Below, one piece after another: positions 1 through 64,000 of a DNA stretch of 64,000 nt. The notes beneath the pieces are model-generated. The model saw only the letters and a program-made list of their open reading frames with translations, made no database searches and was not told where the DNA came from. The DNA comes from Coprothermobacter platensis DSM 11748 (GTDB taxonomy: Bacteria > Coprothermobacterota > Coprothermobacteria > Coprothermobacterales > Coprothermobacteraceae): positions 1,252,795 through 1,316,794 of the forward strand of contig NZ_KB899040.1 of assembly GCF_000378005.1 (NCBI RefSeq). The letters are read 5' to 3'. Position 1 is the stretch's first letter; every line of letters begins with the position of its first letter. Position numbers and translations under genes: made by a program.

Positions 1-98
1 GGTTTTAATTCCTTCAAGGTACTTTAGAAACTTTCCTTATTTCGTCTCTCATATACTCCACAGCTCCTGTTTTAATTCCTTCAAGGTACTTTAGAAAC
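1..98 (-). CRISPR. leader-proximal end of a CRISPR array (two repeats, one spacer)
   Basis: Two identical 30-bp repeats occupy 2-31 and 69-98, separated by a 37-bp spacer (32-68). The array runs off the left edge of the window. Read on the minus strand each repeat starts GTTTCTAAAG and ends in AATTAAAAC, which resembles the 8-nt handle (ATTGAAAC-like) of type I-B repeats. The array is therefore probably transcribed on the minus strand, like the cas genes, with its leader at 99 and above. The 69-98 copy would then be the leader-end repeat and 32-68 the newest spacer. The repeat identity is exact and seen directly; orientation is inferred. Confidence 0.9.
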
Positions 99-245
99 TG
101 CAAGCCCTGCTGGGTGTTCCTACTTTTTATGCTTTCTTTATCACCGAAGTTTTTGCAAACTTGGCAATAACACTTTCACGCATTATAACATATTAAACAT
201 AGCAACCATACTACGTTGTTTAATGTTTTCATGAACATGTCGATC
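99..245 (-). promoter_or_regulatory. probable CRISPR leader
   Basis: This AT-rich non-coding stretch lies directly beside the first repeat, on the side expected for a leader on the minus strand. The 42-bp segment at 121-162 recurs at 4347-4388 with 37 of 42 positions identical. At the second site it also sits about 20 bp from a repeat-like sequence. A conserved block at a fixed distance from the first repeat is what a leader element required for transcription or spacer acquisition would look like. No promoter boxes were assigned with confidence. Confidence 0.6.
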
Positions 246-246
246 C

Positions 247-277
247 CCCAGTGTTTTTGCACTATCGGGGGGCGACA
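247..277. other. imperfect GC-rich hairpin between leader and cas3
   Basis: An inverted repeat pairs CCCCCAGTG (about 247-255) with CACTATCGGGGG (about 262-273) around a T-rich loop, with a small bulge. It is not followed by a T-run on either strand, so it is not a classical terminator. It may be the left-end hairpin of the IS605-like remnant that follows, or a structured part of the leader. Confidence 0.35.
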
Positions 278-282
278 TGAGA

Positions 283-475
283 TTTACGAGAGAGCGATGG
301 GGAAACCTACTCCTTTAGGGTTGGGAAGAATTGCGTAGGGTTGGATCGGCCCGAACTTAAGTCACTGGAGAGAAACCGCTGCACAGACATAGGGATTATT
401 TCCTACATCTGTGCAAGCTTCATTCAATCAAGGAGGAAGCCTGTGCCTTTAGTCATGGGAGGAGATCACCGTGTG
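283..475 (+). mobile_element. remnant of an IS200/IS605-family right end (TnpB 3' tail)
   Basis: The stretch ends with a segment (about 435-470) of the pattern GAAGCC-stem-CCTTTAG-stem-GGGAGGAGATCAC. This resembles the right-end hairpin and TCAC terminus typical of IS200/IS605 elements, which also form the guide-RNA scaffold of TnpB. Upstream on the plus strand a frame reads VGLDRPELKSLERN, similar to the C-terminal tails of TnpB proteins, with no intact transposase behind it. A hairpin at 381-414 (GCACAGA paired with TCTGTGC) lies inside. The terminus coincides with the stop codon of cas3, so the insertion probably reshaped the cas3 end. The family assignment rests on recalled consensus, not on a search. 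Confidence 0.45.
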
Positions 476-2802
476 TTAGAGCTACCTTTCACTTTGTAGC
501 CTGTCTTTGGGTCGTAGTAATCGCTTAGATTGCCTTTAGGCACGTATGGTAGCAAATCTGTTACTATAGGCTGGTTTTCCACATCAGCAGGGATAGATAC
601 TACGTACTGATACAGCTTTCTTTTCAGCTCTTCAAACTTGTGCTTTCTTTCAAATGGATTTTCTATGTTTCCAAGTTTTTCAGCTTCGCTCCATATTTCA
701 GATGCTTCATCGTCTAATTCTACAAATACGTCTACTTGCGGGTGTTCATCTTTGATAACCTTAAATTCTTCTATGCCACTGTAATTAAGCTCCATTATGT
801 CTTTATATATCCTGTCAGATACTGTGTCGGTGTCTTTACGTTGTTCAACTTTACAAAGATACTGCTCAAACAAACCGCTTATGTTTTCTTCTTCAATGGC
901 TTTACCTTTCACTAACTCTTCTGTAAGATCGAGCAACGTCTTATCGTAAATGTATAAAGCGAAAGGCTTATTATTGTTAGCTTCGTCGGCGAAGTTGGTT
1001 GCAAACACCATGCCCTTTTCTCTTACAGCATTTCTGTTGCATCTGCCTGCTGACTGCACTAACGCTTCCAACGGTGCGAAATCTCTTACAACTACGTCAA
1101 AATCCAAGTCTACGCCTGCCTCTACTACCTGCGTAGATACCAGTATCCTAAAAGTACCGTTCTTAGCTTTTTCTATTACTTCACGCCTCTGTTTAGGCAC
1201 AATATGTGTAGAAAGAAAACCTATCTGTTCTGAAGGGATTTTACTCTTTATCAGCTCATACATTGTTTCAGCTTCACGTATCGTATTCATAATGAACATG
1301 TAGGATTTGTCTGGTTCTATTGCAAACTGCTCTGCAAACTGCTCCATAGAACTTATACCTATGTATGTGCTTGCATCAAGCGTGTATCGGCTTTCTATGT
1401 CGTATTTGTTATTTACGAGGTTTACTCCTTCAAAGTAAAGCGGTTTGGTTGCAGTCATTACAATAGCATAAGAGTCTAATTCTTCTAATGTTTCATTGAG
1501 CATTTTGCTTGTCAGCTTCCAGTAGCCGAGCGGCAGTGCTTGTGCTTCATCCAGTATAATGATGCTGTTTGCAAGCTTGTTGTATTTCATAAGCATGGAG
1601 TTAGACCTTCCTATAAGCGTGTGCATCAACTGAACGAATGTGGTAACGATGTTACTGCTGTTCCAGCTATCTATCAGTATAGAAGATTTATTTACATCGT
1701 AGTCCTTTTCATCGGTCTTGTAGTAGACATCGCCAAGGTGGTGGTGCAGAAGTAACATGTCTGATGTGGGCTCTCTGCCGTACTGCGTTTTGATTAGGTT
1801 GCTGAACACATCTGCATTTTGTTCTATGATGTTTATAAACGGCACAGCATAGATTATCCTGTAAGGCTTGTTAAGAGTTGTCCTAATGCGGTTAGCCACT
1901 GCAAATGACGTAATGGTTTTACCAAGTCCCGTAGGCAGTGTGAGAAGCATCAATCTATGAGGCAGTCCTTGTTGTATCACTGTATCTATGTTACTCATCG
2001 CTTCTTTGTAAGCTTGCTCACGCAGATTGGAAAGAGGTCTTCTTGCTAAATTACCTTGATACTGTTCAATAGTATCTATGCTAACAGAATAGTCAGGTAC
2101 GCTTACCATGCTACCTATCGTCGCATCCATCTTATCAGCTTCTATAAGTGCAGAGAACATCATGTTAGACAGCACGTAGTATGTTGGTTTTTCTTGGCTG
2201 TTTAGAGTATCTATTAAACAAGGTACCAAGCAAACTAAATCTTTTTCATTTGCTTGCCTATACCAATTTTTCAGTGTTTCTGTGCTTATTTTAGCAGGAT
2301 ACCAATTTTCTAAATGTATAGTTCTAAAAAGCTGTTCTAAACTGCTCTGAGAAATTGCATTAATTTGTTGCAAAACAACGCTCTCATAACAACTTTCCAA
2401 AACCTCTATGGCATTGTCTAAGTCTCCATGATGACTTTTTACTAGCACCACAGAAAGAGCTTCCAAAACAGTTCTTAAGTCATCTGGTATTTGTTCTTTG
2501 TCTAACATGTTTTTTACAATATAGAAACTAAACAGAGAAGATAAAGCAGAGTGGTACGTTATGTCGCCTTTCTTGCCTTTGAACAAATGCTCTTGAAAAT
2601 GCGTTGTACACTTACCAAGATCATGCGTAAGCCCTATCAAATAGCCTGCCTTTATAACTGTATCTTTGTATGTATAGCTGTCAGGTATGCTTTCTTGCAG
2701 TATCTGTTTGGTGCCATTTGCAACGTTGAGCAAATGTTCCGCTAAGAGCTTTTGCGGATGAGAGTATAAATTGTTGGAAGCTGAATTATTTCTTTCTCCC
2801 AC
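466..2802 (-). CDS. cas3: CRISPR-associated nuclease/helicase Cas3 (type I-B)
   Basis: Cas3 is recruited by target-bound Cascade and unwinds and degrades the invading DNA. The protein has an N-terminal HD nuclease domain (His at about 15, THDLGK at about 59-64, SHHGD near 125) and an SF2 helicase core: Walker A PTGLGKT near 290, DEAQ box near 418, TAT motif III, and GRCNRN motif VI near 590. I start it at GTG 2802 (778 aa) because AGGAGG lies 8 nt upstream; an earlier in-frame GTG at 2811 overlaps that ribosome site. It is the last gene of the cas operon and is separated from cas5 by two non-cas genes. Its last codons abut the probable IS605 end. DEAQ instead of DEAH is common in this Cas3 group. 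Confidence 0.93.
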   Translation of the reverse strand: MGERNNSASNNLYSHPQKLLAEHLLNVANGTKQILQESIPDSYTYKDTVIKAGYLIGLTHDLGKCTTHFQEHLFKGKKGDITYHSALSSLFSFYIVKNMLDKEQIPDDLRTVLEALSVVLVKSHHGDLDNAIEVLESCYESVVLQQINAISQSSLEQLFRTIHLENWYPAKISTETLKNWYRQANEKDLVCLVPCLIDTLNSQEKPTYYVLSNMMFSALIEADKMDATIGSMVSVPDYSVSIDTIEQYQGNLARRPLSNLREQAYKEAMSNIDTVIQQGLPHRLMLLTLPTGLGKTITSFAVANRIRTTLNKPYRIIYAVPFINIIEQNADVFSNLIKTQYGREPTSDMLLLHHHLGDVYYKTDEKDYDVNKSSILIDSWNSSNIVTTFVQLMHTLIGRSNSMLMKYNKLANSIIILDEAQALPLGYWKLTSKMLNETLEELDSYAIVMTATKPLYFEGVNLVNNKYDIESRYTLDASTYIGISSMEQFAEQFAIEPDKSYMFIMNTIREAETMYELIKSKIPSEQIGFLSTHIVPKQRREVIEKAKNGTFRILVSTQVVEAGVDLDFDVVVRDFAPLEALVQSAGRCNRNAVREKGMVFATNFADEANNNKPFALYIYDKTLLDLTEELVKGKAIEEENISGLFEQYLCKVEQRKDTDTVSDRIYKDIMELNYSGIEEFKVIKDEHPQVDVFVELDDEASEIWSEAEKLGNIENPFERKHKFEELKRKLYQYVVSIPADVENQPIVTDLLPYVPKGNLSDYYDPKTGYKVKGSSNTR

Positions 2803-2830
2803 ACTATGCACCTCCTAACTTTAACTTTCT

Positions 2831-4027
2831 TTAAGGCACTGAACTGACCAGGACTCCACTACTGTTCAGAAGTTTAGCAGGGTCTTTATCGTTGTTCCAC
2901 ATGTTCGCCTTCTTCCACATCAGTACAGATGGTGGATTGTTGTAAGCGTTTTTACCTGAAACAACCGTTACAGAAGCACCTTTTCTAAGGATGAAGCCTT
3001 GTGGAAAAGTAAACGTTTGATTGCCTTGCACACTGATAAGTTTCCACCCAGACATATCTACATCTGTTGTGCCGTTGTTCTTTATGACTACCTTTTCGCC
3101 TGCAAGGTCTTTGCTGACAATTTGCACTTTAACTGTAGATTTTGCAGGAGTTGACGGAGCTGGCTTTGTTACAGTAACTACCCATGGTTTGACATTCCAC
3201 GTAACTGTTTTGCCATCGGAGTAGGCTACGATAGTCCCCTGCTTATCAGTGCGGAGTATCTGTGCTTTCGCACTTTGCAGTCTACTTATGGTTTCTGGAG
3301 TAGGATGCCCATAGCTGTTTGTCCCTACAGAGATGACAGCATATTTAGGTTCTATTGCATTTAGAAATGCAGTGGAAGTAGAATATTTTGAGCCATGATG
3401 ACCAACCTGAAAAACTGTTTGAGGCTTTACTACACCAGCAGACAGCATATCATTCTCCGCTTTGGTTTCAGCATCGCCTGAAAATAGAAACGAAGTGCTA
3501 CCATAGACAACGGACGTTACAGCAGACCAGTCGTTTATATCATCGGTTGAGTAAGCTTTTAGAGGGCTCCACATGGCAATCTTCACACTGGGATCAAGAG
3601 AGATGGTTACGCCTTTCTGTGCAGTTTTAATAGTTAATCCTTTAGCTTTTACAGCATTTAATACATCTAAGTAGCTTTGTGTGTTCTGAACTACTTTAGG
3701 CATATAAATAGAACCTATAGCAAAGGTTTTTATTACCTCATCTGCACCACCTATATGGTCACTGTCTAGGCAACTTAAAACAAGCGCATCTATCTTAGTT
3801 ATTTTCTTACTTTTAAGATAGCTGATTACTGTGCTAACTGCTTTCTGCGGCCCGGCATCATAAAGCAAAGTTTTCCCATTCGGCAGTTGCACTAATACTG
3901 ACAGCCCTTCTCCTACATTTATGTAGCTTACCGTAAGTTTTACAGCACCCCTGACAGGTGTAAAGGTAAGGAAACCGATGACCAATAAACCTGTGAGAAG
4001 AATGGAGATTATCTTCTTACTGTTCAC
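2831..4027 (-). CDS. secreted ComEC-like metallo-beta-lactamase-fold hydrolase with lamin-tail domain
   Basis: The protein (398 aa) starts with a hydrophobic signal/anchor segment. It continues with an MBL-fold domain of the ComEC/Rec2 C-terminal type (about 30-285) and ends with a lamin-tail (LTD) beta-sandwich (about 298-395, GWKLISVQG region). Metal ligands visible are D88, D90, H91, D185 (FSGDAE), H210 (VGHHGS) and H241 (SYGHPTP). The first His of the usual SHxDxDH motif is Cys86 (SCLDSDH). Such MBL-LTD proteins are thought to be secreted nucleases or phosphoesterases; the substrate is unknown. GTG 4027 is preferred because AAGGAGG lies 6 nt before it, while the longer TTG frame would begin at the ribosome site. 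It lies about 28 bp upstream of cas3 on the same strand, so it is probably co-transcribed. Confidence 0.75.
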   Translation of the reverse strand: MNSKKIISILLTGLLVIGFLTFTPVRGAVKLTVSYINVGEGLSVLVQLPNGKTLLYDAGPQKAVSTVISYLKSKKITKIDALVLSCLDSDHIGGADEVIKTFAIGSIYMPKVVQNTQSYLDVLNAVKAKGLTIKTAQKGVTISLDPSVKIAMWSPLKAYSTDDINDWSAVTSVVYGSTSFLFSGDAETKAENDMLSAGVVKPQTVFQVGHHGSKYSTSTAFLNAIEPKYAVISVGTNSYGHPTPETISRLQSAKAQILRTDKQGTIVAYSDGKTVTWNVKPWVVTVTKPAPSTPAKSTVKVQIVSKDLAGEKVVIKNNGTTDVDMSGWKLISVQGNQTFTFPQGFILRKGASVTVVSGKNAYNNPPSVLMWKKANMWNNDKDPAKLLNSSGVLVSSVP

Positions 4028-4265
4028 TGCCAACCTCCTTTTCAAACAGCTCGTTCATGAGCTTTTCTGCCTGAGCTGTGCGTTACTGCGTTTTATTCTT
4101 ATCAACTGCCCATAATACGTTAGGCGTTTCATATACATAGTCTTTTGCATGTACATCACTGTCGGAGAACATCTCTTTGTGCTGAACTATAACGTCTTTT
4201 GCAAGAGTTTCTACAACCGCAATTTCTCCTTCGGTTTCAAATCTGTCTACCATACCTTCACGCAT
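4017..4265 (-). pseudogene. DUF3006-like small protein gene with an in-frame stop
   Basis: The first 60 codons (VDRFETEGEIAVVE near the start) match the small DUF3006 family, which commonly accompanies ComEC-like MBL proteins. A TAA at 4085-4083 ends this frame. The same frame then continues for 21 codons to a TAA at 4019-4017, and this tail (AEKLMNELFE) looks like the usual DUF3006 C-terminus. The second stop overlaps the GTG start of the MBL gene, a typical operon junction. The gene therefore appears interrupted by a single nonsense change, or by a base-call error, rather than being naturally 60 aa long. The shorter product could still be made. Confidence 0.6.
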
Positions 4266-4298
4266 TAACTTGAACTTCCTTTTCGCAGCCTATTACTG

Positions 4299-4388
4299 GC
4301 GTCACTATCTTCAAGGTACTTCAGAAGCCACACCGCTGTATGCCTCTACTTTCTATAATTTCTTTATCATCGAAGTTTTTGCAAGCTT
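4299..4388 (-). CRISPR. relict CRISPR leader plus degenerate repeat inside the cas operon
   Basis: Positions 4299-4328 match the 30-bp CRISPR repeat at 22 of 30 positions (18 of the last 20). After an 18-bp gap, 4347-4388 matches the leader block 121-162 at 37 of 42 positions. Order, orientation and approximate spacing (22 bp at the live array) are the same. It fills the 148-bp gap between cas5 and the DUF3006-like gene. No second repeat or spacer was seen beside it. It looks like a dead leader end of a former array, or a duplication of the live leader. Confidence 0.7.
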
Positions 4389-4413
4389 AACAGTGCGAGT
4401 CAAACAGACATTA

Positions 4414-5127
4414 TTATGTGCTTTTCACAATATTTTCGCTGGTAAGAAATTTTACTGGAACTTTACCTACAATGCTGTAACTGCCTTTCATAGGTATAGG
4501 TTTTGCATTCACGTCGTACGCTATGTCCATGTAGGATAGAGGTTTCTTATTTGCATCTAGGTAGAATGGTATGCGTTCTTTGCCTAATTTGTTACCATTT
4601 TCTCTTATCTTCTCTACGTCGATCGTCTTTGCAGGCACAATGCTGTCTACTACTGCAGAACCGTTGTTTTCTTCTATTTCATATTCACCTATAAACTTGA
4701 AGTTAGCTATCATTTCGCTCATACCAAGGTATGGAGTAAAAACTGTGCGGTGTTCGGAAAGCATTGTTACTAGCTGTTCTTTTATCTGCTGTGGCAGTTT
4801 TCTTACATAGATGCAGTAGTAGGGGTCTTTAATAATCTCAACAGGTATCTGTGTTCTGCCTTTGCCGAGTGCATTTTCTCCATCTATCGTTTTAATGTAG
4901 TTCAGCGTCATGTGCAGTGTCTTTTTAACATGTTTTAAGCTTACCGCAACTTCCATGTCTTTTAGCTCAGCGGCATATTTGCTTTTATCAATGCCTACAA
5001 TAGCTCCTACAAGCCCCCTTACTGCTGTAGGTGGCGGAAAGGCATAAGACAGCACAGAAGAATTCGTGTAGAACTTTCTATATACTGCTAAGGGACCCCA
5101 TAGGTCAAATACTACGGCTGTGTCCAT
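4414..5127 (-). CDS. cas5: CRISPR-associated protein Cas5 (type I-B, Cas5h-like)
   Basis: Cas5 binds the 5' handle of the crRNA in Cascade. The 237-aa protein opens with a Cas5 RAMP signature: a hydrophobic beta strand, then FPPPTAVRGLVGAIVG at about 30-45, which is characteristic of the group. Length is typical. It follows cas7 with an 8-bp gap and is followed by the relict leader rather than directly by cas3. ATG 5127 is preceded by a GAAGG-type ribosome site inside the short gap. Confidence 0.88.
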   Translation of the reverse strand: MDTAVVFDLWGPLAVYRKFYTNSSVLSYAFPPPTAVRGLVGAIVGIDKSKYAAELKDMEVAVSLKHVKKTLHMTLNYIKTIDGENALGKGRTQIPVEIIKDPYYCIYVRKLPQQIKEQLVTMLSEHRTVFTPYLGMSEMIANFKFIGEYEIEENNGSAVVDSIVPAKTIDVEKIRENGNKLGKERIPFYLDANKKPLSYMDIAYDVNAKPIPMKGSYSIVGKVPVKFLTSENIVKST

Positions 5128-5135
5128 AGCGAACC

Positions 5136-6194
5136 CTATCCTTCAAATGAGAAACTCTGCACCTCAAAGCCGTGTTCCTTAAGGATATCGCTTATAGGTT
5201 TTACCTCATCGCCGTATGCAGTGTTCAGTATCGGGTTCTGTTTCACTCTAATGAAGCGTATCTTGTCTGCATGCTCTTTCAGAACGTTAACAAGATCTGT
5301 AGTATCCAGCAGGTAATCTTTGGTATCTCTGATATCTTCATGCTTGAGTTCGGTTTTTACAGTGAGCATCCGTTCTAAGTCTCCTATGTGGTATGTTTCG
5401 TCGTTGTACACTACCTCTAAAAGTAGCATGGGAGACTGAGCTTTAGATGTGGTAAACAGCTCTTTTGTGCCACGCCACATTGCTTGGTACATTGTGTCTA
5501 AATCTTCAAGCGTCAAGCCGAAACCATCAGATTCTTTCGCTTTCTTTTCTAAGAATTCTCTGTTTTTCTCTGCTGTAATGCCGTTAACAACGCCTTCAAA
5601 ACCGATTAAAGCGTAAGGCACTATCCACTTATCTGTAAACGTGCCTGCTTTTTTATTCTCACCTTTGGGCATCACAGTTGTTCCTTTAACATTTTGCAGC
5701 TTTACTGCATGCAAAGACCTACCAAAGCGGAACTGCACAGGACCTGTGAAGTTTAAGTTCTTTTCTTTTATTTCATTTTCTTCATCTGAATCAGTATCTT
5801 CATTTTCTTCTACCGCTTTATTTTTTGATTTGCCTTTTGGTTTGTCATTGTTTTCTTTCTCTTTATCTTTAATAGCAAATGTTGCTCCAAACAGCTTTAA
5901 ATCTATGCAGTGTCTCATCGCTTCTATGGGACTGCTGTTAAAGCTTTGCCTCAAACGAGCCGCTTTGGTTATCCTTTTGCCTTCTTCGTCGGTTTCTTCA
6001 TAGATGTATATCTCTTTGCCTAAAATGTCTTTCATGTAGTCTCTAACAGTGCGTTTTAACCTTACGTCAGTAACATACAGCTTGCCGCTTTCTTCGTCAA
6101 GTCTGGGTCTGTTCTCATCGTTAGGATCACCATTAGGGTTAGCATAAATCACATCGTAAAGGAACAGAATTTCTCTCCTGCCGATTTCACTCAT
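5136..6194 (-). CDS. cas7: CRISPR-associated protein Cas7 (Csh2 family)
   Basis: This is the backbone subunit of type I-B Cascade that coats the crRNA spacer. The N-terminus (FLYDVIYANPNGDPNDENRP at about 11-30) and TDVRLKRTVRDY are hallmarks of the Csh2/Csd2 group. At 352 aa it is longer than the usual roughly 300 aa because of a lysine/acid-rich low-complexity stretch at about 127-165 (KGKSKNK, EENEDTDSDEENE). That stretch is probably a surface loop. It overlaps the end of cas8b by 8 bp. Confidence 0.9.
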   Translation of the reverse strand: MSEIGRREILFLYDVIYANPNGDPNDENRPRLDEESGKLYVTDVRLKRTVRDYMKDILGKEIYIYEETDEEGKRITKAARLRQSFNSSPIEAMRHCIDLKLFGATFAIKDKEKENNDKPKGKSKNKAVEENEDTDSDEENEIKEKNLNFTGPVQFRFGRSLHAVKLQNVKGTTVMPKGENKKAGTFTDKWIVPYALIGFEGVVNGITAEKNREFLEKKAKESDGFGLTLEDLDTMYQAMWRGTKELFTTSKAQSPMLLLEVVYNDETYHIGDLERMLTVKTELKHEDIRDTKDYLLDTTDLVNVLKEHADKIRFIRVKQNPILNTAYGDEVKPISDILKEHGFEVQSFSFEG

Positions 6195-8079
6195 TCTCCT
6201 TATCCTCCTTATCCTCTATTGTTTCATCGCTTTGGCTTAGACTTTTTAGCTTGCTCCCAACGTGTGAGCTTATATCGTACCCTTGATGGAAGCCGGCTAC
6301 AAAGTAAAAGTTCATCTCCTGTACTGTTACATCAGGTTCTGTAACCTGCAAGAGGTACTCTGTAGCTTTGCCTAGTATTCTATTAGCACGGCGGAGCATC
6401 CATTTGTTTTTCTCTTCTACCGCTTTTCCATACTCAAACAGCTTGCTTTGCAGTTTACTGGTTAGCCCTTTGAAATCAGAGTAGTTCATCTTCAAGCCTT
6501 TAAGTTCATCTAAAAATGGTGCGTTACCATATCTGTTTTCCCCTAGTTGCACCATTGTAAAAATGTTTACGGCGGCTCCAAGTAGAAAGAGCCCTCTCTT
6601 GAGGGGGCTGCCGTACAAGTCAGCAAACTTCTCAAAGTAATCGTCAAACAGTTCATCCTTATTCATCCTTGTCGTCTCCTTTCCCCTTAACAGATTGAGC
6701 TTCTGTAAAAACATGATAAGCATTTCCGCTTCTTTCACAGTCGGTATAAAATAGGCGTTTTTCTCACCTGCTTGCATGCTGTGAAATTCTTCAATTATTT
6801 TGTTCATCACAAATCTAAACACAAAGGCGTTGTCCAGCGGCCTGCCTTCAAAGATACATCTGGTTACATTTAAGAAGTAGTTGTTTAAGCCCTTCGTTTT
6901 CTCACTGCCACTCTGGTACTTACCTTTTCTTGGAAAGAAATCCCTAACAAACAAGAAAGAGAAATCATGTATAGTAGGAAACATTTCTCTGTATATACTG
7001 TCCACAGCATCTTTGGCTTCGTATATCGTTCTCAGCCTTGAAGGATAAACATCTTGTATGAACATAACAATCTTTTCTGCAGCGTTCTTTATTTCCAAAA
7101 ATAGGAAATTTACAGCTATAGTGTCACTTAAGGTGCCTAACTTGTATAGAACCATTTCTTCTTTTCTAACATGTTGCTGTAACTCTCTAACTTCTTCTTT
7201 ATCTGAACTGTTCACAATTTTAAGGAACTCTTCTACTGCTTCATCGCTTACAAAAAACTGCGGTATGAGATGATACTTCAATCCCTGCACAAAAGTAAAT
7301 TCAAGATTTTCTTTTATATATTCTTTCCCTCTTTCTATGTCATTAAGGCATTCTTCACACACTGGAAATGCATTGTAGATATTGTTCTCATCTAAATCGT
7401 AGAAGGGTCCACTTTTATCTTTATTAAAGAATTTGTAAGTCTTCTTTGTGGAGGGAAAGGCCAGCTTCACATCGCTTTTTCCACAAATGCTGCAAGTTCC
7501 TGTTAAAGTTTCATTTTCTTTGTTAGGTTCTTTATCAAGATTCAACAGCAACGTTTCAAAGATTTTCACAAACAGTGGGATATCTCTTGGGAACAGCGTT
7601 GTTTCTCCGTCGTTAAACGTAAGCGTTATAAAAAAGTTGTCACCTTTTTCTTTTTGTTGCAAATTATTTTGTATCTCTGAACGGATTTTATTTTCGTTCT
7701 TCAGCAGTTCTTCATATACTTTATTTAGGAAATGTTTTTCTTCTTCAGATAAATTTTTCAGTTCAAGTGTTTTCGTGAAATAACCAAGTATCTTAAGCCC
7801 GAATGTATCATTGTCTGTTTGGAAAGCACTGGGTGAAGGGTTAGAACTGTTTCCAAATCCACCGTTATACAAAAGTTTCTCTCCGTGTTCTGGACGCAAA
7901 TCTACTAATATTACTTTGTTGTACAATACGTCGTTGCCTGTGATGTTGAAATTTATTTCTATTAGTTTCTGCTTTCCTTTAACCTTATGGTTGTAACAGC
8001 TTTGCACCATTTTACGGATTTTGTCATCGCCATACTGCTGGTTTTCTAAATGTCCCAGCATAGCTATGCTTTCTATCAT
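6187..8079 (-). CDS. cas8b: CRISPR-associated large subunit Cas8b (Csh1 family)
   Basis: The large Cascade subunit (630 aa) recognises the PAM and helps recruit Cas3. The assignment rests on position between cas6 and cas7, on length, and on a zinc-finger-like pair of CxxC motifs (C196/C199 CSICG and C241/C244 CEEC) typical of Csh1 proteins. The C-terminus is charged (EDKEDKENE). The start codon shares its A with the cas6 stop (TAATG), so translation is probably coupled. Confidence 0.85.
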   Translation of the reverse strand: MIESIAMLGHLENQQYGDDKIRKMVQSCYNHKVKGKQKLIEINFNITGNDVLYNKVILVDLRPEHGEKLLYNGGFGNSSNPSPSAFQTDNDTFGLKILGYFTKTLELKNLSEEEKHFLNKVYEELLKNENKIRSEIQNNLQQKEKGDNFFITLTFNDGETTLFPRDIPLFVKIFETLLLNLDKEPNKENETLTGTCSICGKSDVKLAFPSTKKTYKFFNKDKSGPFYDLDENNIYNAFPVCEECLNDIERGKEYIKENLEFTFVQGLKYHLIPQFFVSDEAVEEFLKIVNSSDKEEVRELQQHVRKEEMVLYKLGTLSDTIAVNFLFLEIKNAAEKIVMFIQDVYPSRLRTIYEAKDAVDSIYREMFPTIHDFSFLFVRDFFPRKGKYQSGSEKTKGLNNYFLNVTRCIFEGRPLDNAFVFRFVMNKIIEEFHSMQAGEKNAYFIPTVKEAEMLIMFLQKLNLLRGKETTRMNKDELFDDYFEKFADLYGSPLKRGLFLLGAAVNIFTMVQLGENRYGNAPFLDELKGLKMNYSDFKGLTSKLQSKLFEYGKAVEEKNKWMLRRANRILGKATEYLLQVTEPDVTVQEMNFYFVAGFHQGYDISSHVGSKLKSLSQSDETIEDKEDKENE

Positions 8080-8867
8080 TAAGTTACCGCCCCCTTACTT
8101 TCAACAGGGCTCCACACACCAAATCCCTGAGATGTGCTTGCCCCCAAACCGCAGTCGTAGGTTATCTTTATCAGTTCTGGGTTGCCTTGCAAAAGATAGT
8201 AACCCGTGTAACCTTCTATGACCTTGCCCTTGAAATACACTAATTTTTTATCCCTTATAATATTGAAATGCTTTGGTTCGATGCTTAAGTGCATATCATT
8301 GAACGCATTTTCGTGAATACTGTTGCCTAAAGCTACTTGTGTAGCAGCATATTTACTTTTAGCGTTTTCCTCTACCAGAATTTTAGCTTGAGAATCTACG
8401 GGTGCGTAGTAATGCGTAAAAACTTTGCCGTTTTTAGAGAAGGAGTCGTAAACAGTTAGTGGTGACTCCATCCTTATGGTTATTTTTTGCTTTGCTGGTG
8501 GATCTGGCATTATTTCGCACTGCGTCAAGAGTATGTTATTACCTCCGAGCCTTATTTCCTCTTTGGTAAAAGCATTCTGCACGAAATCCTCTACAAGAGG
8601 CAGAAGAGAACTGCTAAAGTAAAATGTCATAGTTTTATCAAAGCTAATTTCTCGCTTTTCCTTGTTCACTTTACCATGTTCCAATATGCGTGAGTAAGAG
8701 AAGAGCTTTAGTTTTTTGTTTCCATACGGGAAACCATCTATGTAGATAAGGCGTGCCGTTTCTGGCGTAAACATTTGATAAACCAATTTATGTATGCTGT
8801 ACAAGTACTGCAATGGTAACGTTATAGGCTTGCCATCTAAAGAAATAAACTGCACCTTAATGCGCAT
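8079..8867 (-). CDS. cas6: CRISPR RNA endoribonuclease Cas6
   Basis: Cas6 cuts the precursor crRNA within each repeat. The 262-aa protein has two ferredoxin-like halves and the diagnostic glycine-rich loop near the C-terminus (GLGASTSQGFG, about 238-248). A GAAGGA ribosome site precedes ATG 8867. It is the first recognised cas gene of the operon, 26 bp downstream of two overlapping micro-ORFs. Confidence 0.9.
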   Translation of the reverse strand: MRIKVQFISLDGKPITLPLQYLYSIHKLVYQMFTPETARLIYIDGFPYGNKKLKLFSYSRILEHGKVNKEKREISFDKTMTFYFSSSLLPLVEDFVQNAFTKEEIRLGGNNILLTQCEIMPDPPAKQKITIRMESPLTVYDSFSKNGKVFTHYYAPVDSQAKILVEENAKSKYAATQVALGNSIHENAFNDMHLSIEPKHFNIIRDKKLVYFKGKVIEGYTGYYLLQGNPELIKITYDCGLGASTSQGFGVWSPVESKGAVT

Positions 8868-8893
8868 ACTGTCTAGTCCTTCTTTGTCACAGT

Positions 8894-9001
8894 CTATTCG
8901 CGTATCAATCTGTCAACAGGCTCTCGCATGAGCAAATGCAGTCCATCCGCAGTAAAGTCTTTTATACCAGTCCCACTTATAACAACATTATCTTTTAACA
9001 T
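8894..9001 (-). CDS. micro-ORF of 35 codons upstream of cas6
   Basis: The frame starts at ATG 9001 inside the last codons of the preceding micro-ORF (7-nt overlap) and ends 26 bp before cas6. It encodes a charged 35-aa peptide (start MLKDNVVISGTGIKD, end PVDRLIRE). I do not recognise it. The overlap suggests translational coupling, but it and its neighbour could be pieces of one older gene broken by a frameshift. Confidence 0.35.
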   Translation of the reverse strand: MLKDNVVISGTGIKDFTADGLHLLMREPVDRLIRE

Positions 9002-9132
9002 AATCGCATTATTTCATAGAAAGCATGATCTATAGATGGAACTAATCTGTAAATGTTCGCGGCTTGGCTTACGTATTGCTGTACTGTTTGCCGAAATGTC
9101 CTCCCCGTATTCTGCCTTTGTTGTCTTGCCAT
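8995..9132 (-). CDS. micro-ORF of 45 codons at the head of the cas operon
   Basis: ATG 9132 is preceded by a G-rich, weak ribosome site (GGGGG about 5 nt upstream). The peptide is glutamine- and arginine-rich at its start (MARQQRQNTGRTFRQ) and ends EIMRLC. No family is recognised. The upstream AT-rich stretch at about 9140-9190 is the likely place of the cas operon promoter, but I could not assign boxes. Confidence 0.35.
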   Translation of the reverse strand: MARQQRQNTGRTFRQTVQQYVSQAANIYRLVPSIDHAFYEIMRLC

Positions 9133-9231
9133 AATGCCCCCATTTCTATTCCATAATCATATTGTTATTTAATGATAATATATGCTAGTACAAAAAACAT
9201 CTAATTATAGGACGAACAATCCGGCAGTATT

Positions 9232-9405
9232 TTAAAAGGAAGACTATGCTTAGATGTTTATCACGAATGTGTGGTCATTTAAGTACCTTTAATCAGAGAA
9301 GAAAGTTTGTTCCTACTATATAATGCAGGCGGACTCTTCCCATACCTAAAGGCGTTCACTAAACAGTATATCCCCCATCGAATCACTATGGCTAAAGAGA
9401 GTTAA
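9232..9405 (+). pseudogene. decayed reading frame, family unknown
   Basis: On the plus strand one frame reads a protein-like segment interrupted by a stop at 9280-9282. The second part reads REESLFLLYNAGGLFPYLKAF and continues to a stop at 9403-9405. There is no start codon with a ribosome site. It looks like the remains of a gene in the 340-bp stretch between the cas and PTS operons, which otherwise shows nothing. Confidence 0.25.
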
Positions 9406-9476
9406 GACTCATTAACAAAATAGAACACGAGAAATTTCTATAGGAGATTCTTCTCAGCGTAGTAAATAAGACACAA

Positions 9477-9587
9477 TTACATCTCGGTAGACTCCTCACT
9501 GAATTTACCTGCGATTTCTAGTAATGTTTTTGTTATGTAATATGTTCTCATACTTGTAGTTCCGTACTTACGAAGTTTTCGAAACAT
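9477..9587 (-). CDS. small basic protein, 36 aa
   Basis: ATG 9587 has an excellent ribosome site (AGGAGG, 7 nt upstream), which rules against the longer frame starting further up. The peptide (MFRKLRKYGTTSMRTYY at the start, ending EESTEM) has a basic N-terminal half and an acidic tail. It lies downstream of the terminator of the PTS operon on the same strand. No family recognised. Confidence 0.5.
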   Translation of the reverse strand: MFRKLRKYGTTSMRTYYITKTLLEIAGKFSEESTEM

Positions 9588-9695
9588 GGAAAATCCTCCT
9601 GAACATGTAAAAAGGTTAAAGTAAAGCCTAACAAAAGAACTGAAGCAGAAAGGCAAACTGCCGATTCTCGTAGCCACAAAGAGCACTATAGGAAA

Positions 9696-9746
9696 CGAAA
9701 AAGAGCCCAAGAATAGTAGTGCATTTCACCTACAGCTCAGGCTCTT
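9696..9746 (-). terminator. rho-independent-type terminator of the PTS operon
   Basis: AAGAGCC (9701-9707) and GGCTCTT (9740-9746) form a 7-bp stem. Read on the minus strand the stem is followed by a T-run (CTCTTTTTC). A second short stem (GTAG/CTAC) sits in the loop. It lies just after the agaS-like stop. Confidence 0.55.
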
Positions 9747-9779
9747 AATTTCTAAAGATGTATGTATTCTTTCTTATTG

Positions 9780-10940
9780 TTATAAGTCGTATATGCGAAC
9801 GCCTTTTACAACCCTGTTGACATGCCCTTCAGGATTGGGATTATCAGGCGTTATACCCAATTGGAGCGATTTGAAAATACCAAGTAGCTGGGCGTAGATA
9901 ATGTAAACTGGGGTGAGAAAAGCTGCATCTACATCGGAAAAATCATTTTTTAGGCAAAAGGCATAATCCAAACCGCTTAATGTTTTGTTGTAAGGGAAGA
10001 AACCTACGAGTTTCCGCTCGCCACCATCAGCAATCACTTCGTTTATCAAATCCATTTCATAACGTTGCGTATATGGATCGGTAGAAACAAAGAAGCCAAG
10101 TAAAGTAGAGTCATTGATGACAGATTTTGGTCCATGCCTAAAACCAAGGAAGCTATTGGAATTGGTATTCACTACACCATGGGTAAGCTCCAGCGTCTTT
10201 AGTGCAGCTTCAGTGGCGCACCCTTTTAGGCAACCGCTCCCAAGATAAACAAGGCGATTATAATCGTTGTTTGCTATTTCTTGAATAGCTGAAACATCTT
10301 CTGATAATATCCTTTTAGCTTCTTGAGATAGCTTTGCAAAAAGCGATTCCCATCTTTCTATATCCTTTATGTGTGGAAGCATGATTTCTGCCAAAAGCAT
10401 GGATGTGAAGCTGCTGGTCATAGCAAAACCCAAATCGTTCGTAGCTTCTGGCATCAAAATGTTTAGAGAGTTTTCTTCGTGAGCTGCTTCTTTAAAGAGT
10501 TGTCCGCTGGGATTACAGGTGATGTTTAGAAAATGGACATTATCAATGAGCTCTTTGGCTAACTTAATCGTAGCAACACTTTCTGGGCTATCACCAGAAC
10601 GTGCATGAGATATGATTAATGTTTCTCTGTCTTTAAACAAATAATCTTTAGGTGCTGACACAATGTCAGTAGTGTCTATAGCCTCTATGTTAAGACCCAA
10701 TGCCCTTCTCAGGTAGCCAGCGCTACTGTAGCCAACAAAGGCAGAAGTACCAGCTCCAGTTAAGATGATGCGTATGTGTTTGTTTGAGAACAATGGTGTT
10801 AGGAAGTCACATATGTTTTGTTTCTCACCCTTAAGCGTTTCAAACAGTTTTAACCAAACATCCGGTTGTTGGTTTATTTCGCGTGCCGTGTTATACCCGC
10901 CTTTATCTTGGAAAAAACGCTCATCATGACCGAGTAACAT
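9780..10940 (-). CDS. agaS: AgaS-type SIS-domain sugar-phosphate isomerase/deaminase
   Basis: Two SIS (phosphosugar-binding) domains are visible: ILTGAGTSAFVGYS near 60, IISHARSGDSPESV near 110, and YLGSGCLKG in the second half followed by EAALKTLELT. This is the AgaS family, which isomerises and deaminates amino-sugar phosphates such as galactosamine-6-phosphate. Length (386 aa) is normal. ATG 10940 is preferred over the in-frame TTG just upstream, since AAGGGG lies 6 nt before it. It is the last gene of the PTS operon, after a strong intercistronic hairpin. The exact substrate cannot be read from sequence. Confidence 0.85.
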   Translation of the reverse strand: MLLGHDERFFQDKGGYNTAREINQQPDVWLKLFETLKGEKQNICDFLTPLFSNKHIRIILTGAGTSAFVGYSSAGYLRRALGLNIEAIDTTDIVSAPKDYLFKDRETLIISHARSGDSPESVATIKLAKELIDNVHFLNITCNPSGQLFKEAAHEENSLNILMPEATNDLGFAMTSSFTSMLLAEIMLPHIKDIERWESLFAKLSQEAKRILSEDVSAIQEIANNDYNRLVYLGSGCLKGCATEAALKTLELTHGVVNTNSNSFLGFRHGPKSVINDSTLLGFFVSTDPYTQRYEMDLINEVIADGGERKLVGFFPYNKTLSGLDYAFCLKNDFSDVDAAFLTPVYIIYAQLLGIFKSLQLGITPDNPNPEGHVNRVVKGVRIYDL

Positions 10941-10975
10941 CAATAACCCCTTCTTTCCATTAGTACTTTTTGCTG

Positions 10976-11018
10976 GGGGTAAGCAGTCTTCACAAAGAGA
11001 AGAAAGACTGCTTACCCC
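10976..11018. other. perfect 15-bp intercistronic hairpin
   Basis: GGGGTAAGCAGTCTT (10976-10990) and its exact complement (11004-11018) enclose a 13-nt loop. There is no T-run on either side. It separates EIIA from agaS and may protect upstream mRNA from decay or set the ratio of the isomerase to the transporter. Confidence 0.75.
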
Positions 11019-11029
11019 ATAAAATGGAG

Positions 11030-11467
11030 TTATATCCCTTCAGAAAAATCCTGATTTGTGTTGATACTGTTTGTGTTTACCTTTTTGAAACGGATAGTAA
11101 AGTTCTTGCTTACATCCACAATAAAATCAGCCAAATCGCTTAATGAATGCTCTTCTCTGCCCATGAAAGCTTCCATTATGGACCCAATGTTGCATCCGGC
11201 TACGACTTCTATTTTGTCTGTTTCATTAGCAAGCTGAGCAGCTACCTTATAAGGAGTGCCTCCTAACAGATCGCAAATGAACAATACTTCTGCATCCTTA
11301 CGTTCACTAAGGATTTTAGAAAACTTTTCTTTCAGCGTAACATCGCTGTCTGTCTCTTCAAAATCGACAAAATAGAGATCATCACCTGCCCCAAGGAGCA
11401 TATCCAAAGAAGACTTAACACCTGCAGCGAACTTCCCATGACCAGTTACAATGAATACTTTGCTCAC
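11030..11467 (-). CDS. PTS system mannose-family EIIA component
   Basis: EIIA accepts phosphate from HPr and passes it to EIIB. The 145-aa protein shows the EIIA-Man signature with the phospho-histidine H10 in IVTGHGKFAAG and the LFICDLLGGTPYKVA segment near 86-100. The GTG start shares its first G with the EIID stop (TAGTG). It belongs to the B-C-D-A gene order of this operon. Confidence 0.9.
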   Translation of the reverse strand: MSKVFIVTGHGKFAAGVKSSLDMLLGAGDDLYFVDFEETDSDVTLKEKFSKILSERKDAEVLFICDLLGGTPYKVAAQLANETDKIEVVAGCNIGSIMEAFMGREEHSLSDLADFIVDVSKNFTIRFKKVNTNSINTNQDFSEGI

Positions 11468-12306
11468 TACAACACCCCAATAGCCGAAAGAAGGATGGCG
11501 AGCCCTAAAGTGAGAAGAATCAGGACCACAGGGCTAACGTGTTTGTTCTTCAGAAGGTAGTACATGAGAAGCACATAACCCAGAGGCAGAATGTTAGGGA
11601 ATATCTTATCGAAGAAGTCTGTCTGCAGTGATACGGTTTTGGCTTCATTGATGGGTATCTGGAGCGCCAACTGGATATGCACATAGGAAGCGATCAAGCC
11701 GCCGATGACAGTGATACCCAATATGGTTGCTACTCTGGAAACAGCTTGCGCTGTATTCCTTATAAGCTCTATGGCTCTCGTTCCCAGATTGTAACCCAGA
11801 TGAGTTAGAGGAACCCTTAATAAGAAAATAGATAAGTATACGGCAAAGAATAAAATCGGGCCGAGCAAACTTCCTTCCAGAGCGAAAGAAGAACTTATAC
11901 CAACTACGATGGGCAATATGGTGAACCAAAACAATGCATCACCTATGCCTGCTAAAGGACCAAAAAGAGCTACTTTAAGTCCCTTAATAACATTCCTGTC
12001 CATGTGCTTTTCTTCCATGGAAAGTAGCAAGCCCATAAGGAAACCAGCAAAGTTTGGGTGCGTATTGATGAATTCGAGGTTATCTTTCATTGCTTCAGAT
12101 AAGGCTTGCTTATCATCTTTGTAAATCTTTTGCAAGAAAGGTAATTGCGCCATGGTAAAGCCAGAAGCTTGCATACGTTCGTAGTTAAAGCCAGCTTGCA
12201 AGAATGAAGAATAAAAAGCCAGCTTTGTTATATCACTTTTAGTCAAAACCTGTTCAGGCTCTTTGGATTCGGGTTCTTTGTTTTGAGGATCGTTAAATTC
12301 CTTCAT
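11467..12306 (-). CDS. PTS system mannose-family EIID component
   Basis: This membrane subunit forms the sugar channel together with EIIC. The family motif is clear (FYSSFLQAGFNYERMQASGF near 30-50), as are the KGLKVALFGPLAGIGDALFW region and C-terminal hydrophobic helices. ATG 12306 (279 aa) is chosen because GGGAGGCG lies 6 nt upstream; the longer GTG start would begin just at that site. It overlaps the end of EIIC by 14 bp. Confidence 0.9.
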   Translation of the reverse strand: MKEFNDPQNKEPESKEPEQVLTKSDITKLAFYSSFLQAGFNYERMQASGFTMAQLPFLQKIYKDDKQALSEAMKDNLEFINTHPNFAGFLMGLLLSMEEKHMDRNVIKGLKVALFGPLAGIGDALFWFTILPIVVGISSSFALEGSLLGPILFFAVYLSIFLLRVPLTHLGYNLGTRAIELIRNTAQAVSRVATILGITVIGGLIASYVHIQLALQIPINEAKTVSLQTDFFDKIFPNILPLGYVLLMYYLLKNKHVSPVVLILLTLGLAILLSAIGVL

Positions 12307-13105
12307 TTTCTTCGCCTCCCTCACCTGGAGTCATGGAAACGTTTGATGACATAGCAGCATTTGATTTGTTCCTCTGTATATTGAAATACTCATATATGGC
12401 CAAAGCCGCACCGATAACAGCAACAGGCAGTATGTTGGAGAATGGTATGAAAGAAGCAATCCAGAAACCGATAATCAAGAACGGCGTGTACTCCACATTG
12501 AACATAACGCCCATGAGCATCGCGAATCCTACAGCGGGCAAAATACCTCCGGCTACACTAAGACCGTGTGTTAACCATGCTGGCATAGATTGTACAAGTG
12601 CTCTCATGGCATCTTGAGCCACATAAACACTTAAGAAGACTACTACACCGTAGGTTACAGCCACAATCGCCGTCATTAACAAATTCAACCTTATGAACGC
12701 TTTAGTGTTTGCTTCAGCAGCATATCTGTCTGCCATAGGCATAAAGAAGGAAAATACTGAATAATACAACAAGATGATATACTGCATAAGCAAACTGAAA
12801 GGCAGAGCCAAACCCAAAGCAGCCTGCGGTGTTACGCCAACGGTATGGGCAATTACAACCCCCATTATACCCGCGAGAATAGGGTTAGGCGGTTGCGTTC
12901 CTCCGGCAGGCGTGAGACCGGCAAATGCCAGTTCTGTTAGACCGCCCACAATTAATCCCGTTTGTAAGTCTCCCAAAATGAGACCAGCAAGAGTACAGAC
13001 AATAATGGGCCTGAAAATGAAGAGCGCTTCAAGCCAAAAATCCACACCTACGATTACAGCAAGGATAGCCAAGGCTATACCTTGCCCGAGCGTGATGCTG
13101 ATCAT
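12293..13105 (-). CDS. PTS system mannose/sorbose-family EIIC component
   Basis: The 270-aa polytopic permease subunit carries the EIIC-Man hallmarks: several hydrophobic helices, GGLTELAFAGLTPAGGTQPP near 54-73 and a long run of membrane segments. The C-terminus (MTPGEGGEENEGI) is cytoplasmic-like. A GAGGAGGG site lies 6 nt before ATG 13105. Confidence 0.9.
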   Translation of the reverse strand: MISITLGQGIALAILAVIVGVDFWLEALFIFRPIIVCTLAGLILGDLQTGLIVGGLTELAFAGLTPAGGTQPPNPILAGIMGVVIAHTVGVTPQAALGLALPFSLLMQYIILLYYSVFSFFMPMADRYAAEANTKAFIRLNLLMTAIVAVTYGVVVFLSVYVAQDAMRALVQSMPAWLTHGLSVAGGILPAVGFAMLMGVMFNVEYTPFLIIGFWIASFIPFSNILPVAVIGAALAIYEYFNIQRNKSNAAMSSNVSMTPGEGGEENEGI

Positions 13106-13123
13106 GTTCTTCCCTCCTCAGTA

Positions 13124-13579
13124 TTAATCTATTTGTTGTTTCCGATCACCTGGTACATCCTGGATAAATACATTGACCCCTTTAGATTTTATGTAGCGAA
13201 GATCCTCTAAATCCTTGTCATCCACAAAAACTTTCTTGCTAAGTTGTTTCTTACCGGTGGAAAAGTGCATGTTGCCCACATTTACTTCTTTAATGGGAAC
13301 ACCCCCATCTACGAGTTTTCTAACTACTTCTGGTGTTTTGCAAATAAGAAAAATCTTCTGCGAAGGTGCAGCCTTGTGGATGGTATCTATGGTCTGCTGT
13401 ATGGTGAAAAACCTTATACCAGCACCTGCTGCTTCAGCCGTCACCGCCATTAGCTGCTGCTGTAGAGGATCCTTCGCTACATCATCATCCGCAACCACAA
13501 TTAAATTAGCACCCAATGTTTTCGTCCATGTAACGCCCACCTGTCCATGAACCAATCTGTTATCAATTCTTGTTAACAA
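13124..13579 (-). CDS. PTS system mannose-family EIIB component
   Basis: EIIB passes phosphate to the sugar during uptake. The signature RIDNRLVHGQV at the N-terminus carries the phospho-histidine H11. Length 151 aa is normal. The start appears to be TTG 13579, with GGTGA about 10 nt upstream; no better in-frame start is present. Together with EIIC, EIID and EIIA it makes a complete transporter of the AgaVWEF/Sor type. Confidence 0.88.
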   Translation of the reverse strand: MLTRIDNRLVHGQVGVTWTKTLGANLIVVADDDVAKDPLQQQLMAVTAEAAGAGIRFFTIQQTIDTIHKAAPSQKIFLICKTPEVVRKLVDGGVPIKEVNVGNMHFSTGKKQLSKKVFVDDKDLEDLRYIKSKGVNVFIQDVPGDRKQQID

Positions 13580-13640
13580 AATATTAGGTTCACCCGTAAC
13601 ACATCTCTCCCTCGTTTAAGCAATAAGCTACTTGATATTG

Positions 13641-13675
13641 ATTATAATTTGCCATTTTCTTGCTAATAAAGTAAG
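13641..13675 (-). promoter_or_regulatory. possible internal promoter before EIIB
   Basis: A TATAAT box (complement of 13641-13646) lies in the AT-rich 166-bp gap between the aldolase and EIIB. The matching -35 region 17 bp upstream (TTATTA) is weak. It would allow the transporter half of the operon to be expressed separately. Confidence 0.3.
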
Positions 13676-13745
13676 CAACTTTATAGCAAAATCAAGCTAC
13701 GCAAAGCCTTTTTTGCCAAAATTTTGTACTTTAAGAAAATATTAA

Positions 13746-14600
13746 TTAGTCTGCCTTATTTTGGCATCCGGCAATTTGTATCTTATGCACTGCTACTTCC
13801 TTAGCAGCTTGGATAGCAGGAGCAAAGTACTTTCTTGGATCGTTTTCTTCTGGATGCTCTTCCAAATAGGCTTTTAAAGCATTGACGAAGGCAATCTTTA
13901 TATCGGTAGCGATATTGAGCTTGTTTATTCCGTCTTTGACAGCTTGCATAACCATTTCATCAGGTATGTCAGAGCCGCCATGAAGAACGATTGGAATGCT
14001 CACCATATTTTTTATCGTTCTCAAGCGTTCATAATCTATCTTAGGTGTCCCTTTGTAAAGTCCATGCGCTGTACCTATAGCAATAGCGATAGAGTCTATG
14101 CCTGTTCTTTCCACAAATTCAACGGCCTTCTCTGGGTCAGTAAGCGATGATTCATAATCCATCACATCTATGTTTTCTTCCCTGCCACCCAAACGCCCTA
14201 ATTCTGCTTCTACCTGAACGCCATGCGCATGCGCATATTCAACAACCTTTCTTGTTGCCTCTATGTTCTCTTCAAATGGTAACTTCGACCCATCGTACAT
14301 AACCGATGTGTAACCAGCATCAACACATTTCTTGGTTAACTCAATATCTTCAGCATGATCCAAATGCAATGCCATGGGGATATCATTCTCCTTCGATGCA
14401 GCATTCGCCATCGCCACAAGATATTCCAAGCCAGCAAAATTCACAGTTCCTGGCGTAGTCTGTAGGATAATTGGTGAACGCATCTCTGAAGCCGCAGAAA
14501 CAACGGCTTTCAACGTTTCCAAATTGTGCACATTGAATGCCACAACGGCATAGTTTTCTTTCATAGCTTTTACCAAAATTTCTTTTGAAGAAATCAACAT
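13746..14600 (-). CDS. class II ketose-bisphosphate aldolase (GatY/KbaY/Fba family)
   Basis: The zinc-dependent enzyme cleaves a ketose 1,6-bisphosphate to DHAP and an aldehyde. From ATG 14600 it is 284 aa, the usual length for GatY/KbaY. Catalytic D81 and zinc H82 lie in ALHLDHAED, further zinc ligands are H179 (GTAHGLYKG) and H207 (VLHGGSDI). A longer frame exists, but AAGGAG about 11 nt upstream and the family N-terminus (MLISSKEIL) favour this start. With AgaS and the PTS next door, tagatose-1,6-bisphosphate is a plausible substrate, but fructose-1,6-bisphosphate cannot be excluded. Confidence 0.85.
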   Translation of the reverse strand: MLISSKEILVKAMKENYAVVAFNVHNLETLKAVVSAASEMRSPIILQTTPGTVNFAGLEYLVAMANAASKENDIPMALHLDHAEDIELTKKCVDAGYTSVMYDGSKLPFEENIEATRKVVEYAHAHGVQVEAELGRLGGREENIDVMDYESSLTDPEKAVEFVERTGIDSIAIAIGTAHGLYKGTPKIDYERLRTIKNMVSIPIVLHGGSDIPDEMVMQAVKDGINKLNIATDIKIAFVNALKAYLEEHPEENDPRKYFAPAIQAAKEVAVHKIQIAGCQNKAD

Positions 14601-14664
14601 TCCTTCAACATCTCCTTTCAGAGTAGATGTTATTTTTACTGTCTTTATTAATAACATGTACAAT

Positions 14665-14706
14665 GGTCAAAAGCAAGACAGCAAAATAACCATCCTGCTT
14701 TTGACC
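14665..14706. other. 11-bp intercistronic hairpin upstream of the aldolase
   Basis: GGTCAAAAGCA (14665-14675) pairs exactly with TGCTTTTGACC (14696-14706). On the coding (minus) strand it is not followed by a T-run, so a processing or stability element is more likely than a terminator. It is the second such hairpin in this operon. Confidence 0.6.
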
Positions 14707-14736
14707 TGTTTTTATTATCTTGTTAATTAACACAAA

Positions 14737-15567
14737 TCAGTTCATTTTAAGGTTTTTAAACTTTTCAGCTTGTGACTTTATGGCAACTTCTACTGGCAAC
14801 CGTTCCATGCTAGAGGCGCCAAAGAATCCAACAATGTCTTTCGTATGGTCAAAAATGTATTGGGCATCTTCAGGCTCGGCAATAGGTCCGCCATGGCAGA
14901 TAACCATGATATCTGGATTGGCACTCTTTGCAGCATCATGAATATTCTGAATGCGCTTTGCACAGTCATCTAAAGTGAGAGCCGTTTTTGCTCCAATAGA
15001 ACCCTTTGTGGTAAGACCCATGTGTGCTACCAATATGTCTGCGCCAGCTTTTGCCATAGCAATGGCGTCATCTTCATTAAATACATAAGGGCACGTGAGC
15101 ATGTCCATCTCATGTGCCAAAGCAATTGTCTCTACTTCTTTGTAGTAACCCATGTCTGTCTCTTCCAAGTTTTGACGGAACTGTCCATCAATTAGACCTA
15201 CTGTAGGAAAGTTCTGGACACCGGTAAATCCAATGTCTTTAAGCTCTTTGAGAAAATTTTTCATAACTCTAAACGGATCTGTTCCGTTAACGCCAGCTAA
15301 AACAGCAGAATCAGGTACTACAGGTAAAACTTCTCTGGCCATGTCTACAACAATTTGGTTTGCATCACCATAAGCCAACAAACCTGCTAAAGAACCTCGG
15401 CCAGCCATTCTGTAGCGGCCAGAATTATATATGATGACCAAATCGACGCCCCCTGCCACAGAAAACTTAGCAGATATGCCTGTGCCTGCGCCAGCTCCGA
15501 TTATGGGCTTGCCACTTTTTACCTGAGCATGAAGTCGCTCTAATGCTGTCTTCCTGTCAATCGCCAT
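14737..15567 (-). CDS. phosphoenolpyruvate hydrolase-like TIM-barrel protein (PF09370 family)
   Basis: The 276-aa protein has the features of the family matching the C-terminal half of the plant Tm-1 resistance protein: [20 protein letters not shown] near the N-terminus, [18 protein letters not shown] at about 45-62, [16 protein letters not shown], and [15 protein letters not shown] near 225. Annotators call it phosphoenolpyruvate hydrolase family, but the true reaction is not established. It follows its usual partner (the Tm-1-like ATP-binding protein) by 16 bp. Confidence 0.8.
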
Positions 15568-15583
15568 AAATGTTTTCCTCCTT

Positions 15584-16816
15584 TTAATTGACTTTGCTAT
15601 TTCGAATCAACTGAAGCAACGCTTCTGCCATTGCTTCAGCAAATTCCGGATCATTGATGTTGTAATTCAGTTCCCGCACTTCAATACGTGGGTCAAGATT
15701 CTTCTTCAATGTTTCAAAGAGAACTTTGTCAGCTTCTGGATCAAAGAAGGGCATGCCTTCTTTGTCAATGCCTGACACGCCTTTTAAGGGCAAAAAGACT
15801 ATAACAGGACCCTTTGCCTTGTTAAGCTTTTCAGCTAATATTTCTCCTAATCTGCGATTTTCTTCTAATGTAGTCCTCATTAAAGTTACCGTAGGATTAT
15901 GTACATGCAGTTTTCTCGATCTAAACTTCTCCGGCACAGTATCCATGGGACCGAAATTGACCATATCTAAAGCCCCTACAGAAACCACTTGAGGGATGCC
16001 CATCTTACCAGCAGCATCCAAACGTGTTGGACCTGCAGAAAGCACACCGCCTACTAATTCGTCTGCCCATTCTGTAGTAGTGATATCAGCTACTGCATCG
16101 ATAAAGCCACTTTCTATTAAGCTTTCCATTGCCATTCCTCCTGTGCCAGTGGCATGGAAAACCAACACTTCACACCCGTTATCTTCTAAAATGGACCGCA
16201 CCTTTTCCACACATGGGGTTGTAAGACCAAACATAGTGGCCCCTACTAAAGGTTTTTCACTTTGATCCTGCTTCGCAACTTCCAAAGGTTCTGCTTCAAC
16301 CATGCCGCATATGGCGCCAGCGGCATTTGCAAGTATACGAGATGACAGTCGGTTTATGCCAGAAATGTCTATTACGGAATACATCATGGTAATGTCTTTT
16401 ATGCCTACATAAGGACGTGTATCTCCCGAAGCCATAGTTGACACCATAACCTTAGGGAATCCCACTGGTAATGCTCTCATAGCGGCTGTAGCTAAAGATG
16501 TACCACCTGATCCGCCAAGGCTGATTATGCCGTCAATTTTCCCGTTTTCGTAAAGCTCCTGAACTAACAAAGTGGCACCTTTTGCCATAGCTTCTATGGC
16601 TACACCCCTGTCAGCTCTATTAAGTTCGTCAATGCTGTAGCCAGCTTTCGCCGCTACTTGCTCGCGTGTTATGTCTGCTTTTACAGAAGGGCTACCCATA
16701 GTTCCGGCGTCTATAAGAACGGTTTTATGACCACGTTTTTCAATAATTGCCTTGACATAAGCAAACTCTTTGCCTTTAGTGTCTAACGTCCCCAGTAACG
16801 CAATTGTTCTTTCCAT
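15584..16816 (-). CDS. Tm-1-like ATP-binding-domain protein (UPF0261)
   Basis: The family matches the N-terminal half of plant Tm-1. Features: [15 protein letters not shown] at the start, [17 protein letters not shown] near 110-125, [14 protein letters not shown], and [15 protein letters not shown] near 235. I start at ATG 16816 (410 aa), the family N-terminus, with AAAGGATG upstream; the frame extends 32 codons further without family similarity. It is the first gene of the PTS operon. The biochemical role is unknown; a nucleotide-dependent step on a sugar acid or phosphate is a guess. Confidence 0.8.
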
Positions 16817-17056
16817 CACGTCACATCCTTTAAAGGCCCGATTACCCCCCAAAGCCTCAATTACATGCATTTTAGCATCCAAACAGTCTTTTTGCTTAAC
16901 CAAATTCAGCAATAATCTTAGCCGTGTCCGCTATCACAATAGTATGAATAATCAAGAAATCAAGAAATCACGAAACACACTTTATAGATATGCAATAAGA
17001 CCAAGCATTCTTGGAAATCAGCTGCATATGAGGACAATGCGTAGGCCAAAGGCAGC

Positions 17057-17086
17057 TATTAATATACACTTAACTGTATATTAATA
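17057..17086. promoter_or_regulatory. 30-bp palindromic operator candidate upstream of the subtilase promoter
   Basis: Arms of 12 bp (TATTAATATACA and its exact complement) flank a 6-nt centre (CTTAAC). It ends 6 bp before the -35 box of the subtilase promoter, a usual place for an activator or repressor. It also lies in the divergent gap upstream of the PTS operon, so it could act on both. Confidence 0.55.
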
Positions 17087-17091
17087 AATAG

Positions 17092-17119
17092 TTGACATTG
17101 AAGAATTTTTTTGTATAAT
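17092..17119 (+). promoter_or_regulatory. sigma-70-type promoter of the subtilase gene
   Basis: A perfect -35 TTGACA (17092-17097) and a perfect -10 TATAAT (17114-17119) are separated by 16 bp. The start codon is about 55 bp downstream. Confidence 0.85.
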
Positions 17120-17173
17120 GTGTCCATTCGTTTCACAGGTTTCAAAAACCTATTCAAGGGGAGTGTGGTCAGG

Positions 17174-18496
17174 ATGAAGAAAGTACTATTGTCATTGGTG
17201 GTTGTAGTACTCCTTCTGTCCGGTTTCGCTCAAGTAAAAAGTGCGGAACCACTCTACGTTAACAAAGACACCGTCAGCGATGAACAGCAAGTTAGCGACG
17301 AAATTATTGTGGGCTTCAAGAGTGGCGCAGATGCGTCGGCCCAAACCATGCAGGTAGAAAACCTTGCCGGAGCAAAACTTTCCAGAAAAGGGCTGAAGAA
17401 TTTCGCTGTTTTCAAACTACCAAAAGGGAAAGCAATTAATGATGTTATTAATGCTATAAAAAGCGATCCAAATGTAGAATATGTGGAACTAAATTACATT
17501 GCTCATGCCTTTGCAGTTCCCAACGACACATATTTCAATCCTTATCAGTGGGATCTGTACAACTATGGCATGACCAGTAACGGCTATGTTTCAAACTACG
17601 GCATTCAAGCAGTCTCAGCTTGGGATATAACCAGAGGAGCAGGTGTAAAGGTAGCCATTATTGATACAGGAGTCGCCTATGAAAACTATGGTAGTTATAC
17701 TAAAGCTCCAGATTTGGCAAACACTTACTTCGATACAGCAAACGCATATGATTTTGTAAACAACGATACTCACGCAAACGATGATAACGGCCATGGAACG
17801 CACGTGGCAGGAACCATAGCACAATCCACGAACAATAACATGGGCGCAGCAGGAATAGCTTACGAAGCGACAATTTTACCGATAAAAGTTCTGGATAGCA
17901 GTGGATCAGGAAGCTATGATGCCATAGCCAATGGCATCATATGGGCCGCAGACCATGGAGCAAGAGTAATCAATATGAGTTTAGGCGGAAGCCAAGGTTC
18001 TACGACATTACAAAATGCTATTCAATATGCCTACAATAAGGGCCTCGTCATTGTGTGTGCTTCTGGAAACGATGGCAAATCAACGGTGAGTTATCCTGCG
18101 GCATATACACAATGCATAGCCGTGGGATCAACACGGTTTGACGGTAATCGCGTAAGTTACTCCAACTATGGTAGCGCTCTCGATATCGTCGCTCCGGGCG
18201 GTGACACATCTGTGGACCAGAACCATGACGGTTATGGCGACGGCATTCTCCAGCAAACATTCCCTCAGGGGAGCCCAAATTCCTTTGGGTATTATTTCTT
18301 CCAGGGTACATCCATGGCTTCTCCGCATGTCGCAGGCGTAGCAGCTCTTGTTCTTTCGGCTCATCCTACATACACAAATGAACAGGTAAGAACAGCCATG
18401 CAGTCAACTGCAAAAGACTTAGGTACTACAGGTTGGGATAAGTATTATGGCTACGGTCTTGTAAATGCCTATGCAGCAGTAAGATGGACTCCGTAA
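17174..18496 (+). CDS. secreted subtilisin-like serine protease (S8 family)
   Basis: A 440-aa prepro-protease: signal peptide (1-24), I9/fervidolysin-type propeptide (about 40-110), then the S8 catalytic domain with D164 (AIIDTG), H207 (NGHGTH), oxyanion N299 (SGND) and S380 (GTSMASPHVAG). It should digest extracellular protein for peptide fermentation. ATG 17174 is chosen because the signal peptide begins there; GGGGAG lies 10 nt upstream. It is monocistronic, with its own strong promoter, a palindromic operator candidate and a strong terminator. Confidence 0.95.
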   Translation: MKKVLLSLVVVVLLLSGFAQVKSAEPLYVNKDTVSDEQQVSDEIIVGFKSGADASAQTMQVENLAGAKLSRKGLKNFAVFKLPKGKAINDVINAIKSDPNVEYVELNYIAHAFAVPNDTYFNPYQWDLYNYGMTSNGYVSNYGIQAVSAWDITRGAGVKVAIIDTGVAYENYGSYTKAPDLANTYFDTANAYDFVNNDTHANDDNGHGTHVAGTIAQSTNNNMGAAGIAYEATILPIKVLDSSGSGSYDAIANGIIWAADHGARVINMSLGGSQGSTTLQNAIQYAYNKGLVIVCASGNDGKSTVSYPAAYTQCIAVGSTRFDGNRVSYSNYGSALDIVAPGGDTSVDQNHDGYGDGILQQTFPQGSPNSFGYYFFQGTSMASPHVAGVAALVLSAHPTYTNEQVRTAMQSTAKDLGTTGWDKYYGYGLVNAYAAVRWTP

Positions 18497-18517
18497 AACA
18501 AATATGCCATTTTGAAT

Positions 18518-18558
18518 AAAGGGAGGGGCCCTCATAGCTATGAGGGCCTTTCCCTTTT
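18518..18558. terminator. bidirectional terminator between subtilase and plsY-like gene
   Basis: A perfect 22-bp palindrome (18526-18547, GGCCCTCATAG and its complement) is extended by AAAGGG on one side and TTTCCCTTTT on the other. It serves the plus-strand subtilase. The minus-strand gene ends inside the palindrome. Confidence 0.85.
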
Positions 18559-19167
18559 AGGCCTACCGCCAAATATTTCCATTACCTTTTCTCTGTTTCT
18601 CAAAATGATAACGGATAAGCACAAAAGGAAATAACACTGGAAGAGCTCATTATGAAAATTAGTTAAGGAAAGCAGCAAGAAGATGAAACCTGCTGCTTCA
18701 CTTTCCTCAAGATAAGAAAAATTAAAATAACGAACCTGAAAAACGTAGCACATACCATAAACTATTGCCATAAATAAGAACAGTTGAAAACCCATCCTGG
18801 GATACAGATAAAATGTTCCTCCAAAAACGGATGCGATACCTGTGCCCCCTCTGAAACTAAAAAACATGGGGAAATCATGCCCAACAATGGTTAGTGTTCC
18901 GCCAACAGCAAGCAACGAGCTCGGAATGGATAGAAGCGTACCTATTAGGAAAGGCAACATCCCTTTAACGAAGTCAATAAAGAAAACCAAAATACCCAAG
19001 GTATTGCTCACGTTCATAAACACATTAGTAGCCCCAGCGTTACCATCACCCAACACTCTTATATCCTCATGCTTTAGCGCACGAGTGATTATGAGCGCCG
19101 TATTTGTAGAACCAAAAACATAACAAAACAAAAGGTAAAGAATGTTCCTCCGCCACATACGGTTCAT
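18538..19167 (-). CDS. plsY: PlsY-like glycerol-3-phosphate acyltransferase
   Basis: PlsY transfers an acyl group from acyl phosphate to glycerol-3-phosphate in the membrane. The 209-aa protein has several membrane helices and recognisable versions of the three motifs: GSTNTAL, GDGNAGATNV and GHDFPMFFSFRGGTGIAS. The third motif has Thr where most PlsY have Lys (KGGKG), so activity or substrate may differ. The start at 19167 has a weak ribosome site. Confidence 0.75.
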   Translation of the reverse strand: MNRMWRRNILYLLFCYVFGSTNTALIITRALKHEDIRVLGDGNAGATNVFMNVSNTLGILVFFIDFVKGMLPFLIGTLLSIPSSLLAVGGTLTIVGHDFPMFFSFRGGTGIASVFGGTFYLYPRMGFQLFLFMAIVYGMCYVFQVRYFNFSYLEESEAAGFIFLLLSLTNFHNELFQCYFLLCLSVIILRNREKVMEIFGGRPKRERPS

Positions 19168-19330
19168 TCTATCATTAGGTTTTGACGTCAGCTAAATGCG
19201 GCCAATTCTTCCTTTATGGACATCAAATTCTCTTATGTAGCATTTCTTGACAAGAAGTTAAACAAAACACGCGCAAGAATTGTTATGATGTAATTGTGAA
19301 ACAAATAACACTTGGGGAGGTAAACAGGAT

Positions 19331-19735
19331 ATGCCCAAGATATTGAAAGTAAAAAACATTAATAAATGCATAGGGTGTTTTGAATGCATGATAGGCTGTG
19401 CATCGCTCAACTTTCACAGCCACACGCTCACTAAAAGCGCCATAAGAGTTAAAACAAAGGGCGGACTTCAAAGTAAGTTTGCTGCTGTCATATGTGTGGG
19501 CTGCACAGAACCCGCTTGTGCGGAAGCATGTCCCACAGAAGCATTAGTTCCGCGTCAGGGCGGAGGCGTCGTGTTTGATGGGAAAAAGTGTATCGGCTGC
19601 GAAAGGTGTGTCCCCGCATGCATTGTAGGGGCCATCGCCATGGATAAACAACTTAGGAAGCCCATCATATGCAAGCAATGTGGTGCGTGTGCCCAGCTTT
19701 GCCCTCACGAATGCTTAGCCATGGAGGAGGTATAA
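19331..19735 (+). CDS. polyferredoxin partner of aldehyde oxidoreductase
   Basis: The 134-aa protein has four clusters of cysteines in 4Fe-4S patterns (CIGCFECMIGC, CVGC..ACAEACP, CIGCERCVPAC, CKQCGACAQLCP). It most likely takes electrons from the AOR encoded 3 bp downstream. GGGGAGG lies 9 nt before ATG. Confidence 0.88.
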   Translation: MPKILKVKNINKCIGCFECMIGCASLNFHSHTLTKSAIRVKTKGGLQSKFAAVICVGCTEPACAEACPTEALVPRQGGGVVFDGKKCIGCERCVPACIVGAIAMDKQLRKPIICKQCGACAQLCPHECLAMEEV

Positions 19736-19738
19736 CCC

Positions 19739-21499
19739 ATGCTAGGGAAAGACTATATTAGAGTGCTCCATATCAATTTAACTGATGAAAAAGTGTCTGT
19801 GGAAGAACGTAAAGATTTGTTTCATTTACTGGGAGGAACAGGGGTTGCTTCAAAACTGCTTGAAGAAAACATGCGACCTGACCTTCCGCCACTTCATGAA
19901 GACCAGCCCATCATTTTTGCCATAGGTCCATTGTCCACCATTTTCCCCGTGGCAACAAAAACGGTAGCTACTTTTATCTCTCCACTCACAGGTGAATATG
20001 GAGAAAGCCATGCAGGTGGACGCAGCGCCATGGCAATAAGGAATGCAGGATATGATGCCATCGTTATTACCGGAAGAGCAAATAAACCCACATATTTGAG
20101 TATTACTGACCACTCTGTGGAATTCAAAGATGCACGCGGTTTGTGGGGTTTAGACGTCGAAGAGACAGGAAGAATCATAAGGGAAAGAGAAGGAATACCA
20201 GGGAAGCGCAGTATCATGCGTATCGGTGTATCTGGAGAAAACTTAGTCAGTTTCGCAGGTGTCAATGTGGATACATACAGACATTTCGGAAGGCTTGGCC
20301 TTGGTGCAGTTTTTGGCAGTAAACAACTTAAAGCTATTGCCATTACAGGAGAAACAGATATACCGGTAACCGATTTTAAGAGTTACTACAGCACATTCCG
20401 ATGGCTTTACAAAAAGGTCGTGGAAACAGATCTTATGTCCAAGTATCATGAAATTGGAACACCAATAAACATAAAGGTGCTTAATGCCATAAGTTCATTG
20501 CCCACGAAGAATCTTCAGCAGTCTACCTTCGAACACGCAGATGACATATCCGGAGAAACCTTTGCCCAAGACACACTCGTTAGAAAGGTCTCCTGCGTCG
20601 GCTGTCCTATAGGATGCATACATGTGGGGCAATTTAGACGTTTATTTGATAAAGGCTACGAATATGAATCCTTAGCCGTTTCTTATGACCATGAACTTAT
20701 TTATTCCTTAGGAAGCTTATTGGGTACTCCTACTGCCAGTGAAGTTTTAGAGTTGATCGATGAAGTTGAAGAAACCGGATTAGACGCCATGAGCACAGGT
20801 GTCGCATTGGCATGGGCAACAGAAGCGTTGGAAAAAGATATTTTGAGCATAGAACAAACATTAGTGCCGCTTGCTTTCGGAAATACAGAGAACTATAAAA
20901 AAGCCATTCATTACATAGCCGAACGCACTAACGATTTTTACAGAACCTTAGGCGAAGGGTTGACACATGCAACGGAGGCTTACGGCGGAAAAGAGTTCGC
21001 ACTGGTTTATGGCGGCAATGAGATGGCTGGTTACCACACAGGTTACGCTTTTGCTTTAGGGCAAACAGTAGGTGGCAGACATTCACATCTTTGCAATGCC
21101 GGTTACCAATATGACCAAAGCGCAAAAGAGCTCAACGATGAAGAAATTGTCGATTATTTGATAAAGGAAGAAAAAGAACGTTGCATGCTAACTTCTCTGG
21201 TAATTTGCTTGTTTGCAAGAAAGGTGTATGACAGAGAAACGGTATTAAAAGCTCTAAATGCCATTGATATGCCGTTTACCGATGAAGACTTGGACAAGAT
21301 GGCAGAAGAAACATTCTTCACGAGATTACGCATAAAACAGAAACTGGGTTACTCATTGGAAAATGAGAAATTCCCTAAGAGAGCCTTTGAAACTCCCACA
21401 CGCTGGGGAAAAATGGATGAAGAACGTATGAATAAACTGCTCCACATGTATGTGGAACGCCTGAAGGCAGAATATGACCGTTACAGTACAGCTCAATGA
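19739..21499 (+). CDS. aor: aldehyde:ferredoxin oxidoreductase (tungsten/molybdenum pterin)
   Basis: AOR oxidises aldehydes, many from amino-acid fermentation, to acids and reduces ferredoxin. The 586-aa protein has the family hallmarks: GGTGVASKLL at about 31, FGSKQLKAIA near 195, and the iron-sulfur CVGCPIGC near 290 with a later cysteine near 490. The GGAGG site and 3-bp spacing to the ferredoxin gene, and the overlap with the MoaD-like gene, make a three-gene operon. Confidence 0.93.
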   Translation: MLGKDYIRVLHINLTDEKVSVEERKDLFHLLGGTGVASKLLEENMRPDLPPLHEDQPIIFAIGPLSTIFPVATKTVATFISPLTGEYGESHAGGRSAMAIRNAGYDAIVITGRANKPTYLSITDHSVEFKDARGLWGLDVEETGRIIREREGIPGKRSIMRIGVSGENLVSFAGVNVDTYRHFGRLGLGAVFGSKQLKAIAITGETDIPVTDFKSYYSTFRWLYKKVVETDLMSKYHEIGTPINIKVLNAISSLPTKNLQQSTFEHADDISGETFAQDTLVRKVSCVGCPIGCIHVGQFRRLFDKGYEYESLAVSYDHELIYSLGSLLGTPTASEVLELIDEVEETGLDAMSTGVALAWATEALEKDILSIEQTLVPLAFGNTENYKKAIHYIAERTNDFYRTLGEGLTHATEAYGGKEFALVYGGNEMAGYHTGYAFALGQTVGGRHSHLCNAGYQYDQSAKELNDEEIVDYLIKEEKERCMLTSLVICLFARKVYDRETVLKALNAIDMPFTDEDLDKMAEETFFTRLRIKQKLGYSLENEKFPKRAFETPTRWGKMDEERMNKLLHMYVERLKAEYDRYSTAQ

Positions 21500-21698
21500 T
21501 TATTTTTCTCGCTACGGTGCGCAGTCAGGGAAGGTCTCCCTGCCAGACGGCGCCACCGTAGCGGACCTCTTATCTTACCTAAAAGTTCCTCCGTCAGAAG
21601 TCGGATTTGTAATTAAGACTGGTCAAGTATTAAAAGAAACGGACAAATTAGATGATGGTGACAATCTGCTGATTCTGCCGTTTGCCATGGGCGGTTAA
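21474..21698 (+). CDS. MoaD/ThiS-family small sulfur carrier protein
   Basis: A 74-aa ubiquitin-fold protein ending in the required GG. It overlaps the end of the AOR gene by 26 bp, so it likely supplies sulfur for the pterin cofactor of that enzyme. GAAGGCAG precedes ATG. It meets the PfkB kinase tail-to-tail with 3 bp between stops and no terminator. Confidence 0.85.
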   Translation: MTVTVQLNDYFSRYGAQSGKVSLPDGATVADLLSYLKVPPSEVGFVIKTGQVLKETDKLDDGDNLLILPFAMGG

Positions 21699-21701
21699 CA
21701 A

Positions 21702-22511
21702 TTAGAAGTACCTTCTTGCAAAATCTGTTCCAACCCATCGGCTTGCTTCTGTAATGGCTTTCCTGCAAGCTGTTACAAGATCGTTGCCTTGCATAACCTG
21801 CGCGATAAAAACACCATTAAAACAGTCACCGGCGCCCAAAGTGCTTACCACATCAGTATGCGGAGCTTCTACATGATTACCATCCACGCTGGCGCCATCA
21901 CCACCCTGTTTGACCACAACATGCTTGTAAAAATCCGTTTTAGGGATAACTGCCATTTCTTGCTGGTTTCCAAACAAAAAATCAAAGCCACGAGTTTTTT
22001 CCAAGAATACATCTAAATGTTCTTTTAATGGTTCATAAGAAGCTGCATCCACAGAAAGAATTGCATGCTGCATTTTTGCCTTTTTAAGAAGTTCTTCCAC
22101 CACACGGGTGCTTTCATCATGGAACAGAGCATAGCCGCTAATATGAAGCCAATCAATTTTAACATCAGGGACATGCACATAGCTGCGCGCCACGTTAGGA
22201 GAACTCCACATATTACGTTCCTTCTCTTCATGACGCACCAGCAGAGTACCAGTGAATCCCTCTCTTTGCGTAAGAAGCGTTTTTACCTTGTAACGCTTTC
22301 CAGCTTCTGTAAAGAATCCATAGCCACCATCGGTGCCTACGCATCCGAGTATAGCTGTTTCTGTTCCACAACTGGCACAGTGGCGAGCCGTACTAAAAGC
22401 TGATCCTCCCGGCACTACCATTGCTTTCGCTTCTGCGTCGGAAGCATAAACTTTGGGGGCTTCGTCAAAAATTAACACATCCATCAATATGTCTCCATAT
22501 ATAAGCACCAT
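21702..22511 (-). CDS. psuK: PfkB-family carbohydrate kinase, probably pseudouridine kinase
   Basis: The 269-aa protein has the two PfkB signatures: VPGGSAFSTARH near 33-44 and STLGAGDCFNGVF near 225-237 with catalytic Asp. It is divergent from psuG with only 34 bp between start codons. Psi kinase (making pseudouridine 5'-phosphate for PsuG) is therefore the most likely activity. This is context inference; a ribokinase-like role is possible. Confidence 0.75.
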   Translation of the reverse strand: MVLIYGDILMDVLIFDEAPKVYASDAEAKAMVVPGGSAFSTARHCASCGTETAILGCVGTDGGYGFFTEAGKRYKVKTLLTQREGFTGTLLVRHEEKERNMWSSPNVARSYVHVPDVKIDWLHISGYALFHDESTRVVEELLKKAKMQHAILSVDAASYEPLKEHLDVFLEKTRGFDFLFGNQQEMAVIPKTDFYKHVVVKQGGDGASVDGNHVEAPHTDVVSTLGAGDCFNGVFIAQVMQGNDLVTACRKAITEASRWVGTDFARRYF

Positions 22512-22545
22512 AATATAATTGTAGTGCTAAAGGAGGTATGCAATT

Positions 22546-23454
22546 ATGTTACAAGTTTCTCCACAGGTACAGGAAGCTATTGACACATTAAAGCCCGTGG
22601 TTGCTTTGGAATCAACCATAATCACACATGGCATGCCATACCCTGCCAATTTGAACACTGCCTTGGAAGTAGAACAAACTATTAGAGATGAAGGTGCTGT
22701 TCCAGCCACTATTGGCGTTATCAATGGCGTTATCAAAGTAGGGTTAAGCGAACAAGAAATCACATTCTTAAGCCAAGCAAAAGATGTTCACAAAATCAGC
22801 TTGAAAGACTTATCAGTGGCAGTAGCAAAGAAACTATCAGGTGGTACCACCGTTTCAGCCACCATGTTTGCCGCATACAAAGCGGGCATACAAGTGTTTG
22901 CAACAGGTGGTATAGGCGGTGTCCACAGGGACGCCAGAGAAACATTCGATATAAGCACCGATTTAGAAGCACTTGGTTCCATACCCATAACAGTCGTATG
23001 CGCCGGAGCGAAGGCCATTCTTGATTTGCCAGCAACGTTGGAGTATTTGGAAACAAAGGGTGTTTTAGTTGTAGGTTACAAAACTACAGAATTCCCTGCT
23101 TTTTACTATGGTCATAGTGGTTTAACTTTAGAGCACTCTGTTTCTAATCCTGGACAACTTGCTGAAATTATTCGCAAACGGGATGCTTTGGGCATAGACA
23201 AAGCTATATTGGTAGGAAATCCACCACCGGAAGAAATGGCATTAGAAAAAGAACACATAGAAGGGCTAATTCAAGAAGCACTAAAGGCAGCAAAAGAGCA
23301 AAATATCCGAGGAAAAGAAGTTACACCATTCCTGCTGGATTACTTGGCAAAGCATTCTCAAGGTGAGACATTGGAGACAAACATTGCATTGGTGAAAAAC
23401 AACGCTAAAGTTGGATCAGCAGTTGCAAAAGCGCTTATGGCTGATAAGATATAG
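22546..23454 (+). CDS. psuG: pseudouridine-5'-phosphate glycosidase
   Basis: PsuG splits pseudouridine 5'-phosphate into uracil and ribose 5-phosphate. The 302-aa protein matches the family closely: [17 protein letters not shown] near the start with the conserved Glu, [10 protein letters not shown] near 95-105, GGIGGVHR and [20 protein letters not shown] near 150. AAAGGAGG precedes ATG by 8 nt. Confidence 0.95.
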
Positions 23455-23475
23455 AACATAAAGGAGGGATAAGCT

Positions 23476-23790
23476 ATGCCAGAATTCGGAAATCCATTTG
23501 CAGGGAACAAAAACGACCGCAAGCTTACCCATGAAGAACTTGTAAGGTCCATCAGGTTTATGGTATCCGCGGAATATGAAGCCATCCAACTTTACACGCA
23601 GCTCGCTGAAAGCACCGATAACGAGCTTGCTAAAGATGTGCTGGTAGACATTGCCAATGAAGAACGTGTACATGCGGGAGAGTTCCTTCGTTTGCTCTAT
23701 GAGCTCGCGCCAGATGAAAAAGATTTTTATGAAGATGGTAAGAGCGAAGTAGAAGAAATGATTGAAAAACATCATAATTCGAAGAAGTGA
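23476..23790 (+). CDS. ferritin-like (rubrerythrin-superfamily) small protein
   Basis: A 104-aa protein with half of a ferritin four-helix bundle: SAEYEAIQLY near 31-40 and EERVHAGEF near 58-66 supply di-iron Glu/His ligands. It resembles the stand-alone or encapsulin-fused ferritin-like domains of thermophiles, which store iron or protect from oxidants. No encapsulin gene is in the window. It follows psuG by 21 bp with AAAGGAGG. Confidence 0.8.
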   Translation: MPEFGNPFAGNKNDRKLTHEELVRSIRFMVSAEYEAIQLYTQLAESTDNELAKDVLVDIANEERVHAGEFLRLLYELAPDEKDFYEDGKSEVEEMIEKHHNSKK

Positions 23791-23816
23791 AGCGGCTAAA
23801 AATTCATCAGAATAAT

Positions 23817-23847
23817 AGAAAAGGGCTCCCATAAGGAGCCCTTTTCT
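23817..23847. terminator. bidirectional terminator
   Basis: A 13-bp perfect stem (AGAAAAGGGCTCC and complement) with a 5-nt loop, A-rich on one side and T-rich on the other. It separates the converging ferritin-like gene and SLH protein gene. Confidence 0.88.
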
Positions 23848-23865
23848 ATTTGGCAGCGTGCTTTG

Positions 23866-24825
23866 TCACTTCACCATAACACGCTGTAAGAATGCTGCTA
23901 CCTGATCGCGTGTTAGCGTTAAATCAGGACCAAAAGTGGTTTCTGTAACACCTTTTACAACGCCTTTAGTGTACAAATAAGAAACATAGATCTTTGACCA
24001 GTGGCCATAAAGATCGGTGAATGGAGATTTCGGAATGAAGTTTTGGCCAGGTTCTGTTGGAAGTGTCAAAGCCACCAGCTTTGCTGCTTCTGCCCTTGTC
24101 AGATAATCCGCTGGTCTCAAGGTTCCGTCTGGGAACCCTTTAACAACATTCTTCTGGTAGAAAGCTAAATAATAGCCAGCTACGGCATTATTGGGATCAA
24201 CATCTTTAAAAGGATTTGTCTTGTTAGCTAACTGATCTACAGTTACGGGTTTGAGCCCTGTAGCTAATGCTAAAGCATACATGAACTCACCACGCGTGAT
24301 AGGCTCAGAAGGTCTGAACTTGTTGTCAAGCACCGTCAGGAATTTATTGTTAACTACCGTGGTTATATTGTCTTTTGCCCAAGAATTGCTTATGTCAGTT
24401 ATGTTAGGCACAGAACCTATGCTGAAAGAGCCTGATGTTTGCACATTTTGTCCGACGAGCCATACCTTATACGTATAGCTACCAGCAGGTATGTTAGGTA
24501 AATTGATAAAGCTTATGAGCGTGTTTCCTGCAGGGAACGTTTTCTTCATTACAGCCTGTGTGTAGCTTTTTCCCTGAGAGTCTTTGTACTGGAAATTTCC
24601 ACCAGTAATCTGAACATCATAGTAGTAACCACTGTTGAACTGCATTGTCACAGCTTTTCCGGGATTTACAACGTAAACCATTACCTGTGCGCCTCCGCTT
24701 GGAAGCTGCATAACGTCCATCTTAATGCTGAGCGCTGTTGCTGCCGATGCAAAAGATGGTGCCAACGTAACTAATAACGTTAGGCACAGAAGCATCGGGA
24801 TGATTTTTCCTACCAACTTTCTCAT
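23866..24825 (-). CDS. surface protein with BsuPI protease-inhibitor-like domain and three SLH repeats
   Basis: The 319-aa protein has a signal peptide (1-28) and a beta-rich domain (about 33-140) resembling the BsuPI intracellular proteinase inhibitor fold (VVNPGKAVTMQFNSG, YYYDVQITGG, GSYTYKVWLV). Three S-layer homology repeats (about 145-319; ITRGEFMYALALATG, LTRAEAAKLVALTL, LTRDQVAAFLQRVM) would anchor it to the cell wall. It may shield the cell surface from its own proteases; that role is inferred. A GAGGAGGTGA site precedes ATG. Confidence 0.8.
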   Translation of the reverse strand: MRKLVGKIIPMLLCLTLLVTLAPSFASAATALSIKMDVMQLPSGGAQVMVYVVNPGKAVTMQFNSGYYYDVQITGGNFQYKDSQGKSYTQAVMKKTFPAGNTLISFINLPNIPAGSYTYKVWLVGQNVQTSGSFSIGSVPNITDISNSWAKDNITTVVNNKFLTVLDNKFRPSEPITRGEFMYALALATGLKPVTVDQLANKTNPFKDVDPNNAVAGYYLAFYQKNVVKGFPDGTLRPADYLTRAEAAKLVALTLPTEPGQNFIPKSPFTDLYGHWSKIYVSYLYTKGVVKGVTETTFGPDLTLTRDQVAAFLQRVMVK

Positions 24826-24908
24826 TAGTGTTTCACCTCCTCAAATAGGACGAACTTTTACCCCGTTTAGTTTCACATTGTATCATTAATGCACACAAAT
24901 GAGGTAAA

Positions 24909-25811
24909 TTGTGCTTTAATTATTCCATGGAAGAAAAAATAACGTTACCAAGAGTTGTCTGGGGACTTTGGAGAATAGCAAGCTGGAACAAGACGCCACA
25001 GGAGCTTGCCAAAATGATGAACATGCTTTTAGACATCGGGGTAGATACTGTGGATTTAGCCGACATTTACGGTGACTATGCTGCAACAAAATTGTTCGGT
25101 GAAGTGCTAAAAGCAGACCCGACGCTTTCTAAACGCATTCAGATAGTGACGAAAGCAGATATTGTGCTGCTATCAGAAAAACATCCGGAAGTTTATGTTC
25201 AGCACTATGATACGTCAGCAGAGCATATCATTGCTTCAGTAGAACAGTCGCTTCAAGATTTGGGCAGAGATTACATCGATTTGCTTCTTATTCACAGACC
25301 GGACCCATTTATGGACCCGCTGGAAGTCTCTCAAGCATTTGACGAACTTTACAATGAAGGTAAAGTGCATGCTTTTGGCGTGTCCAATTTCATGCCCTAC
25401 CACCATTCGCTCTTATCTAAATACACAAAGCAACCGCTTCTGGTAAACCAAATAGAAATATCCTTAATGCATCCAAACCCATTTTTAGATTCACAAATAC
25501 CTTATATGATGGAAAACGATATCACACCCATGGCTTGGTCTCCTACGGGAGGTGGCCGATTATTTACAAGCGAAGAACAGAAGGCCATCAACTTACGCCT
25601 GGCCCTTGGAGTAATTGCACATAATCACAACGCCACGGCTGAACAGATCGCTTATGCATGGCTTCTTAATCATCCATCGAATATCGTAGTTGTTGCAGGA
25701 AGCAGCAACTTCAAACGTGTCAAAGCAGCAGTAGAAGCTGAAGATATTTTATTGGATCGTCAAGAGTGGTTCTATCTTCTCCAACAAGCCACTGGTGAGT
25801 CAGTACCTTAA
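24909..25811 (+). CDS. aldo/keto reductase (YdhF-like)
   Basis: An NAD(P)H-dependent carbonyl reductase of about 300 aa. The catalytic tetrad is visible as Asp and Tyr in DLADIYGDY, Lys in VTKADI and His in LIHRPDP; VAGSSNFKRV near the C-terminus is the cofactor phosphate site. Start is uncertain: TTG 24909 has GAGG 4 nt upstream, while ATG 24927 fits the family length but lacks a ribosome site. Confidence 0.88.
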   Translation: MCFNYSMEEKITLPRVVWGLWRIASWNKTPQELAKMMNMLLDIGVDTVDLADIYGDYAATKLFGEVLKADPTLSKRIQIVTKADIVLLSEKHPEVYVQHYDTSAEHIIASVEQSLQDLGRDYIDLLLIHRPDPFMDPLEVSQAFDELYNEGKVHAFGVSNFMPYHHSLLSKYTKQPLLVNQIEISLMHPNPFLDSQIPYMMENDITPMAWSPTGGGRLFTSEEQKAINLRLALGVIAHNHNATAEQIAYAWLLNHPSNIVVVAGSSNFKRVKAAVEAEDILLDRQEWFYLLQQATGESVP

Positions 25812-25843
25812 AGCAGAGAGAAAACAGTAGAAGAAGCATATAA

Positions 25844-27157
25844 ATGGAAACATTGGAAATTATCGATCTCACTGTAGAGGGTTTTGGTGTAGCGAAATCA
25901 TCAGGTCTGGTTTATTTTGTAAAAGGTAATGTTGCTCCTGGAGATGTGGTAAAAGCTATAGTAACCGCTACACATAAGAACTATGTAGAAGCCGATGTAG
26001 TAGAAATAATAAGTAGCAGTAACAGTAGAGTTCAACCGCAATGCCCACATTTTTCTACTTGTGGAGGATGTCAACTTCAGCATATCTCATATCAGAGCCA
26101 GCTGCAATGGAAAACGTCTTTTGTCACCCAAAATATATCCAGATTCGCTCATGAAAAACTCGAAAAAGTGGACATAACACCTTCCATAGATCGATATGGA
26201 TACAGAGCGAAGGCTCACTTCACCTTTGGTAAAGAAGGTAGCCTGCTCGATATTGGATACTTCGACCGCACTGATAAGTGGTTTCCGATAGAAACCTGCC
26301 CTATCTTGAGAGAATCTGTTTGGGAAACAGCAAAAACTGTAATAAACATACTGCGTTCGAAAAAACTAAGTAGCTATTTTATTGGCAATGGAACATTGAG
26401 GCACTTGCAAATAAGGGTTTCTTTGCACACTGGAGAAAAACAAGCACTAATTACATTTAGCCAAATACCTCACAACCATGATGCACTTGCCCAAGAGTTG
26501 CTCAATGCTGGCATAGATAGCTTGGCATTCCACCAAAATAGTGCCCACAATAAAACAGTTATTGGGAGCGGCAATACGTTTTATTATGGAAGCGAATACA
26601 TACAAGAACTATTGATGAACAAGATTTATGCCATAACACCACTTTCCTTTTTTCAGATAAACCCAACGCAAGCAGAAGAACTCTTCTCAGTAGCCATGCA
26701 AATGCTCGAACCACAGTGCAACGACATTGTGTTTGAAGGTTATGCAGGTGTGGGCGCATTTACTCTACTTTACGCACCAAATGTAAAAAATGTAATAGCA
26801 GCAGAAGGAGTCGCAGAAGCTACCAACCAAGCTAAAGAGAATGCTGCTTTAAATAATGTAGATAATGTAGAATTCCTTGCTCAATCTGTGGAGAGTGCCG
26901 CTATATCACTAACAGAAAAAGTGGATAAAGTTGTGGTTGATCCTCCCCGTAATGGCATGACACAAGACGCACTAAATGCCGTAGCAAAACTTAATCCTGA
27001 GCGCATTGTTTATATAAGCTGTGACCCATCCACACTGGCACGTGACGCCAATAGGTTCCATGACTTTGGCTACACAATTAGGCATATCAATGCTGTAGAT
27101 ATGTTTCCTCAAACCACGCACGTGGAAAGTGTAGCACTGTTGATGAAAGTGAAATGA
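25844..27157 (+). CDS. 23S rRNA/tRNA 5-methyluridine methyltransferase (RlmD/TrmA family)
   Basis: The 437-aa SAM enzyme has an N-terminal TRAM domain (1-60) and a 4Fe-4S cluster motif (CPHFSTCGGCQLQH near 64-77 plus C at about 150). The SAM site is FEGYAGVGAFTLLY near 298, and the catalytic cysteine lies in YISCDPSTLARD near 393, with DPPRNG before it. Whether the target is U1939/U747-type rRNA or tRNA U54 cannot be decided here. Confidence 0.92.
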   Translation: METLEIIDLTVEGFGVAKSSGLVYFVKGNVAPGDVVKAIVTATHKNYVEADVVEIISSSNSRVQPQCPHFSTCGGCQLQHISYQSQLQWKTSFVTQNISRFAHEKLEKVDITPSIDRYGYRAKAHFTFGKEGSLLDIGYFDRTDKWFPIETCPILRESVWETAKTVINILRSKKLSSYFIGNGTLRHLQIRVSLHTGEKQALITFSQIPHNHDALAQELLNAGIDSLAFHQNSAHNKTVIGSGNTFYYGSEYIQELLMNKIYAITPLSFFQINPTQAEELFSVAMQMLEPQCNDIVFEGYAGVGAFTLLYAPNVKNVIAAEGVAEATNQAKENAALNNVDNVEFLAQSVESAAISLTEKVDKVVVDPPRNGMTQDALNAVAKLNPERIVYISCDPSTLARDANRFHDFGYTIRHINAVDMFPQTTHVESVALLMKVK

Positions 27158-27171
27158 AAAGGCTAAAAACC

Positions 27172-27481
27172 AAACAGTGCAGCTGTTTTCAAAGCTTGCA
27201 CGCCAACAGGTTCTAATGTAGGTTCTACGACATCTTACTATGGATAAAACAATTATGCAATTTCAATAGGGCCATTACCTGGATGTAACTTATTGTTTAT
27301 TGCAGCATTCAAAGGTGAAAAGCTCGTTGGCTTTTCATTAGTTGATCTTTATAGTTACGTCACTTCTTTTCCAGGAAAGTCACAGAACACCAAAATCTAC
27401 ACTTTTGATTCAAGTACGAAACAACTCAAAACATATAGCGTAAACACACTAGTTCGAGTCACCGTTCCTAACTCACCATGA
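27172..27481 (+). pseudogene. decayed gene with one in-frame stop
   Basis: One frame reads from about 27172 (NSAAVFKACTPTGSNVGSTT) to a TAA at 27245-27247, and continues in the same frame (PLPGCNLLFIAAFKGEKLVG, then VDLYSYVTSFPGKSQNTKIY) to the stop before 27482. There is no start codon with a ribosome site. It looks like a fragment of a secreted or surface protein of unknown family. Confidence 0.4.
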
Positions 27482-27635
27482 TAAGAGGGAAGTTCAGTGG
27501 TGAAAAAGAAGAACTCTATTAGGTTAAAATGGTTTACCATTAGTAAGATAAAGCTATTAAATCCATATTCACTTATGAGTGCGAATTATTGGTGCGTCAT
27601 AAAATGACATTGGTTTTACTGCAAGGAGGCAGATT

Positions 27636-27995
27636 ATGCGTTTTAGACAGGTAACCTTAATGGTTGACAAACTTGAGGAATCTATTTCGTTTTACGAAAC
27701 ATTCATTGAGATGACTATCGTCCGGCGTATAAAAACAGAAACTGGAGAAGTTGTGTTCTTAAGTAACGGCGAAGGGCAAACAGAAATTGAGTTAGTTTCT
27801 ATGCCACAAACACCAAAGATCGATGGGAAGGGCTTTTCTCTATGTTTTGAAACAGAAAATTTGGATGCTAAACATGAAATTCTAAAGGCAAAAGGGTTTA
27901 ACCCTTCAGAAATAAAAACGCCTGACGCAAACAGCCGTTATTTTTGGGTGTATGACCCTAACGGCATATCGCTGCAGATAAGACAAAAAATCTAA
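27636..27995 (+). CDS. VOC-superfamily (glyoxalase-like) protein
   Basis: A 119-aa protein with paired beta-alpha-beta-beta-beta modules typical of glyoxalase/dioxygenase-fold proteins: LEESISFYETFI, a strand ending in EIELV, and the C-terminal YFWVYDPNGISLQI. Metal ligands are not fully conserved to my eye, so the reaction is unknown. AAGGAGG precedes ATG. Confidence 0.82.
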   Translation: MRFRQVTLMVDKLEESISFYETFIEMTIVRRIKTETGEVVFLSNGEGQTEIELVSMPQTPKIDGKGFSLCFETENLDAKHEILKAKGFNPSEIKTPDANSRYFWVYDPNGISLQIRQKI

Positions 27996-28327
27996 AGCAT
28001 CCCTGATTTAGTGGAAAAAGAGAATCGCGCCTAGTACGTATCGTGTATACAACGTTTGTTATTACGCTTGAGCCATAAAGCGTAAATTAGCACCAAAGAT
28101 TATAGGAGAGTATGAAGAAATATGACCATAAGAAAGGTTTAAGTGGAAGATGCTCTTTAGTTTTACTTCCGACAGGTATCACGTACAACTTCGATATAAA
28201 AGCAAACTAGAAAACATGAAGCAATGGGTATAAATGGGAAACAAAGAAACTTTTCATACGCTAAACACATCTCATATGAGGCTATCATCGATAACCCTCC
28301 ACTTGTTCAGAGAAATAGTCTTATAAA
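27996..28327. other. intergenic stretch without a convincing gene
   Basis: This 330-bp stretch holds only a 32-codon frame (28112-28210, plus strand) with a ribosome site set too close to its ATG. No hairpin, promoter or family match stood out. Confidence 0.4.
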
Positions 28328-28413
28328 ACTACAGCAATTGTAAATATTAAGTTAACATTTATTCAAGAAAATGAGGGCAGAATGTTCAATAAAATATAAG
28401 CAATTGCTGTAGT
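28328..28413. repeat. 86-bp MITE-like inverted-repeat element
   Basis: The ends ACTACAGCAATTG (28328-28340) and CAATTGCTGTAGT (28401-28413) are perfect 13-bp inverted repeats, extendable to 21 bp with three mismatches. A second nested pair (AACATT and AATGTT) lies inside. There is no coding potential. It could be a small non-autonomous transposon or a long hairpin RNA. No clear target-site duplication was seen. Confidence 0.5.
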
Positions 28414-28421
28414 ATTTCGCT

Positions 28422-28449
28422 TTGTTTTTTGAGCATTTTTTGTTATAAT
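28422..28449 (+). promoter_or_regulatory. possible promoter of the ERF gene
   Basis: TATAAT (28444-28449) with a moderate -35 TTGTTT (28422-28427) and 16-bp spacing. It would give a leader of about 190 nt before the micro-ORF. Only the -10 box is a strong match. Confidence 0.45.
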
Positions 28450-28643
28450 AAAACTTAGGTGCAAAAAGACATTTGAGGCGATATTTATCCTTTATATAAG
28501 AGAAAATCAATTCTTCAAAAATCCATTTACAGCATTTGCATATCTAACAGCTTAGCGTACAACAGGCTAAATAAGATTAGAATTCTTGCCGGCAAATCCA
28601 CAGGTCATTTGCACCAAGTTCACACAATAAGGAGGTAAGTCAT

Positions 28644-28712
28644 ATGTGCAGCACATATTCACAGAGAAACTCAACAACCGAAGATAAAAAATTGAGGAGG
28701 AATATAAAATGA
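28644..28712 (+). CDS. 22-codon leader ORF overlapping the ERF gene
   Basis: AAGGAGG (28630-28636) precedes ATG 28644 by 7 nt, a near-ideal spacing. The frame encodes a 22-aa polar peptide (MCSTYSQRNSTT...) and its TGA overlaps the ATG of the next gene (ATGA). The arrangement suggests a real, translationally coupled leader peptide. The ERF gene also has its own GAGGAGG inside this ORF. Confidence 0.5.
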   Translation: MCSTYSQRNSTTEDKKLRRNIK

Positions 28713-29389
28713 AAGTGAATGGTAATCCTGAAGGCATAAGCGAGCTTGTTAAAGCGTTGCTCGCTGTGCAAAATGAAGTCAAGAATCCCATAGCGACAAG
28801 CGAAAATCCATATTTCAAATCTAAATACGCACCATTGGACCAAATTGTCGACCTACTGCGTCCCTTACTCACAAAAAACGGTTTGGTAATGGCTCAAGAA
28901 GTTTTATCCAACAGCTCTCAAGAAGTTTCTATTGTTACTTACCTGTTTCACACAAATGGCTGCTGGTTAGAGTTCGGTCCTGTGACTGCTAACCCTCAAA
29001 GAGTACGGGTTCAGGTAGGCGTTGATGAAGAGAGAAGGCCTATTTATGAAACCACAGAGGAGGTATCCGTACAAACAATTGGCAGTACTATCTCTTACTT
29101 GAGAAGATATGCTCTCTTGTCACTATTCAATATGGCAGCAACTTCTGAAGATGACGATGCAGAGAGTACAATGCCAGAACATCAAACTGGATCTAATGCA
29201 CTTCTTACAGCCAATCCAAAGAGAATTTCTTTTGTGCTAACCCTTGCAAAAGAAGTAGGTTTAAGTGAAGAACAGGTAAAAACCATAGTAGAAAAGAAAT
29301 ATAACGTCCCACTGGAAAAGCTGAACAATGGGCAAGTCGATGCGCTGATAAACTTTTTCCGCAGCAAGAAACAAGATCGAAGCTCGTAA
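28709..29389 (+). CDS. ERF-family single-strand DNA annealing protein
   Basis: The 226-aa protein matches the ERF (P22 Erf-type) recombinase family: NPYFKSKYAPLDQIVDLLRP near 32-51, followed by KNGLVMAQE, and GSTISYLRRYALLSLF near 125-140 with an acidic segment after it. ERF proteins anneal complementary single strands during phage-type recombination. No other phage gene is nearby, so it may be a prophage relic or a domesticated gene. Confidence 0.85.
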   Translation: MKVNGNPEGISELVKALLAVQNEVKNPIATSENPYFKSKYAPLDQIVDLLRPLLTKNGLVMAQEVLSNSSQEVSIVTYLFHTNGCWLEFGPVTANPQRVRVQVGVDEERRPIYETTEEVSVQTIGSTISYLRRYALLSLFNMAATSEDDDAESTMPEHQTGSNALLTANPKRISFVLTLAKEVGLSEEQVKTIVEKKYNVPLEKLNNGQVDALINFFRSKKQDRSS

Positions 29390-29405
29390 AACAGACTTTC
29401 TTAAA

Positions 29406-29455
29406 AACAAAAGAGGAGAGCAAGCTTATGAAAAGGCCTGCCCTCCTCTTTTGTT
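29406..29455. terminator. terminator between ERF and nitronate monooxygenase genes
   Basis: A 13-bp stem (AACAAAAGAGGAG at 29406-29418 and its complement at 29443-29455) with T-rich 3' arm on plus and A-to-T symmetry for the converging minus gene. The loop is about 24 nt. Confidence 0.8.
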
Positions 29456-30533
29456 ACTGTAGGTTTTCTTCTGCTTCCCTTACCAATTCATTTATCAGTT
29501 CATCTACATGTACGATTTTGTCTATCCTGTAAACATTTTCCCCACAGAAAGCAAAACCTTCATCTAAATTGCCCTTTTGCGCGTTCAAAAGCGCTTGAGC
29601 AATACAGTAAGGAGATTTTTTGGGATCGCATGTCTTAAGGCAATTATATCTGCAGAAATCTGGCGTTTTAGCATGCTTTTCCACTTCTTCCAAGAATGCA
29701 TTCTTTATGGCTCTTCCAGGCATCCCCACTGGACTTTTTATTATCGTAATGTCTTCTTTCTTGGCGTTTACATAAGCCTGCTTGAATGCCATAGAAGCGT
29801 CGCACTCGTAAGTTGCCACAAAACGTGTAGCCATTTGAACACCGCTGGCACCTAATTTTATGAACTTTGCTATGTCTTTGCCATCAAATATGCCACCCGC
29901 AGCTATAACAGGTATGGGTTTGCCATACTGCTCTTCGTATGGCTTAACGGTTTCAATGACCTGAGGAACAATGTCCTCCAGTTTGTAGTCATCCATATGT
30001 TCAAGCTCTTCGCGCTTGAACCCCAGATGCCCTCCAGCCTTAGGGCCTTCAACAATAATAGCATCTGGCACATAATCGTGCTTTTGAACCCAAGATTTGC
30101 AAATGGTCGCAGCGGCTCTTGCCGAAGAAACAATGGGAATCGCTTTTGTGCGAGTGCCTTTTACAAATTCCGGTAGGTTAAGCGGCAAACCGGCACCCGA
30201 TATGATAATATCTATGCCTTCCTCTATGGCAGTTTTAACCATGGTCGCATACTCTGTAATAGCCACCAGTATGTTCACACCAATAATGCCGTGAGGAGCG
30301 ATGTTACGTGCTTTTCTTATCTCTTGGCGCAGCGCTTCTATGTTTGCTTTTCTAAAGTCTTTTCCCCACTTTGGGTCGCTTAGTGAAAGATGAAGTCCAG
30401 AGATTACTCCGATGGCTCCCGTTTTCGCCACTGCACCCGCTAAACCAGACATGGATATACCTACACCCATGCCACCTTGAATTATTGGTATTTTTGCTTC
30501 TAAGTCTCCTATTTTAAGTGACGGTAACTTCAC
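29454..30533 (-). CDS. nitronate monooxygenase / FabK-like FMN enzyme
   Basis: The 359-aa TIM-barrel flavoprotein shows IIQGGMGVGIS near 17-27, EGPKAGGHLG near 173 and VIAAGGIFDGKDIAK near 225 with GASGVQMATRF (FMN phosphate site). Its C-terminus has a cysteine cluster (CRYNCLKTCDP...YC), common in the anaerobe subgroup. The substrate could be a nitroalkane or an enoyl thioester. GTG 30533 has GAAGGAGG 6 nt upstream. Confidence 0.82.
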   Translation of the reverse strand: MKLPSLKIGDLEAKIPIIQGGMGVGISMSGLAGAVAKTGAIGVISGLHLSLSDPKWGKDFRKANIEALRQEIRKARNIAPHGIIGVNILVAITEYATMVKTAIEEGIDIIISGAGLPLNLPEFVKGTRTKAIPIVSSARAAATICKSWVQKHDYVPDAIIVEGPKAGGHLGFKREELEHMDDYKLEDIVPQVIETVKPYEEQYGKPIPVIAAGGIFDGKDIAKFIKLGASGVQMATRFVATYECDASMAFKQAYVNAKKEDITIIKSPVGMPGRAIKNAFLEEVEKHAKTPDFCRYNCLKTCDPKKSPYCIAQALLNAQKGNLDEGFAFCGENVYRIDKIVHVDELINELVREAEENLQ

Positions 30534-30578
30534 TCATATCCTCCTTCTAATATGTAATTATTGCTGCACTTCATCATA

Positions 30579-30616
30579 ACATGTACACACAATTTAGTAT
30601 ACATGTACTAATAAAT
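30579..30616. promoter_or_regulatory. repeated ACATGTAC operator-like motif
   Basis: ACATGTAC occurs twice (about 30580-30587 and 30601-30608) within an interrupted palindrome (TTAGTA...TACTAA). It lies in the divergent gap between the nitronate monooxygenase gene and the XRE regulator gene. Confidence 0.35.
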
Positions 30617-30695
30617 TGCTCCCATTGTTACACTAAGTTGCGCTTTTGTTACAAGCATGTGGTGGACTAAGAAAGTCAGAGAATAGATAATAGGA

Positions 30696-30712
30696 CCTGA
30701 TGAACCATCAGG
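30696..30712. promoter_or_regulatory. hairpin overlapping the ribosome site of the XRE gene
   Basis: CCTGATG and CATCAGG pair around a 3-nt loop. The 3' arm shares bases with the CAGGAGG Shine-Dalgarno. It could hide the site in mRNA or serve as an autoregulatory operator on DNA. Confidence 0.5.
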
Positions 30713-30725
30713 AGGTGGAGTATAA

Positions 30726-31349
30726 ATGACTTTTGGAGAAAAGCTTACTGCTTTACGTAAACAACAAGGACTTTCTCAGGAAGACTTAGCAGAAAAACTT
30801 TCTGTTTCTCGACAAGCAATATCACGTTGGGAATCGGACAGCACGTTACCCGATGCAGAAAACTTGCTGGAGATTAGTAAACTATTTGGGGTTACCGCAG
30901 ACTACCTCATCAACAATAACTATGAAAGCGACAAAGACCTTCCAGTAGTTAACCAAGCGGTCAATGAAGCGGAACGCTCATTAAAGCTAAGCAATGCTTA
31001 TATCTTGGCTGTGGCAAGCATAACAGTTTTTACATTATTGGGCGTCGGTTTATGGGTCTTACAGCAGAACATCATTTCTGTTATCGTTTCTGCAATTGGA
31101 GATGTTCTCACATTTGCATTTTACGAACTTGCTGTTAGTAAACATGTTGAAGCCAACAAAAGAGCATGGACAACCAGATTCCTACGCACTGCCATATGGT
31201 TTGCCATGTTTTTCCCAGGTTTATGGATTGTGTCAAGGTTTATGCTGTTTTATCCTCGACCTTACACATCATTGACGCTCTGGGCTATTTGCATCGCAGT
31301 GTATCTTGTTGTTTGTAGCCTAACCACATTTGTTTTTGCCAAAAGATAG
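30726..31349 (+). CDS. XRE-family HTH regulator with membrane domain
   Basis: The 207-aa protein has an N-terminal helix-turn-helix (KLTALRKQQGLSQEDLAEKL, then VSRQAISRWESDSTLPD, residues 5-45) and a C-terminal membrane domain with about four hydrophobic helices (about 90-205). Such proteins are often membrane-tethered sensors. It is divergent from the flavoenzyme gene and may regulate it. The AGGAGG site is overlapped by a hairpin. Confidence 0.85.
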   Translation: MTFGEKLTALRKQQGLSQEDLAEKLSVSRQAISRWESDSTLPDAENLLEISKLFGVTADYLINNNYESDKDLPVVNQAVNEAERSLKLSNAYILAVASITVFTLLGVGLWVLQQNIISVIVSAIGDVLTFAFYELAVSKHVEANKRAWTTRFLRTAIWFAMFFPGLWIVSRFMLFYPRPYTSLTLWAICIAVYLVVCSLTTFVFAKR

Positions 31350-31751
31350 GCTATTGGCCATTTCAGGTACATTTTGGTCCATAGGAAAAACGGCTGATTG
31401 AGGGAATGAGCGTAGTTTATTCAAATCAACTATTGTGTACCTGCTGAGATAGAGAAGAAACTGGTACATATCCCAAAATGCTACTTCTTTCCGTCCATGA
31501 AAGGTAGCAGAGTTTTAAGGATAACACATGAACATATGGATTTAAGAAATAAATAGTTAAGAACGTTCTGCTATTGTGGAAGCATTTGGTATGGTTTACC
31601 TTAGAACTCGAAAATAAAGCACAATAATATCAAGATTCGATAATCTACGTTGAGGTTTGCGACTATATTTCCATAGTCTTGTAGGATAGATTAAAAATGC
31701 TGTGTTCAGCAAATTCAAATACAACTTAGCCAGAATAGGCTCTGAACTACA
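31350..31751. other. intergenic stretch without an identifiable gene
   Basis: About 400 bp with no credible frame, hairpin or family similarity that I could find. It may be decayed sequence. Confidence 0.4.
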
Positions 31752-31771
31752 TTCGAGGTTCATCGTAGAAG

Positions 31772-31780
31772 TGGTATAAT
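31772..31780 (+). promoter_or_regulatory. extended -10 promoter before the OLD gene
   Basis: TGGTATAAT (31772-31780) is an extended -10 box (TGnTATAAT); no good -35 is present at 17 bp. It lies about 58 bp before the ATG of the nuclease gene. Confidence 0.5.
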
Positions 31781-31837
31781 CGGCACTATTCGGTGACTTG
31801 TTCCAGTGTTCGGAAAGTCACTTAAATCGGGGGCAAA

Positions 31838-33739
31838 ATGAGACCAACTCTTTTAGAAATCAAGAATTTTCGAGCGCTACAAGATGTCAAACTTAATCTA
31901 CACAATTTCACTGCACTAACAGGTAAAAACAACGTTGGCAAATCATCCATACTTCAAGCAATATCACTCTTCTTTTCTGGCTCTAAGTTGGAGAAATCGG
32001 ATTATTTTAACGAGAACTTATCTATACAAATTTGCATTAAATTTGAGAATATTTCTGATGAAGATTTAGAGCTTTTAGTACCAGAGCATAGGGAAAAAGT
32101 CACAAAAATCATGGACATTTGCAGGTCCTTGATATTAGTACGCGAATACGATTTAGAAGGAAAAAGCAAATTATGTTATATCAAGATGGAACAAAATGAC
32201 TTGGAATCATCGGAGATTAAACCGGTACCGACAGGGATTGATAAAGGGATACTTCGAATGTTACCAATTCCCGTATATGTTCCAGCTGTGAGAGATTTTT
32301 CTGATGATGTCAAAACAACCGAGAGCGCACCTTTTGGAAAACTTTTGTCAATGTTATTAGATGAAATTCAGCAAGAACAAATGCCTTTTCAGAAGCTACT
32401 TACCGAACTGGATAATAAAATTAATATCCAAGAGAACGAAGACGGTACTAAACAGGATAATAGACTCCAACAACTAAAGACTGTTGAAAAAACATTGGAG
32501 AAGTATGTACGCGAGAGCTTTGGAGAAATTGAGTTGCAAATTACAGTGCCGCTTCCAGACATGAAGAGCATTTTTTCATCAGCGTCCATTCTAATTGACG
32601 ATGGACTCCGCAGTTCGATAGATTCAAAAGGTGACGGACTCAGGCGTTTGGTTACCTTTTCGATATTGCGATCATATGTCGATCTAAAAAGTAAGGGCAT
32701 AAGTAGTGAAACAAGTTCCGGTGTAGCAGAAATGAGTGTCGAGGGCTCTACAAAAACGTGTAGGCGACCATATTTCTTACTTTTCGAAGAACCCGAACTT
32801 TTTCTGCATCCTCAAGCCCAAAACGTGCTTTTTCAGACCCTTCAGTCTTTTGCTAAAGACAATTACGTTTTTATAACTACACATTCTCCTACATTCTTAA
32901 GCCCAGAAACTACAGATAGTTTTGTCAAAGTAGTGAAAGTCATCGATGGCTCTTATTCGAAACCGTATACAAAGATTTATGAAATAGATCTCACGGACTT
33001 CAAAAACAAGGACTTGTTCCAAATCATCAATTTTGACAACAATAACGCAGCTCTTTTCTATGACACAGTAGTTTTAGTAGAGGGAGAAAGCGATAGGCAT
33101 GTCTTCTCCCATATCGCAAGAATACTTAACCAAACACAAGACACAAAGAGCGAGTCAATTGCCTTCGCAAAAATGTCCGGCAAAGACAACATAAAAAGAT
33201 ACAGAGATTTCTTTGAACGTTTCGGAGTTAGGGTACTAGTAATAGCAGACCTAGACTTAATGATTAGAGGCTTTGATAAGGTGGTACCATCAGAAGACAT
33301 GGTCGAGAGCAGAAACAAGATGATTAAGAGAATAGATGAAATCAACCACATGAGTAAAGAATGCAGTGCAAATAATGCTTGCATTAAAAATGGTAAGGAC
33401 GATTACAAAGATAAGATAAGGTACAAAACATTAAAAGAAAATTGTGATCATGAGCTTATAGAACTTAAGCAAGAACTGATATCACAGCTTCGAGAAAATA
33501 ACATCTTCGTTTTGGAAAAAGGAGAGATCGAAGATTATTACCCCTCCGGCTTGGAAGGGAACGACAAAGTGTCAAGAGCACTCAACTTTTGCAGAAATCT
33601 GAGAAATAAAGAGGATATATTAAAATGTTGCAATTATATTGCACACCCCGATGGAACAAAGGAAAAAGAGTTCGAGCTTATTTTTGGTAGAATTTTCGAA
33701 AATGTAGATTCAATGTCCTCGACAGCTTTTGGGGAATGA
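31838..33739 (+). CDS. OLD-family ATP-dependent endonuclease
   Basis: The 633-aa protein joins an ABC/SMC-type ATPase (Walker A GKNNVGKSS near 30; Walker B LLFEEPELFLHPQ near 320; THSP H-loop) to a C-terminal TOPRIM nuclease (LVEGESDRH near 418, then IADLDL). This is the OLD/GajA architecture used in phage defence. No UvrD-like gajB follows, so it is best called a stand-alone (class 1) OLD. The ribosome site is weak (GGGGG). Confidence 0.88.
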   Translation: MRPTLLEIKNFRALQDVKLNLHNFTALTGKNNVGKSSILQAISLFFSGSKLEKSDYFNENLSIQICIKFENISDEDLELLVPEHREKVTKIMDICRSLILVREYDLEGKSKLCYIKMEQNDLESSEIKPVPTGIDKGILRMLPIPVYVPAVRDFSDDVKTTESAPFGKLLSMLLDEIQQEQMPFQKLLTELDNKINIQENEDGTKQDNRLQQLKTVEKTLEKYVRESFGEIELQITVPLPDMKSIFSSASILIDDGLRSSIDSKGDGLRRLVTFSILRSYVDLKSKGISSETSSGVAEMSVEGSTKTCRRPYFLLFEEPELFLHPQAQNVLFQTLQSFAKDNYVFITTHSPTFLSPETTDSFVKVVKVIDGSYSKPYTKIYEIDLTDFKNKDLFQIINFDNNNAALFYDTVVLVEGESDRHVFSHIARILNQTQDTKSESIAFAKMSGKDNIKRYRDFFERFGVRVLVIADLDLMIRGFDKVVPSEDMVESRNKMIKRIDEINHMSKECSANNACIKNGKDDYKDKIRYKTLKENCDHELIELKQELISQLRENNIFVLEKGEIEDYYPSGLEGNDKVSRALNFCRNLRNKEDILKCCNYIAHPDGTKEKEFELIFGRIFENVDSMSSTAFGE

Positions 33740-33958
33740 AACAGGTGCCGTTTTGAAAAAAACAAAAGTAGGTTTTCGCCTTTTTACGGTGTTCTTTGTT
33801 TTAGATGAATAGCAATAGCGTAAAAGGCAAACATTTTTGGCAAATTGTGGATCCTGTAATAAGAAGTCATCTAAAAAGTCTTAAACAAGAATTAGTCAGA
33901 AAAGTATGACCATTCCATCAAGTATGTGAATATCATATTTCTTAGAAAGGAGAAACAC

Positions 33959-34951
33959 ATGATACCAAACCAATGGTATGCAATACTGCCATCGAAGGCA
34001 GTAGAGAAAGGGCAAATAACAGCGGTCAAAAGGTTAAACATGGATTTAGCTCTGTTCCGGAACAAGCAAGGAGAAATCGGTTGTGTAGTAGATCAATGTT
34101 CACACAGAGGAGCAGCTTTAAGCAAAGGCAAAGTTGTTGGCGACTGCATAAAATGTCCCTTCCATGGGCTTGAGTTCGATAAAGACGGTAAGTGCACACT
34201 TGTACCGGCCATTGGAAAAAATACAACTGAAGACATCAGCCGCTACAATGCCAAGCGCTGTTTAGTTGGGGAAGAACATGGAATCATATACCTGTGGTAC
34301 GGTGACGAAGAAAAAGCCACTGATAATCTACCATTTTTTGACAAATACGTAGACGACTCTTATGTTTGGAGCGAGATGGAAGACCACTGGAATGCACACT
34401 ATTCCAGGTGCATAGAAAATCAATTAGACGTAGTGCATCTACCATTCGTACATTACAACACTATAGGACGCGGCAACAAGACATTGGTTAACGGTCCAAA
34501 AGTCATTTTTGAAGACTATACCATAATTACTAGTGCGAACAATGAAAAGGATGTTGGTCAAAAACCAAAACCGCCTGAAGAATGCGTAATACGAGATACA
34601 TTTCTTAGCTTTAAATTCCCCAACATATGGATGAATCACATTAGCCCACAAATGAAAGTAATTATCTATTTTGCGCCAGTGGATGATGAAAACACTATAC
34701 TGTATATACGTTTTTATAGCAAGCTATCCAGTGTCAAAGCACTTAATAGCATCGTCGCTTTCTTTGGCAAATACGGGAATTTAGTTATAGAGCGCCAAGA
34801 TAAACGCGTGGTTATAACTCAAAAGCCAAAAGCGTCTTCGTACATTTCTGAGGAAAAATTAGTCCCTGGTGACGGACCCATTATCACCTACAGAAAAATT
34901 CGGGAAGAACTTAAGAAGGCGAATCAGACTCAAGTCACAACAAAACCATGA
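33959..34951 (+). CDS. Rieske non-heme iron oxygenase
   Basis: The 330-aa protein has a Rieske 2Fe-2S domain (C47-x-H49 and C66-x2-H69) and the mononuclear iron site N154-x2-D157-x2-H160-x4-H165. It resembles the pheophorbide a oxygenase/vanillate demethylase type. These enzymes use molecular oxygen, which is odd next to an anaerobic gene set. ATG 33959 has AAAGGAG 6 nt upstream. Its last codon overlaps the start of the CrtI-like gene (ATGA), so the two likely work together. No reductase gene is adjacent. Confidence 0.88.
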   Translation: MIPNQWYAILPSKAVEKGQITAVKRLNMDLALFRNKQGEIGCVVDQCSHRGAALSKGKVVGDCIKCPFHGLEFDKDGKCTLVPAIGKNTTEDISRYNAKRCLVGEEHGIIYLWYGDEEKATDNLPFFDKYVDDSYVWSEMEDHWNAHYSRCIENQLDVVHLPFVHYNTIGRGNKTLVNGPKVIFEDYTIITSANNEKDVGQKPKPPEECVIRDTFLSFKFPNIWMNHISPQMKVIIYFAPVDDENTILYIRFYSKLSSVKALNSIVAFFGKYGNLVIERQDKRVVITQKPKASSYISEEKLVPGDGPIITYRKIREELKKANQTQVTTKP

Positions 34952-36555
34952 AGAATAACGAGCCATCGAAGTTTGACGCCATAATAGTCGGTGGAGGGAT
35001 AGCTGGTTTAACAGCAGCGTCCTACTTATGCAGGTATGGTCATAATACGCTGTTATTGGAAAAGTCAAAAAATGTTGGTGGGCTTGTTGGATCCTTTGAA
35101 AAAGATGGCTTCATCTTTGATTTTGGTGCTCGAGCTTTTGAAAACTCAGGCATCATCTTGCCCATGTTAAAACAGCTTGGCATCGACATGGAATTTTTGG
35201 GCAATCCAGTTACCATAGGAATTGGGGATGAATTTGTCGAAATTTCTTCCCAGGAGAGCCTGCACGATTATGGCAATATGCTCAAAAGACTTTTTCCGCA
35301 AAACGGCAGCGATATAGATAGAATCATGCAAGAGATTGACAAGACGATGAGCTATATGGATGTTATGTACGGCATAGATAATCCACTTTTCTCAGATTTG
35401 AACAACGATACCCAATACTTATTGCATACGTTGCTTCCTTGGTTGCTCAAATACCGGAAAAACCTAAAGCAAATTAAAAAGTTAAACGAGCCAGTTGATG
35501 AGTACTTAATGAAGTTCACAGACAACAGGCAACTTGTTGACATGATCACACAGCACTTCTTCAGGAAGACACCTACTTTCTTCGCACTTAGTTACTTTGG
35601 CCTGTACATGGAATACTTTTACCCCAAAGGCGGAACCGGCGTACTGCCACGAGCACTAAGCAGCTACATTGAGACACATGGAGGGAAAGTTCTGGTTGAT
35701 AGCGCTGTAACCAAAATAGATTTGGACCATAAAAGTGTCATCACAGGCGATGGGAAAGAGTTTTCTTACGAGGAACTTATCTGGGCATGTGACCAGAAAA
35801 CTCTTTACAACGTGCTGGAAACAAACGACCAAAGATTACGTAAAAAGATCTCCGAAAATCGAGAATTGCTAAATGGGTGCCACGGAAGCGATTCAGTGCT
35901 CACTGTGTTTTTAGCGTTAGATATGGACAAGGAGTATTTCAGAAAACGTTGTGGAGCACATCTCTTCTACACGCCAAATACCAATGGGTTGTCCTCGTTT
36001 GTCAATCCAATACAAGCACACCCAAATCCAAATACCCCAAAAGAAATGATCATGCAGTGGATCATAGACTATTTCAAACACACCACTTATGAAATTTCCT
36101 GCCCGGCATTAAGGGATTCATCACTGGCGCCGCAAGGCAACACAGGACTAATTGTGAGTTCTTTAATAGACTACGACATTGCAAAGGTTGCAGCTTCGCA
36201 AGGTTGGTACTCTGAATTTAAAGAACAATGCGAAAGAGCCATCCTTGACACTCTTGACAGCTCGGTTTTCCCTGGAATAAAAACGAAAGTACTGTTTAGC
36301 AGTTGCTCTACGCCATTAAGCATTGAACGTATAACCGGGAATTTTGAAGGTGCAATTACTGGTTGGGCATTTACAAACACATTCTTGCCCTGTGAAACAA
36401 ACCTTGATAAAATCTCAAAAGCTGTCTTCACACCCTTTAGAAACCTTTACCAGGCAGGGCAATGGACCTTTGGCCCATCAGGAATACCGACATGTATTCT
36501 TACAGGCAAATTAGCTGCAGATGATGTGCACAAAAAACTAAACAAACGGCACTAA
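34948..36555 (+). CDS. FAD-dependent CrtI/phytoene desaturase-like oxidoreductase
   Basis: The 535-aa protein opens with the dinucleotide fold IIVGGGIAGLTAASYLCRYG and LLLEKSKNVGGLVGSF, and closes with NLYQAGQWTFGPSGIPTCIL, which contacts FAD in amine-oxidase/CrtI/CrtISO enzymes. The substrate is unknown; a carotenoid or other polyene is possible. Coupling to the Rieske gene is seen directly (4-bp overlap). Confidence 0.85.
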   Translation: MKNNEPSKFDAIIVGGGIAGLTAASYLCRYGHNTLLLEKSKNVGGLVGSFEKDGFIFDFGARAFENSGIILPMLKQLGIDMEFLGNPVTIGIGDEFVEISSQESLHDYGNMLKRLFPQNGSDIDRIMQEIDKTMSYMDVMYGIDNPLFSDLNNDTQYLLHTLLPWLLKYRKNLKQIKKLNEPVDEYLMKFTDNRQLVDMITQHFFRKTPTFFALSYFGLYMEYFYPKGGTGVLPRALSSYIETHGGKVLVDSAVTKIDLDHKSVITGDGKEFSYEELIWACDQKTLYNVLETNDQRLRKKISENRELLNGCHGSDSVLTVFLALDMDKEYFRKRCGAHLFYTPNTNGLSSFVNPIQAHPNPNTPKEMIMQWIIDYFKHTTYEISCPALRDSSLAPQGNTGLIVSSLIDYDIAKVAASQGWYSEFKEQCERAILDTLDSSVFPGIKTKVLFSSCSTPLSIERITGNFEGAITGWAFTNTFLPCETNLDKISKAVFTPFRNLYQAGQWTFGPSGIPTCILTGKLAADDVHKKLNKRH

Positions 36556-36721
36556 CCGTTTCATCATTATCACATTCCCTAATTAGGCAGCAGTAAGCCC
36601 AATCCCCATATATTCAAGACTTCTCTCCAGATGCATATAACATCTCAAAAATATGAAAAGTGAGCAAGAGTCAAGAGCAATGTGATTCTGGGCCTATCAT
36701 TAAGCTGTGAGGTGAAGTCAA

Positions 36722-37468
36722 ATGAAAGCTGCGCTTGTAGTGAACTGTGTAACTGCCAACACATATATGAACTTTGCAAGAATGCTAAGTTGTATTGAAG
36801 AATGCGCAAAGAACGGTGCTCAGCTAGTAGTTTTTGGTGAAGCAGCCATCACCGGACTCATTAACAATGATGACCCAACGCATGACTTTCCTTTGGCTTC
36901 TCCACTGCCGGGACCTATAACTGATGATCTATGCAAGAAGGCTGCTGAACTTAACGTGCACATTGCTACTGGCATATTGGAGAAAGACGACTCTAAACTC
37001 TATGACTCTGCAGTTCTCATCTCTCCAATTGAAGGCATCGTTCTCAAGTACAGGCGCATGAGCCCAGGATGGCACAGCAGGAGCGCAGATCCAAAGGTTT
37101 ACTGCGAAGGCACGGAAGTTGACAAATGCTATACGCCTTTAGGCTCTTTTGCTTTTCTCATATGTGGAGACCTGTTCGATGAACACATAAGGGCTAAAGT
37201 GCGTGAACTTCACCTGGGCTGGCTGCTGCACCTCATGGCTCGCTCTTTGGAAGATGGTTCATTTGATCAGGTACAGTGGGACAAAGAAAAACTCGAATAC
37301 GCGGAGCAGGTCAAAGCTTGCGGCACTACAACACTCATGGTGAACTACCTTGCTTCAGAGGAGCTTGAGGACAAGAACTTTGGCGGAGCCATGGTGGTGT
37401 CTCCCAGCGGAAAAATCGTTTCGGAGCTGCCCATAGGCAAAGAAGGAATACTTTACGTGGACCTGTGA
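36722..37468 (+). CDS. carbon-nitrogen hydrolase (nitrilase superfamily)
   Basis: A 248-aa amidase-like enzyme with the Glu-Lys-Cys triad at E40 (VVFGEAAITG), K109 (VLKYRRM) and C148 (LICGDLF). The substrate is not evident; small amides or omega-amides are typical. GAGGTGA precedes ATG by 7 nt. Confidence 0.87.
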   Translation: MKAALVVNCVTANTYMNFARMLSCIEECAKNGAQLVVFGEAAITGLINNDDPTHDFPLASPLPGPITDDLCKKAAELNVHIATGILEKDDSKLYDSAVLISPIEGIVLKYRRMSPGWHSRSADPKVYCEGTEVDKCYTPLGSFAFLICGDLFDEHIRAKVRELHLGWLLHLMARSLEDGSFDQVQWDKEKLEYAEQVKACGTTTLMVNYLASEELEDKNFGGAMVVSPSGKIVSELPIGKEGILYVDL

Positions 37469-37639
37469 GAAATTTCTTTTACGGGTCAGCCACAGTGAAG
37501 TACAATGTAGATCTCCGTTTACTATTCCCCTACTTCATCGCAATCAGCTATGCGGTTCAACAATATTAGCCAAAAGGGCCATAATGAGTATGAACGTCAG
37601 TCGGTTTATGCAAAATTTTACAAAAAGAAGGTGAAAGCG

Positions 37640-38485
37640 TTGACAGAAAGAAGCTACGGGTACATAGTGCTGACTACGTTGGTCATCTTTTTGGCTTTGG
37701 GGGCAGCCAGCTCCATTTTGCAGAACCTTTTTGCAGACAGAATAGCTCAAGGCTATTTAATGGAATACTGTTTGTCCACGGGCGCTGTGCAGATGGTTCT
37801 TTCTTTGCTTGTCATATGGATCATGAAAAGGAACCGCTTGTTTTACAAAGACGAATTTACCAATAAGGGTTTGTGTAAAGGGCTCAAACTCGGTTGGCTT
37901 GCTTACATATTTGCTGTGCTGTTGTTTACCCTGAACTACATGGGACAAGACAAGGCATTATTTGTCGTCAGCCCGAACCCATTGCATGTGCTCATAGTGC
38001 TTTTCTCAGCACTGACTACAGGTTTTTTTGAGGAGACATTAGTTCGGGGTTTTGTACTCAATGCCATAAACGTGAAACTACTTGGAGTTAAAGACGGAAC
38101 CAAGAAAGCCATGTTGTGGTCTTCAGCCATTTTTGCATTGGCACACTTTTTCAACCTTGTAATGAACCCAAACTTCCTCCCAGTCTTTGCTAACGTTGTG
38201 CAAGCGTTCATGATTGGTTTGTACCTCTCAGCTATCTATGTAAGAAGCGAAAATCTGATAGCTCCATCGATCATCCATGGTGCAATAGATTTCGCGTCTT
38301 TCATTTTTTACGCCATCCTTTCGCCACAGGCTTTGTCTTCAATGATGGCAACTGCACAACCTGAAAATAACACCTCGCCTATTGTTTCTTTTTTGGTACA
38401 GATGGCAATAACTGTTCCATTTTTAATGGCAGCCTTTTCAATGATGAAAAATGTGGGTAAGAAAATGCCAAAGGAGGCAGTTTAA
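37640..38485 (+). CDS. CPBP-family intramembrane metalloprotease
   Basis: A membrane protein of 281 aa with the EExxxR motif (FFEETLVRG) and following His motifs (FALAHFF, IIHGAID), the hallmarks of CAAX-protease/bacteriocin-processing (Abi) enzymes. TTG 37640 is chosen since AAGGTGA lies 5 nt upstream; the longer frame adds 30 charged residues with no ribosome site. Confidence 0.83.
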   Translation: MTERSYGYIVLTTLVIFLALGAASSILQNLFADRIAQGYLMEYCLSTGAVQMVLSLLVIWIMKRNRLFYKDEFTNKGLCKGLKLGWLAYIFAVLLFTLNYMGQDKALFVVSPNPLHVLIVLFSALTTGFFEETLVRGFVLNAINVKLLGVKDGTKKAMLWSSAIFALAHFFNLVMNPNFLPVFANVVQAFMIGLYLSAIYVRSENLIAPSIIHGAIDFASFIFYAILSPQALSSMMATAQPENNTSPIVSFLVQMAITVPFLMAAFSMMKNVGKKMPKEAV

Positions 38486-38503
38486 CACCACCTCCTTTGG
38501 TTC
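38468..38503. terminator. terminator between CPBP and glycosyltransferase genes
   Basis: CCAAAGGAGG (38468-38477) and CCTCCTTTGG (38491-38500) form a 10-bp stem. The 5' arm lies in the last codons of the protease gene. The T-run is short. Confidence 0.6.
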
Positions 38504-38515
38504 ACAAACCGGTAG

Positions 38516-40528
38516 TCACGCAGCTACAAGCTCAGAACCGATTCCTAAGCCCATGTACTGAAGTATGTCTGATGAAAAATCACGATTTTCCAAAGCTATA
38601 ACAGCTTGTTCCCACGTTAGGCAACCATTATCAAGTAAAGCTGCCAAACGTCTGAATAATTCCTGATCCCTCTGAGATGGTTTAGAGCCACCAGACAAAC
38701 GCGTCATAATCGCCTTTTTTGTGGTATAGACTGTTTTCAGAGAACCTTTATCCGCAAATGTTTCTTCATAACGTGAAGGGTCAGAAAAAGGTGTCTCTGC
38801 AACAACGTAAGTATCATCATATTTTAAGATGGGGCAAAACAAATTTTGTTCCATGTTCTGTTTATCGAACTGTTCTTGAAAGTTGTCAAAAGCAGAAATA
38901 TCACTCACGTAAAGCTTGTGCGTACTTGCAGCAAGCGCTTTAGCAAGCATCTCTTCTGTTACATAGCCTTTTTCAAGAAGCACTTCGCCTAATCGTTTGT
39001 TTTCTTTGCGAGCGGTATTCAACGCATCACTCAATTTTGTAAAATCGATATACTGCTTTTCAAGTAACACATCACCCAAATTTCTATAATAGCTATAAAG
39101 AACATGTTTCTCTAAGAACTCATGATCTGTTTTGTTCCACTTAATACCCTTTTGTTTTGATTTGCCACGGTTCATACCGAACAAATACCAACCCCATGCA
39201 CGCGCAGTCGCCATGAAGTTAATAAGATTACCCCAAACAAGCCTTATAGGTATGATAGGTGGGACTAAACATGCTATGAAAGCACTTCTGAAACCATAGA
39301 CACTGTAGATAGCGAGAGCTCTCATAAACTGTTTGTAAAGCATAACAACGGTCAATGAAACAGAAAGCCACCACGAAAACGACCACATAGGATATACAGC
39401 AGGTAAGCGAATAAATAGCGAAAGGATAAAGTAGACAAGAATAACATAAGCTGGAAGGACCAAGATGTTAATAAACTTACTCTTCCAATCCTTATAAAGA
39501 GCGAAACGCTGGATAAGGTTTAAACGTTCATCCTCCTTGGAAAAGATTTCAGTTATTTTCAAAGATTGCATGGTAATACCGTAGATCCAACGTGTTTTCT
39601 GCTTCACGGCCGCAGAAAAATTGCTCGGAAACAAACTTCGCGTAGTTATGTAATCATATCTAATTTTTCCGTTGTTCAGAAGGCGAGGAACTTTTTCTAA
39701 AACGTAATGCACCTGAAAACCGTTTTTTGCCAAGTCAATAGAAAACTTATAGTCTTCTGTTAGACTTCCTTCGGTAAACAGTGGCTTATCCTTATAGAAA
39801 GACAGCACCCGACGGGAAATAACAAAACCCGTGCCTGCTGAAGGTACAACTGCTTGAGTGTCACTTCTCATCACCATGTATCTAAAGTGATTTTCTGCGA
39901 ACTCGTCAGCGTATGTCCCTGAAGTCAAATTAGATATGGAGAACACGTTTTTCCAGTTAGGTTTCTTCTGCAAAGGAAAAACTGGGAACTGTAAAGAATC
40001 GTACTGGTCGATTAGAAAATTCGTCATTTTGAGTTCATAAGGGTGAACAACATCTTCAGAATCATGCACAGTAATAGATGCGAAACGGCAATGGTGTTCA
40101 TCTTCAAATTGCTTGATAGACGTTATCATGTTGTTCAAATTCTGTGCTTTTGATGTGGGTCCGGGAACAGGGTTTATAACCACATGGACATTTTCATATT
40201 TCTTGGACAATTTTTCCGCAACCGCTATAGTCGCATCATCATTCGGGTAGACACCTAAGAACACATGGTACATAGATCTCGGATAATGCACAGTTGATAT
40301 CATGTGGTCGATGACTTGCTCGATAACGTTATCTTCATGCCATGCGGCCACCATAACTGCCAGAAGCTTTGGTGGCAGATTATCCACCAGCTGCAATGGA
40401 AGTTTTTCTTCTTTATTGTGGCGTTTTCTTGTTAAGAAATATCCTATATCCCAAATTACATCATCAATGTTGAGAATGATCATGCCCAACGCCACTATTA
40501 GCCCAAACACATAAACTGCTATACTCAT
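38516..40528 (-). CDS. membrane glycosyltransferase family 2 with MshEN (c-di-GMP-binding type) tail, NfrB-like
   Basis: The 670-aa protein has an N-terminal helix and a GT2 domain (about 50-320; DSED at 156, TEDY at 257, KTRWIYG at 311). Membrane helices follow (about 350-450). The tail carries two MshEN-type repeats (about 482-507 and 512-535; RLGEVLLEKGYVTEEMLAKAL) within a T2SSE N-terminal fold. In NfrB and related proteins this tail binds cyclic di-GMP and controls polysaccharide export. The polymer made here is unknown. It has a 5' region with a stem structure (40589-40645). Confidence 0.85.
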   Translation of the reverse strand: MSIAVYVFGLIVALGMIILNIDDVIWDIGYFLTRKRHNKEEKLPLQLVDNLPPKLLAVMVAAWHEDNVIEQVIDHMISTVHYPRSMYHVFLGVYPNDDATIAVAEKLSKKYENVHVVINPVPGPTSKAQNLNNMITSIKQFEDEHHCRFASITVHDSEDVVHPYELKMTNFLIDQYDSLQFPVFPLQKKPNWKNVFSISNLTSGTYADEFAENHFRYMVMRSDTQAVVPSAGTGFVISRRVLSFYKDKPLFTEGSLTEDYKFSIDLAKNGFQVHYVLEKVPRLLNNGKIRYDYITTRSLFPSNFSAAVKQKTRWIYGITMQSLKITEIFSKEDERLNLIQRFALYKDWKSKFINILVLPAYVILVYFILSLFIRLPAVYPMWSFSWWLSVSLTVVMLYKQFMRALAIYSVYGFRSAFIACLVPPIIPIRLVWGNLINFMATARAWGWYLFGMNRGKSKQKGIKWNKTDHEFLEKHVLYSYYRNLGDVLLEKQYIDFTKLSDALNTARKENKRLGEVLLEKGYVTEEMLAKALAASTHKLYVSDISAFDNFQEQFDKQNMEQNLFCPILKYDDTYVVAETPFSDPSRYEETFADKGSLKTVYTTKKAIMTRLSGGSKPSQRDQELFRRLAALLDNGCLTWEQAVIALENRDFSSDILQYMGLGIGSELVAA

Positions 40529-40588
40529 TTTTTCTCCTTCAAGAACCTATTGCGTCTTAAATTGCTATGTGTGAGCGCCACTCGCTAA

Positions 40589-40645
40589 AGGTGATGCTCT
40601 TTAACTTCGAAACATTCGCTGGCTAATTATAAGCGAACCTCACCT
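40589..40645 (-). promoter_or_regulatory. structured 5' leader candidate of the glycosyltransferase gene
   Basis: On the minus strand AGGTGA pairs with TCACCT (40640-40645 with 40589-40594), enclosing an inner stem TTCGCT/AGCGAA (40615-40620 with 40632-40637). It ends about 60 nt before the start codon. It does not fit a riboswitch class I know. The rest of the 358-bp gap up to nrdD is AT-rich and unremarkable. Confidence 0.35.
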
Positions 40646-40886
40646 ACTTAATATTAACACAATAAGAAATTTTATACAATAAAATACATATGACTTCATT
40701 GCAACCAAATGTAAGTTATTGCATCTGTTTTTATCCTTTTTTGCAACGGAATGTTAAGAACATATTTTTGCACAGATAACAATGAATATCCTTTTTATGA
40801 ATAACAACCTCCTCATAAGGCGTACGGCATAAGACGCTTCTTCCACTAAAATGTAATTGGGGATTTTGCCAAGGAGGTAGTTCAAT

Positions 40887-42977
40887 ATGTTTGAAAGTAT
40901 AAGGAAGAGAGACGGTCGTATTGTGCCTTTCGATGCACAAAGAATTACTCGCGCTATAACAAAAGCGGGAAAAGCTACTGGCGAATTTTCTTCAGACATA
41001 GCAGAAAAACTAACATTGAAGGTATTGAGCGTAGCTCAAGAAGTGATAAAAGATGACATTCCGTCAGTTGAGCAGATACAGGATATTGTTGAAGAAGTGC
41101 TGATTGCATCTCCTTATCGCAAAACAGCCAAGGCATACATCATTTACCGAGAGGAACACAGCAAAATAAGGGAAATCGTTTCAAAAGCCAACTCCGATTT
41201 GGTAGACCAGTATTTAAAGCGCATCGATTGGCAGGTAAATGAAAACAGCAACATGTCTTTTTCACTGCAAGGATTGAACAACTACATTTCTTCAGAAATC
41301 AGCAAGGTGTATTGGTTGAACAACATCTACCCGAGAGAAATTAAACAAGCACATGTAAACGGAGATTTACACATACATGACCTGGGCACCCTTTCTGTTT
41401 ATTGTGTGGGTTGGGACTTATCTGATTTATTGCGTTACGGGTTCAAAGGTGCAGATTCTGGAAAAGTGGAGAGTAAGCCAGCAAAACATTTTCGTAGCGC
41501 CTTGGGACAGGTAGTAAATTTCTTTTACACACTTCAGGGAGAAGCTGCAGGAGCTCAAGCTTTCTCAAATTTTGATACACTGCTTGCTCCATTCATTCGG
41601 CATGACGGTCTTTCTTATCGGGATGTAAAGCAAGCTATGCAGGAATTCTTGTTCAATGTAAATGTGCCTACAAGGGTGGGCTTTCAAACGCCGTTCACAA
41701 ACATAACGCTGGACCTGAACCCGCCAAAACATTTAGCGAATCAACCTGTCATCATTGGTGGTGAGTTTCAAGATAGCGTTTATGGAGAGTACCAGCAGGA
41801 AATGGACATGCTCAATAAAGCTTTCCTCGAAGTCATGCTCGAAGGTGATGCCAAAGGTAGACCATTTACCTTCCCCATCCCCACATACAACATAACAAAA
41901 GATTTTGACTGGAACAACGAAAACATGCAGCTTCTTTGGGAAGTTACCGCAAAATATGGCATACCTTATTTCTCAAACTTCATCAACTCGGACATGAAGC
42001 CTGAAGATGCACGAAGCATGTGTTGTAGGCTACGTCTGGACACAAGAAAGCTGGAAAGAAAAGGCGGTGGGCTTTTCGGTGCTAATCCAAAAACAGGAAG
42101 CATAGGTGTGGTCACCATAAATTTGCCTCGATTAGCTTTTCTTTCACAAAATGAAGAAGAATTCTTCTCTTCACTGGCAAAAATGATGGACTTGGCAAAA
42201 AACAGTTTAGAGATAAAAAGAAAAGTTCTGGAGCGATTTACAGAAGAAGGCCTTTATCCTTACACAAAGTTTTATCTAAAAGATGTAAAAAACACTTTTG
42301 GTGAATACTGGAAGAATCACTTTTCCACCATTGGTTTAATTGGTATGAATGAAGCATGTTTGAACCTAATTGGAACCGATATCGGCACAAGCGAAGGGAA
42401 GAACTTTGCATCAAAAGTTCTTGATTTCATGCGAGAGAGATTGGTGCAGTACCAAGAAGAAACATCCAACAATTACAATTTGGAAGCCACACCAGCAGAA
42501 GGCACATCTTATCGTTTAGCTAAAATTGATAAGGAAAAATATCCAGATATCATATGTGCTAATGAAATGCAGTACATAGAAGGTGCAGAACCATTCTACA
42601 CAAACTCCTCTCAGCTACCTGTCAACTACACTGATGACATGTTTGAAGCCCTGGATTTGCAAGATGACCTTCAAACAAAATACACAGGCGGTACTGTGTT
42701 GCATCTCTTTGTAGGAGAACGCATATCCGATCCTGAAACGGTAAAACTATTAGTAAAGAGGATATGTGAGCAGTATCGCCTCCCCTATTTTACTTTGACA
42801 CCCACCTTCAGCATATGCCCTACCCACGGTTACATTTCTGGAGAACATCACCAATGCCCAGAATGTGGTGCAGAAAGTGAAGTTTATTCACGCGTCGTGG
42901 GTTACTTGAGGCCTGTAAAACAATGGAATTACGGTAAAAAAGAAGAGTTTAAAATGAGGAAAACATTTAAGGTTTAG
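40887..42977 (+). CDS. nrdD: anaerobic ribonucleoside-triphosphate reductase (class III)
   Basis: NrdD makes dNTPs with a glycyl radical in the absence of oxygen. The 696-aa protein has an N-terminal ATP-cone (IRKRDGRIVPFDAQRITRAI) and the catalytic barrel (HVNGDLHIHDLG; GSIGVVTINLPR). Near the C-terminus it has a zinc-binding CPTH...CPECG group and the glycyl-radical loop RVVGYLRPV, where most NrdD have RVTGYL or RVCGYL. AAGGAGG precedes ATG. Confidence 0.95.
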   Translation: MFESIRKRDGRIVPFDAQRITRAITKAGKATGEFSSDIAEKLTLKVLSVAQEVIKDDIPSVEQIQDIVEEVLIASPYRKTAKAYIIYREEHSKIREIVSKANSDLVDQYLKRIDWQVNENSNMSFSLQGLNNYISSEISKVYWLNNIYPREIKQAHVNGDLHIHDLGTLSVYCVGWDLSDLLRYGFKGADSGKVESKPAKHFRSALGQVVNFFYTLQGEAAGAQAFSNFDTLLAPFIRHDGLSYRDVKQAMQEFLFNVNVPTRVGFQTPFTNITLDLNPPKHLANQPVIIGGEFQDSVYGEYQQEMDMLNKAFLEVMLEGDAKGRPFTFPIPTYNITKDFDWNNENMQLLWEVTAKYGIPYFSNFINSDMKPEDARSMCCRLRLDTRKLERKGGGLFGANPKTGSIGVVTINLPRLAFLSQNEEEFFSSLAKMMDLAKNSLEIKRKVLERFTEEGLYPYTKFYLKDVKNTFGEYWKNHFSTIGLIGMNEACLNLIGTDIGTSEGKNFASKVLDFMRERLVQYQEETSNNYNLEATPAEGTSYRLAKIDKEKYPDIICANEMQYIEGAEPFYTNSSQLPVNYTDDMFEALDLQDDLQTKYTGGTVLHLFVGERISDPETVKLLVKRICEQYRLPYFTLTPTFSICPTHGYISGEHHQCPECGAESEVYSRVVGYLRPVKQWNYGKKEEFKMRKTFKV

Positions 42978-42993
42978 AGGAAAACGCAGAAGA

Positions 42994-43686
42994 ATGGTTA
43001 TAGGCGGCTTACAAAGGTTTTCTCTCATTGATTTTCCAGGCAAAATCAGTGCCATCATCTTTACATTAGGCTGTAATTTTCGCTGCCCTTATTGCCATAA
43101 CCCAGAACTTGTGGATCCGAAACAGTATGCTGAAACACTCCAACAAGACAATGTAATGGACTTCCTTAAAAGTAGGACAGGGAAGCTTGATGCTGTGGTT
43201 ATCAGTGGCGGAGAGCCCACATTGCATGCAGACCTACCAGATTTTGTACAGCGTATAAAAGCCATGGGATTTTTGGTAAAGCTTGATACCAACGGTACTA
43301 ATCCAGATCTTTTAGAGGAATTGATTTCTCGAAAACTATTGGACTACGTTGCCATGGATATAAAAGCTCCGTTATGTAAGTATGAAGAGATTGCAAGAGT
43401 CCCTGTGAACATGGATGCCATAACCCAGAGCATAGAACTCTTGAAGCATGCTCTGATACCTCACGAATTTAGGACAACCATCGACAAAAGTTTGCTAACG
43501 ACAAAAGACATAATAGACATGGCAGCACTTTTGCAAGGTGAAGAACTTTATATTCTACAGCAATGCGTGACCTCAAAAGTACTGGACAAAGCGTTTATGG
43601 AGAATTCAAAACCTTATGACGATAGGCAGCTCGATAATGTGGTAACACAAGCACAGAAGTATGTAAAGCGCTGCTTCGTACGTTAA
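42994..43686 (+). CDS. nrdG: radical-SAM activating enzyme of class III RNR
   Basis: The 230-aa radical-SAM protein has the CxxxCxxC motif (GCNFRCPYCHNP near 27-38) and GGEPTLH near 73. It generates the glycyl radical on NrdD. It follows nrdD by 16 bp, and a strong terminator follows. Confidence 0.93.
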   Translation: MVIGGLQRFSLIDFPGKISAIIFTLGCNFRCPYCHNPELVDPKQYAETLQQDNVMDFLKSRTGKLDAVVISGGEPTLHADLPDFVQRIKAMGFLVKLDTNGTNPDLLEELISRKLLDYVAMDIKAPLCKYEEIARVPVNMDAITQSIELLKHALIPHEFRTTIDKSLLTTKDIIDMAALLQGEELYILQQCVTSKVLDKAFMENSKPYDDRQLDNVVTQAQKYVKRCFVR

Positions 43687-43694
43687 TTCCAGCC

Positions 43695-43738
43695 ACAAGA
43701 AGGGAGTTTGCTCAAACGGGCAGACCCCTTCTTGTTTT
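43695..43738 (+). terminator. terminator of the nrdDG operon
   Basis: ACAAGAAGGG (43695-43704) pairs with CCCTTCTTGT (43726-43735) and is followed by TTTT. Confidence 0.85.
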
Positions 43739-43842
43739 AGGTCAATGTTAACAATGCATATGCACAAAACGTGTGAAAACCATTATATACAAGCAAATAT
43801 CAGGCATTACGCTATACAGCAATGTGCATAGGTAATGTGTTT

Positions 43843-43871
43843 TTGCACGATGTTATCAACAATTCTATGAT
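43843..43871 (+). promoter_or_regulatory. promoter of the ABC exporter operon
   Basis: TTGCAC (43843-43848) and TATGAT (43866-43871) with exactly 17 bp between. The TTG start codon is 56 bp downstream. Confidence 0.65.
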
Positions 43872-43926
43872 AATATTGTGGCTATTGGTACTATTGAATG
43901 CATGAATTACGGGGAGGAACACAGCG

Positions 43927-44670
43927 TTGATTGAGCTTATGGAAGTTACAAAAGTTTATAAGGGCGGGGTTAAAGCCGTGGACAATTTGAACTTTAGCGT
44001 CAATTCAGGAGAACTGTTCGGTTTTATCGGCCCTAATGGAGCTGGTAAAACTACTACCATTAAGATGATGGTGGGCTTGTTGGAGCCGACCTCCGGTTCC
44101 GTAAAGATAGATGGCTACGATGTAAAGACAAATCCGCTGGACGTCAAGAAACGCATTGCTTACGTACCTGATGATCCTAATGTGTATGAAAAATTGACAG
44201 GTCTTGAATACTTGAACTTCATAGCCGATGTTTATAATGTCCCATCCACCGTTCGTAAAGAACGCATGGAACGGTTGCTGAATGTTTTTGAAATGACCAG
44301 TTCCGTTGGTAGCTTGATAGAAAGCTACTCCCATGGCATGCGCCAAAAAATCATCCTCATTGGCGCTTTACTGCACGATCCATCGGTATGGATTCTTGAT
44401 GAACCCATGGTGGGATTGGATCCACGAGCAGCATTTGAGCTTAAAACCATGATGCGAGAACATTGCGAACAAGGTCATACCGTATTCTTCTCTACACATG
44501 TTCTTGAAGTTGCAGAAAAACTTTGTGATCGCATTGGCATTATCGATAAAGGGCACCTAATAGCCTGTGGAACATTAGACGAGCTCAGACACGGGCAGCA
44601 AAATGAATCATTGGAGCAATTATTCCTGCAGCTTACCGACGCAACAGCGGAGGGAACCGAAAGTGAATAG
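43927..44670 (+). CDS. ABC transporter ATP-binding protein
   Basis: A 247-aa ATPase with Walker A GPNGAGKTTT near 36, signature SYSHGMRQK near 135, Walker B VWILDEPMVGLDP near 155 and the H-loop FFSTHV. It pairs with the permease that overlaps its end. TTG start with GGGGAGG 9 nt upstream. Confidence 0.9.
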   Translation: MIELMEVTKVYKGGVKAVDNLNFSVNSGELFGFIGPNGAGKTTTIKMMVGLLEPTSGSVKIDGYDVKTNPLDVKKRIAYVPDDPNVYEKLTGLEYLNFIADVYNVPSTVRKERMERLLNVFEMTSSVGSLIESYSHGMRQKIILIGALLHDPSVWILDEPMVGLDPRAAFELKTMMREHCEQGHTVFFSTHVLEVAEKLCDRIGIIDKGHLIACGTLDELRHGQQNESLEQLFLQLTDATAEGTESE

Positions 44671-46336
44671 TAGAGCATTCTTCGCTTTACTAAAAACACA
44701 GTTCAAAATACAGTTCAATCTTTCTGCACTTGTCTACAAGGCAAGTCGGGATAAGCGCGCTTTGTTTCAAACAGTTTCAACTACGTTAGTTTTGCTTGTT
44801 TTGCTCTTTGTTTTCTTCGGTTTTTTCTCAACGATGTTCAACGCCATCATAAAAGCGGGCTCTATCATAGGCCAGCCACAGTTGGTTTTGGTAGTAGCCC
44901 TTCTTTGTGTGCAGCTACTTGAATTAGTCGTAGGCGTTAGTACTATGATGAGTACGTTCTATTATGCTCAAGATTTGCCAATGCTTATTACATTGCCTTT
45001 TAAACCATGGCAGGTCATTGCATCAAAATTTATAGTCGCATTAGCTACCGAGTACATCATAGCTGTTCCCATCTTGGCAGCAGGAGTGGGTTTGTATGCT
45101 TATTACGTAAACGTGGGTGTAACGTACTGGATAGCTGCAATCTTTGTGACATTGACAGCTCCTCTTCTTCCGCTTTCCATAGCAGCACTTATCGTTCTGG
45201 TGCTCATGCGTTTCGTAAACTTGACAAAAAGCAGATCATTCTTTACCGTTTTAGGTAGTATATTTGGTGCAGCTATTGGTATAGGCGTACAAGTAATTTC
45301 GCAACGTTTAAGCAACACCGCAAATGCCGCTGAAATTCTATCAGGGCATTTAAGCTTGGTAAAAGTAGTTGGCTCTGCATTCCCTCCAGCCTTGTGGGGT
45401 GCAAACAGCATGTTTTTAGGCGGCGTACAAAGTTTACTTTATCTAATTCTTTTTCTCGCTGTATCATGTGCTGGTTTTGTATGCGTGCTTGCTATTTCAG
45501 AAAAATTGTTCTACAAGGCCGCTTTAGCGGGTATGGAATCGACAGCATCCAGACGACGGCTCTCCCCTAACCAGATTTCAAAAGCTGCTGCAAGAACAAG
45601 GAGCCACACTATGGCACTTCTCTTAAAAGAATGGAAGCTGTTTTGGCGCACACCTATGTTTGTCGCCAACGGTTTGACAACGTTTATCATTATTCCTATA
45701 GCCTTCATCGTGCCCATGCTCACATCATCTGGAGGTGGGACGAACGGTCTATTAGCTTTTGCTAATACGCCTGAAACAAACTTCATTCTAAACCTGATAC
45801 TGTCAGCAATGTTCTTGTTTAGCACATCCATGAGTTCCATAAGCTACACAGCCTTCAGTCGCGAAGGCAATACTTTTTGGATGTCACTTATCCTGCCGGT
45901 GGACAAAAAAGAACAGGTAAACGCCAAGTTGATGAACTGCCTCATAATAACGTCAGTGTTGTTTTCATTAATGTTGATTCTCTTTTGTTTCTTCTTCAAA
46001 CGCACTTTTTCGGATGCCCTCATGATAATACTTGTATCCGTACCGCCTCTCATCGCATCTTCATGTGTGGAAATGTCTATCGATGCGTTAATGCCGCATT
46101 TCAATTGGGTAACACCACAAGAACTCTTCAAACGATCTGGTTTGACCAGTTTTATCATGCTTCTGGCTTTTGTACCTCTTGCTTTAATGGTTCTTGTGGC
46201 CGTGTTTTTGATAAAGTCACACATAAATGTCACCTTTTCCTACATAATTCTTTTAGCTTTTGGCATCATGCTGGCAATAGTTACATATCGGCTTTTACTT
46301 TCCATAGCAAGGAAGCTTTACGCTTCATATGAGTAG
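44663..46336 (+). CDS. ABC-2-type exporter permease
   Basis: A 557-aa protein with two sets of hydrophobic helices separated by a charged cytoplasmic segment (near 290-330), as in large ABC-2 permeases that carry both halves. Start GTG 44663 lies 9 nt after GGAGG and overlaps the ATPase stop by 8 bp. Substrate unknown. Confidence 0.8.
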   Translation: MNSRAFFALLKTQFKIQFNLSALVYKASRDKRALFQTVSTTLVLLVLLFVFFGFFSTMFNAIIKAGSIIGQPQLVLVVALLCVQLLELVVGVSTMMSTFYYAQDLPMLITLPFKPWQVIASKFIVALATEYIIAVPILAAGVGLYAYYVNVGVTYWIAAIFVTLTAPLLPLSIAALIVLVLMRFVNLTKSRSFFTVLGSIFGAAIGIGVQVISQRLSNTANAAEILSGHLSLVKVVGSAFPPALWGANSMFLGGVQSLLYLILFLAVSCAGFVCVLAISEKLFYKAALAGMESTASRRRLSPNQISKAAARTRSHTMALLLKEWKLFWRTPMFVANGLTTFIIIPIAFIVPMLTSSGGGTNGLLAFANTPETNFILNLILSAMFLFSTSMSSISYTAFSREGNTFWMSLILPVDKKEQVNAKLMNCLIITSVLFSLMLILFCFFFKRTFSDALMIILVSVPPLIASSCVEMSIDALMPHFNWVTPQELFKRSGLTSFIMLLAFVPLALMVLVAVFLIKSHINVTFSYIILLAFGIMLAIVTYRLLLSIARKLYASYE

Positions 46337-46357
46337 CGAAGAAAAGAAAGGATATCA

Positions 46358-46386
46358 TTGCAGTCGTAGGCAGACCATGTTATACT
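46358..46386 (+). promoter_or_regulatory. promoter of the methionine operon
   Basis: TTGCAG (46358-46363) and TATACT (46381-46386) with 17-bp spacing. It would start a leader of about 230 nt that contains the riboswitch-like element and terminator. Confidence 0.7.
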
Positions 46387-46426
46387 AATCAGAACATTAT
46401 GAATATGCAAACGCCGAACATCAAAC

Positions 46427-46530
46427 GTATAGAAATCTCGGATTTCTATCTTTTTAGCACGTCTATGATAATGTGCGGCAACGCCCTGGGAGGTGCTCCG
46501 GGCGTGTAACATGCGCGCACTTGGAGATAC
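46427..46530 (+). promoter_or_regulatory. SAM-riboswitch-like leader element of the methionine operon
   Basis: The leader holds TATGAT...GCGGCAACGCC...AGGTGCTCC...GGGCG, matching the order of the conserved core of S-box/SAM-I-IV riboswitches (AUGA, CGGCAAC, GGUGC). Stems seen: TATCT with AGATA as the outer helix (46447-46451 and 46525-46529), GCAC/GTGC, and CGCCC/GGGCG. A separate hairpin (ATAGAAATC/GATTTCTAT) precedes it. It is followed at once by a strong terminator and then the methionine genes, the classical layout. The class is uncertain because the usual long P1-P2 helices are not obvious. Confidence 0.55.
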
Positions 46531-46531
46531 C

Positions 46532-46573
46532 AAAAGGGGCGTTCTCTACCTTTGAGAGAACGCCCCTTTTTTA
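46532..46573 (+). terminator. leader terminator (attenuator) of the methionine operon
   Basis: AAAAGGGGCGTTCTCT (46532-46547) and its perfect complement (46555-46570) form a 16-bp stem followed by T's. It lies between the promoter and the first gene, so it must be regulated or the operon would be silent. Confidence 0.92.
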
Positions 46574-46623
46574 TTAGCCAAAAATCTCCAAGGAAATCAT
46601 CAGAAGAAAGGAGAAAAAAGCAA

Positions 46624-47187
46624 TTGGCACAGGTGTTCCGACCAGAAAAAGTTAACTGTATGCCTGACAAGAAAATATTTCTTGCCAGAGCCGGTGCACG
46701 CTATAGCATGCTTGTAAAGGAACATGGTTTTATGCAGCGCGTGAACGCTCTATTCCTGCAAGCATTGTCTCAGATAGGCCCCCTTGTATTTCACACCACT
46801 GTAAGCATTGACCAATTACCTAACAAAGTTGTCCCCAGAGTATTTGACGGAGCCAAGAGTGCAACAGTGTTTTTGTCAACCTTAGGAGAGAGCATAGACC
46901 AGCTTATAAACAACTATGTAAACCAAGGGCAAACCTTCGAAGCCATGATATTGGACGCATGGGCGTCAGAATCGCTGGAAACACTCAATGAAACCTTTGA
47001 CCACAAGCTCAGAGAAACCTTCGGCGAAGGCACTATGAGGTTTTCCCCTGGCTACGGAGAAATAGACGTACGGATGAACAAATACATAGTAAAGGAGCTG
47101 CTGAATGTGGAGCAGATAACAGTGCTGGACAGCGGAGAAATGGTACCACGCAAGACAACAACATGCATGATCGGGTGGTACAAATGA
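46624..47187 (+). CDS. stand-alone methionine synthase reactivation-domain protein
   Basis: The 187-aa protein resembles the C-terminal AdoMet-binding activation domain of MetH (LFLQALSQIGPL, SPGYGEIDVR near 165 and a later P-R-K-T-T-T-C-M-I-G pattern). MetH downstream lacks that domain, so the enzyme is split. TTG 46624 is used because AAAGGAG lies 10 nt upstream; the longer frame runs through the terminator and cannot be real. Confidence 0.8.
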   Translation: MAQVFRPEKVNCMPDKKIFLARAGARYSMLVKEHGFMQRVNALFLQALSQIGPLVFHTTVSIDQLPNKVVPRVFDGAKSATVFLSTLGESIDQLINNYVNQGQTFEAMILDAWASESLETLNETFDHKLRETFGEGTMRFSPGYGEIDVRMNKYIVKELLNVEQITVLDSGEMVPRKTTTCMIGWYK

Positions 47188-49514
47188 ACAGAACAGCGTT
47201 TAGAGAACTGCTTACTCAACGTGTCTTATTTCTTGATGGTGGTTACGGCACAGAGTTTTTTAAAAAGGGTTATAAAGGTGCCGTAGAACTGCTCAATGTA
47301 AACGAACCCAGGGTCGTGGAAGAACTTCAGAGAGCATATGCAGAATCTGGTTCAGACATAATACTTACAAATACGTTCAGCGCCAACCGTATAAAGCTAC
47401 GCTCTATGGGGATAGAACCATACATAGAGCAGATAAACAGAAACGCTGTGAAAATTGCTCGCACTGCCTGTGGCCGAAGCAAATTAGTATTTGGTGATAT
47501 GTCTTCCACCGGCATATTTGTGGAACCCTTTGGCACACTAAGTTTTGACGAAGCATATAAAACGTTCAGTGAACAAGCGACATTGTTGATTGAATCAGGA
47601 GTAGACGGTATCATCGTTGAAACAATGTCGGATTTAAAAGAACTCAAAGCAGCTGTGTTAGCCATCAGAGATGTGTCAAAGGACATTCCAGTTATCGCAC
47701 ACATGACGTTTGAAGCAGATGGCATAAGCGTTACAGGTACATCCGTGGAAATCTTTGCATCTCTCTTCAATGATATTGATGTGGATGTAGTGGGTATGAA
47801 CTGCACTCTGGAACCTAAAGAAATGCTTCCTGTATTTAAAAGACTTTCAGAGCGCTGCACAAAGCCCATATCTGTGGAGCCAAACGCAGGAAAACCCAGC
47901 TTAAAGGGTGGCATCCTCACATATCAAACGACACCAGAGGAGTTTGCTGTTTATATGGCAGATTTTATAGAATTGGGCGCAAACATCGTAGGCGGTTGCT
48001 GTGGTACTGGTCCGGAGCACATAAAGTTTATGACTAACTACCTTGGAACGGAGAACCCGCGCAAGAGAGCTGTAGAAACGCACCAATTCCTTTCTTCTCG
48101 AACCCAAATAAAAGCGATAGAACCATTTTTGGTTATTGGAGAACGTATAAATGCCAGCGGACGAAAAAAGCTACAAAATGGTTTTCAAGAAATGGACTTT
48201 TCAGAAATGCTAAACCTGGCTCGCCAGCAAGAAGAAGAAGGTTCGTCCATAATAGACGTAAATTTGGGCATAGAAAAACTCTTAACCGAGAAACATTTTA
48301 GGCAAGCGGTGCAAGAGCTCGATAAGATATCTTCCCTACCCCTTTCTTTAGATGTGCAAAACGCTGATTTTCTTGAAGCTGCCATGCGCGAATATGTAGG
48401 GAGACCGCTGGTCAACTCTGCCTTGGTCAAAGAAGACCACATGATTGAACGCCTCCGCCTTATTCAGCGTTATGGCGGTATGCTTATCGTTCTTCCCATG
48501 GAAAGAGATATTCCGCAGACAGCAGAGGAACGTTTTCACATAGCGCAAAAAGCTTTGAAAATCATACAGAATTATGGAATTGATCCAGAACGTATTCTCT
48601 TTGACCCGTTAGTCTTACCCGTAGGTGCGGGCAACGATTACCACGTAACCACGAACACTATAAAGCTGCTCAATGAAGCGCACATGCAAACATCTATAGG
48701 CTTGTCCAACTTGAGCTTTGGCTTGCCCCAGCGAGAAAGCATTAACGCTGCTTTTCTGGGTCTTGCAGTAGAAAATGGTCTGAATGCAGCCATCATGAAC
48801 ACGAAAGAAGTAACCACCATGAATGTTTTGGAAGGTGCTCTCATGCTAAAAGGCAAGAGCTTGGTCAAAGCGAAGCAGACCATTGAAGATGAGTTGGTAA
48901 ACATGATTATAAAAGGCGAAAAAGAGCAGCTAATGGCGTTTACTCAGGAGCAGTTAGCAAACCACGATCCCATCTATGTTAGCCAGAACATCTTGGCAGA
49001 TGCCATGGAAAAGGTAGGTCAGCTTTATGCAAAAGGAACCATATACCTGCCGCACTTAATACTGGCAGCAGAAACCGTTCAACCCGCATTCGATTACCTC
49101 AATGGTTTGCTCGGAGAATCACAAGTAAAACTGGGGAAAGTATTGCTGGCTACCGTACAAGGAGACATCCATGATATAGGAAAGAAAATTGTGGGAACAG
49201 TGCTTAGAAGCGGTGGATTCGATGTTTACGATGTTGGCAAAGACGTGCCAGCCCCAGACATACTGGACGCGTGCATAGCGTACAAGCCTGATATTGTAGG
49301 CTTGTCAGCCATGATGACCACCACTGTAGAGCAAGTAAAGCAAGTATCTGACCTGCTTAGAAGCCACGGCATCGCAGTTATGCTTCTTGCTGGCGGAGCA
49401 TCTATGAACAGGCAGCTAGCGGAAGAATTCGGTGTTCTGTATGCAAAAGACGCCATGGAGGCTTTGGAAATATGCAAAGCATTCATGGAGAAAAAGAGGA
49501 GTAGCTCCTCATGA
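47184..49514 (+). CDS. metH: cobalamin-dependent methionine synthase (without activation domain)
   Basis: MetH moves the methyl group of methyl-tetrahydrofolate to homocysteine. The 776-aa protein has, in order, the homocysteine domain (GMNCTLEP and GGCCGTGP zinc cysteines), the pterin domain (VIGERINASG to about 580) and the B12 cap and binding domain (GDIHDIGKKIVGTVLRSGGF with axial His). The activation domain is missing and is supplied by the upstream gene. Start ATG 47184 overlaps that gene's stop (ATGA). Confidence 0.92.
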   Translation: MNRTAFRELLTQRVLFLDGGYGTEFFKKGYKGAVELLNVNEPRVVEELQRAYAESGSDIILTNTFSANRIKLRSMGIEPYIEQINRNAVKIARTACGRSKLVFGDMSSTGIFVEPFGTLSFDEAYKTFSEQATLLIESGVDGIIVETMSDLKELKAAVLAIRDVSKDIPVIAHMTFEADGISVTGTSVEIFASLFNDIDVDVVGMNCTLEPKEMLPVFKRLSERCTKPISVEPNAGKPSLKGGILTYQTTPEEFAVYMADFIELGANIVGGCCGTGPEHIKFMTNYLGTENPRKRAVETHQFLSSRTQIKAIEPFLVIGERINASGRKKLQNGFQEMDFSEMLNLARQQEEEGSSIIDVNLGIEKLLTEKHFRQAVQELDKISSLPLSLDVQNADFLEAAMREYVGRPLVNSALVKEDHMIERLRLIQRYGGMLIVLPMERDIPQTAEERFHIAQKALKIIQNYGIDPERILFDPLVLPVGAGNDYHVTTNTIKLLNEAHMQTSIGLSNLSFGLPQRESINAAFLGLAVENGLNAAIMNTKEVTTMNVLEGALMLKGKSLVKAKQTIEDELVNMIIKGEKEQLMAFTQEQLANHDPIYVSQNILADAMEKVGQLYAKGTIYLPHLILAAETVQPAFDYLNGLLGESQVKLGKVLLATVQGDIHDIGKKIVGTVLRSGGFDVYDVGKDVPAPDILDACIAYKPDIVGLSAMMTTTVEQVKQVSDLLRSHGIAVMLLAGGASMNRQLAEEFGVLYAKDAMEALEICKAFMEKKRSSSS

Positions 49515-50845
49515 AAGCAGTAGTTTTAAAATTTGGCGGTTCCACATTAAAAGACCGTACAGATTTAGAAAACATAAAACGTATCATAGAAACGCAGCAG
49601 CCGTTCGTTTTAGTTGTATCAGCAGTAAACGGCGTAACAGACATGCTTTCAAGCGCATTAAACGATATTGGAAACACGGATGTAGACGCTTTTCTCAGCA
49701 ACCTTGACAGTGTATATCAGCATTTCTTAGATAAGTTTTCTTCATCACTTCATGAACGTGTTTATGCTATAGAAAACTTTCTTCGAGGAGCAAAGCTCAT
49801 CGGAGAAGTGCCGCCGTTTGTTTATGACTATGTAATAAGCCAAGGAGAACGTTGTTCTTCTTTGTTGCTCACCATGTATTTGAATCAAGAAGGCATCCCC
49901 TGTGAGGAAATGCTCCCAGAAACGTTTGGATTAGTAACCGATGGGACCTTTGGAAACGCCACTGTTAACCTCAAATTGACTCAAACAAACGTAAAAAAAT
50001 ACTTCAGAGAAAACCAGAACTATGTGGTTCCGGGTTTCTACGGTGTGCATGAAGGAAAAGTCAATGTCTTAGGCAGAGGTGGCAGCGATTATACTGCTAC
50101 ATCACTGGCCTACTGTTTAGATGCCAAGAGCATAAAGCTGTACAAAGATGTCCCCGGTTTCATGAGCTCTGATCCAAAAACGGTCAGCACTGCAAAAGTT
50201 ATAAAACAACTCAGTTATGCAGAGGCGGCTGAATTGTCGTACTTTGGCGCCAAAATACTGCATCACGCCTCCATGGAACCTGCGATGAAAAAGAATATTC
50301 CTGTTTACATCTATGATGTCCATACGCTAATGGAAACAAAAGAAGCTAATACCGTTATTTGTGCCAATTCTTGCATAAGTGATAATGTAGTAAAAAGTAT
50401 ATCTTCTACAGAAGATATCGCCGTCATTCAGTTTAACGGAGACAATGTAGGAAGGGTGCCGGGCATTTTAGGCACCATTGCATCTGCGTTTGCAAAAGAA
50501 AACGTCAACATAAAATCCGTCGTAACATCACAGACCAGTATCAATGTACTCGTTTCTAAGCACGATGTGCCTCTATGCATGCACATCATCGAGAACATGG
50601 AAATTCCTCAGGTACAGAACATTGTTTACAAAACTGACATATCCCTCATAGCGGCAGTGGGCGACGGTTTGCTCCAGCATCACAGCATAGCAGCGCGCAT
50701 ATTCTCTGCCGTATCTAAGCAAAAAGTCAATGTGGAAATGATTTCTGCAGGCGCGTCTGATGTAACTATGTATTTCATCGTGCGTGCCACAGACAGAGAA
50801 AAAGCCTTGAAAGCCATACATGAAGCCTTTTTCGGAGGTGAATGA
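49511..50845 (+). CDS. lysC: aspartate kinase
   Basis: The first step from aspartate to methionine. The 444-aa protein has the kinase start KFGGSTL, GRGGSDYTATSLAY near 185 and KDVPGFMSSDP, plus two C-terminal ACT domains for feedback control. It overlaps metH by 4 bp (ATGA). The form is the monofunctional ThrA/LysC-III type. Confidence 0.92.
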   Translation: MKAVVLKFGGSTLKDRTDLENIKRIIETQQPFVLVVSAVNGVTDMLSSALNDIGNTDVDAFLSNLDSVYQHFLDKFSSSLHERVYAIENFLRGAKLIGEVPPFVYDYVISQGERCSSLLLTMYLNQEGIPCEEMLPETFGLVTDGTFGNATVNLKLTQTNVKKYFRENQNYVVPGFYGVHEGKVNVLGRGGSDYTATSLAYCLDAKSIKLYKDVPGFMSSDPKTVSTAKVIKQLSYAEAAELSYFGAKILHHASMEPAMKKNIPVYIYDVHTLMETKEANTVICANSCISDNVVKSISSTEDIAVIQFNGDNVGRVPGILGTIASAFAKENVNIKSVVTSQTSINVLVSKHDVPLCMHIIENMEIPQVQNIVYKTDISLIAAVGDGLLQHHSIAARIFSAVSKQKVNVEMISAGASDVTMYFIVRATDREKALKAIHEAFFGGE

Positions 50846-50848
50846 ACC

Positions 50849-52177
50849 GTGAAAACTATTGAGGAAATTAATCAAAAGATCACACAGGGAAAAGCTGTTA
50901 TTTTGACAGCCGAAGAAGTAGTAACCATGGCAAAGACAACTTCACCAAAAGAAATCGCCCAAAAGGTGGATGTGGTGACCACAGGTACTTTTGCCCCCAT
51001 GTGTTCCAGCGGCGCTTTCATGAATTTTGGGCATACTACCCCACCTATGCGCATGGAAAAAATAGAGCTTGATGATGTGGAAGTTTATGGAGGCGTTGCC
51101 GCCGTAGACGGTTACCTGGGCGCCACGCAAGAATCCAGTAAAGATAAACAATTCGGGGGAGCCCACATTATCGAAGAGCTGATAAAAGGCAAAGATGTGC
51201 TTTTGAGAGCATCAGCTAAAGGAACCGATTGCTATCCCAAGAAAGAGTTTGCAGGATACATAAACAAAGACATGATCAACGACTTTTTCCTCTTCGACCC
51301 ACGCAATGCATACCAGAACTATGCAGCAGCAACCAATGGCGGAAAAAGAGTTCTTTATACGTACATGGGTAAACTGTTACCCAATTATGGCAATCTTACT
51401 TACTCCACTTCAGGTGAACTCAGTCCACTTTTGAAAGACCCAAACATGCTCACCATTGGCTTAGGAACCCGTATCTTTCTATGCGGCAGCACGGGCTACG
51501 TAGTCTGGCCCGGAACACAGTTCACGAATCAGGTCATGGTAAACGAATCCGGCATACCCATAGGTGGTGCACGAACCCTGGCTGTCATAGGCGACGCCAA
51601 GAAGATGGACCCTCGCTACATCAGAGCAGCTTATTTCAAGAACTATGGGGTAACCATGTTTGTGGGCATCGGCATACCTATCCCCATGATAAATGAGGAC
51701 GTAGCATACTTCGCTTCGCGCAGCAATGCAGAAATAACAACCGAGATAAAAGATTACTCCCTAGAAGGCCATCCTACCATTGGATATGTAAATTATGACC
51801 AATTACGCTCTGGCTATGTGGAACTAAACGGTAAAACAGTAAAATCTGCCCCCATATCGAGCCTAAGCATGGCACGAGAAATAGCTCAGACGCTCAAAGA
51901 TTGGATTGCTCGTTCTACGTTTTTGCTCACAGAACCTGTCCAACTGTTCGATGAACCGCGTTTACTAAAAAAACTTCCAGAAATTTCTGCTGGAAAGAAC
52001 CTTTCAAAGGACGAACCTTCATGCGTAGAATGTGGTTTATGCACTTCAGTGTGTCCTACAAATGCGCTACAACTTATGGAAGCGAAGTTAACGTTTATTG
52101 CTGATAAATGTACACATTGCAATACGTGCAGTGACGTGTGCCCTGTGGGTGTGAGGTTGCCCTTCGATGAACAATGA
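50849..52177 (+). CDS. HcyBio (DUF39) L-aspartate semialdehyde sulfurtransferase fused to ferredoxin domain
   Basis: The 442-aa protein has the DUF39/HcyBio domain (about 1-370) with the conserved cysteine segment MCSSGAFMNFGH near 51 and CYPKKEFAG near 127. Two 4Fe-4S motifs close it (CVECGLCTSVCP and CTHCNTCSDVCP). In methanogens such proteins turn aspartate semialdehyde plus sulfide into homocysteine with a ferredoxin-type partner; here the ferredoxin is part of the same chain. It sits between aspartokinase and the UPF0280 gene, which fits the role. Confidence 0.88.
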   Translation: MKTIEEINQKITQGKAVILTAEEVVTMAKTTSPKEIAQKVDVVTTGTFAPMCSSGAFMNFGHTTPPMRMEKIELDDVEVYGGVAAVDGYLGATQESSKDKQFGGAHIIEELIKGKDVLLRASAKGTDCYPKKEFAGYINKDMINDFFLFDPRNAYQNYAAATNGGKRVLYTYMGKLLPNYGNLTYSTSGELSPLLKDPNMLTIGLGTRIFLCGSTGYVVWPGTQFTNQVMVNESGIPIGGARTLAVIGDAKKMDPRYIRAAYFKNYGVTMFVGIGIPIPMINEDVAYFASRSNAEITTEIKDYSLEGHPTIGYVNYDQLRSGYVELNGKTVKSAPISSLSMAREIAQTLKDWIARSTFLLTEPVQLFDEPRLLKKLPEISAGKNLSKDEPSCVECGLCTSVCPTNALQLMEAKLTFIADKCTHCNTCSDVCPVGVRLPFDEQ

Positions 52178-52916
52178 ACGATTTTACAGAAGTTGGCACA
52201 GTGGCCGGTTTCAAAGTTTTATTGTAGGCTACAAAGAGACAGATCTTTGGATAGGTGTAGACAAGTACTATCCCGAAATGCCAGAAGCCACGTTGAACCT
52301 GATAAAAAAAGTACGTAAGCAATTAGATGACTATATAGATGCTAACCCAGACTTTCTTCTATCATTTGAACCAATAACTGACGAAAACGCCACCAGCGTA
52401 GCAAAGAAGATGATCCGCGCTTCGAAGATGGCAGACGTGGGACCCATGGCAGCGGTAGCTGGCGCTGTGGCAGATGAAATTGGTGCCTTCCTTTCTTATG
52501 AGTTCGGATGCAAAGAACTTATTGTTGAAAATGGCGGTGACATCTCAGTAAAAGTGCAGGAACCCATAACAATATCTGTGTATGCGGGCGACTCCCCCTT
52601 GTCTGGCAGAATCGGTTTATCTATTCCTCAAGGCGTGTGTGGCGTCTGCACTTCTTCAGCCACAGTTGGACCTTCTATAAGTTTCGGCAAAGCCGATGCA
52701 GTAACAGTAATATCAAAAACTGCGGCCGTGGCAGATGCTTTTGCTACGTTTTATGGAAATCGCGTCAAGCAAGAAGAAGATATGGAGAAGGTGCTAGGAG
52801 AAACACTTCCTCCTCAGGTAGATACATTGCTCATTGTGATGAAAGACATGATGGGTATTGTGGGCAAACACAAACTGCAAATTGTTGAATCGGGTGATTG
52901 CCATGAAAGTTGTTGA
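52167..52916 (+). CDS. UPF0280 family protein, homocysteine biosynthesis partner
   Basis: The 249-aa protein matches the UPF0280 (COG2122) group, related to ApbE: GPMAAVAGAVADEIG near 95-110 and ENGGDISVK near 122. Members are associated with the HcyBio route in methanogens. It overlaps the HcyBio gene by 11 bp and MetF by 14 bp. Confidence 0.85.
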   Translation: MNNERFYRSWHSGRFQSFIVGYKETDLWIGVDKYYPEMPEATLNLIKKVRKQLDDYIDANPDFLLSFEPITDENATSVAKKMIRASKMADVGPMAAVAGAVADEIGAFLSYEFGCKELIVENGGDISVKVQEPITISVYAGDSPLSGRIGLSIPQGVCGVCTSSATVGPSISFGKADAVTVISKTAAVADAFATFYGNRVKQEEDMEKVLGETLPPQVDTLLIVMKDMMGIVGKHKLQIVESGDCHESC

Positions 52917-53853
52917 CAAAATAAAAGAAAAACAAATCATTTCCATTGAAGTGCTTCCACCAAACCGTGGCCATGGTGGAGATGACATTTTCAGAGCCAT
53001 TGACGAGCTTATGGAATACCCTATCAGTTTTATCAATGTCACCCGACATGCCCCGGAGCTAACATATGTGGAACTGAGCGATGGTAACATCATAAAAGTA
53101 CCGAAAGTAAAAAGGCCAGGCACTGTAGGGCTCACTGCAGCACTCATGAAACGATATGCCGTTGACGTGGTACCGCATGTACTTTGTCTCGGCATGAACA
53201 AGTACGAGCTGGAGGATTTGCTTATAGACTTCCATCTCATCGGGATTGAAAATGTTTTTGCCATACGCGGCGAATACGACAATCCAGCCACAATAAAACA
53301 AGAAGAGAGCAAAGACACATACAAGCACTCAGTGGAGCTGGTTAAACAGATTAAAGCCATGAACAGGGGGCAATACCTGTATCAAGGCAAGGAATCCACA
53401 CCCACAGATTTTTGCGTAGGCGTAGCTGGATATCCGGAAAAGCACTTCGAATGCACAAATCTTGAGCAGGACATAAAACACTTAAAAGAAAAAGTGGATG
53501 CCGGAGCCGATTATGTTATAACACAGATGGTTTTTGATTTCGATGTGTATAAAAACTTTGTGGAAAAAGCGCAAGCTGAAGGCATAAATGTCCCCATTAT
53601 ACCCGGCATAAAACCCATAATCAGCTTAAAGTCCATATACAGCATACCCAGAAGTTTCTTTGTAAGTGTACCTAACACTTTTGTTTCACAGATGGAACAA
53701 GCACAAACAAAGAGCGAAGAATTCAACGTAGGTACCGCCTACATGGCATCGTTGGTGGAAAAACTGCTTTCTTGGGGAGCACCTGGCATCCACCTGTTTA
53801 CCATGGGCAAAAGTACTTCTGCCAAAGCACTGTTGAAAGCCGTTTTGGGCTGA
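52903..53853 (+). CDS. metF: methylenetetrahydrofolate reductase
   Basis: The 316-aa flavoprotein shows the family start ISIEVLPPNRG, SFINVTRHAP, VPHVLCLGMN and GIENVFAIRGEYDNP. It makes methyl-THF for MetH. ATG 52903 with GGGTGAT upstream fits the family; the longer frame begins inside the UPF0280 gene. Confidence 0.9.
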   Translation: MKVVDKIKEKQIISIEVLPPNRGHGGDDIFRAIDELMEYPISFINVTRHAPELTYVELSDGNIIKVPKVKRPGTVGLTAALMKRYAVDVVPHVLCLGMNKYELEDLLIDFHLIGIENVFAIRGEYDNPATIKQEESKDTYKHSVELVKQIKAMNRGQYLYQGKESTPTDFCVGVAGYPEKHFECTNLEQDIKHLKEKVDAGADYVITQMVFDFDVYKNFVEKAQAEGINVPIIPGIKPIISLKSIYSIPRSFFVSVPNTFVSQMEQAQTKSEEFNVGTAYMASLVEKLLSWGAPGIHLFTMGKSTSAKALLKAVLG

Positions 53854-53870
53854 TGAAAGGAGCTGTAGCC

Positions 53871-54893
53871 ATGAAAAGAGTAGCTATTTTAGGTGCAACA
53901 GGATTGGTAGGTCAACGTTTTGTTCAGCTATTAGCTAATCACCCCTATTTTGAGATATCTGCATTGGCAGCATCCAACATGTCTGCTGCCAAGCCGTACA
54001 AAGAGGCTGTCGCCTGGCGTTTAGATACGCCAATTCCTGAAAACGTTATGGACATGATTGTCCAAGAGTGCAAGCCCACATTTGAATGTGACTATGTATT
54101 CTCTGCGCTGCCATCCGACATCGCGGGCCCTATTGAAGATGAATTCATAAACGCTGGGTACACCGTTTTCTCTAATGCCGCCAGCCATCGTATGGATGAT
54201 AACGTCCCGCTGGTAATACCTGAAGTTAATTACCAGCACATGAGCATTGTCCAGAGCCAGCATACAAATGGAAAAATCATAACCAACCCGAACTGCTCCA
54301 CCATAGGCCTTGTCATGGCGCTAAAGCCCATAGCCGATCTATTTGACATAGAAGAAGTTCATGTTGTTACCATGCAAGCACTCTCTGGTGCAGGGTACCC
54401 CGGCGTATCATCACTGGATGTAGTTGACAACGTTTACCCTTATATCAACGGCGAAGAAGAAAAAATTATGACTGAATCCAAGAAAATTCTTGGGAATCTC
54501 AATAATGGTTCCATAAAACCTGCACTTTTCGACATTTTTGCTCAGTGCAACCGTGTGCCTGTAGTGGATGGTCACCTGCTGTCCGTGTTTGTAAAAACAA
54601 AAAAGCCCGCTGACGTAGAACAAATAAAAGGTGCCATAAACAATTTTCAGCCACTAAAGACCTTCAACCTTCCTTCCGCTCCTGAGCACCCACTGGTTTA
54701 TCTTTCTCAAAAGGATACACCTCAACCTCGCTTACATAGAAACCTCGGCAGAGGCATGACCGTAAGCGTTGGCCAACTTACCCAATTCTCTGAGCGCTCC
54801 TTGCGATTCCTAGCGCTCGTGCACAACACCATAAGAGGTGCCGCTGGGTGCGCCATTCTCAACGCAGAAATGTACGAAACAATGCGTTACTAA
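53871..54893 (+). CDS. asd: aspartate-semialdehyde dehydrogenase, archaeal/fungal type
   Basis: The 340-aa enzyme starts with [16 protein letters not shown] and has active-site Cys in [10 protein letters not shown] and the catalytic His near HLLSVFV. The sequence style ([26 protein letters not shown]) is that of the archaeal/eukaryotic Asd group, not the common bacterial one. It ends the methionine operon. AAAGGAG lies 8 nt before the ATG. Confidence 0.9.
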
Positions 54894-55049
54894 GCAGACT
54901 TTGGCCAACTGCTATGCGCTGAAAAGCTTAGGCTGAAAGCCTCACCTCTACTGGTTCTGCCTTACTGGCGAGCCTTACTTATTTTTCTTTTTTATATCTT
55001 TTTGCCCTTCTGAGTTGTTTTATTAAGTGAATGCAATTAAAGTGGTGTT

Positions 55050-55592
55050 ATGGTGGATGAAATAAAGCTCATAGATAGGATAAAACACGGTGACAGGCGC
55101 GCGCTGGACACCCTCGTAAAAGCTTATTACCAAAATGTTTTTGCTTACTTTTACTACCACACCCAGAACCGAGAGACGGCAATGGATTTAACGCAGGAGG
55201 TATTTGTGAAGGTGGTAGCTTCCATAGAAACGTATGAAAACCGCGGCAGGTTCCGTTCGTGGCTATTTACCATATGCGCAAATCACCTTAGAAATCACTG
55301 GAAGTATGGAAGCACTCATGATGAATACGAACTTGAAGAAGAAAGCGAAGAAGACATGGCTGTAAGCTGGCAGAACATAACAGACAGCACAGACCTTTTG
55401 AACGCGCTTTCTCAAATTTCTACAGATCAGAGAGATTGCGTCATTCTTAAGTATTACTACGGTTTTACCAGCCGAGAAATCGCAGAGATGCTTCATATTA
55501 AAGAGCCCACAGTCAAAGCACGGATACGTTATGGGCTTAGTAAAATCGCTAAGCTGCTGAGAGGAGATGAGACAGGTGGAAAAGAACAGTAA
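55050..55592 (+). CDS. ECF-type RNA polymerase sigma factor
   Basis: A 180-aa sigma factor with region 2 (TAMDLTQEVFVKVV near 48; RFRSWLFTICANHLRNHW) and region 4 (QRDCVILKYYYGFTSREIAEML near 120). It heads an operon with a membrane protein and an ABC exporter. The ATG has a weak ribosome site. Confidence 0.9.
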   Translation: MVDEIKLIDRIKHGDRRALDTLVKAYYQNVFAYFYYHTQNRETAMDLTQEVFVKVVASIETYENRGRFRSWLFTICANHLRNHWKYGSTHDEYELEEESEEDMAVSWQNITDSTDLLNALSQISTDQRDCVILKYYYGFTSREIAEMLHIKEPTVKARIRYGLSKIAKLLRGDETGGKEQ

Positions 55593-56334
55593 TGAAGACG
55601 AGCACATAGAGAAGCTTTTTAAAAGCGTGGATATACCGCAGATTACAGAAAAACAAATTGAATCTGTGGTAAAAGTAGCAGCCGATTATTTGCCTTTAGG
55701 AAGAAAGCACATGAGTTTATGGGATATGGCCATATTAGAACTTCGCACCACATCCATTTTCTTTTGGGCTGCGTGTGCTGCACTCATGGCCATAGCTGTG
55801 CTCTTTATAAGCAGTGCTGAATCTTCCTTTTCTGCAGCGGGCATTTTTATTGTTGTAGCACCTGCTCCTTTGCTCTTCAGCTTACTTGAGATCATGACCA
55901 CCAGAACCCCCAATGTAATAGAACTGGAAAAAGTCTGCAAATACAATGTAAACCAGCTCTATGTGCTAAAAATAATGATTGGCACTGTTTTAAACATTGT
56001 GGTATTGGCTCTAATCAGCGTCTTTTCACTGCATACTTTGAATAGTCCCTTGCAGATGTTCCTTATGGGCTCCACCATAATGCTCACAATCGGTTTTTTA
56101 GCTTTATTGATTGCAACAACACTTGGCCAATCTCTACCAGTAATGGGCATACTTGCAGGTTGGACTATTGCAGCATCGATGCTTTTTGACAATGGTCCAA
56201 AGCTTGCAATGGCTCTGCTTAGTATTAGATTTACACCATTGCTCATCACACTTCTTGTTAGCACCATGCTTTTCGTTCTTACTTTGCATTCCTTTAGCCA
56301 TAAACTGACATCCCTAAGTTTAGGAGGTACATAG
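55576..56334 (+). CDS. membrane protein, possible anti-sigma factor
   Basis: The 252-aa protein has a hydrophilic N-terminal part of about 55 residues and then six hydrophobic helices. Position directly after, and overlapping, an ECF sigma gene suggests an anti-sigma factor, but no ZAS motif is seen. GTG 55576 is chosen since GAGGAG lies 9 nt upstream; ATG 55567 touches that site. Confidence 0.65.
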   Translation: MEKNSNEDEHIEKLFKSVDIPQITEKQIESVVKVAADYLPLGRKHMSLWDMAILELRTTSIFFWAACAALMAIAVLFISSAESSFSAAGIFIVVAPAPLLFSLLEIMTTRTPNVIELEKVCKYNVNQLYVLKIMIGTVLNIVVLALISVFSLHTLNSPLQMFLMGSTIMLTIGFLALLIATTLGQSLPVMGILAGWTIAASMLFDNGPKLAMALLSIRFTPLLITLLVSTMLFVLTLHSFSHKLTSLSLGGT

Positions 56335-56336
56335 CA

Positions 56337-57206
56337 ATGCAGCTCAGAACACAAAACCTAACCAAAAACTTTGGAGACAAATGTGCCGTGGACCATGTGA
56401 GTTTAACCTTTGAACGCGGTGTCTACGGCTTACTGGGCCCAAATGGAGCCGGAAAGACCACGCTCATGCGCATGTTGGTAGATGTTCTGCCGCCATCCTC
56501 AGGTAAAGTCACCCTTGACGGCATAACTATCGGAGAACTGGGAGCCAAATATCGGGACATACTCGGGTACATGCCACAAGAGATTGGCTATTACAGAGAT
56601 TTCACAGCAAAACGCTTTTTACAGTACCTTAGCGCCCTCAAAGGGTTGGACCCAAGGTATGCAAACCGCAGAATTGATGAGCTTTTAGATTTGGTAGGTT
56701 TAGCCGATGTAAAAAACAAAAGGCTTGGGCAATTCTCTGGCGGCATGATAAGGCGCATAGGCATAGCACAGGCACTGCTTAACGATCCCAAGATTCTTAT
56801 TCTGGATGAACCCACAGCCGGCTTAGACCCTAACGAGCGCATACGTTTTAGAAACATACTTTCAGAGCTCTCCGAAGACCGCATCGTCATACTTTCCACA
56901 CACATCGTCTCTGATGTACAGTCCATAGCAGGCCAAGTTATTCTGCTTAAAGAAGGAAAAGTTATTAACTACGATACCACGGAAAACCTGCGTCGTTTGG
57001 TCGACGGAAAGGTTTGGCTTGCTAACGTTAGCCATCGCGAATTGAATGAACTTAAGCAGCGTTTCCCGATTGGCAACGTACTCCAAAAAGACGACCATTT
57101 TGAAATCCGTATAGTAAGCGATTCAAAACCACTTCCGGATGCAACACCGGCAGACCCGTCTTTAGAAGACGTCTTCGTTTACGTTTTTGGAGGAGAGGAA
57201 GAATGA
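56337..57206 (+). CDS. ABC transporter ATP-binding protein
   Basis: A 289-aa ATPase with Walker A GPNGAGKTTL near 38, signature FSGGMIRRIG near 135 and Walker B ILILDEPTAGLDP. It follows the membrane protein by 2 bp and overlaps the next permease by 4 bp. Confidence 0.9.
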   Translation: MQLRTQNLTKNFGDKCAVDHVSLTFERGVYGLLGPNGAGKTTLMRMLVDVLPPSSGKVTLDGITIGELGAKYRDILGYMPQEIGYYRDFTAKRFLQYLSALKGLDPRYANRRIDELLDLVGLADVKNKRLGQFSGGMIRRIGIAQALLNDPKILILDEPTAGLDPNERIRFRNILSELSEDRIVILSTHIVSDVQSIAGQVILLKEGKVINYDTTENLRRLVDGKVWLANVSHRELNELKQRFPIGNVLQKDDHFEIRIVSDSKPLPDATPADPSLEDVFVYVFGGEEE

Positions 57207-58381
57207 ACCTTATCGGTGTTGAGTTCAAGAAGATTATCTCAAAGAAATACGTTTGGATAATAGCTTTATTGGTTGCACTTTTCTATGCTTACCTCATTCT
57301 AAATCTTGCGAACAATTTTAACGTGATTTACACAAAAAATGCTCTTCAGCCAGTTTTTGATGAAATAATGGACGCAGCTTACAATCCTCAAGTGCAAGAA
57401 TATATTATAAATAAAGGATTTAATGTTACTTTCGAGGAAATTCAACCCATGATTTCTCCTAAAATAACGCAAACTATTGAGCAGTACCAAGGCAAAGTAT
57501 ATGAAGGTTATGATGTAGCAAAAGAGTTGAAGGAAGAAGCAGCCTTGCGTATTGAAAGCCTGGTTGAGCGGAACGTCACCATAAGTCAAAGAATAGAAGA
57601 ACTAAAGAATGCACCCGACACACCGCTCAACAGATATTTGCTTCAGCAGTACACCCACATGCCAAAAATGGAGCCCAACCTGACCCGTTGGGACGATTGG
57701 ATAGATATAAACAACTCTATGCTTCCGTTATTGATAGCCTTTGTGATTATACTGGGCATATCTGGTGTTTACACGAGTGAGTACACCAGTAAAATGCATG
57801 GCATATTACTTACAACAAAAAACGGCAGGAGCAAACTCTTTTGGAGTAAGTTACTGGCAAGCTGCTTATTTGCCGCTCTGACTGTAATCATTTTTCAGGT
57901 TTTTGCAGCGCTACTTTACACGCATGTTTATGGCATTCCCTTTAAGAACACGCCAATGGACAGCCTTACATCCTTTTATAAAAGACCAAATACCATGTGG
58001 GCTTTGCAGTTTTATCTTTGCCAGCTCGTAGGCTCTTTGCTTGGAGCTATGGTACTTACAGCAGTAACGTTGTGCATATCGTCTTTCTGCCGCAGCAACT
58101 TAGCCAGCTTTTTCCTTTCAGGCATCTATTTTGCCTTAGGTACCCTTTACTCGCAAAATCTCGAAGGTCAATATATCAGCTCTAAAGTGACCATATTCGC
58201 TGATGTAAGCACATTCTCATTGATGTCCCTCACAGACGTTTTGGGGAATGGAAAGGTGTTTATTGTTGGAAACAGCGCCATCCCCACCATTGAGCTAACC
58301 GTTATTGCTCAAGCGGTTATATTCGCTGTAGCTCTTTCGCTAACCTATCTTTTCTACAATAGAAAGGAGATAGATGCATGA
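57203..58381 (+). CDS. ABC-2-type permease subunit 1
   Basis: The 392-aa protein has one N-terminal helix, a soluble segment of about 130 residues with coiled-coil character (KELKEEAALRIESL, ISQRIEELKN) and about five to six C-terminal helices. It is the first of two permease genes, overlapping both neighbours by ATGA. Confidence 0.78.
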   Translation: MNLIGVEFKKIISKKYVWIIALLVALFYAYLILNLANNFNVIYTKNALQPVFDEIMDAAYNPQVQEYIINKGFNVTFEEIQPMISPKITQTIEQYQGKVYEGYDVAKELKEEAALRIESLVERNVTISQRIEELKNAPDTPLNRYLLQQYTHMPKMEPNLTRWDDWIDINNSMLPLLIAFVIILGISGVYTSEYTSKMHGILLTTKNGRSKLFWSKLLASCLFAALTVIIFQVFAALLYTHVYGIPFKNTPMDSLTSFYKRPNTMWALQFYLCQLVGSLLGAMVLTAVTLCISSFCRSNLASFFLSGIYFALGTLYSQNLEGQYISSKVTIFADVSTFSLMSLTDVLGNGKVFIVGNSAIPTIELTVIAQAVIFAVALSLTYLFYNRKEIDA

Positions 58382-59214
58382 TTAATAAAAGAGGCAGTAG
58401 ACGTAATCTTATGATAGCTGAACTAAAAACGCTGCTAAATACTCGCTGGACATTTATCGTTCTTGGCGCTTATGCTTTATTTTCTTATGGAGTTTTCTTT
58501 TCTGAAGGATTCAGACAGATATGGGTGCAAGTGCTTGATGGAAACTTACTTACTACCATGTTTAATCTCTACATGCCAACATTTCTTTTCATAGTTGTAC
58601 TTCTGAGTGCAGCACCAATTTTTGCCGGTGACAAGAAAAATGGTATGGAAGAGCTTGGGGATACCTGCTTCTACGGTAAAACGGTCAGGAGAAAAGCAAA
58701 AGTAGAAGCTATGGTTCTTTATACCTTTCTCGTCACAATAGCAGGCTTTTTTATAACGGCCATGATGTCATTAGTAAGTAAATCGCCTCTTAACCTTGCT
58801 AATAGAGCTTTTGAGGCAACAACTTCAGATGTAGTCATGAGTAATGGTCTATTTTACTTATTTTGCTTTGCCATGATTTTGCTTGGGCTGCTTGTGGTGA
58901 CATCAGTAGTGGTACTTAGCTCTTCAAAAAGCGACGATGTAATTGTGCCTCTGGCATCAGGCATACTAATTTATGGAGTGGAACTGGCTCTATATCTCAA
59001 ACCTGTAGCAAAAATTTTGTGGGATATAAACCTGTTTAGGATGCTTAGGCCTTACACAATGTTGCTTATTTCCTTGTATTTTGATTCCACCGCAAAAGCC
59101 ATCGTAGCAAGCGTTATCATATTTTCCTTGCTAAGCGTAGGATTATTTGCGCTCACTATTAATAACCGTTCCCGGGTGAAGACAGAACGTGTCTTGTCTT
59201 CACAAAGTACGTAA
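58378..59214 (+). CDS. ABC-2-type permease subunit 2
   Basis: A 278-aa membrane protein with about six hydrophobic helices. Together with the two preceding genes it forms an exporter under the ECF sigma factor. Its last codons belong to a 33-bp sequence that recurs at 63101-63133. Confidence 0.75.
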   Translation: MINKRGSRRNLMIAELKTLLNTRWTFIVLGAYALFSYGVFFSEGFRQIWVQVLDGNLLTTMFNLYMPTFLFIVVLLSAAPIFAGDKKNGMEELGDTCFYGKTVRRKAKVEAMVLYTFLVTIAGFFITAMMSLVSKSPLNLANRAFEATTSDVVMSNGLFYLFCFAMILLGLLVVTSVVVLSSSKSDDVIVPLASGILIYGVELALYLKPVAKILWDINLFRMLRPYTMLLISLYFDSTAKAIVASVIIFSLLSVGLFALTINNRSRVKTERVLSSQST

Positions 59215-59241
59215 GAACTATGAACGCATGGAGTGATTTTA

Positions 59242-59277
59242 AGGGTTTGCCCGTTTTTGTCAAGGCAAGCCCTGTTT
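59242..59277 (+). terminator. terminator of the ECF/ABC operon
   Basis: AGGGTTTGCC (59242-59251) pairs with GGCAAGCCCT (59264-59273) with one G-T wobble; TGTTTATA follows. Confidence 0.65.
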
Positions 59278-59319
59278 ATATGTTTAGTATCTAAAGAGTT
59301 GTTACGTGAAGCGCCCGAA

Positions 59320-59849
59320 CTTGGTGTTTAGAACGCAGTAGCGTAGGAAGATCCTTGGATAGGCTACAAAAAGGTATACTGCCCTATACCTATATGTAGA
59401 ACCCGACCAACGTGGAGTTGTATTCTAAAAGCAAATGGTCAAGCCGTTGCCAAGTCAGGATATCAGGGAATAGTGTAGAGGACATCCTTGGACAAATAGA
59501 AATGTACATGCAATGCTCTGCAGACGACTTTACATAAGACTTGGAAGCCAAATTTAAGATGGGTGCAGCGGTTTTACATGACTTGCTGAGAGCACGCTAC
59601 AAACAGTGAAACTTGCATATACCAGCAAACTCGTAAAACTTCAGGAAGCTAAATCTGATGATTTGAAAATATTTACAAAGAGACTCAGACATAGCTGGTA
59701 GACTGGTATTGGCAAACATAACCATGTGCTCAAATATCTTATATTTCTGATGTGCTACCACCGACTTTTTCTTCGCACATTGCTGTTCGGGAGTGCCGAA
59801 GAGCAATCTAAACAGGAAGTTTGCAACATCACCCAAAACAATATATAAT
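59320..59849 (+). pseudogene. decayed gene of unknown family
   Basis: A plus-strand frame with protein-like composition (SVEDILGQIEMYMQ, then after a stop DLEAKFKMGAAVLHDLLRAR) shifts by one base near 59605. It then continues (KLAYTSKLVKLQEAKSDDLK, later LIFLMCYHRLFLRTLLFGSA) with another stop, to a final TAA near 59847. At least three stops and one frameshift show it is dead. No family recognised. Confidence 0.4.
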
Positions 59850-60510
59850 CGCAAGTTTAAAGGAATGCGATCTCATTCCAAAGCCATACAAGGATTTAGT
59901 AGACAGCCTCTTTGCAAATATTTTTCAGTTTCGGAATGGGGTCAAAGTCTGTTAATCACAGCATAAAGACCCAACTATTGTAGAACATAAAACCAGTAAG
60001 ATACTCTGTTAATCCCTGGCTGCTATACGGGGGAATGAAAAAGCTCAGTTTTGAAAACATAGCGTAGATGCTACAGGCTTTCTCCAAGTTATAGGCATAC
60101 TCGTGAGTGCTTTTTGCTTATAAAAAAGGCAACGCAATAGGCAAATGCCTAAGCTAATTGATATCTTTACGAAAAAACCGCCTGTAACTATTCTAATAGT
60201 AAAAAACGTGTGTGGGTTGTATTAGTCTTTGATACGTGGCAAAGGAAAATAAACGTTACCCGTAATGCCTGTAACGTAAGGAATTAGAAGCCCATAATGT
60301 CATGTAATCACTAATTTTGCTTTAGTTATAGGTATCATCCTAGTCAGAACCGAGTGTTTAGCACCAGTAAAAAGTCGCATTTTTCATCGAAGCCATGATA
60401 GACTTGTCAATAGGTAAAGGAAAGAGGTAGGAGTAACAATTAAGCATCCTGTGCAGGTAAGCTCAAACAAAGCTAAAATTCCTGTTCCGTCAATTGGGAT
60501 TGGTCAGGCC
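59850..60510. other. degraded intergenic region
   Basis: About 660 bp with no intact frame. Short protein-like pieces in changing frames suggest old coding sequence. A 6-bp inverted repeat (GGAATG/CATTCC) near 59863 is the only structure seen. Confidence 0.4.
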
Positions 60511-60522
60511 CAGAGGTGTTAA

Positions 60523-61692
60523 TTGAAAAAGAGTAGTCGTTTGTGTGTGTTGGTAGTCGCATTTGCTATTTGCTTTGCTGAATTATGTTTGTTTAGCGGT
60601 TGTTCTAATCCTACTAAGCAGGATACTACATTGTCAGGAAACATTATGTATCTATCAATAGTGTACACAGCTCTCGACCCAAGTGCTACAGACAGGTCGC
60701 AAGCAAGAACAACTTATTTCTATATTTATGACATCAGTAAGAAAGAACTGAAGAAGATGTACTCCATTACAGCTCCTTCTTCCTATCCTGTTGGAGTTGT
60801 AGATTACAAGAATTCCAAGGTTTATTATTCCATATGGGGCGATCTGAAAAATACTGCTGATAAGGCAGGAGACAAACTGCAGTGTTACGACCTTAAAACA
60901 CATAAGACAACCGATATCACTTCAATGCACCATAGTTTCAATCAGATCACGTTGTTTGCCAATCAGATATTTGCCATTTCCGCAGGGCTAGAAAGTAATG
61001 GAAGTAGGCAGCTAACAAGAATAAACCCTATAACCCATGAATTTACACCAATTTCCCCAGATAACACGGACATTGAGTATAGAGATTATTCCATTGATTA
61101 CAGTACAGGTGAGATACTCACCCTGTCATATTCTGATTTCTCAGATAGGCACGCTCCAGAAAGCAAAGATAACTCTGGTATCATTAAGGCACCACCTATA
61201 TTCTTGTCTGTTACCAATACTCGCCTTGACACACCTAAAGTAATCTACACTTTTTCTCAGAGGCCATATTATTCTCCGTATGGGTATAATTGGGACAAAG
61301 ATCCAGAAACAAAGAAGCTAGCTGAAAAGACGGCAAACAATCTGGATGTAGCCGCACCGAGCCGAATGGACAGCAATAATATACTCTTTTTGGGTGCTCC
61401 AGATGTGTTTAGCAATGATATAAAACTCAAGGTGCTCCACTTGGACACTAAAACCGTAGATGACTTCCCTATCAAAGGTGTAAAGTACTACTCAAGACCG
61501 CTTGTTTCGCCTAATAAAAAGGGCATGTTCATTTCTTTAAAGATGGAGAATGGTGAAGGCGGCATGTATTATTACACATTTGCTAATAAGAAATTGGAGT
61601 ACTTGTTTTCCATAAACGATGTAAAGAAAGATCTGCTTACTCAGACTGCCAGCTCTTTAGTGACTACAGAAATACAATTGATTGTAGAATAA
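60523..61692 (+). CDS. lipoprotein, beta-propeller-like, paralogue 1
   Basis: The 389-aa protein has a lipoprotein signal peptide with lipobox LFSGC (Cys about 27). It contains repeated YxYDxxxKxL strands typical of propeller-like surface proteins (FYIYDISKKELKKMYSI, VDYKNSKVYYS, YRDYSIDYSTGEILTLSYSD). It is closely related to the next gene. Start TTG with GAGGTG 5 nt upstream. Function unknown. Confidence 0.78.
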   Translation: MKKSSRLCVLVVAFAICFAELCLFSGCSNPTKQDTTLSGNIMYLSIVYTALDPSATDRSQARTTYFYIYDISKKELKKMYSITAPSSYPVGVVDYKNSKVYYSIWGDLKNTADKAGDKLQCYDLKTHKTTDITSMHHSFNQITLFANQIFAISAGLESNGSRQLTRINPITHEFTPISPDNTDIEYRDYSIDYSTGEILTLSYSDFSDRHAPESKDNSGIIKAPPIFLSVTNTRLDTPKVIYTFSQRPYYSPYGYNWDKDPETKKLAEKTANNLDVAAPSRMDSNNILFLGAPDVFSNDIKLKVLHLDTKTVDDFPIKGVKYYSRPLVSPNKKGMFISLKMENGEGGMYYYTFANKKLEYLFSINDVKKDLLTQTASSLVTTEIQLIVE

Positions 61693-61730
61693 TGACTTCT
61701 CGATAAGGTGTGGAAAACGGAGGTTTATCT

Positions 61731-62891
61731 ATGAAGATGGCGATTAGAGGAACTTCTTTTTTTGCGGTGTTCATTTTATGTATAGAGTTATTCACGCTCA
61801 GTGGATGTTCTATTACCAGTTCATCAAATAAAAGTTCTATGGCTTATATATCATTAGTTTATACATACAGCGATACACAAGAAACGGACCCGTCAAAGAA
61901 AATTAAAACACTATTTTACATTTACGACTTAGCTAATAAGCAGTTAAAGCCCATATATAGTATCTCTGGTACGAGTATGTACTCAACCGGGATAGTGGAT
62001 TACAAAAATTCCAAAGTCTACTACACAATGCCTGCTAACAATCACGATACATTGCAAGTCGACAACGAGGCAGGATACAAGTTAATTTCCTATGATTTAA
62101 AAACACATACAACTAAGGACATTACCGGTTTTCACCATGAATTTAAACAGCTTAACCTGCTTAATGGCAAAATCATTGGCATCGTGAAAGGTTCTGAAAG
62201 TAATGGGAATTCCCAGTTATCTTTAATTGACCCTGCCACTGGCATCGTCGAACCTATTTCCCCAGACGATACGGATGTAGTATATAGAGATTACTCTATT
62301 GACCATAGTACTGGCGAAATACTTACGCTAACCTACTCAGACTTTGCACGAAGGAATGAAAATGTAGGTATAAGTACAAGAACAGTATTACCATGTCCCT
62401 ACTACCTTTCTGTAACGGACTCAAAGCTTAGCCCACCTAAGGTGATTTATACATTCTCTAGGTATATCTATTATACAGAATATGGATCTAGCTTGCATGA
62501 GGACCCACAGCTAACAGAGCTGGCACTCCGAACAGCGAACAACATAGAGGTAAAGGCAGCAAGCAGAATGGATGATAACAACATACTTGTCATAGCTGCT
62601 ACGTCTTCTTTAACCAATAACGCTACACTGAAGATACTTCATCTGGATAAAAAAACTGTTGACGACTTTCCGATCGCAGGTGTCAAGTATTATTCAAAAC
62701 CACTTGCTACACTTGACAGAAAAGGCATGATCATGAATTTAGTTATGCAGGATGGAACGAGTGGCACATATTACTACAAGTTTGCCGACAAAAGCTTAAA
62801 ACTGCTTTTCTCACTTCAGGATGCACAGAAAGGGCTGCCTAATACTGCAACGCACCTGAATCTTATAGATATGGAATTTGTAGTGCAATAA
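61731..62891 (+). CDS. lipoprotein, beta-propeller-like, paralogue 2
   Basis: The 386-aa protein has lipobox TLSGC and the same repeated segments as its upstream neighbour (FYIYDLANKQLKPIYSI, VDYKNSKVYYT, YRDYSIDHSTGEILTLTYSD, KTVDDFPIAGVKYYSKPL). The pair arose by tandem duplication. ATG 61731 has GGAGG 7 nt upstream; the longer frame would start before that site. Confidence 0.78.
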   Translation: MKMAIRGTSFFAVFILCIELFTLSGCSITSSSNKSSMAYISLVYTYSDTQETDPSKKIKTLFYIYDLANKQLKPIYSISGTSMYSTGIVDYKNSKVYYTMPANNHDTLQVDNEAGYKLISYDLKTHTTKDITGFHHEFKQLNLLNGKIIGIVKGSESNGNSQLSLIDPATGIVEPISPDDTDVVYRDYSIDHSTGEILTLTYSDFARRNENVGISTRTVLPCPYYLSVTDSKLSPPKVIYTFSRYIYYTEYGSSLHEDPQLTELALRTANNIEVKAASRMDDNNILVIAATSSLTNNATLKILHLDKKTVDDFPIAGVKYYSKPLATLDRKGMIMNLVMQDGTSGTYYYKFADKSLKLLFSLQDAQKGLPNTATHLNLIDMEFVVQ

Positions 62892-63034
62892 ACTTTCTAC
62901 TTATTTGCATACGCTTAAGACTTAGAAAAAGGAAAGCTTAATACTGTAAAATCTATAGATCCGTACAAGTCACGTATTGAGACTGAAACAAATGTAGGTA
63001 GTTAAAACATCGCAGAGTCGGCGAAAATCTTCAT

Positions 63035-63217
63035 ATGACGGCCGTAGAATTGGATAAACAAGATCAGTGTCTACACACTAAGTTCCTGCGCAAGGGCAAA
63101 AACGTGTTTTGTCTTCACAAAGTACGTAAGAACCTACCGCCTCGAAAAGAGGGCTTTCTAATCAGTGCATATTTAGTTTCTGAAGAGCTACTTGACTTGC
63201 ACGAAAAAAAAGATTAG
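63035..63217 (+). pseudogene. short frame containing a copy of the 33-bp repeat
   Basis: A 60-codon frame (MTAVELDKQDQCLH...) has no ribosome site and lies in a 425-bp gap. It includes 63101-63133, nearly identical to 59186-59218 but read in another frame there. I take it as a recombined fragment rather than a gene. Confidence 0.3.
63101..63133. repeat. 33-bp repeat, copy 2 (copy 1 at 59186-59218)
   Basis: The two copies match at 32 of 33 positions (AACGTGT, one C/T difference, then TTGTCTTCACAAAGTACG and onward). Copy 1 covers the stop of the ABC permease gene. They lie 3.9 kb apart in direct orientation and bracket the lipoprotein pair and the decayed region. Confidence 0.75.
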
Positions 63218-63316
63218 ACTAAAAGATGATAGAGGGGATGAGGTAATATGAGATAGTTAAAAAGGGAGTTATGGAGTATGAGGAAGCTAAAAGCAGAAAC
63301 AAAAGGGGGTAAAAGT

Positions 63317-63970
63317 ATGAAAAAGACAGTGAGAAACATTATCATTTTCCTGGTAATAACCGCATTGGTGGGAACCTTTTCGCCCATGGGGATGAAGCAG
63401 TCCGCTGCTCAAATAACAACACCAGAAGAAACCGTATATCAATATATCAGTGCACTAAACAACCATAACTGGAATGAAGTTGTCTCCTTGCTTACAGGTG
63501 ATGAGCAAAGTGCAGTAAAGGGCTTCATAGCTAATCCAGAAAATGAAGGCCAAGACATTTTAGGTGTCTTAAGCGCTCAAATTGTTGAAATTAAAGAAAT
63601 GCCTTCGGATGCAGCCAGATTCGCGACAACAGTAGATTCGTATAGATCCACTTACGGCGATGTTCACGTGTTTTATGCTGGCATAAACTATACCGTTGAA
63701 AACGAAAGCGAATTTTACCTGAATGGTGTCAACTACAACTTGATAGTGGTGGTTCCTGAAAACGGTAGTTGGCGCATAGTTCAATTCTCAATGGCACCGA
63801 TTGATACCTTTGTAAAATGGGGCTATGGTTTTAATTCCCCATCAGAGAATGCAGCCCTAGAAGTGCTCAAACAGAGAGAAGAAGGTAGGATAGTCAATTA
63901 TCAAGGCAAACTTCTTGGGACAAATATAGCAACTGAAGAACAGCTTAATGAGGAGAAAGGCGAACAATAA
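63317..63970 (+). CDS. secreted NTF2-like protein
   Basis: The 217-aa protein begins with a signal peptide (MKKTVRNIIIFLVITALVG). The region about 35-170 (ETVYQYISALNNHNWNEVVSLL, then strands ending in GSWRIVQFS) resembles NTF2/DUF4878-type folds. The charged C-terminus is unrelated to them. Start ATG 63317 is preferred since AAGGGGG lies 7 nt upstream; ATG 63278 also has a fair site. Function unknown. Confidence 0.6.
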   Translation: MKKTVRNIIIFLVITALVGTFSPMGMKQSAAQITTPEETVYQYISALNNHNWNEVVSLLTGDEQSAVKGFIANPENEGQDILGVLSAQIVEIKEMPSDAARFATTVDSYRSTYGDVHVFYAGINYTVENESEFYLNGVNYNLIVVVPENGSWRIVQFSMAPIDTFVKWGYGFNSPSENAALEVLKQREEGRIVNYQGKLLGTNIATEEQLNEEKGEQ

Positions 63971-64000
63971 TTCAGCAAATGCAATAGAAAGTGCAGCATA

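Follow-up and report, generated by a model that had tools for sequence, protein, structure and literature searches.

A truncated second copy of the CRISPR leader-repeat junction within a type I-B cas operon of Coprothermobacter platensis, a probable relict of gene relocation

In the 64,000-nt stretch of Coprothermobacter platensis DSM 11748 DNA analysed here (the window), the sequence at 4309-4388 on the minus strand was found to be a second copy of the live type I-B leader-repeat junction, 82% identical to it (66 of 80 columns) and located inside the cas operon. We consider it to be, with a probability of roughly three in four, a non-functional relict, namely a leader-repeat scrap of about 80 bp that was joined to a DUF3006-MBL gene pair and forms with it a composite of about 1.6 kb between cas5 and cas3. 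There is no good sign of remaining activity in the scrap, and its retained repeat bases may have a residual protein-binding role. Among the points against the relict reading are that the arrangement is known from one genome only and that 13 consecutive repeat bases are intact within the 21 nt of repeat that were kept.

All features discussed here are on the minus strand. Pfam and NCBIfam matches gave the type I-B gene order cas6-cas8b-cas7-cas5-cas3, with cas6 at 8867-8079, cas8b/TM1802 at 8079-6187, cas7 at 6194-5136, cas5b, the upstream neighbour of the relict, at 5127-4414, and cas3 (HD and helicase), the downstream neighbour, at 2811-466. After cas3 follow an IS200/IS605 remnant, the leader and then the array. 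The live counterpart of the relict occupies 69-234, with the first repeat at 69-98 and the leader at 99-234, and the array continues beyond the left edge of the window, through an assembly (N) gap. The adaptation genes cas1, cas2 and cas4 were not detectable in the genome, which has an estimated completeness of 91% and an N gap in the array. The locus looks like a decaying, interference-only I-B system, in keeping with the relict reading, and a site for spacer acquisition would be useless here because the adaptation genes are gone.

The similarity between the two regions was assessed at several scales. Gapped local alignment of the live and relict regions gave a score of 74, whereas 2000 dinucleotide-shuffled sequences averaged 17 and reached 33 at most. 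The relict leader block (4335-4388) matched the repeat-proximal part of the leader (109-162) at 44/54 positions, with 30/54 at the second-best place in the window, and the repeat register at + 4299 matched at 22/30, with 20/30 at the best chance site on either strand of the 64 kb. In a whole-genome BLAST search, the live junction and 4309-4388 were the only two copies (E=1.7e-12, 77% over 84). Based on these shuffle, window and genome-wide scores, we concluded that the live and relict sequences share common descent; chance similarity was ruled out by the E value together with the shuffle maximum. The initial annotation had described a degenerate repeat (22/30) and a leader block (37/42) between cas5 and the DUF3006-like gene as a relict in the order and orientation of the live array. 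Its counts were reproduced (4347-4388 against 121-162 gave 37/42 by direct count), the alignment was beyond chance as it had supposed, and the order and orientation, leader and then repeat on the minus strand, are those of the live array. The significant alignment beside a repeat identifies the block as a homologous relict of a CRISPR leader. A functional CRISPR array has at least two near-identical repeats with spacers; here there is a single truncated repeat, and no second repeat-like site at ≥18/30 was found near 3950-4298.

In agreement with the earlier reading, the block was absent from other loci: none of 59 other genomes held a copy, and the short matches in two of them (G002 and G030) spanned just 22-23 nt, the one in G002 (L012) lying inside an apparent long coding stretch. 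A generic promoter or repeat element common to other genes was rejected, as there was no further copy in the genome or in the 59 others. No Rfam family was recognized at the relict site, and viral contigs held no further copies of the leader or repeat pattern.

The homology extends over about 80 bp, comprising about 60 nt of repeat-proximal leader and the leader-proximal 20-21 nt of the repeat. As a whole, the copy is shorter than first described; its leader block is longer, and the term degenerate repeat does not fit what follows it. Directly after the leader block, the relict repeat part (4309-4329) agrees with the leader-proximal 21 nt of the register at 18/21, whereas the last 10 nt (4299-4308) match at 4/10 (Fisher p=0.015), which is chance level. 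The relict repeat is truncated rather than degenerate, and the half with the 5' handle of the crRNA is missing. Upstream of 4388, into cas5, leader similarity was at shuffle level only (p about 0.5), and the spacer from leader block to repeat is 4 nt shorter in the relict than in the live junction. The leader had been thought to be better kept than the repeat because the non-homologous repeat tail was counted; once the tail is left out, leader (44/54) and repeat (18/21) have diverged alike (Fisher p=1.0). As divergence is uniform across leader and repeat and consists mostly of transitions (12, with 2 transversions, in the 80 aligned columns), no part of the copy is singled out. Compared with the live array of the same genome (1-234), the relict is alike in the sequence, order and orientation of the leader block and the first 20 nt of the repeat, but it has no complete repeat, handle, spacer or second repeat, and the upstream half of the leader, which carries the best promoter candidate, is absent from it.

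The cas operon was compared with those of relatives, namely G004 (same family), G002 (same genus), the congener G001 and G053 (another lineage). In three related I-B loci (G004, G002 and G053), cas3 comes immediately after cas5, and the two genes overlap in G002 and G004. In these last two, cas4-cas1-cas2 come after cas3, and the array of G004 lies past cas2 at the far end. In C. platensis, cas5 and cas3 are separated by an insert of about 1.6 kb that holds the leader-repeat scrap, the DUF3006 gene and the MBL-LTD gene. DUF3006-MBL is a conserved pair that, in G001 and G002, is flanked by an epimerase gene and tRNA-Sec. The corresponding site is empty here, with the epimerase gene ending at L045:2895 and tRNA-Sec at 2896-2991 without DUF3006-MBL between them; tRNA-Sec may be a hot spot. 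Since its congener site stands empty, the pair is a newcomer in the cas operon, and since the position of cas3 is the same as in the relatives, cas3 has not moved. The proposal that a leader duplication brought both cas3 and the MBL gene into this place thus stands for the MBL part and fails for cas3.

The same comparison weighs on the suggestion that the place directly behind cas5 was formerly occupied by an array, most of which was lost, the live array being a younger copy. A leader and a partial repeat in matching order and orientation are consistent with it. Nevertheless, we regard such a history as very unlikely, given that cas5 adjoins cas3 in the three relatives and that the array of G004 lies after cas2. 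Moreover, the palindrome that divides cas2 from the leader in relatives adjoins the live leader here (235-278), which argues that the live array is in its ancestral place. If the gene pair moved here headed by the scrap, no array need ever have been present behind cas5.

The simplest history would be that, in this lineage, the DUF3006-MBL pair moved into the cas operon carrying the scrap in front of it. A piece of about 80 bp across the junction of leader and first repeat would have been joined to the front of the pair, with the joint inside the repeat, and the resulting composite would then have ended up between cas5 and cas3. The scrap and the genes probably entered as one piece, in that order of events, and the joint may have formed in an array first. 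At present, the scrap would do no more than contribute sequence to the 5' untranslated stretch of DUF3006-MBL-cas3. The break within the repeat is situated 44 nt upstream of the start codon of DUF3006. The stretch between scrap and DUF3006 resembles the upstream region of the congener's gene at p about 0.2 only, so the scrap and the genes might have arrived separately. The insert probably starts within 4389-4443, which has no significant leader similarity, and according to the cas5 alignment ten extra codons from this interval give cas5 here a ten-residue tail that is absent in relatives. In a search for a target-site duplication at the insert ends, a single shared 7-mer (TAAAGTT) was all that was found. 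The MBL-fold (ComEC C-terminal-like) and lamin-tail-domain gene at 4045-2831 is intact, with its orthologue beside the epimerase gene and tRNA-Sec in congeners. The DUF3006 gene (4265-4083) encodes 60 aa up to an in-frame TAA, compared with 76-84 aa in the congener; past this TAA (60 codons) its frame stays open through 4021-4082 as far as the MBL start, so DUF3006 looks recently shortened.

The initial annotation had also suggested a possible internal promoter. In this reading, the leader copy would sustain expression of DUF3006-MBL-cas3 once cas3 had been separated from cas5 by the insert. The copy does precede the inserted genes and is correctly oriented for this, and a promoter here would be useful because cas5 and cas3, which overlap in G002 and G004, no longer do so with the insert between them. 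Promoters were searched for with a sigma-70 consensus scan and with a rough weight matrix, which is of the E. coli type and is assumed to apply here. On the gene strand, the consensus scan returned no promoter in the relict block and, at the threshold of the tool, none in the live leader. By the matrix, the relict block has weaker sites only, for example TTGCAA-18-AATTAT (top 0.5% of positions), and the sole strong candidate of the live leader, TGTTATAAT at 182-190 (top 0.08%), is outside the copied block. No hairpin was found by a terminator scan between cas5 and DUF3006, and read-through from the cas operon would suffice. Considering these results, the promoter function is unsupported and appears unlikely.

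Ectopic degenerate repeats within type I-B cas operons are known from CreTA (PMC8501985, PMC9458426), and in this respect the relict is similar, being a partial repeat outside the array and within a cas operon. By this parallel, the scrap could be a mini-CRISPR of the CreA/CreR type, whose crRNA-like RNA would direct Cascade to one of the operon's promoters. However, in creA the last 8 nt of the first repeat, the 5' handle, are retained, a leader is lacking (PMC8501985) and a second repeat is usually present. The relict is the opposite in each: it has a leader, no second repeat lies downstream, and precisely the handle portion was lost (4/10 over the last 10 nt). Relict and live transcripts were no more stable in folding than shuffles, with z=0.48 for the relict, and the pseudo-spacer matched the cas promoter at 8/11 scored seed positions at best, in scattered registers (only the region upstream of cas6 was covered, with no PAM fixed). 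A mini-CRISPR of this kind is therefore extremely improbable. According to a rule published for haloarchaea, it is the first 12 nt of the repeat to which Cas6 binds (PMC9458426). Because the part of the repeat that was kept includes this portion, the retained 21 nt could serve as an operator bound by Cas6 within the 5' untranslated region of the DUF3006-MBL-cas3 mRNA; we keep this as a reading of very low probability. Cas6 would then bind without cutting, there being no handle, and would damp the translation of Cas3 when Cas6 exceeds the array RNA, forming a feedback.

For the relict reading, a precedent comes from the same genus. In G001 (L053 5430-8793), a DpnII restriction-modification operon, with two methylases and DpnII, lies within a decaying I-B array in the layout R-R-[MTase, DpnII, Dam]-R-R-R, with degenerate repeats on both sides; a lone intact cas2 and a small cas1 scrap are found alongside. 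This split array indicates that genes can land in the CRISPR repeats of the genus. The two cases are alike in their degenerate repeats and in genes spliced into CRISPR repeats, and they differ in that the genes of G001 are inside the array, whereas here a leader-repeat scrap sits among the cas genes, at a distance from the array. No second genome with the arrangement of C. platensis was found among the closest relatives or in a contig scan with the MBL protein, and the literature search returned nothing close to a leader-repeat relict within a cas operon.

As a relict, the scar would illustrate the uptake of unrelated genes by a cas operon, with one end in a CRISPR repeat and with the former site of the gene pair identifiable in sister species. 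It also calls for caution: an ectopic repeat in a cas operon is not always a regulatory mini-CRISPR, and the MBL gene should not be treated as a cas gene. Were the relict transcriptionally active or Cas6-active after all, it would represent a new way to wire cas3.

Two further features were observed between the live leader and cas3. The palindrome at 235-278 is imperfect (CATGTCG...GTGCAAAAACACTGGGGG...CGACATG), and a similar one with a GCAAAAA core is located just past cas2 in G002 and G004, at the cas2/leader boundary; the palindrome may be conserved in these loci as a boundary element. At 299-469, in the interval from cas3 to the array leader, an IS200/IS605 element has kept its two ends and lost its middle. 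This remnant occupies the place of cas4-cas1-cas2 in relatives, and its ends are 87-88% identical to those of an intact TnpA/TnpB-type copy at L009 5343-7141.
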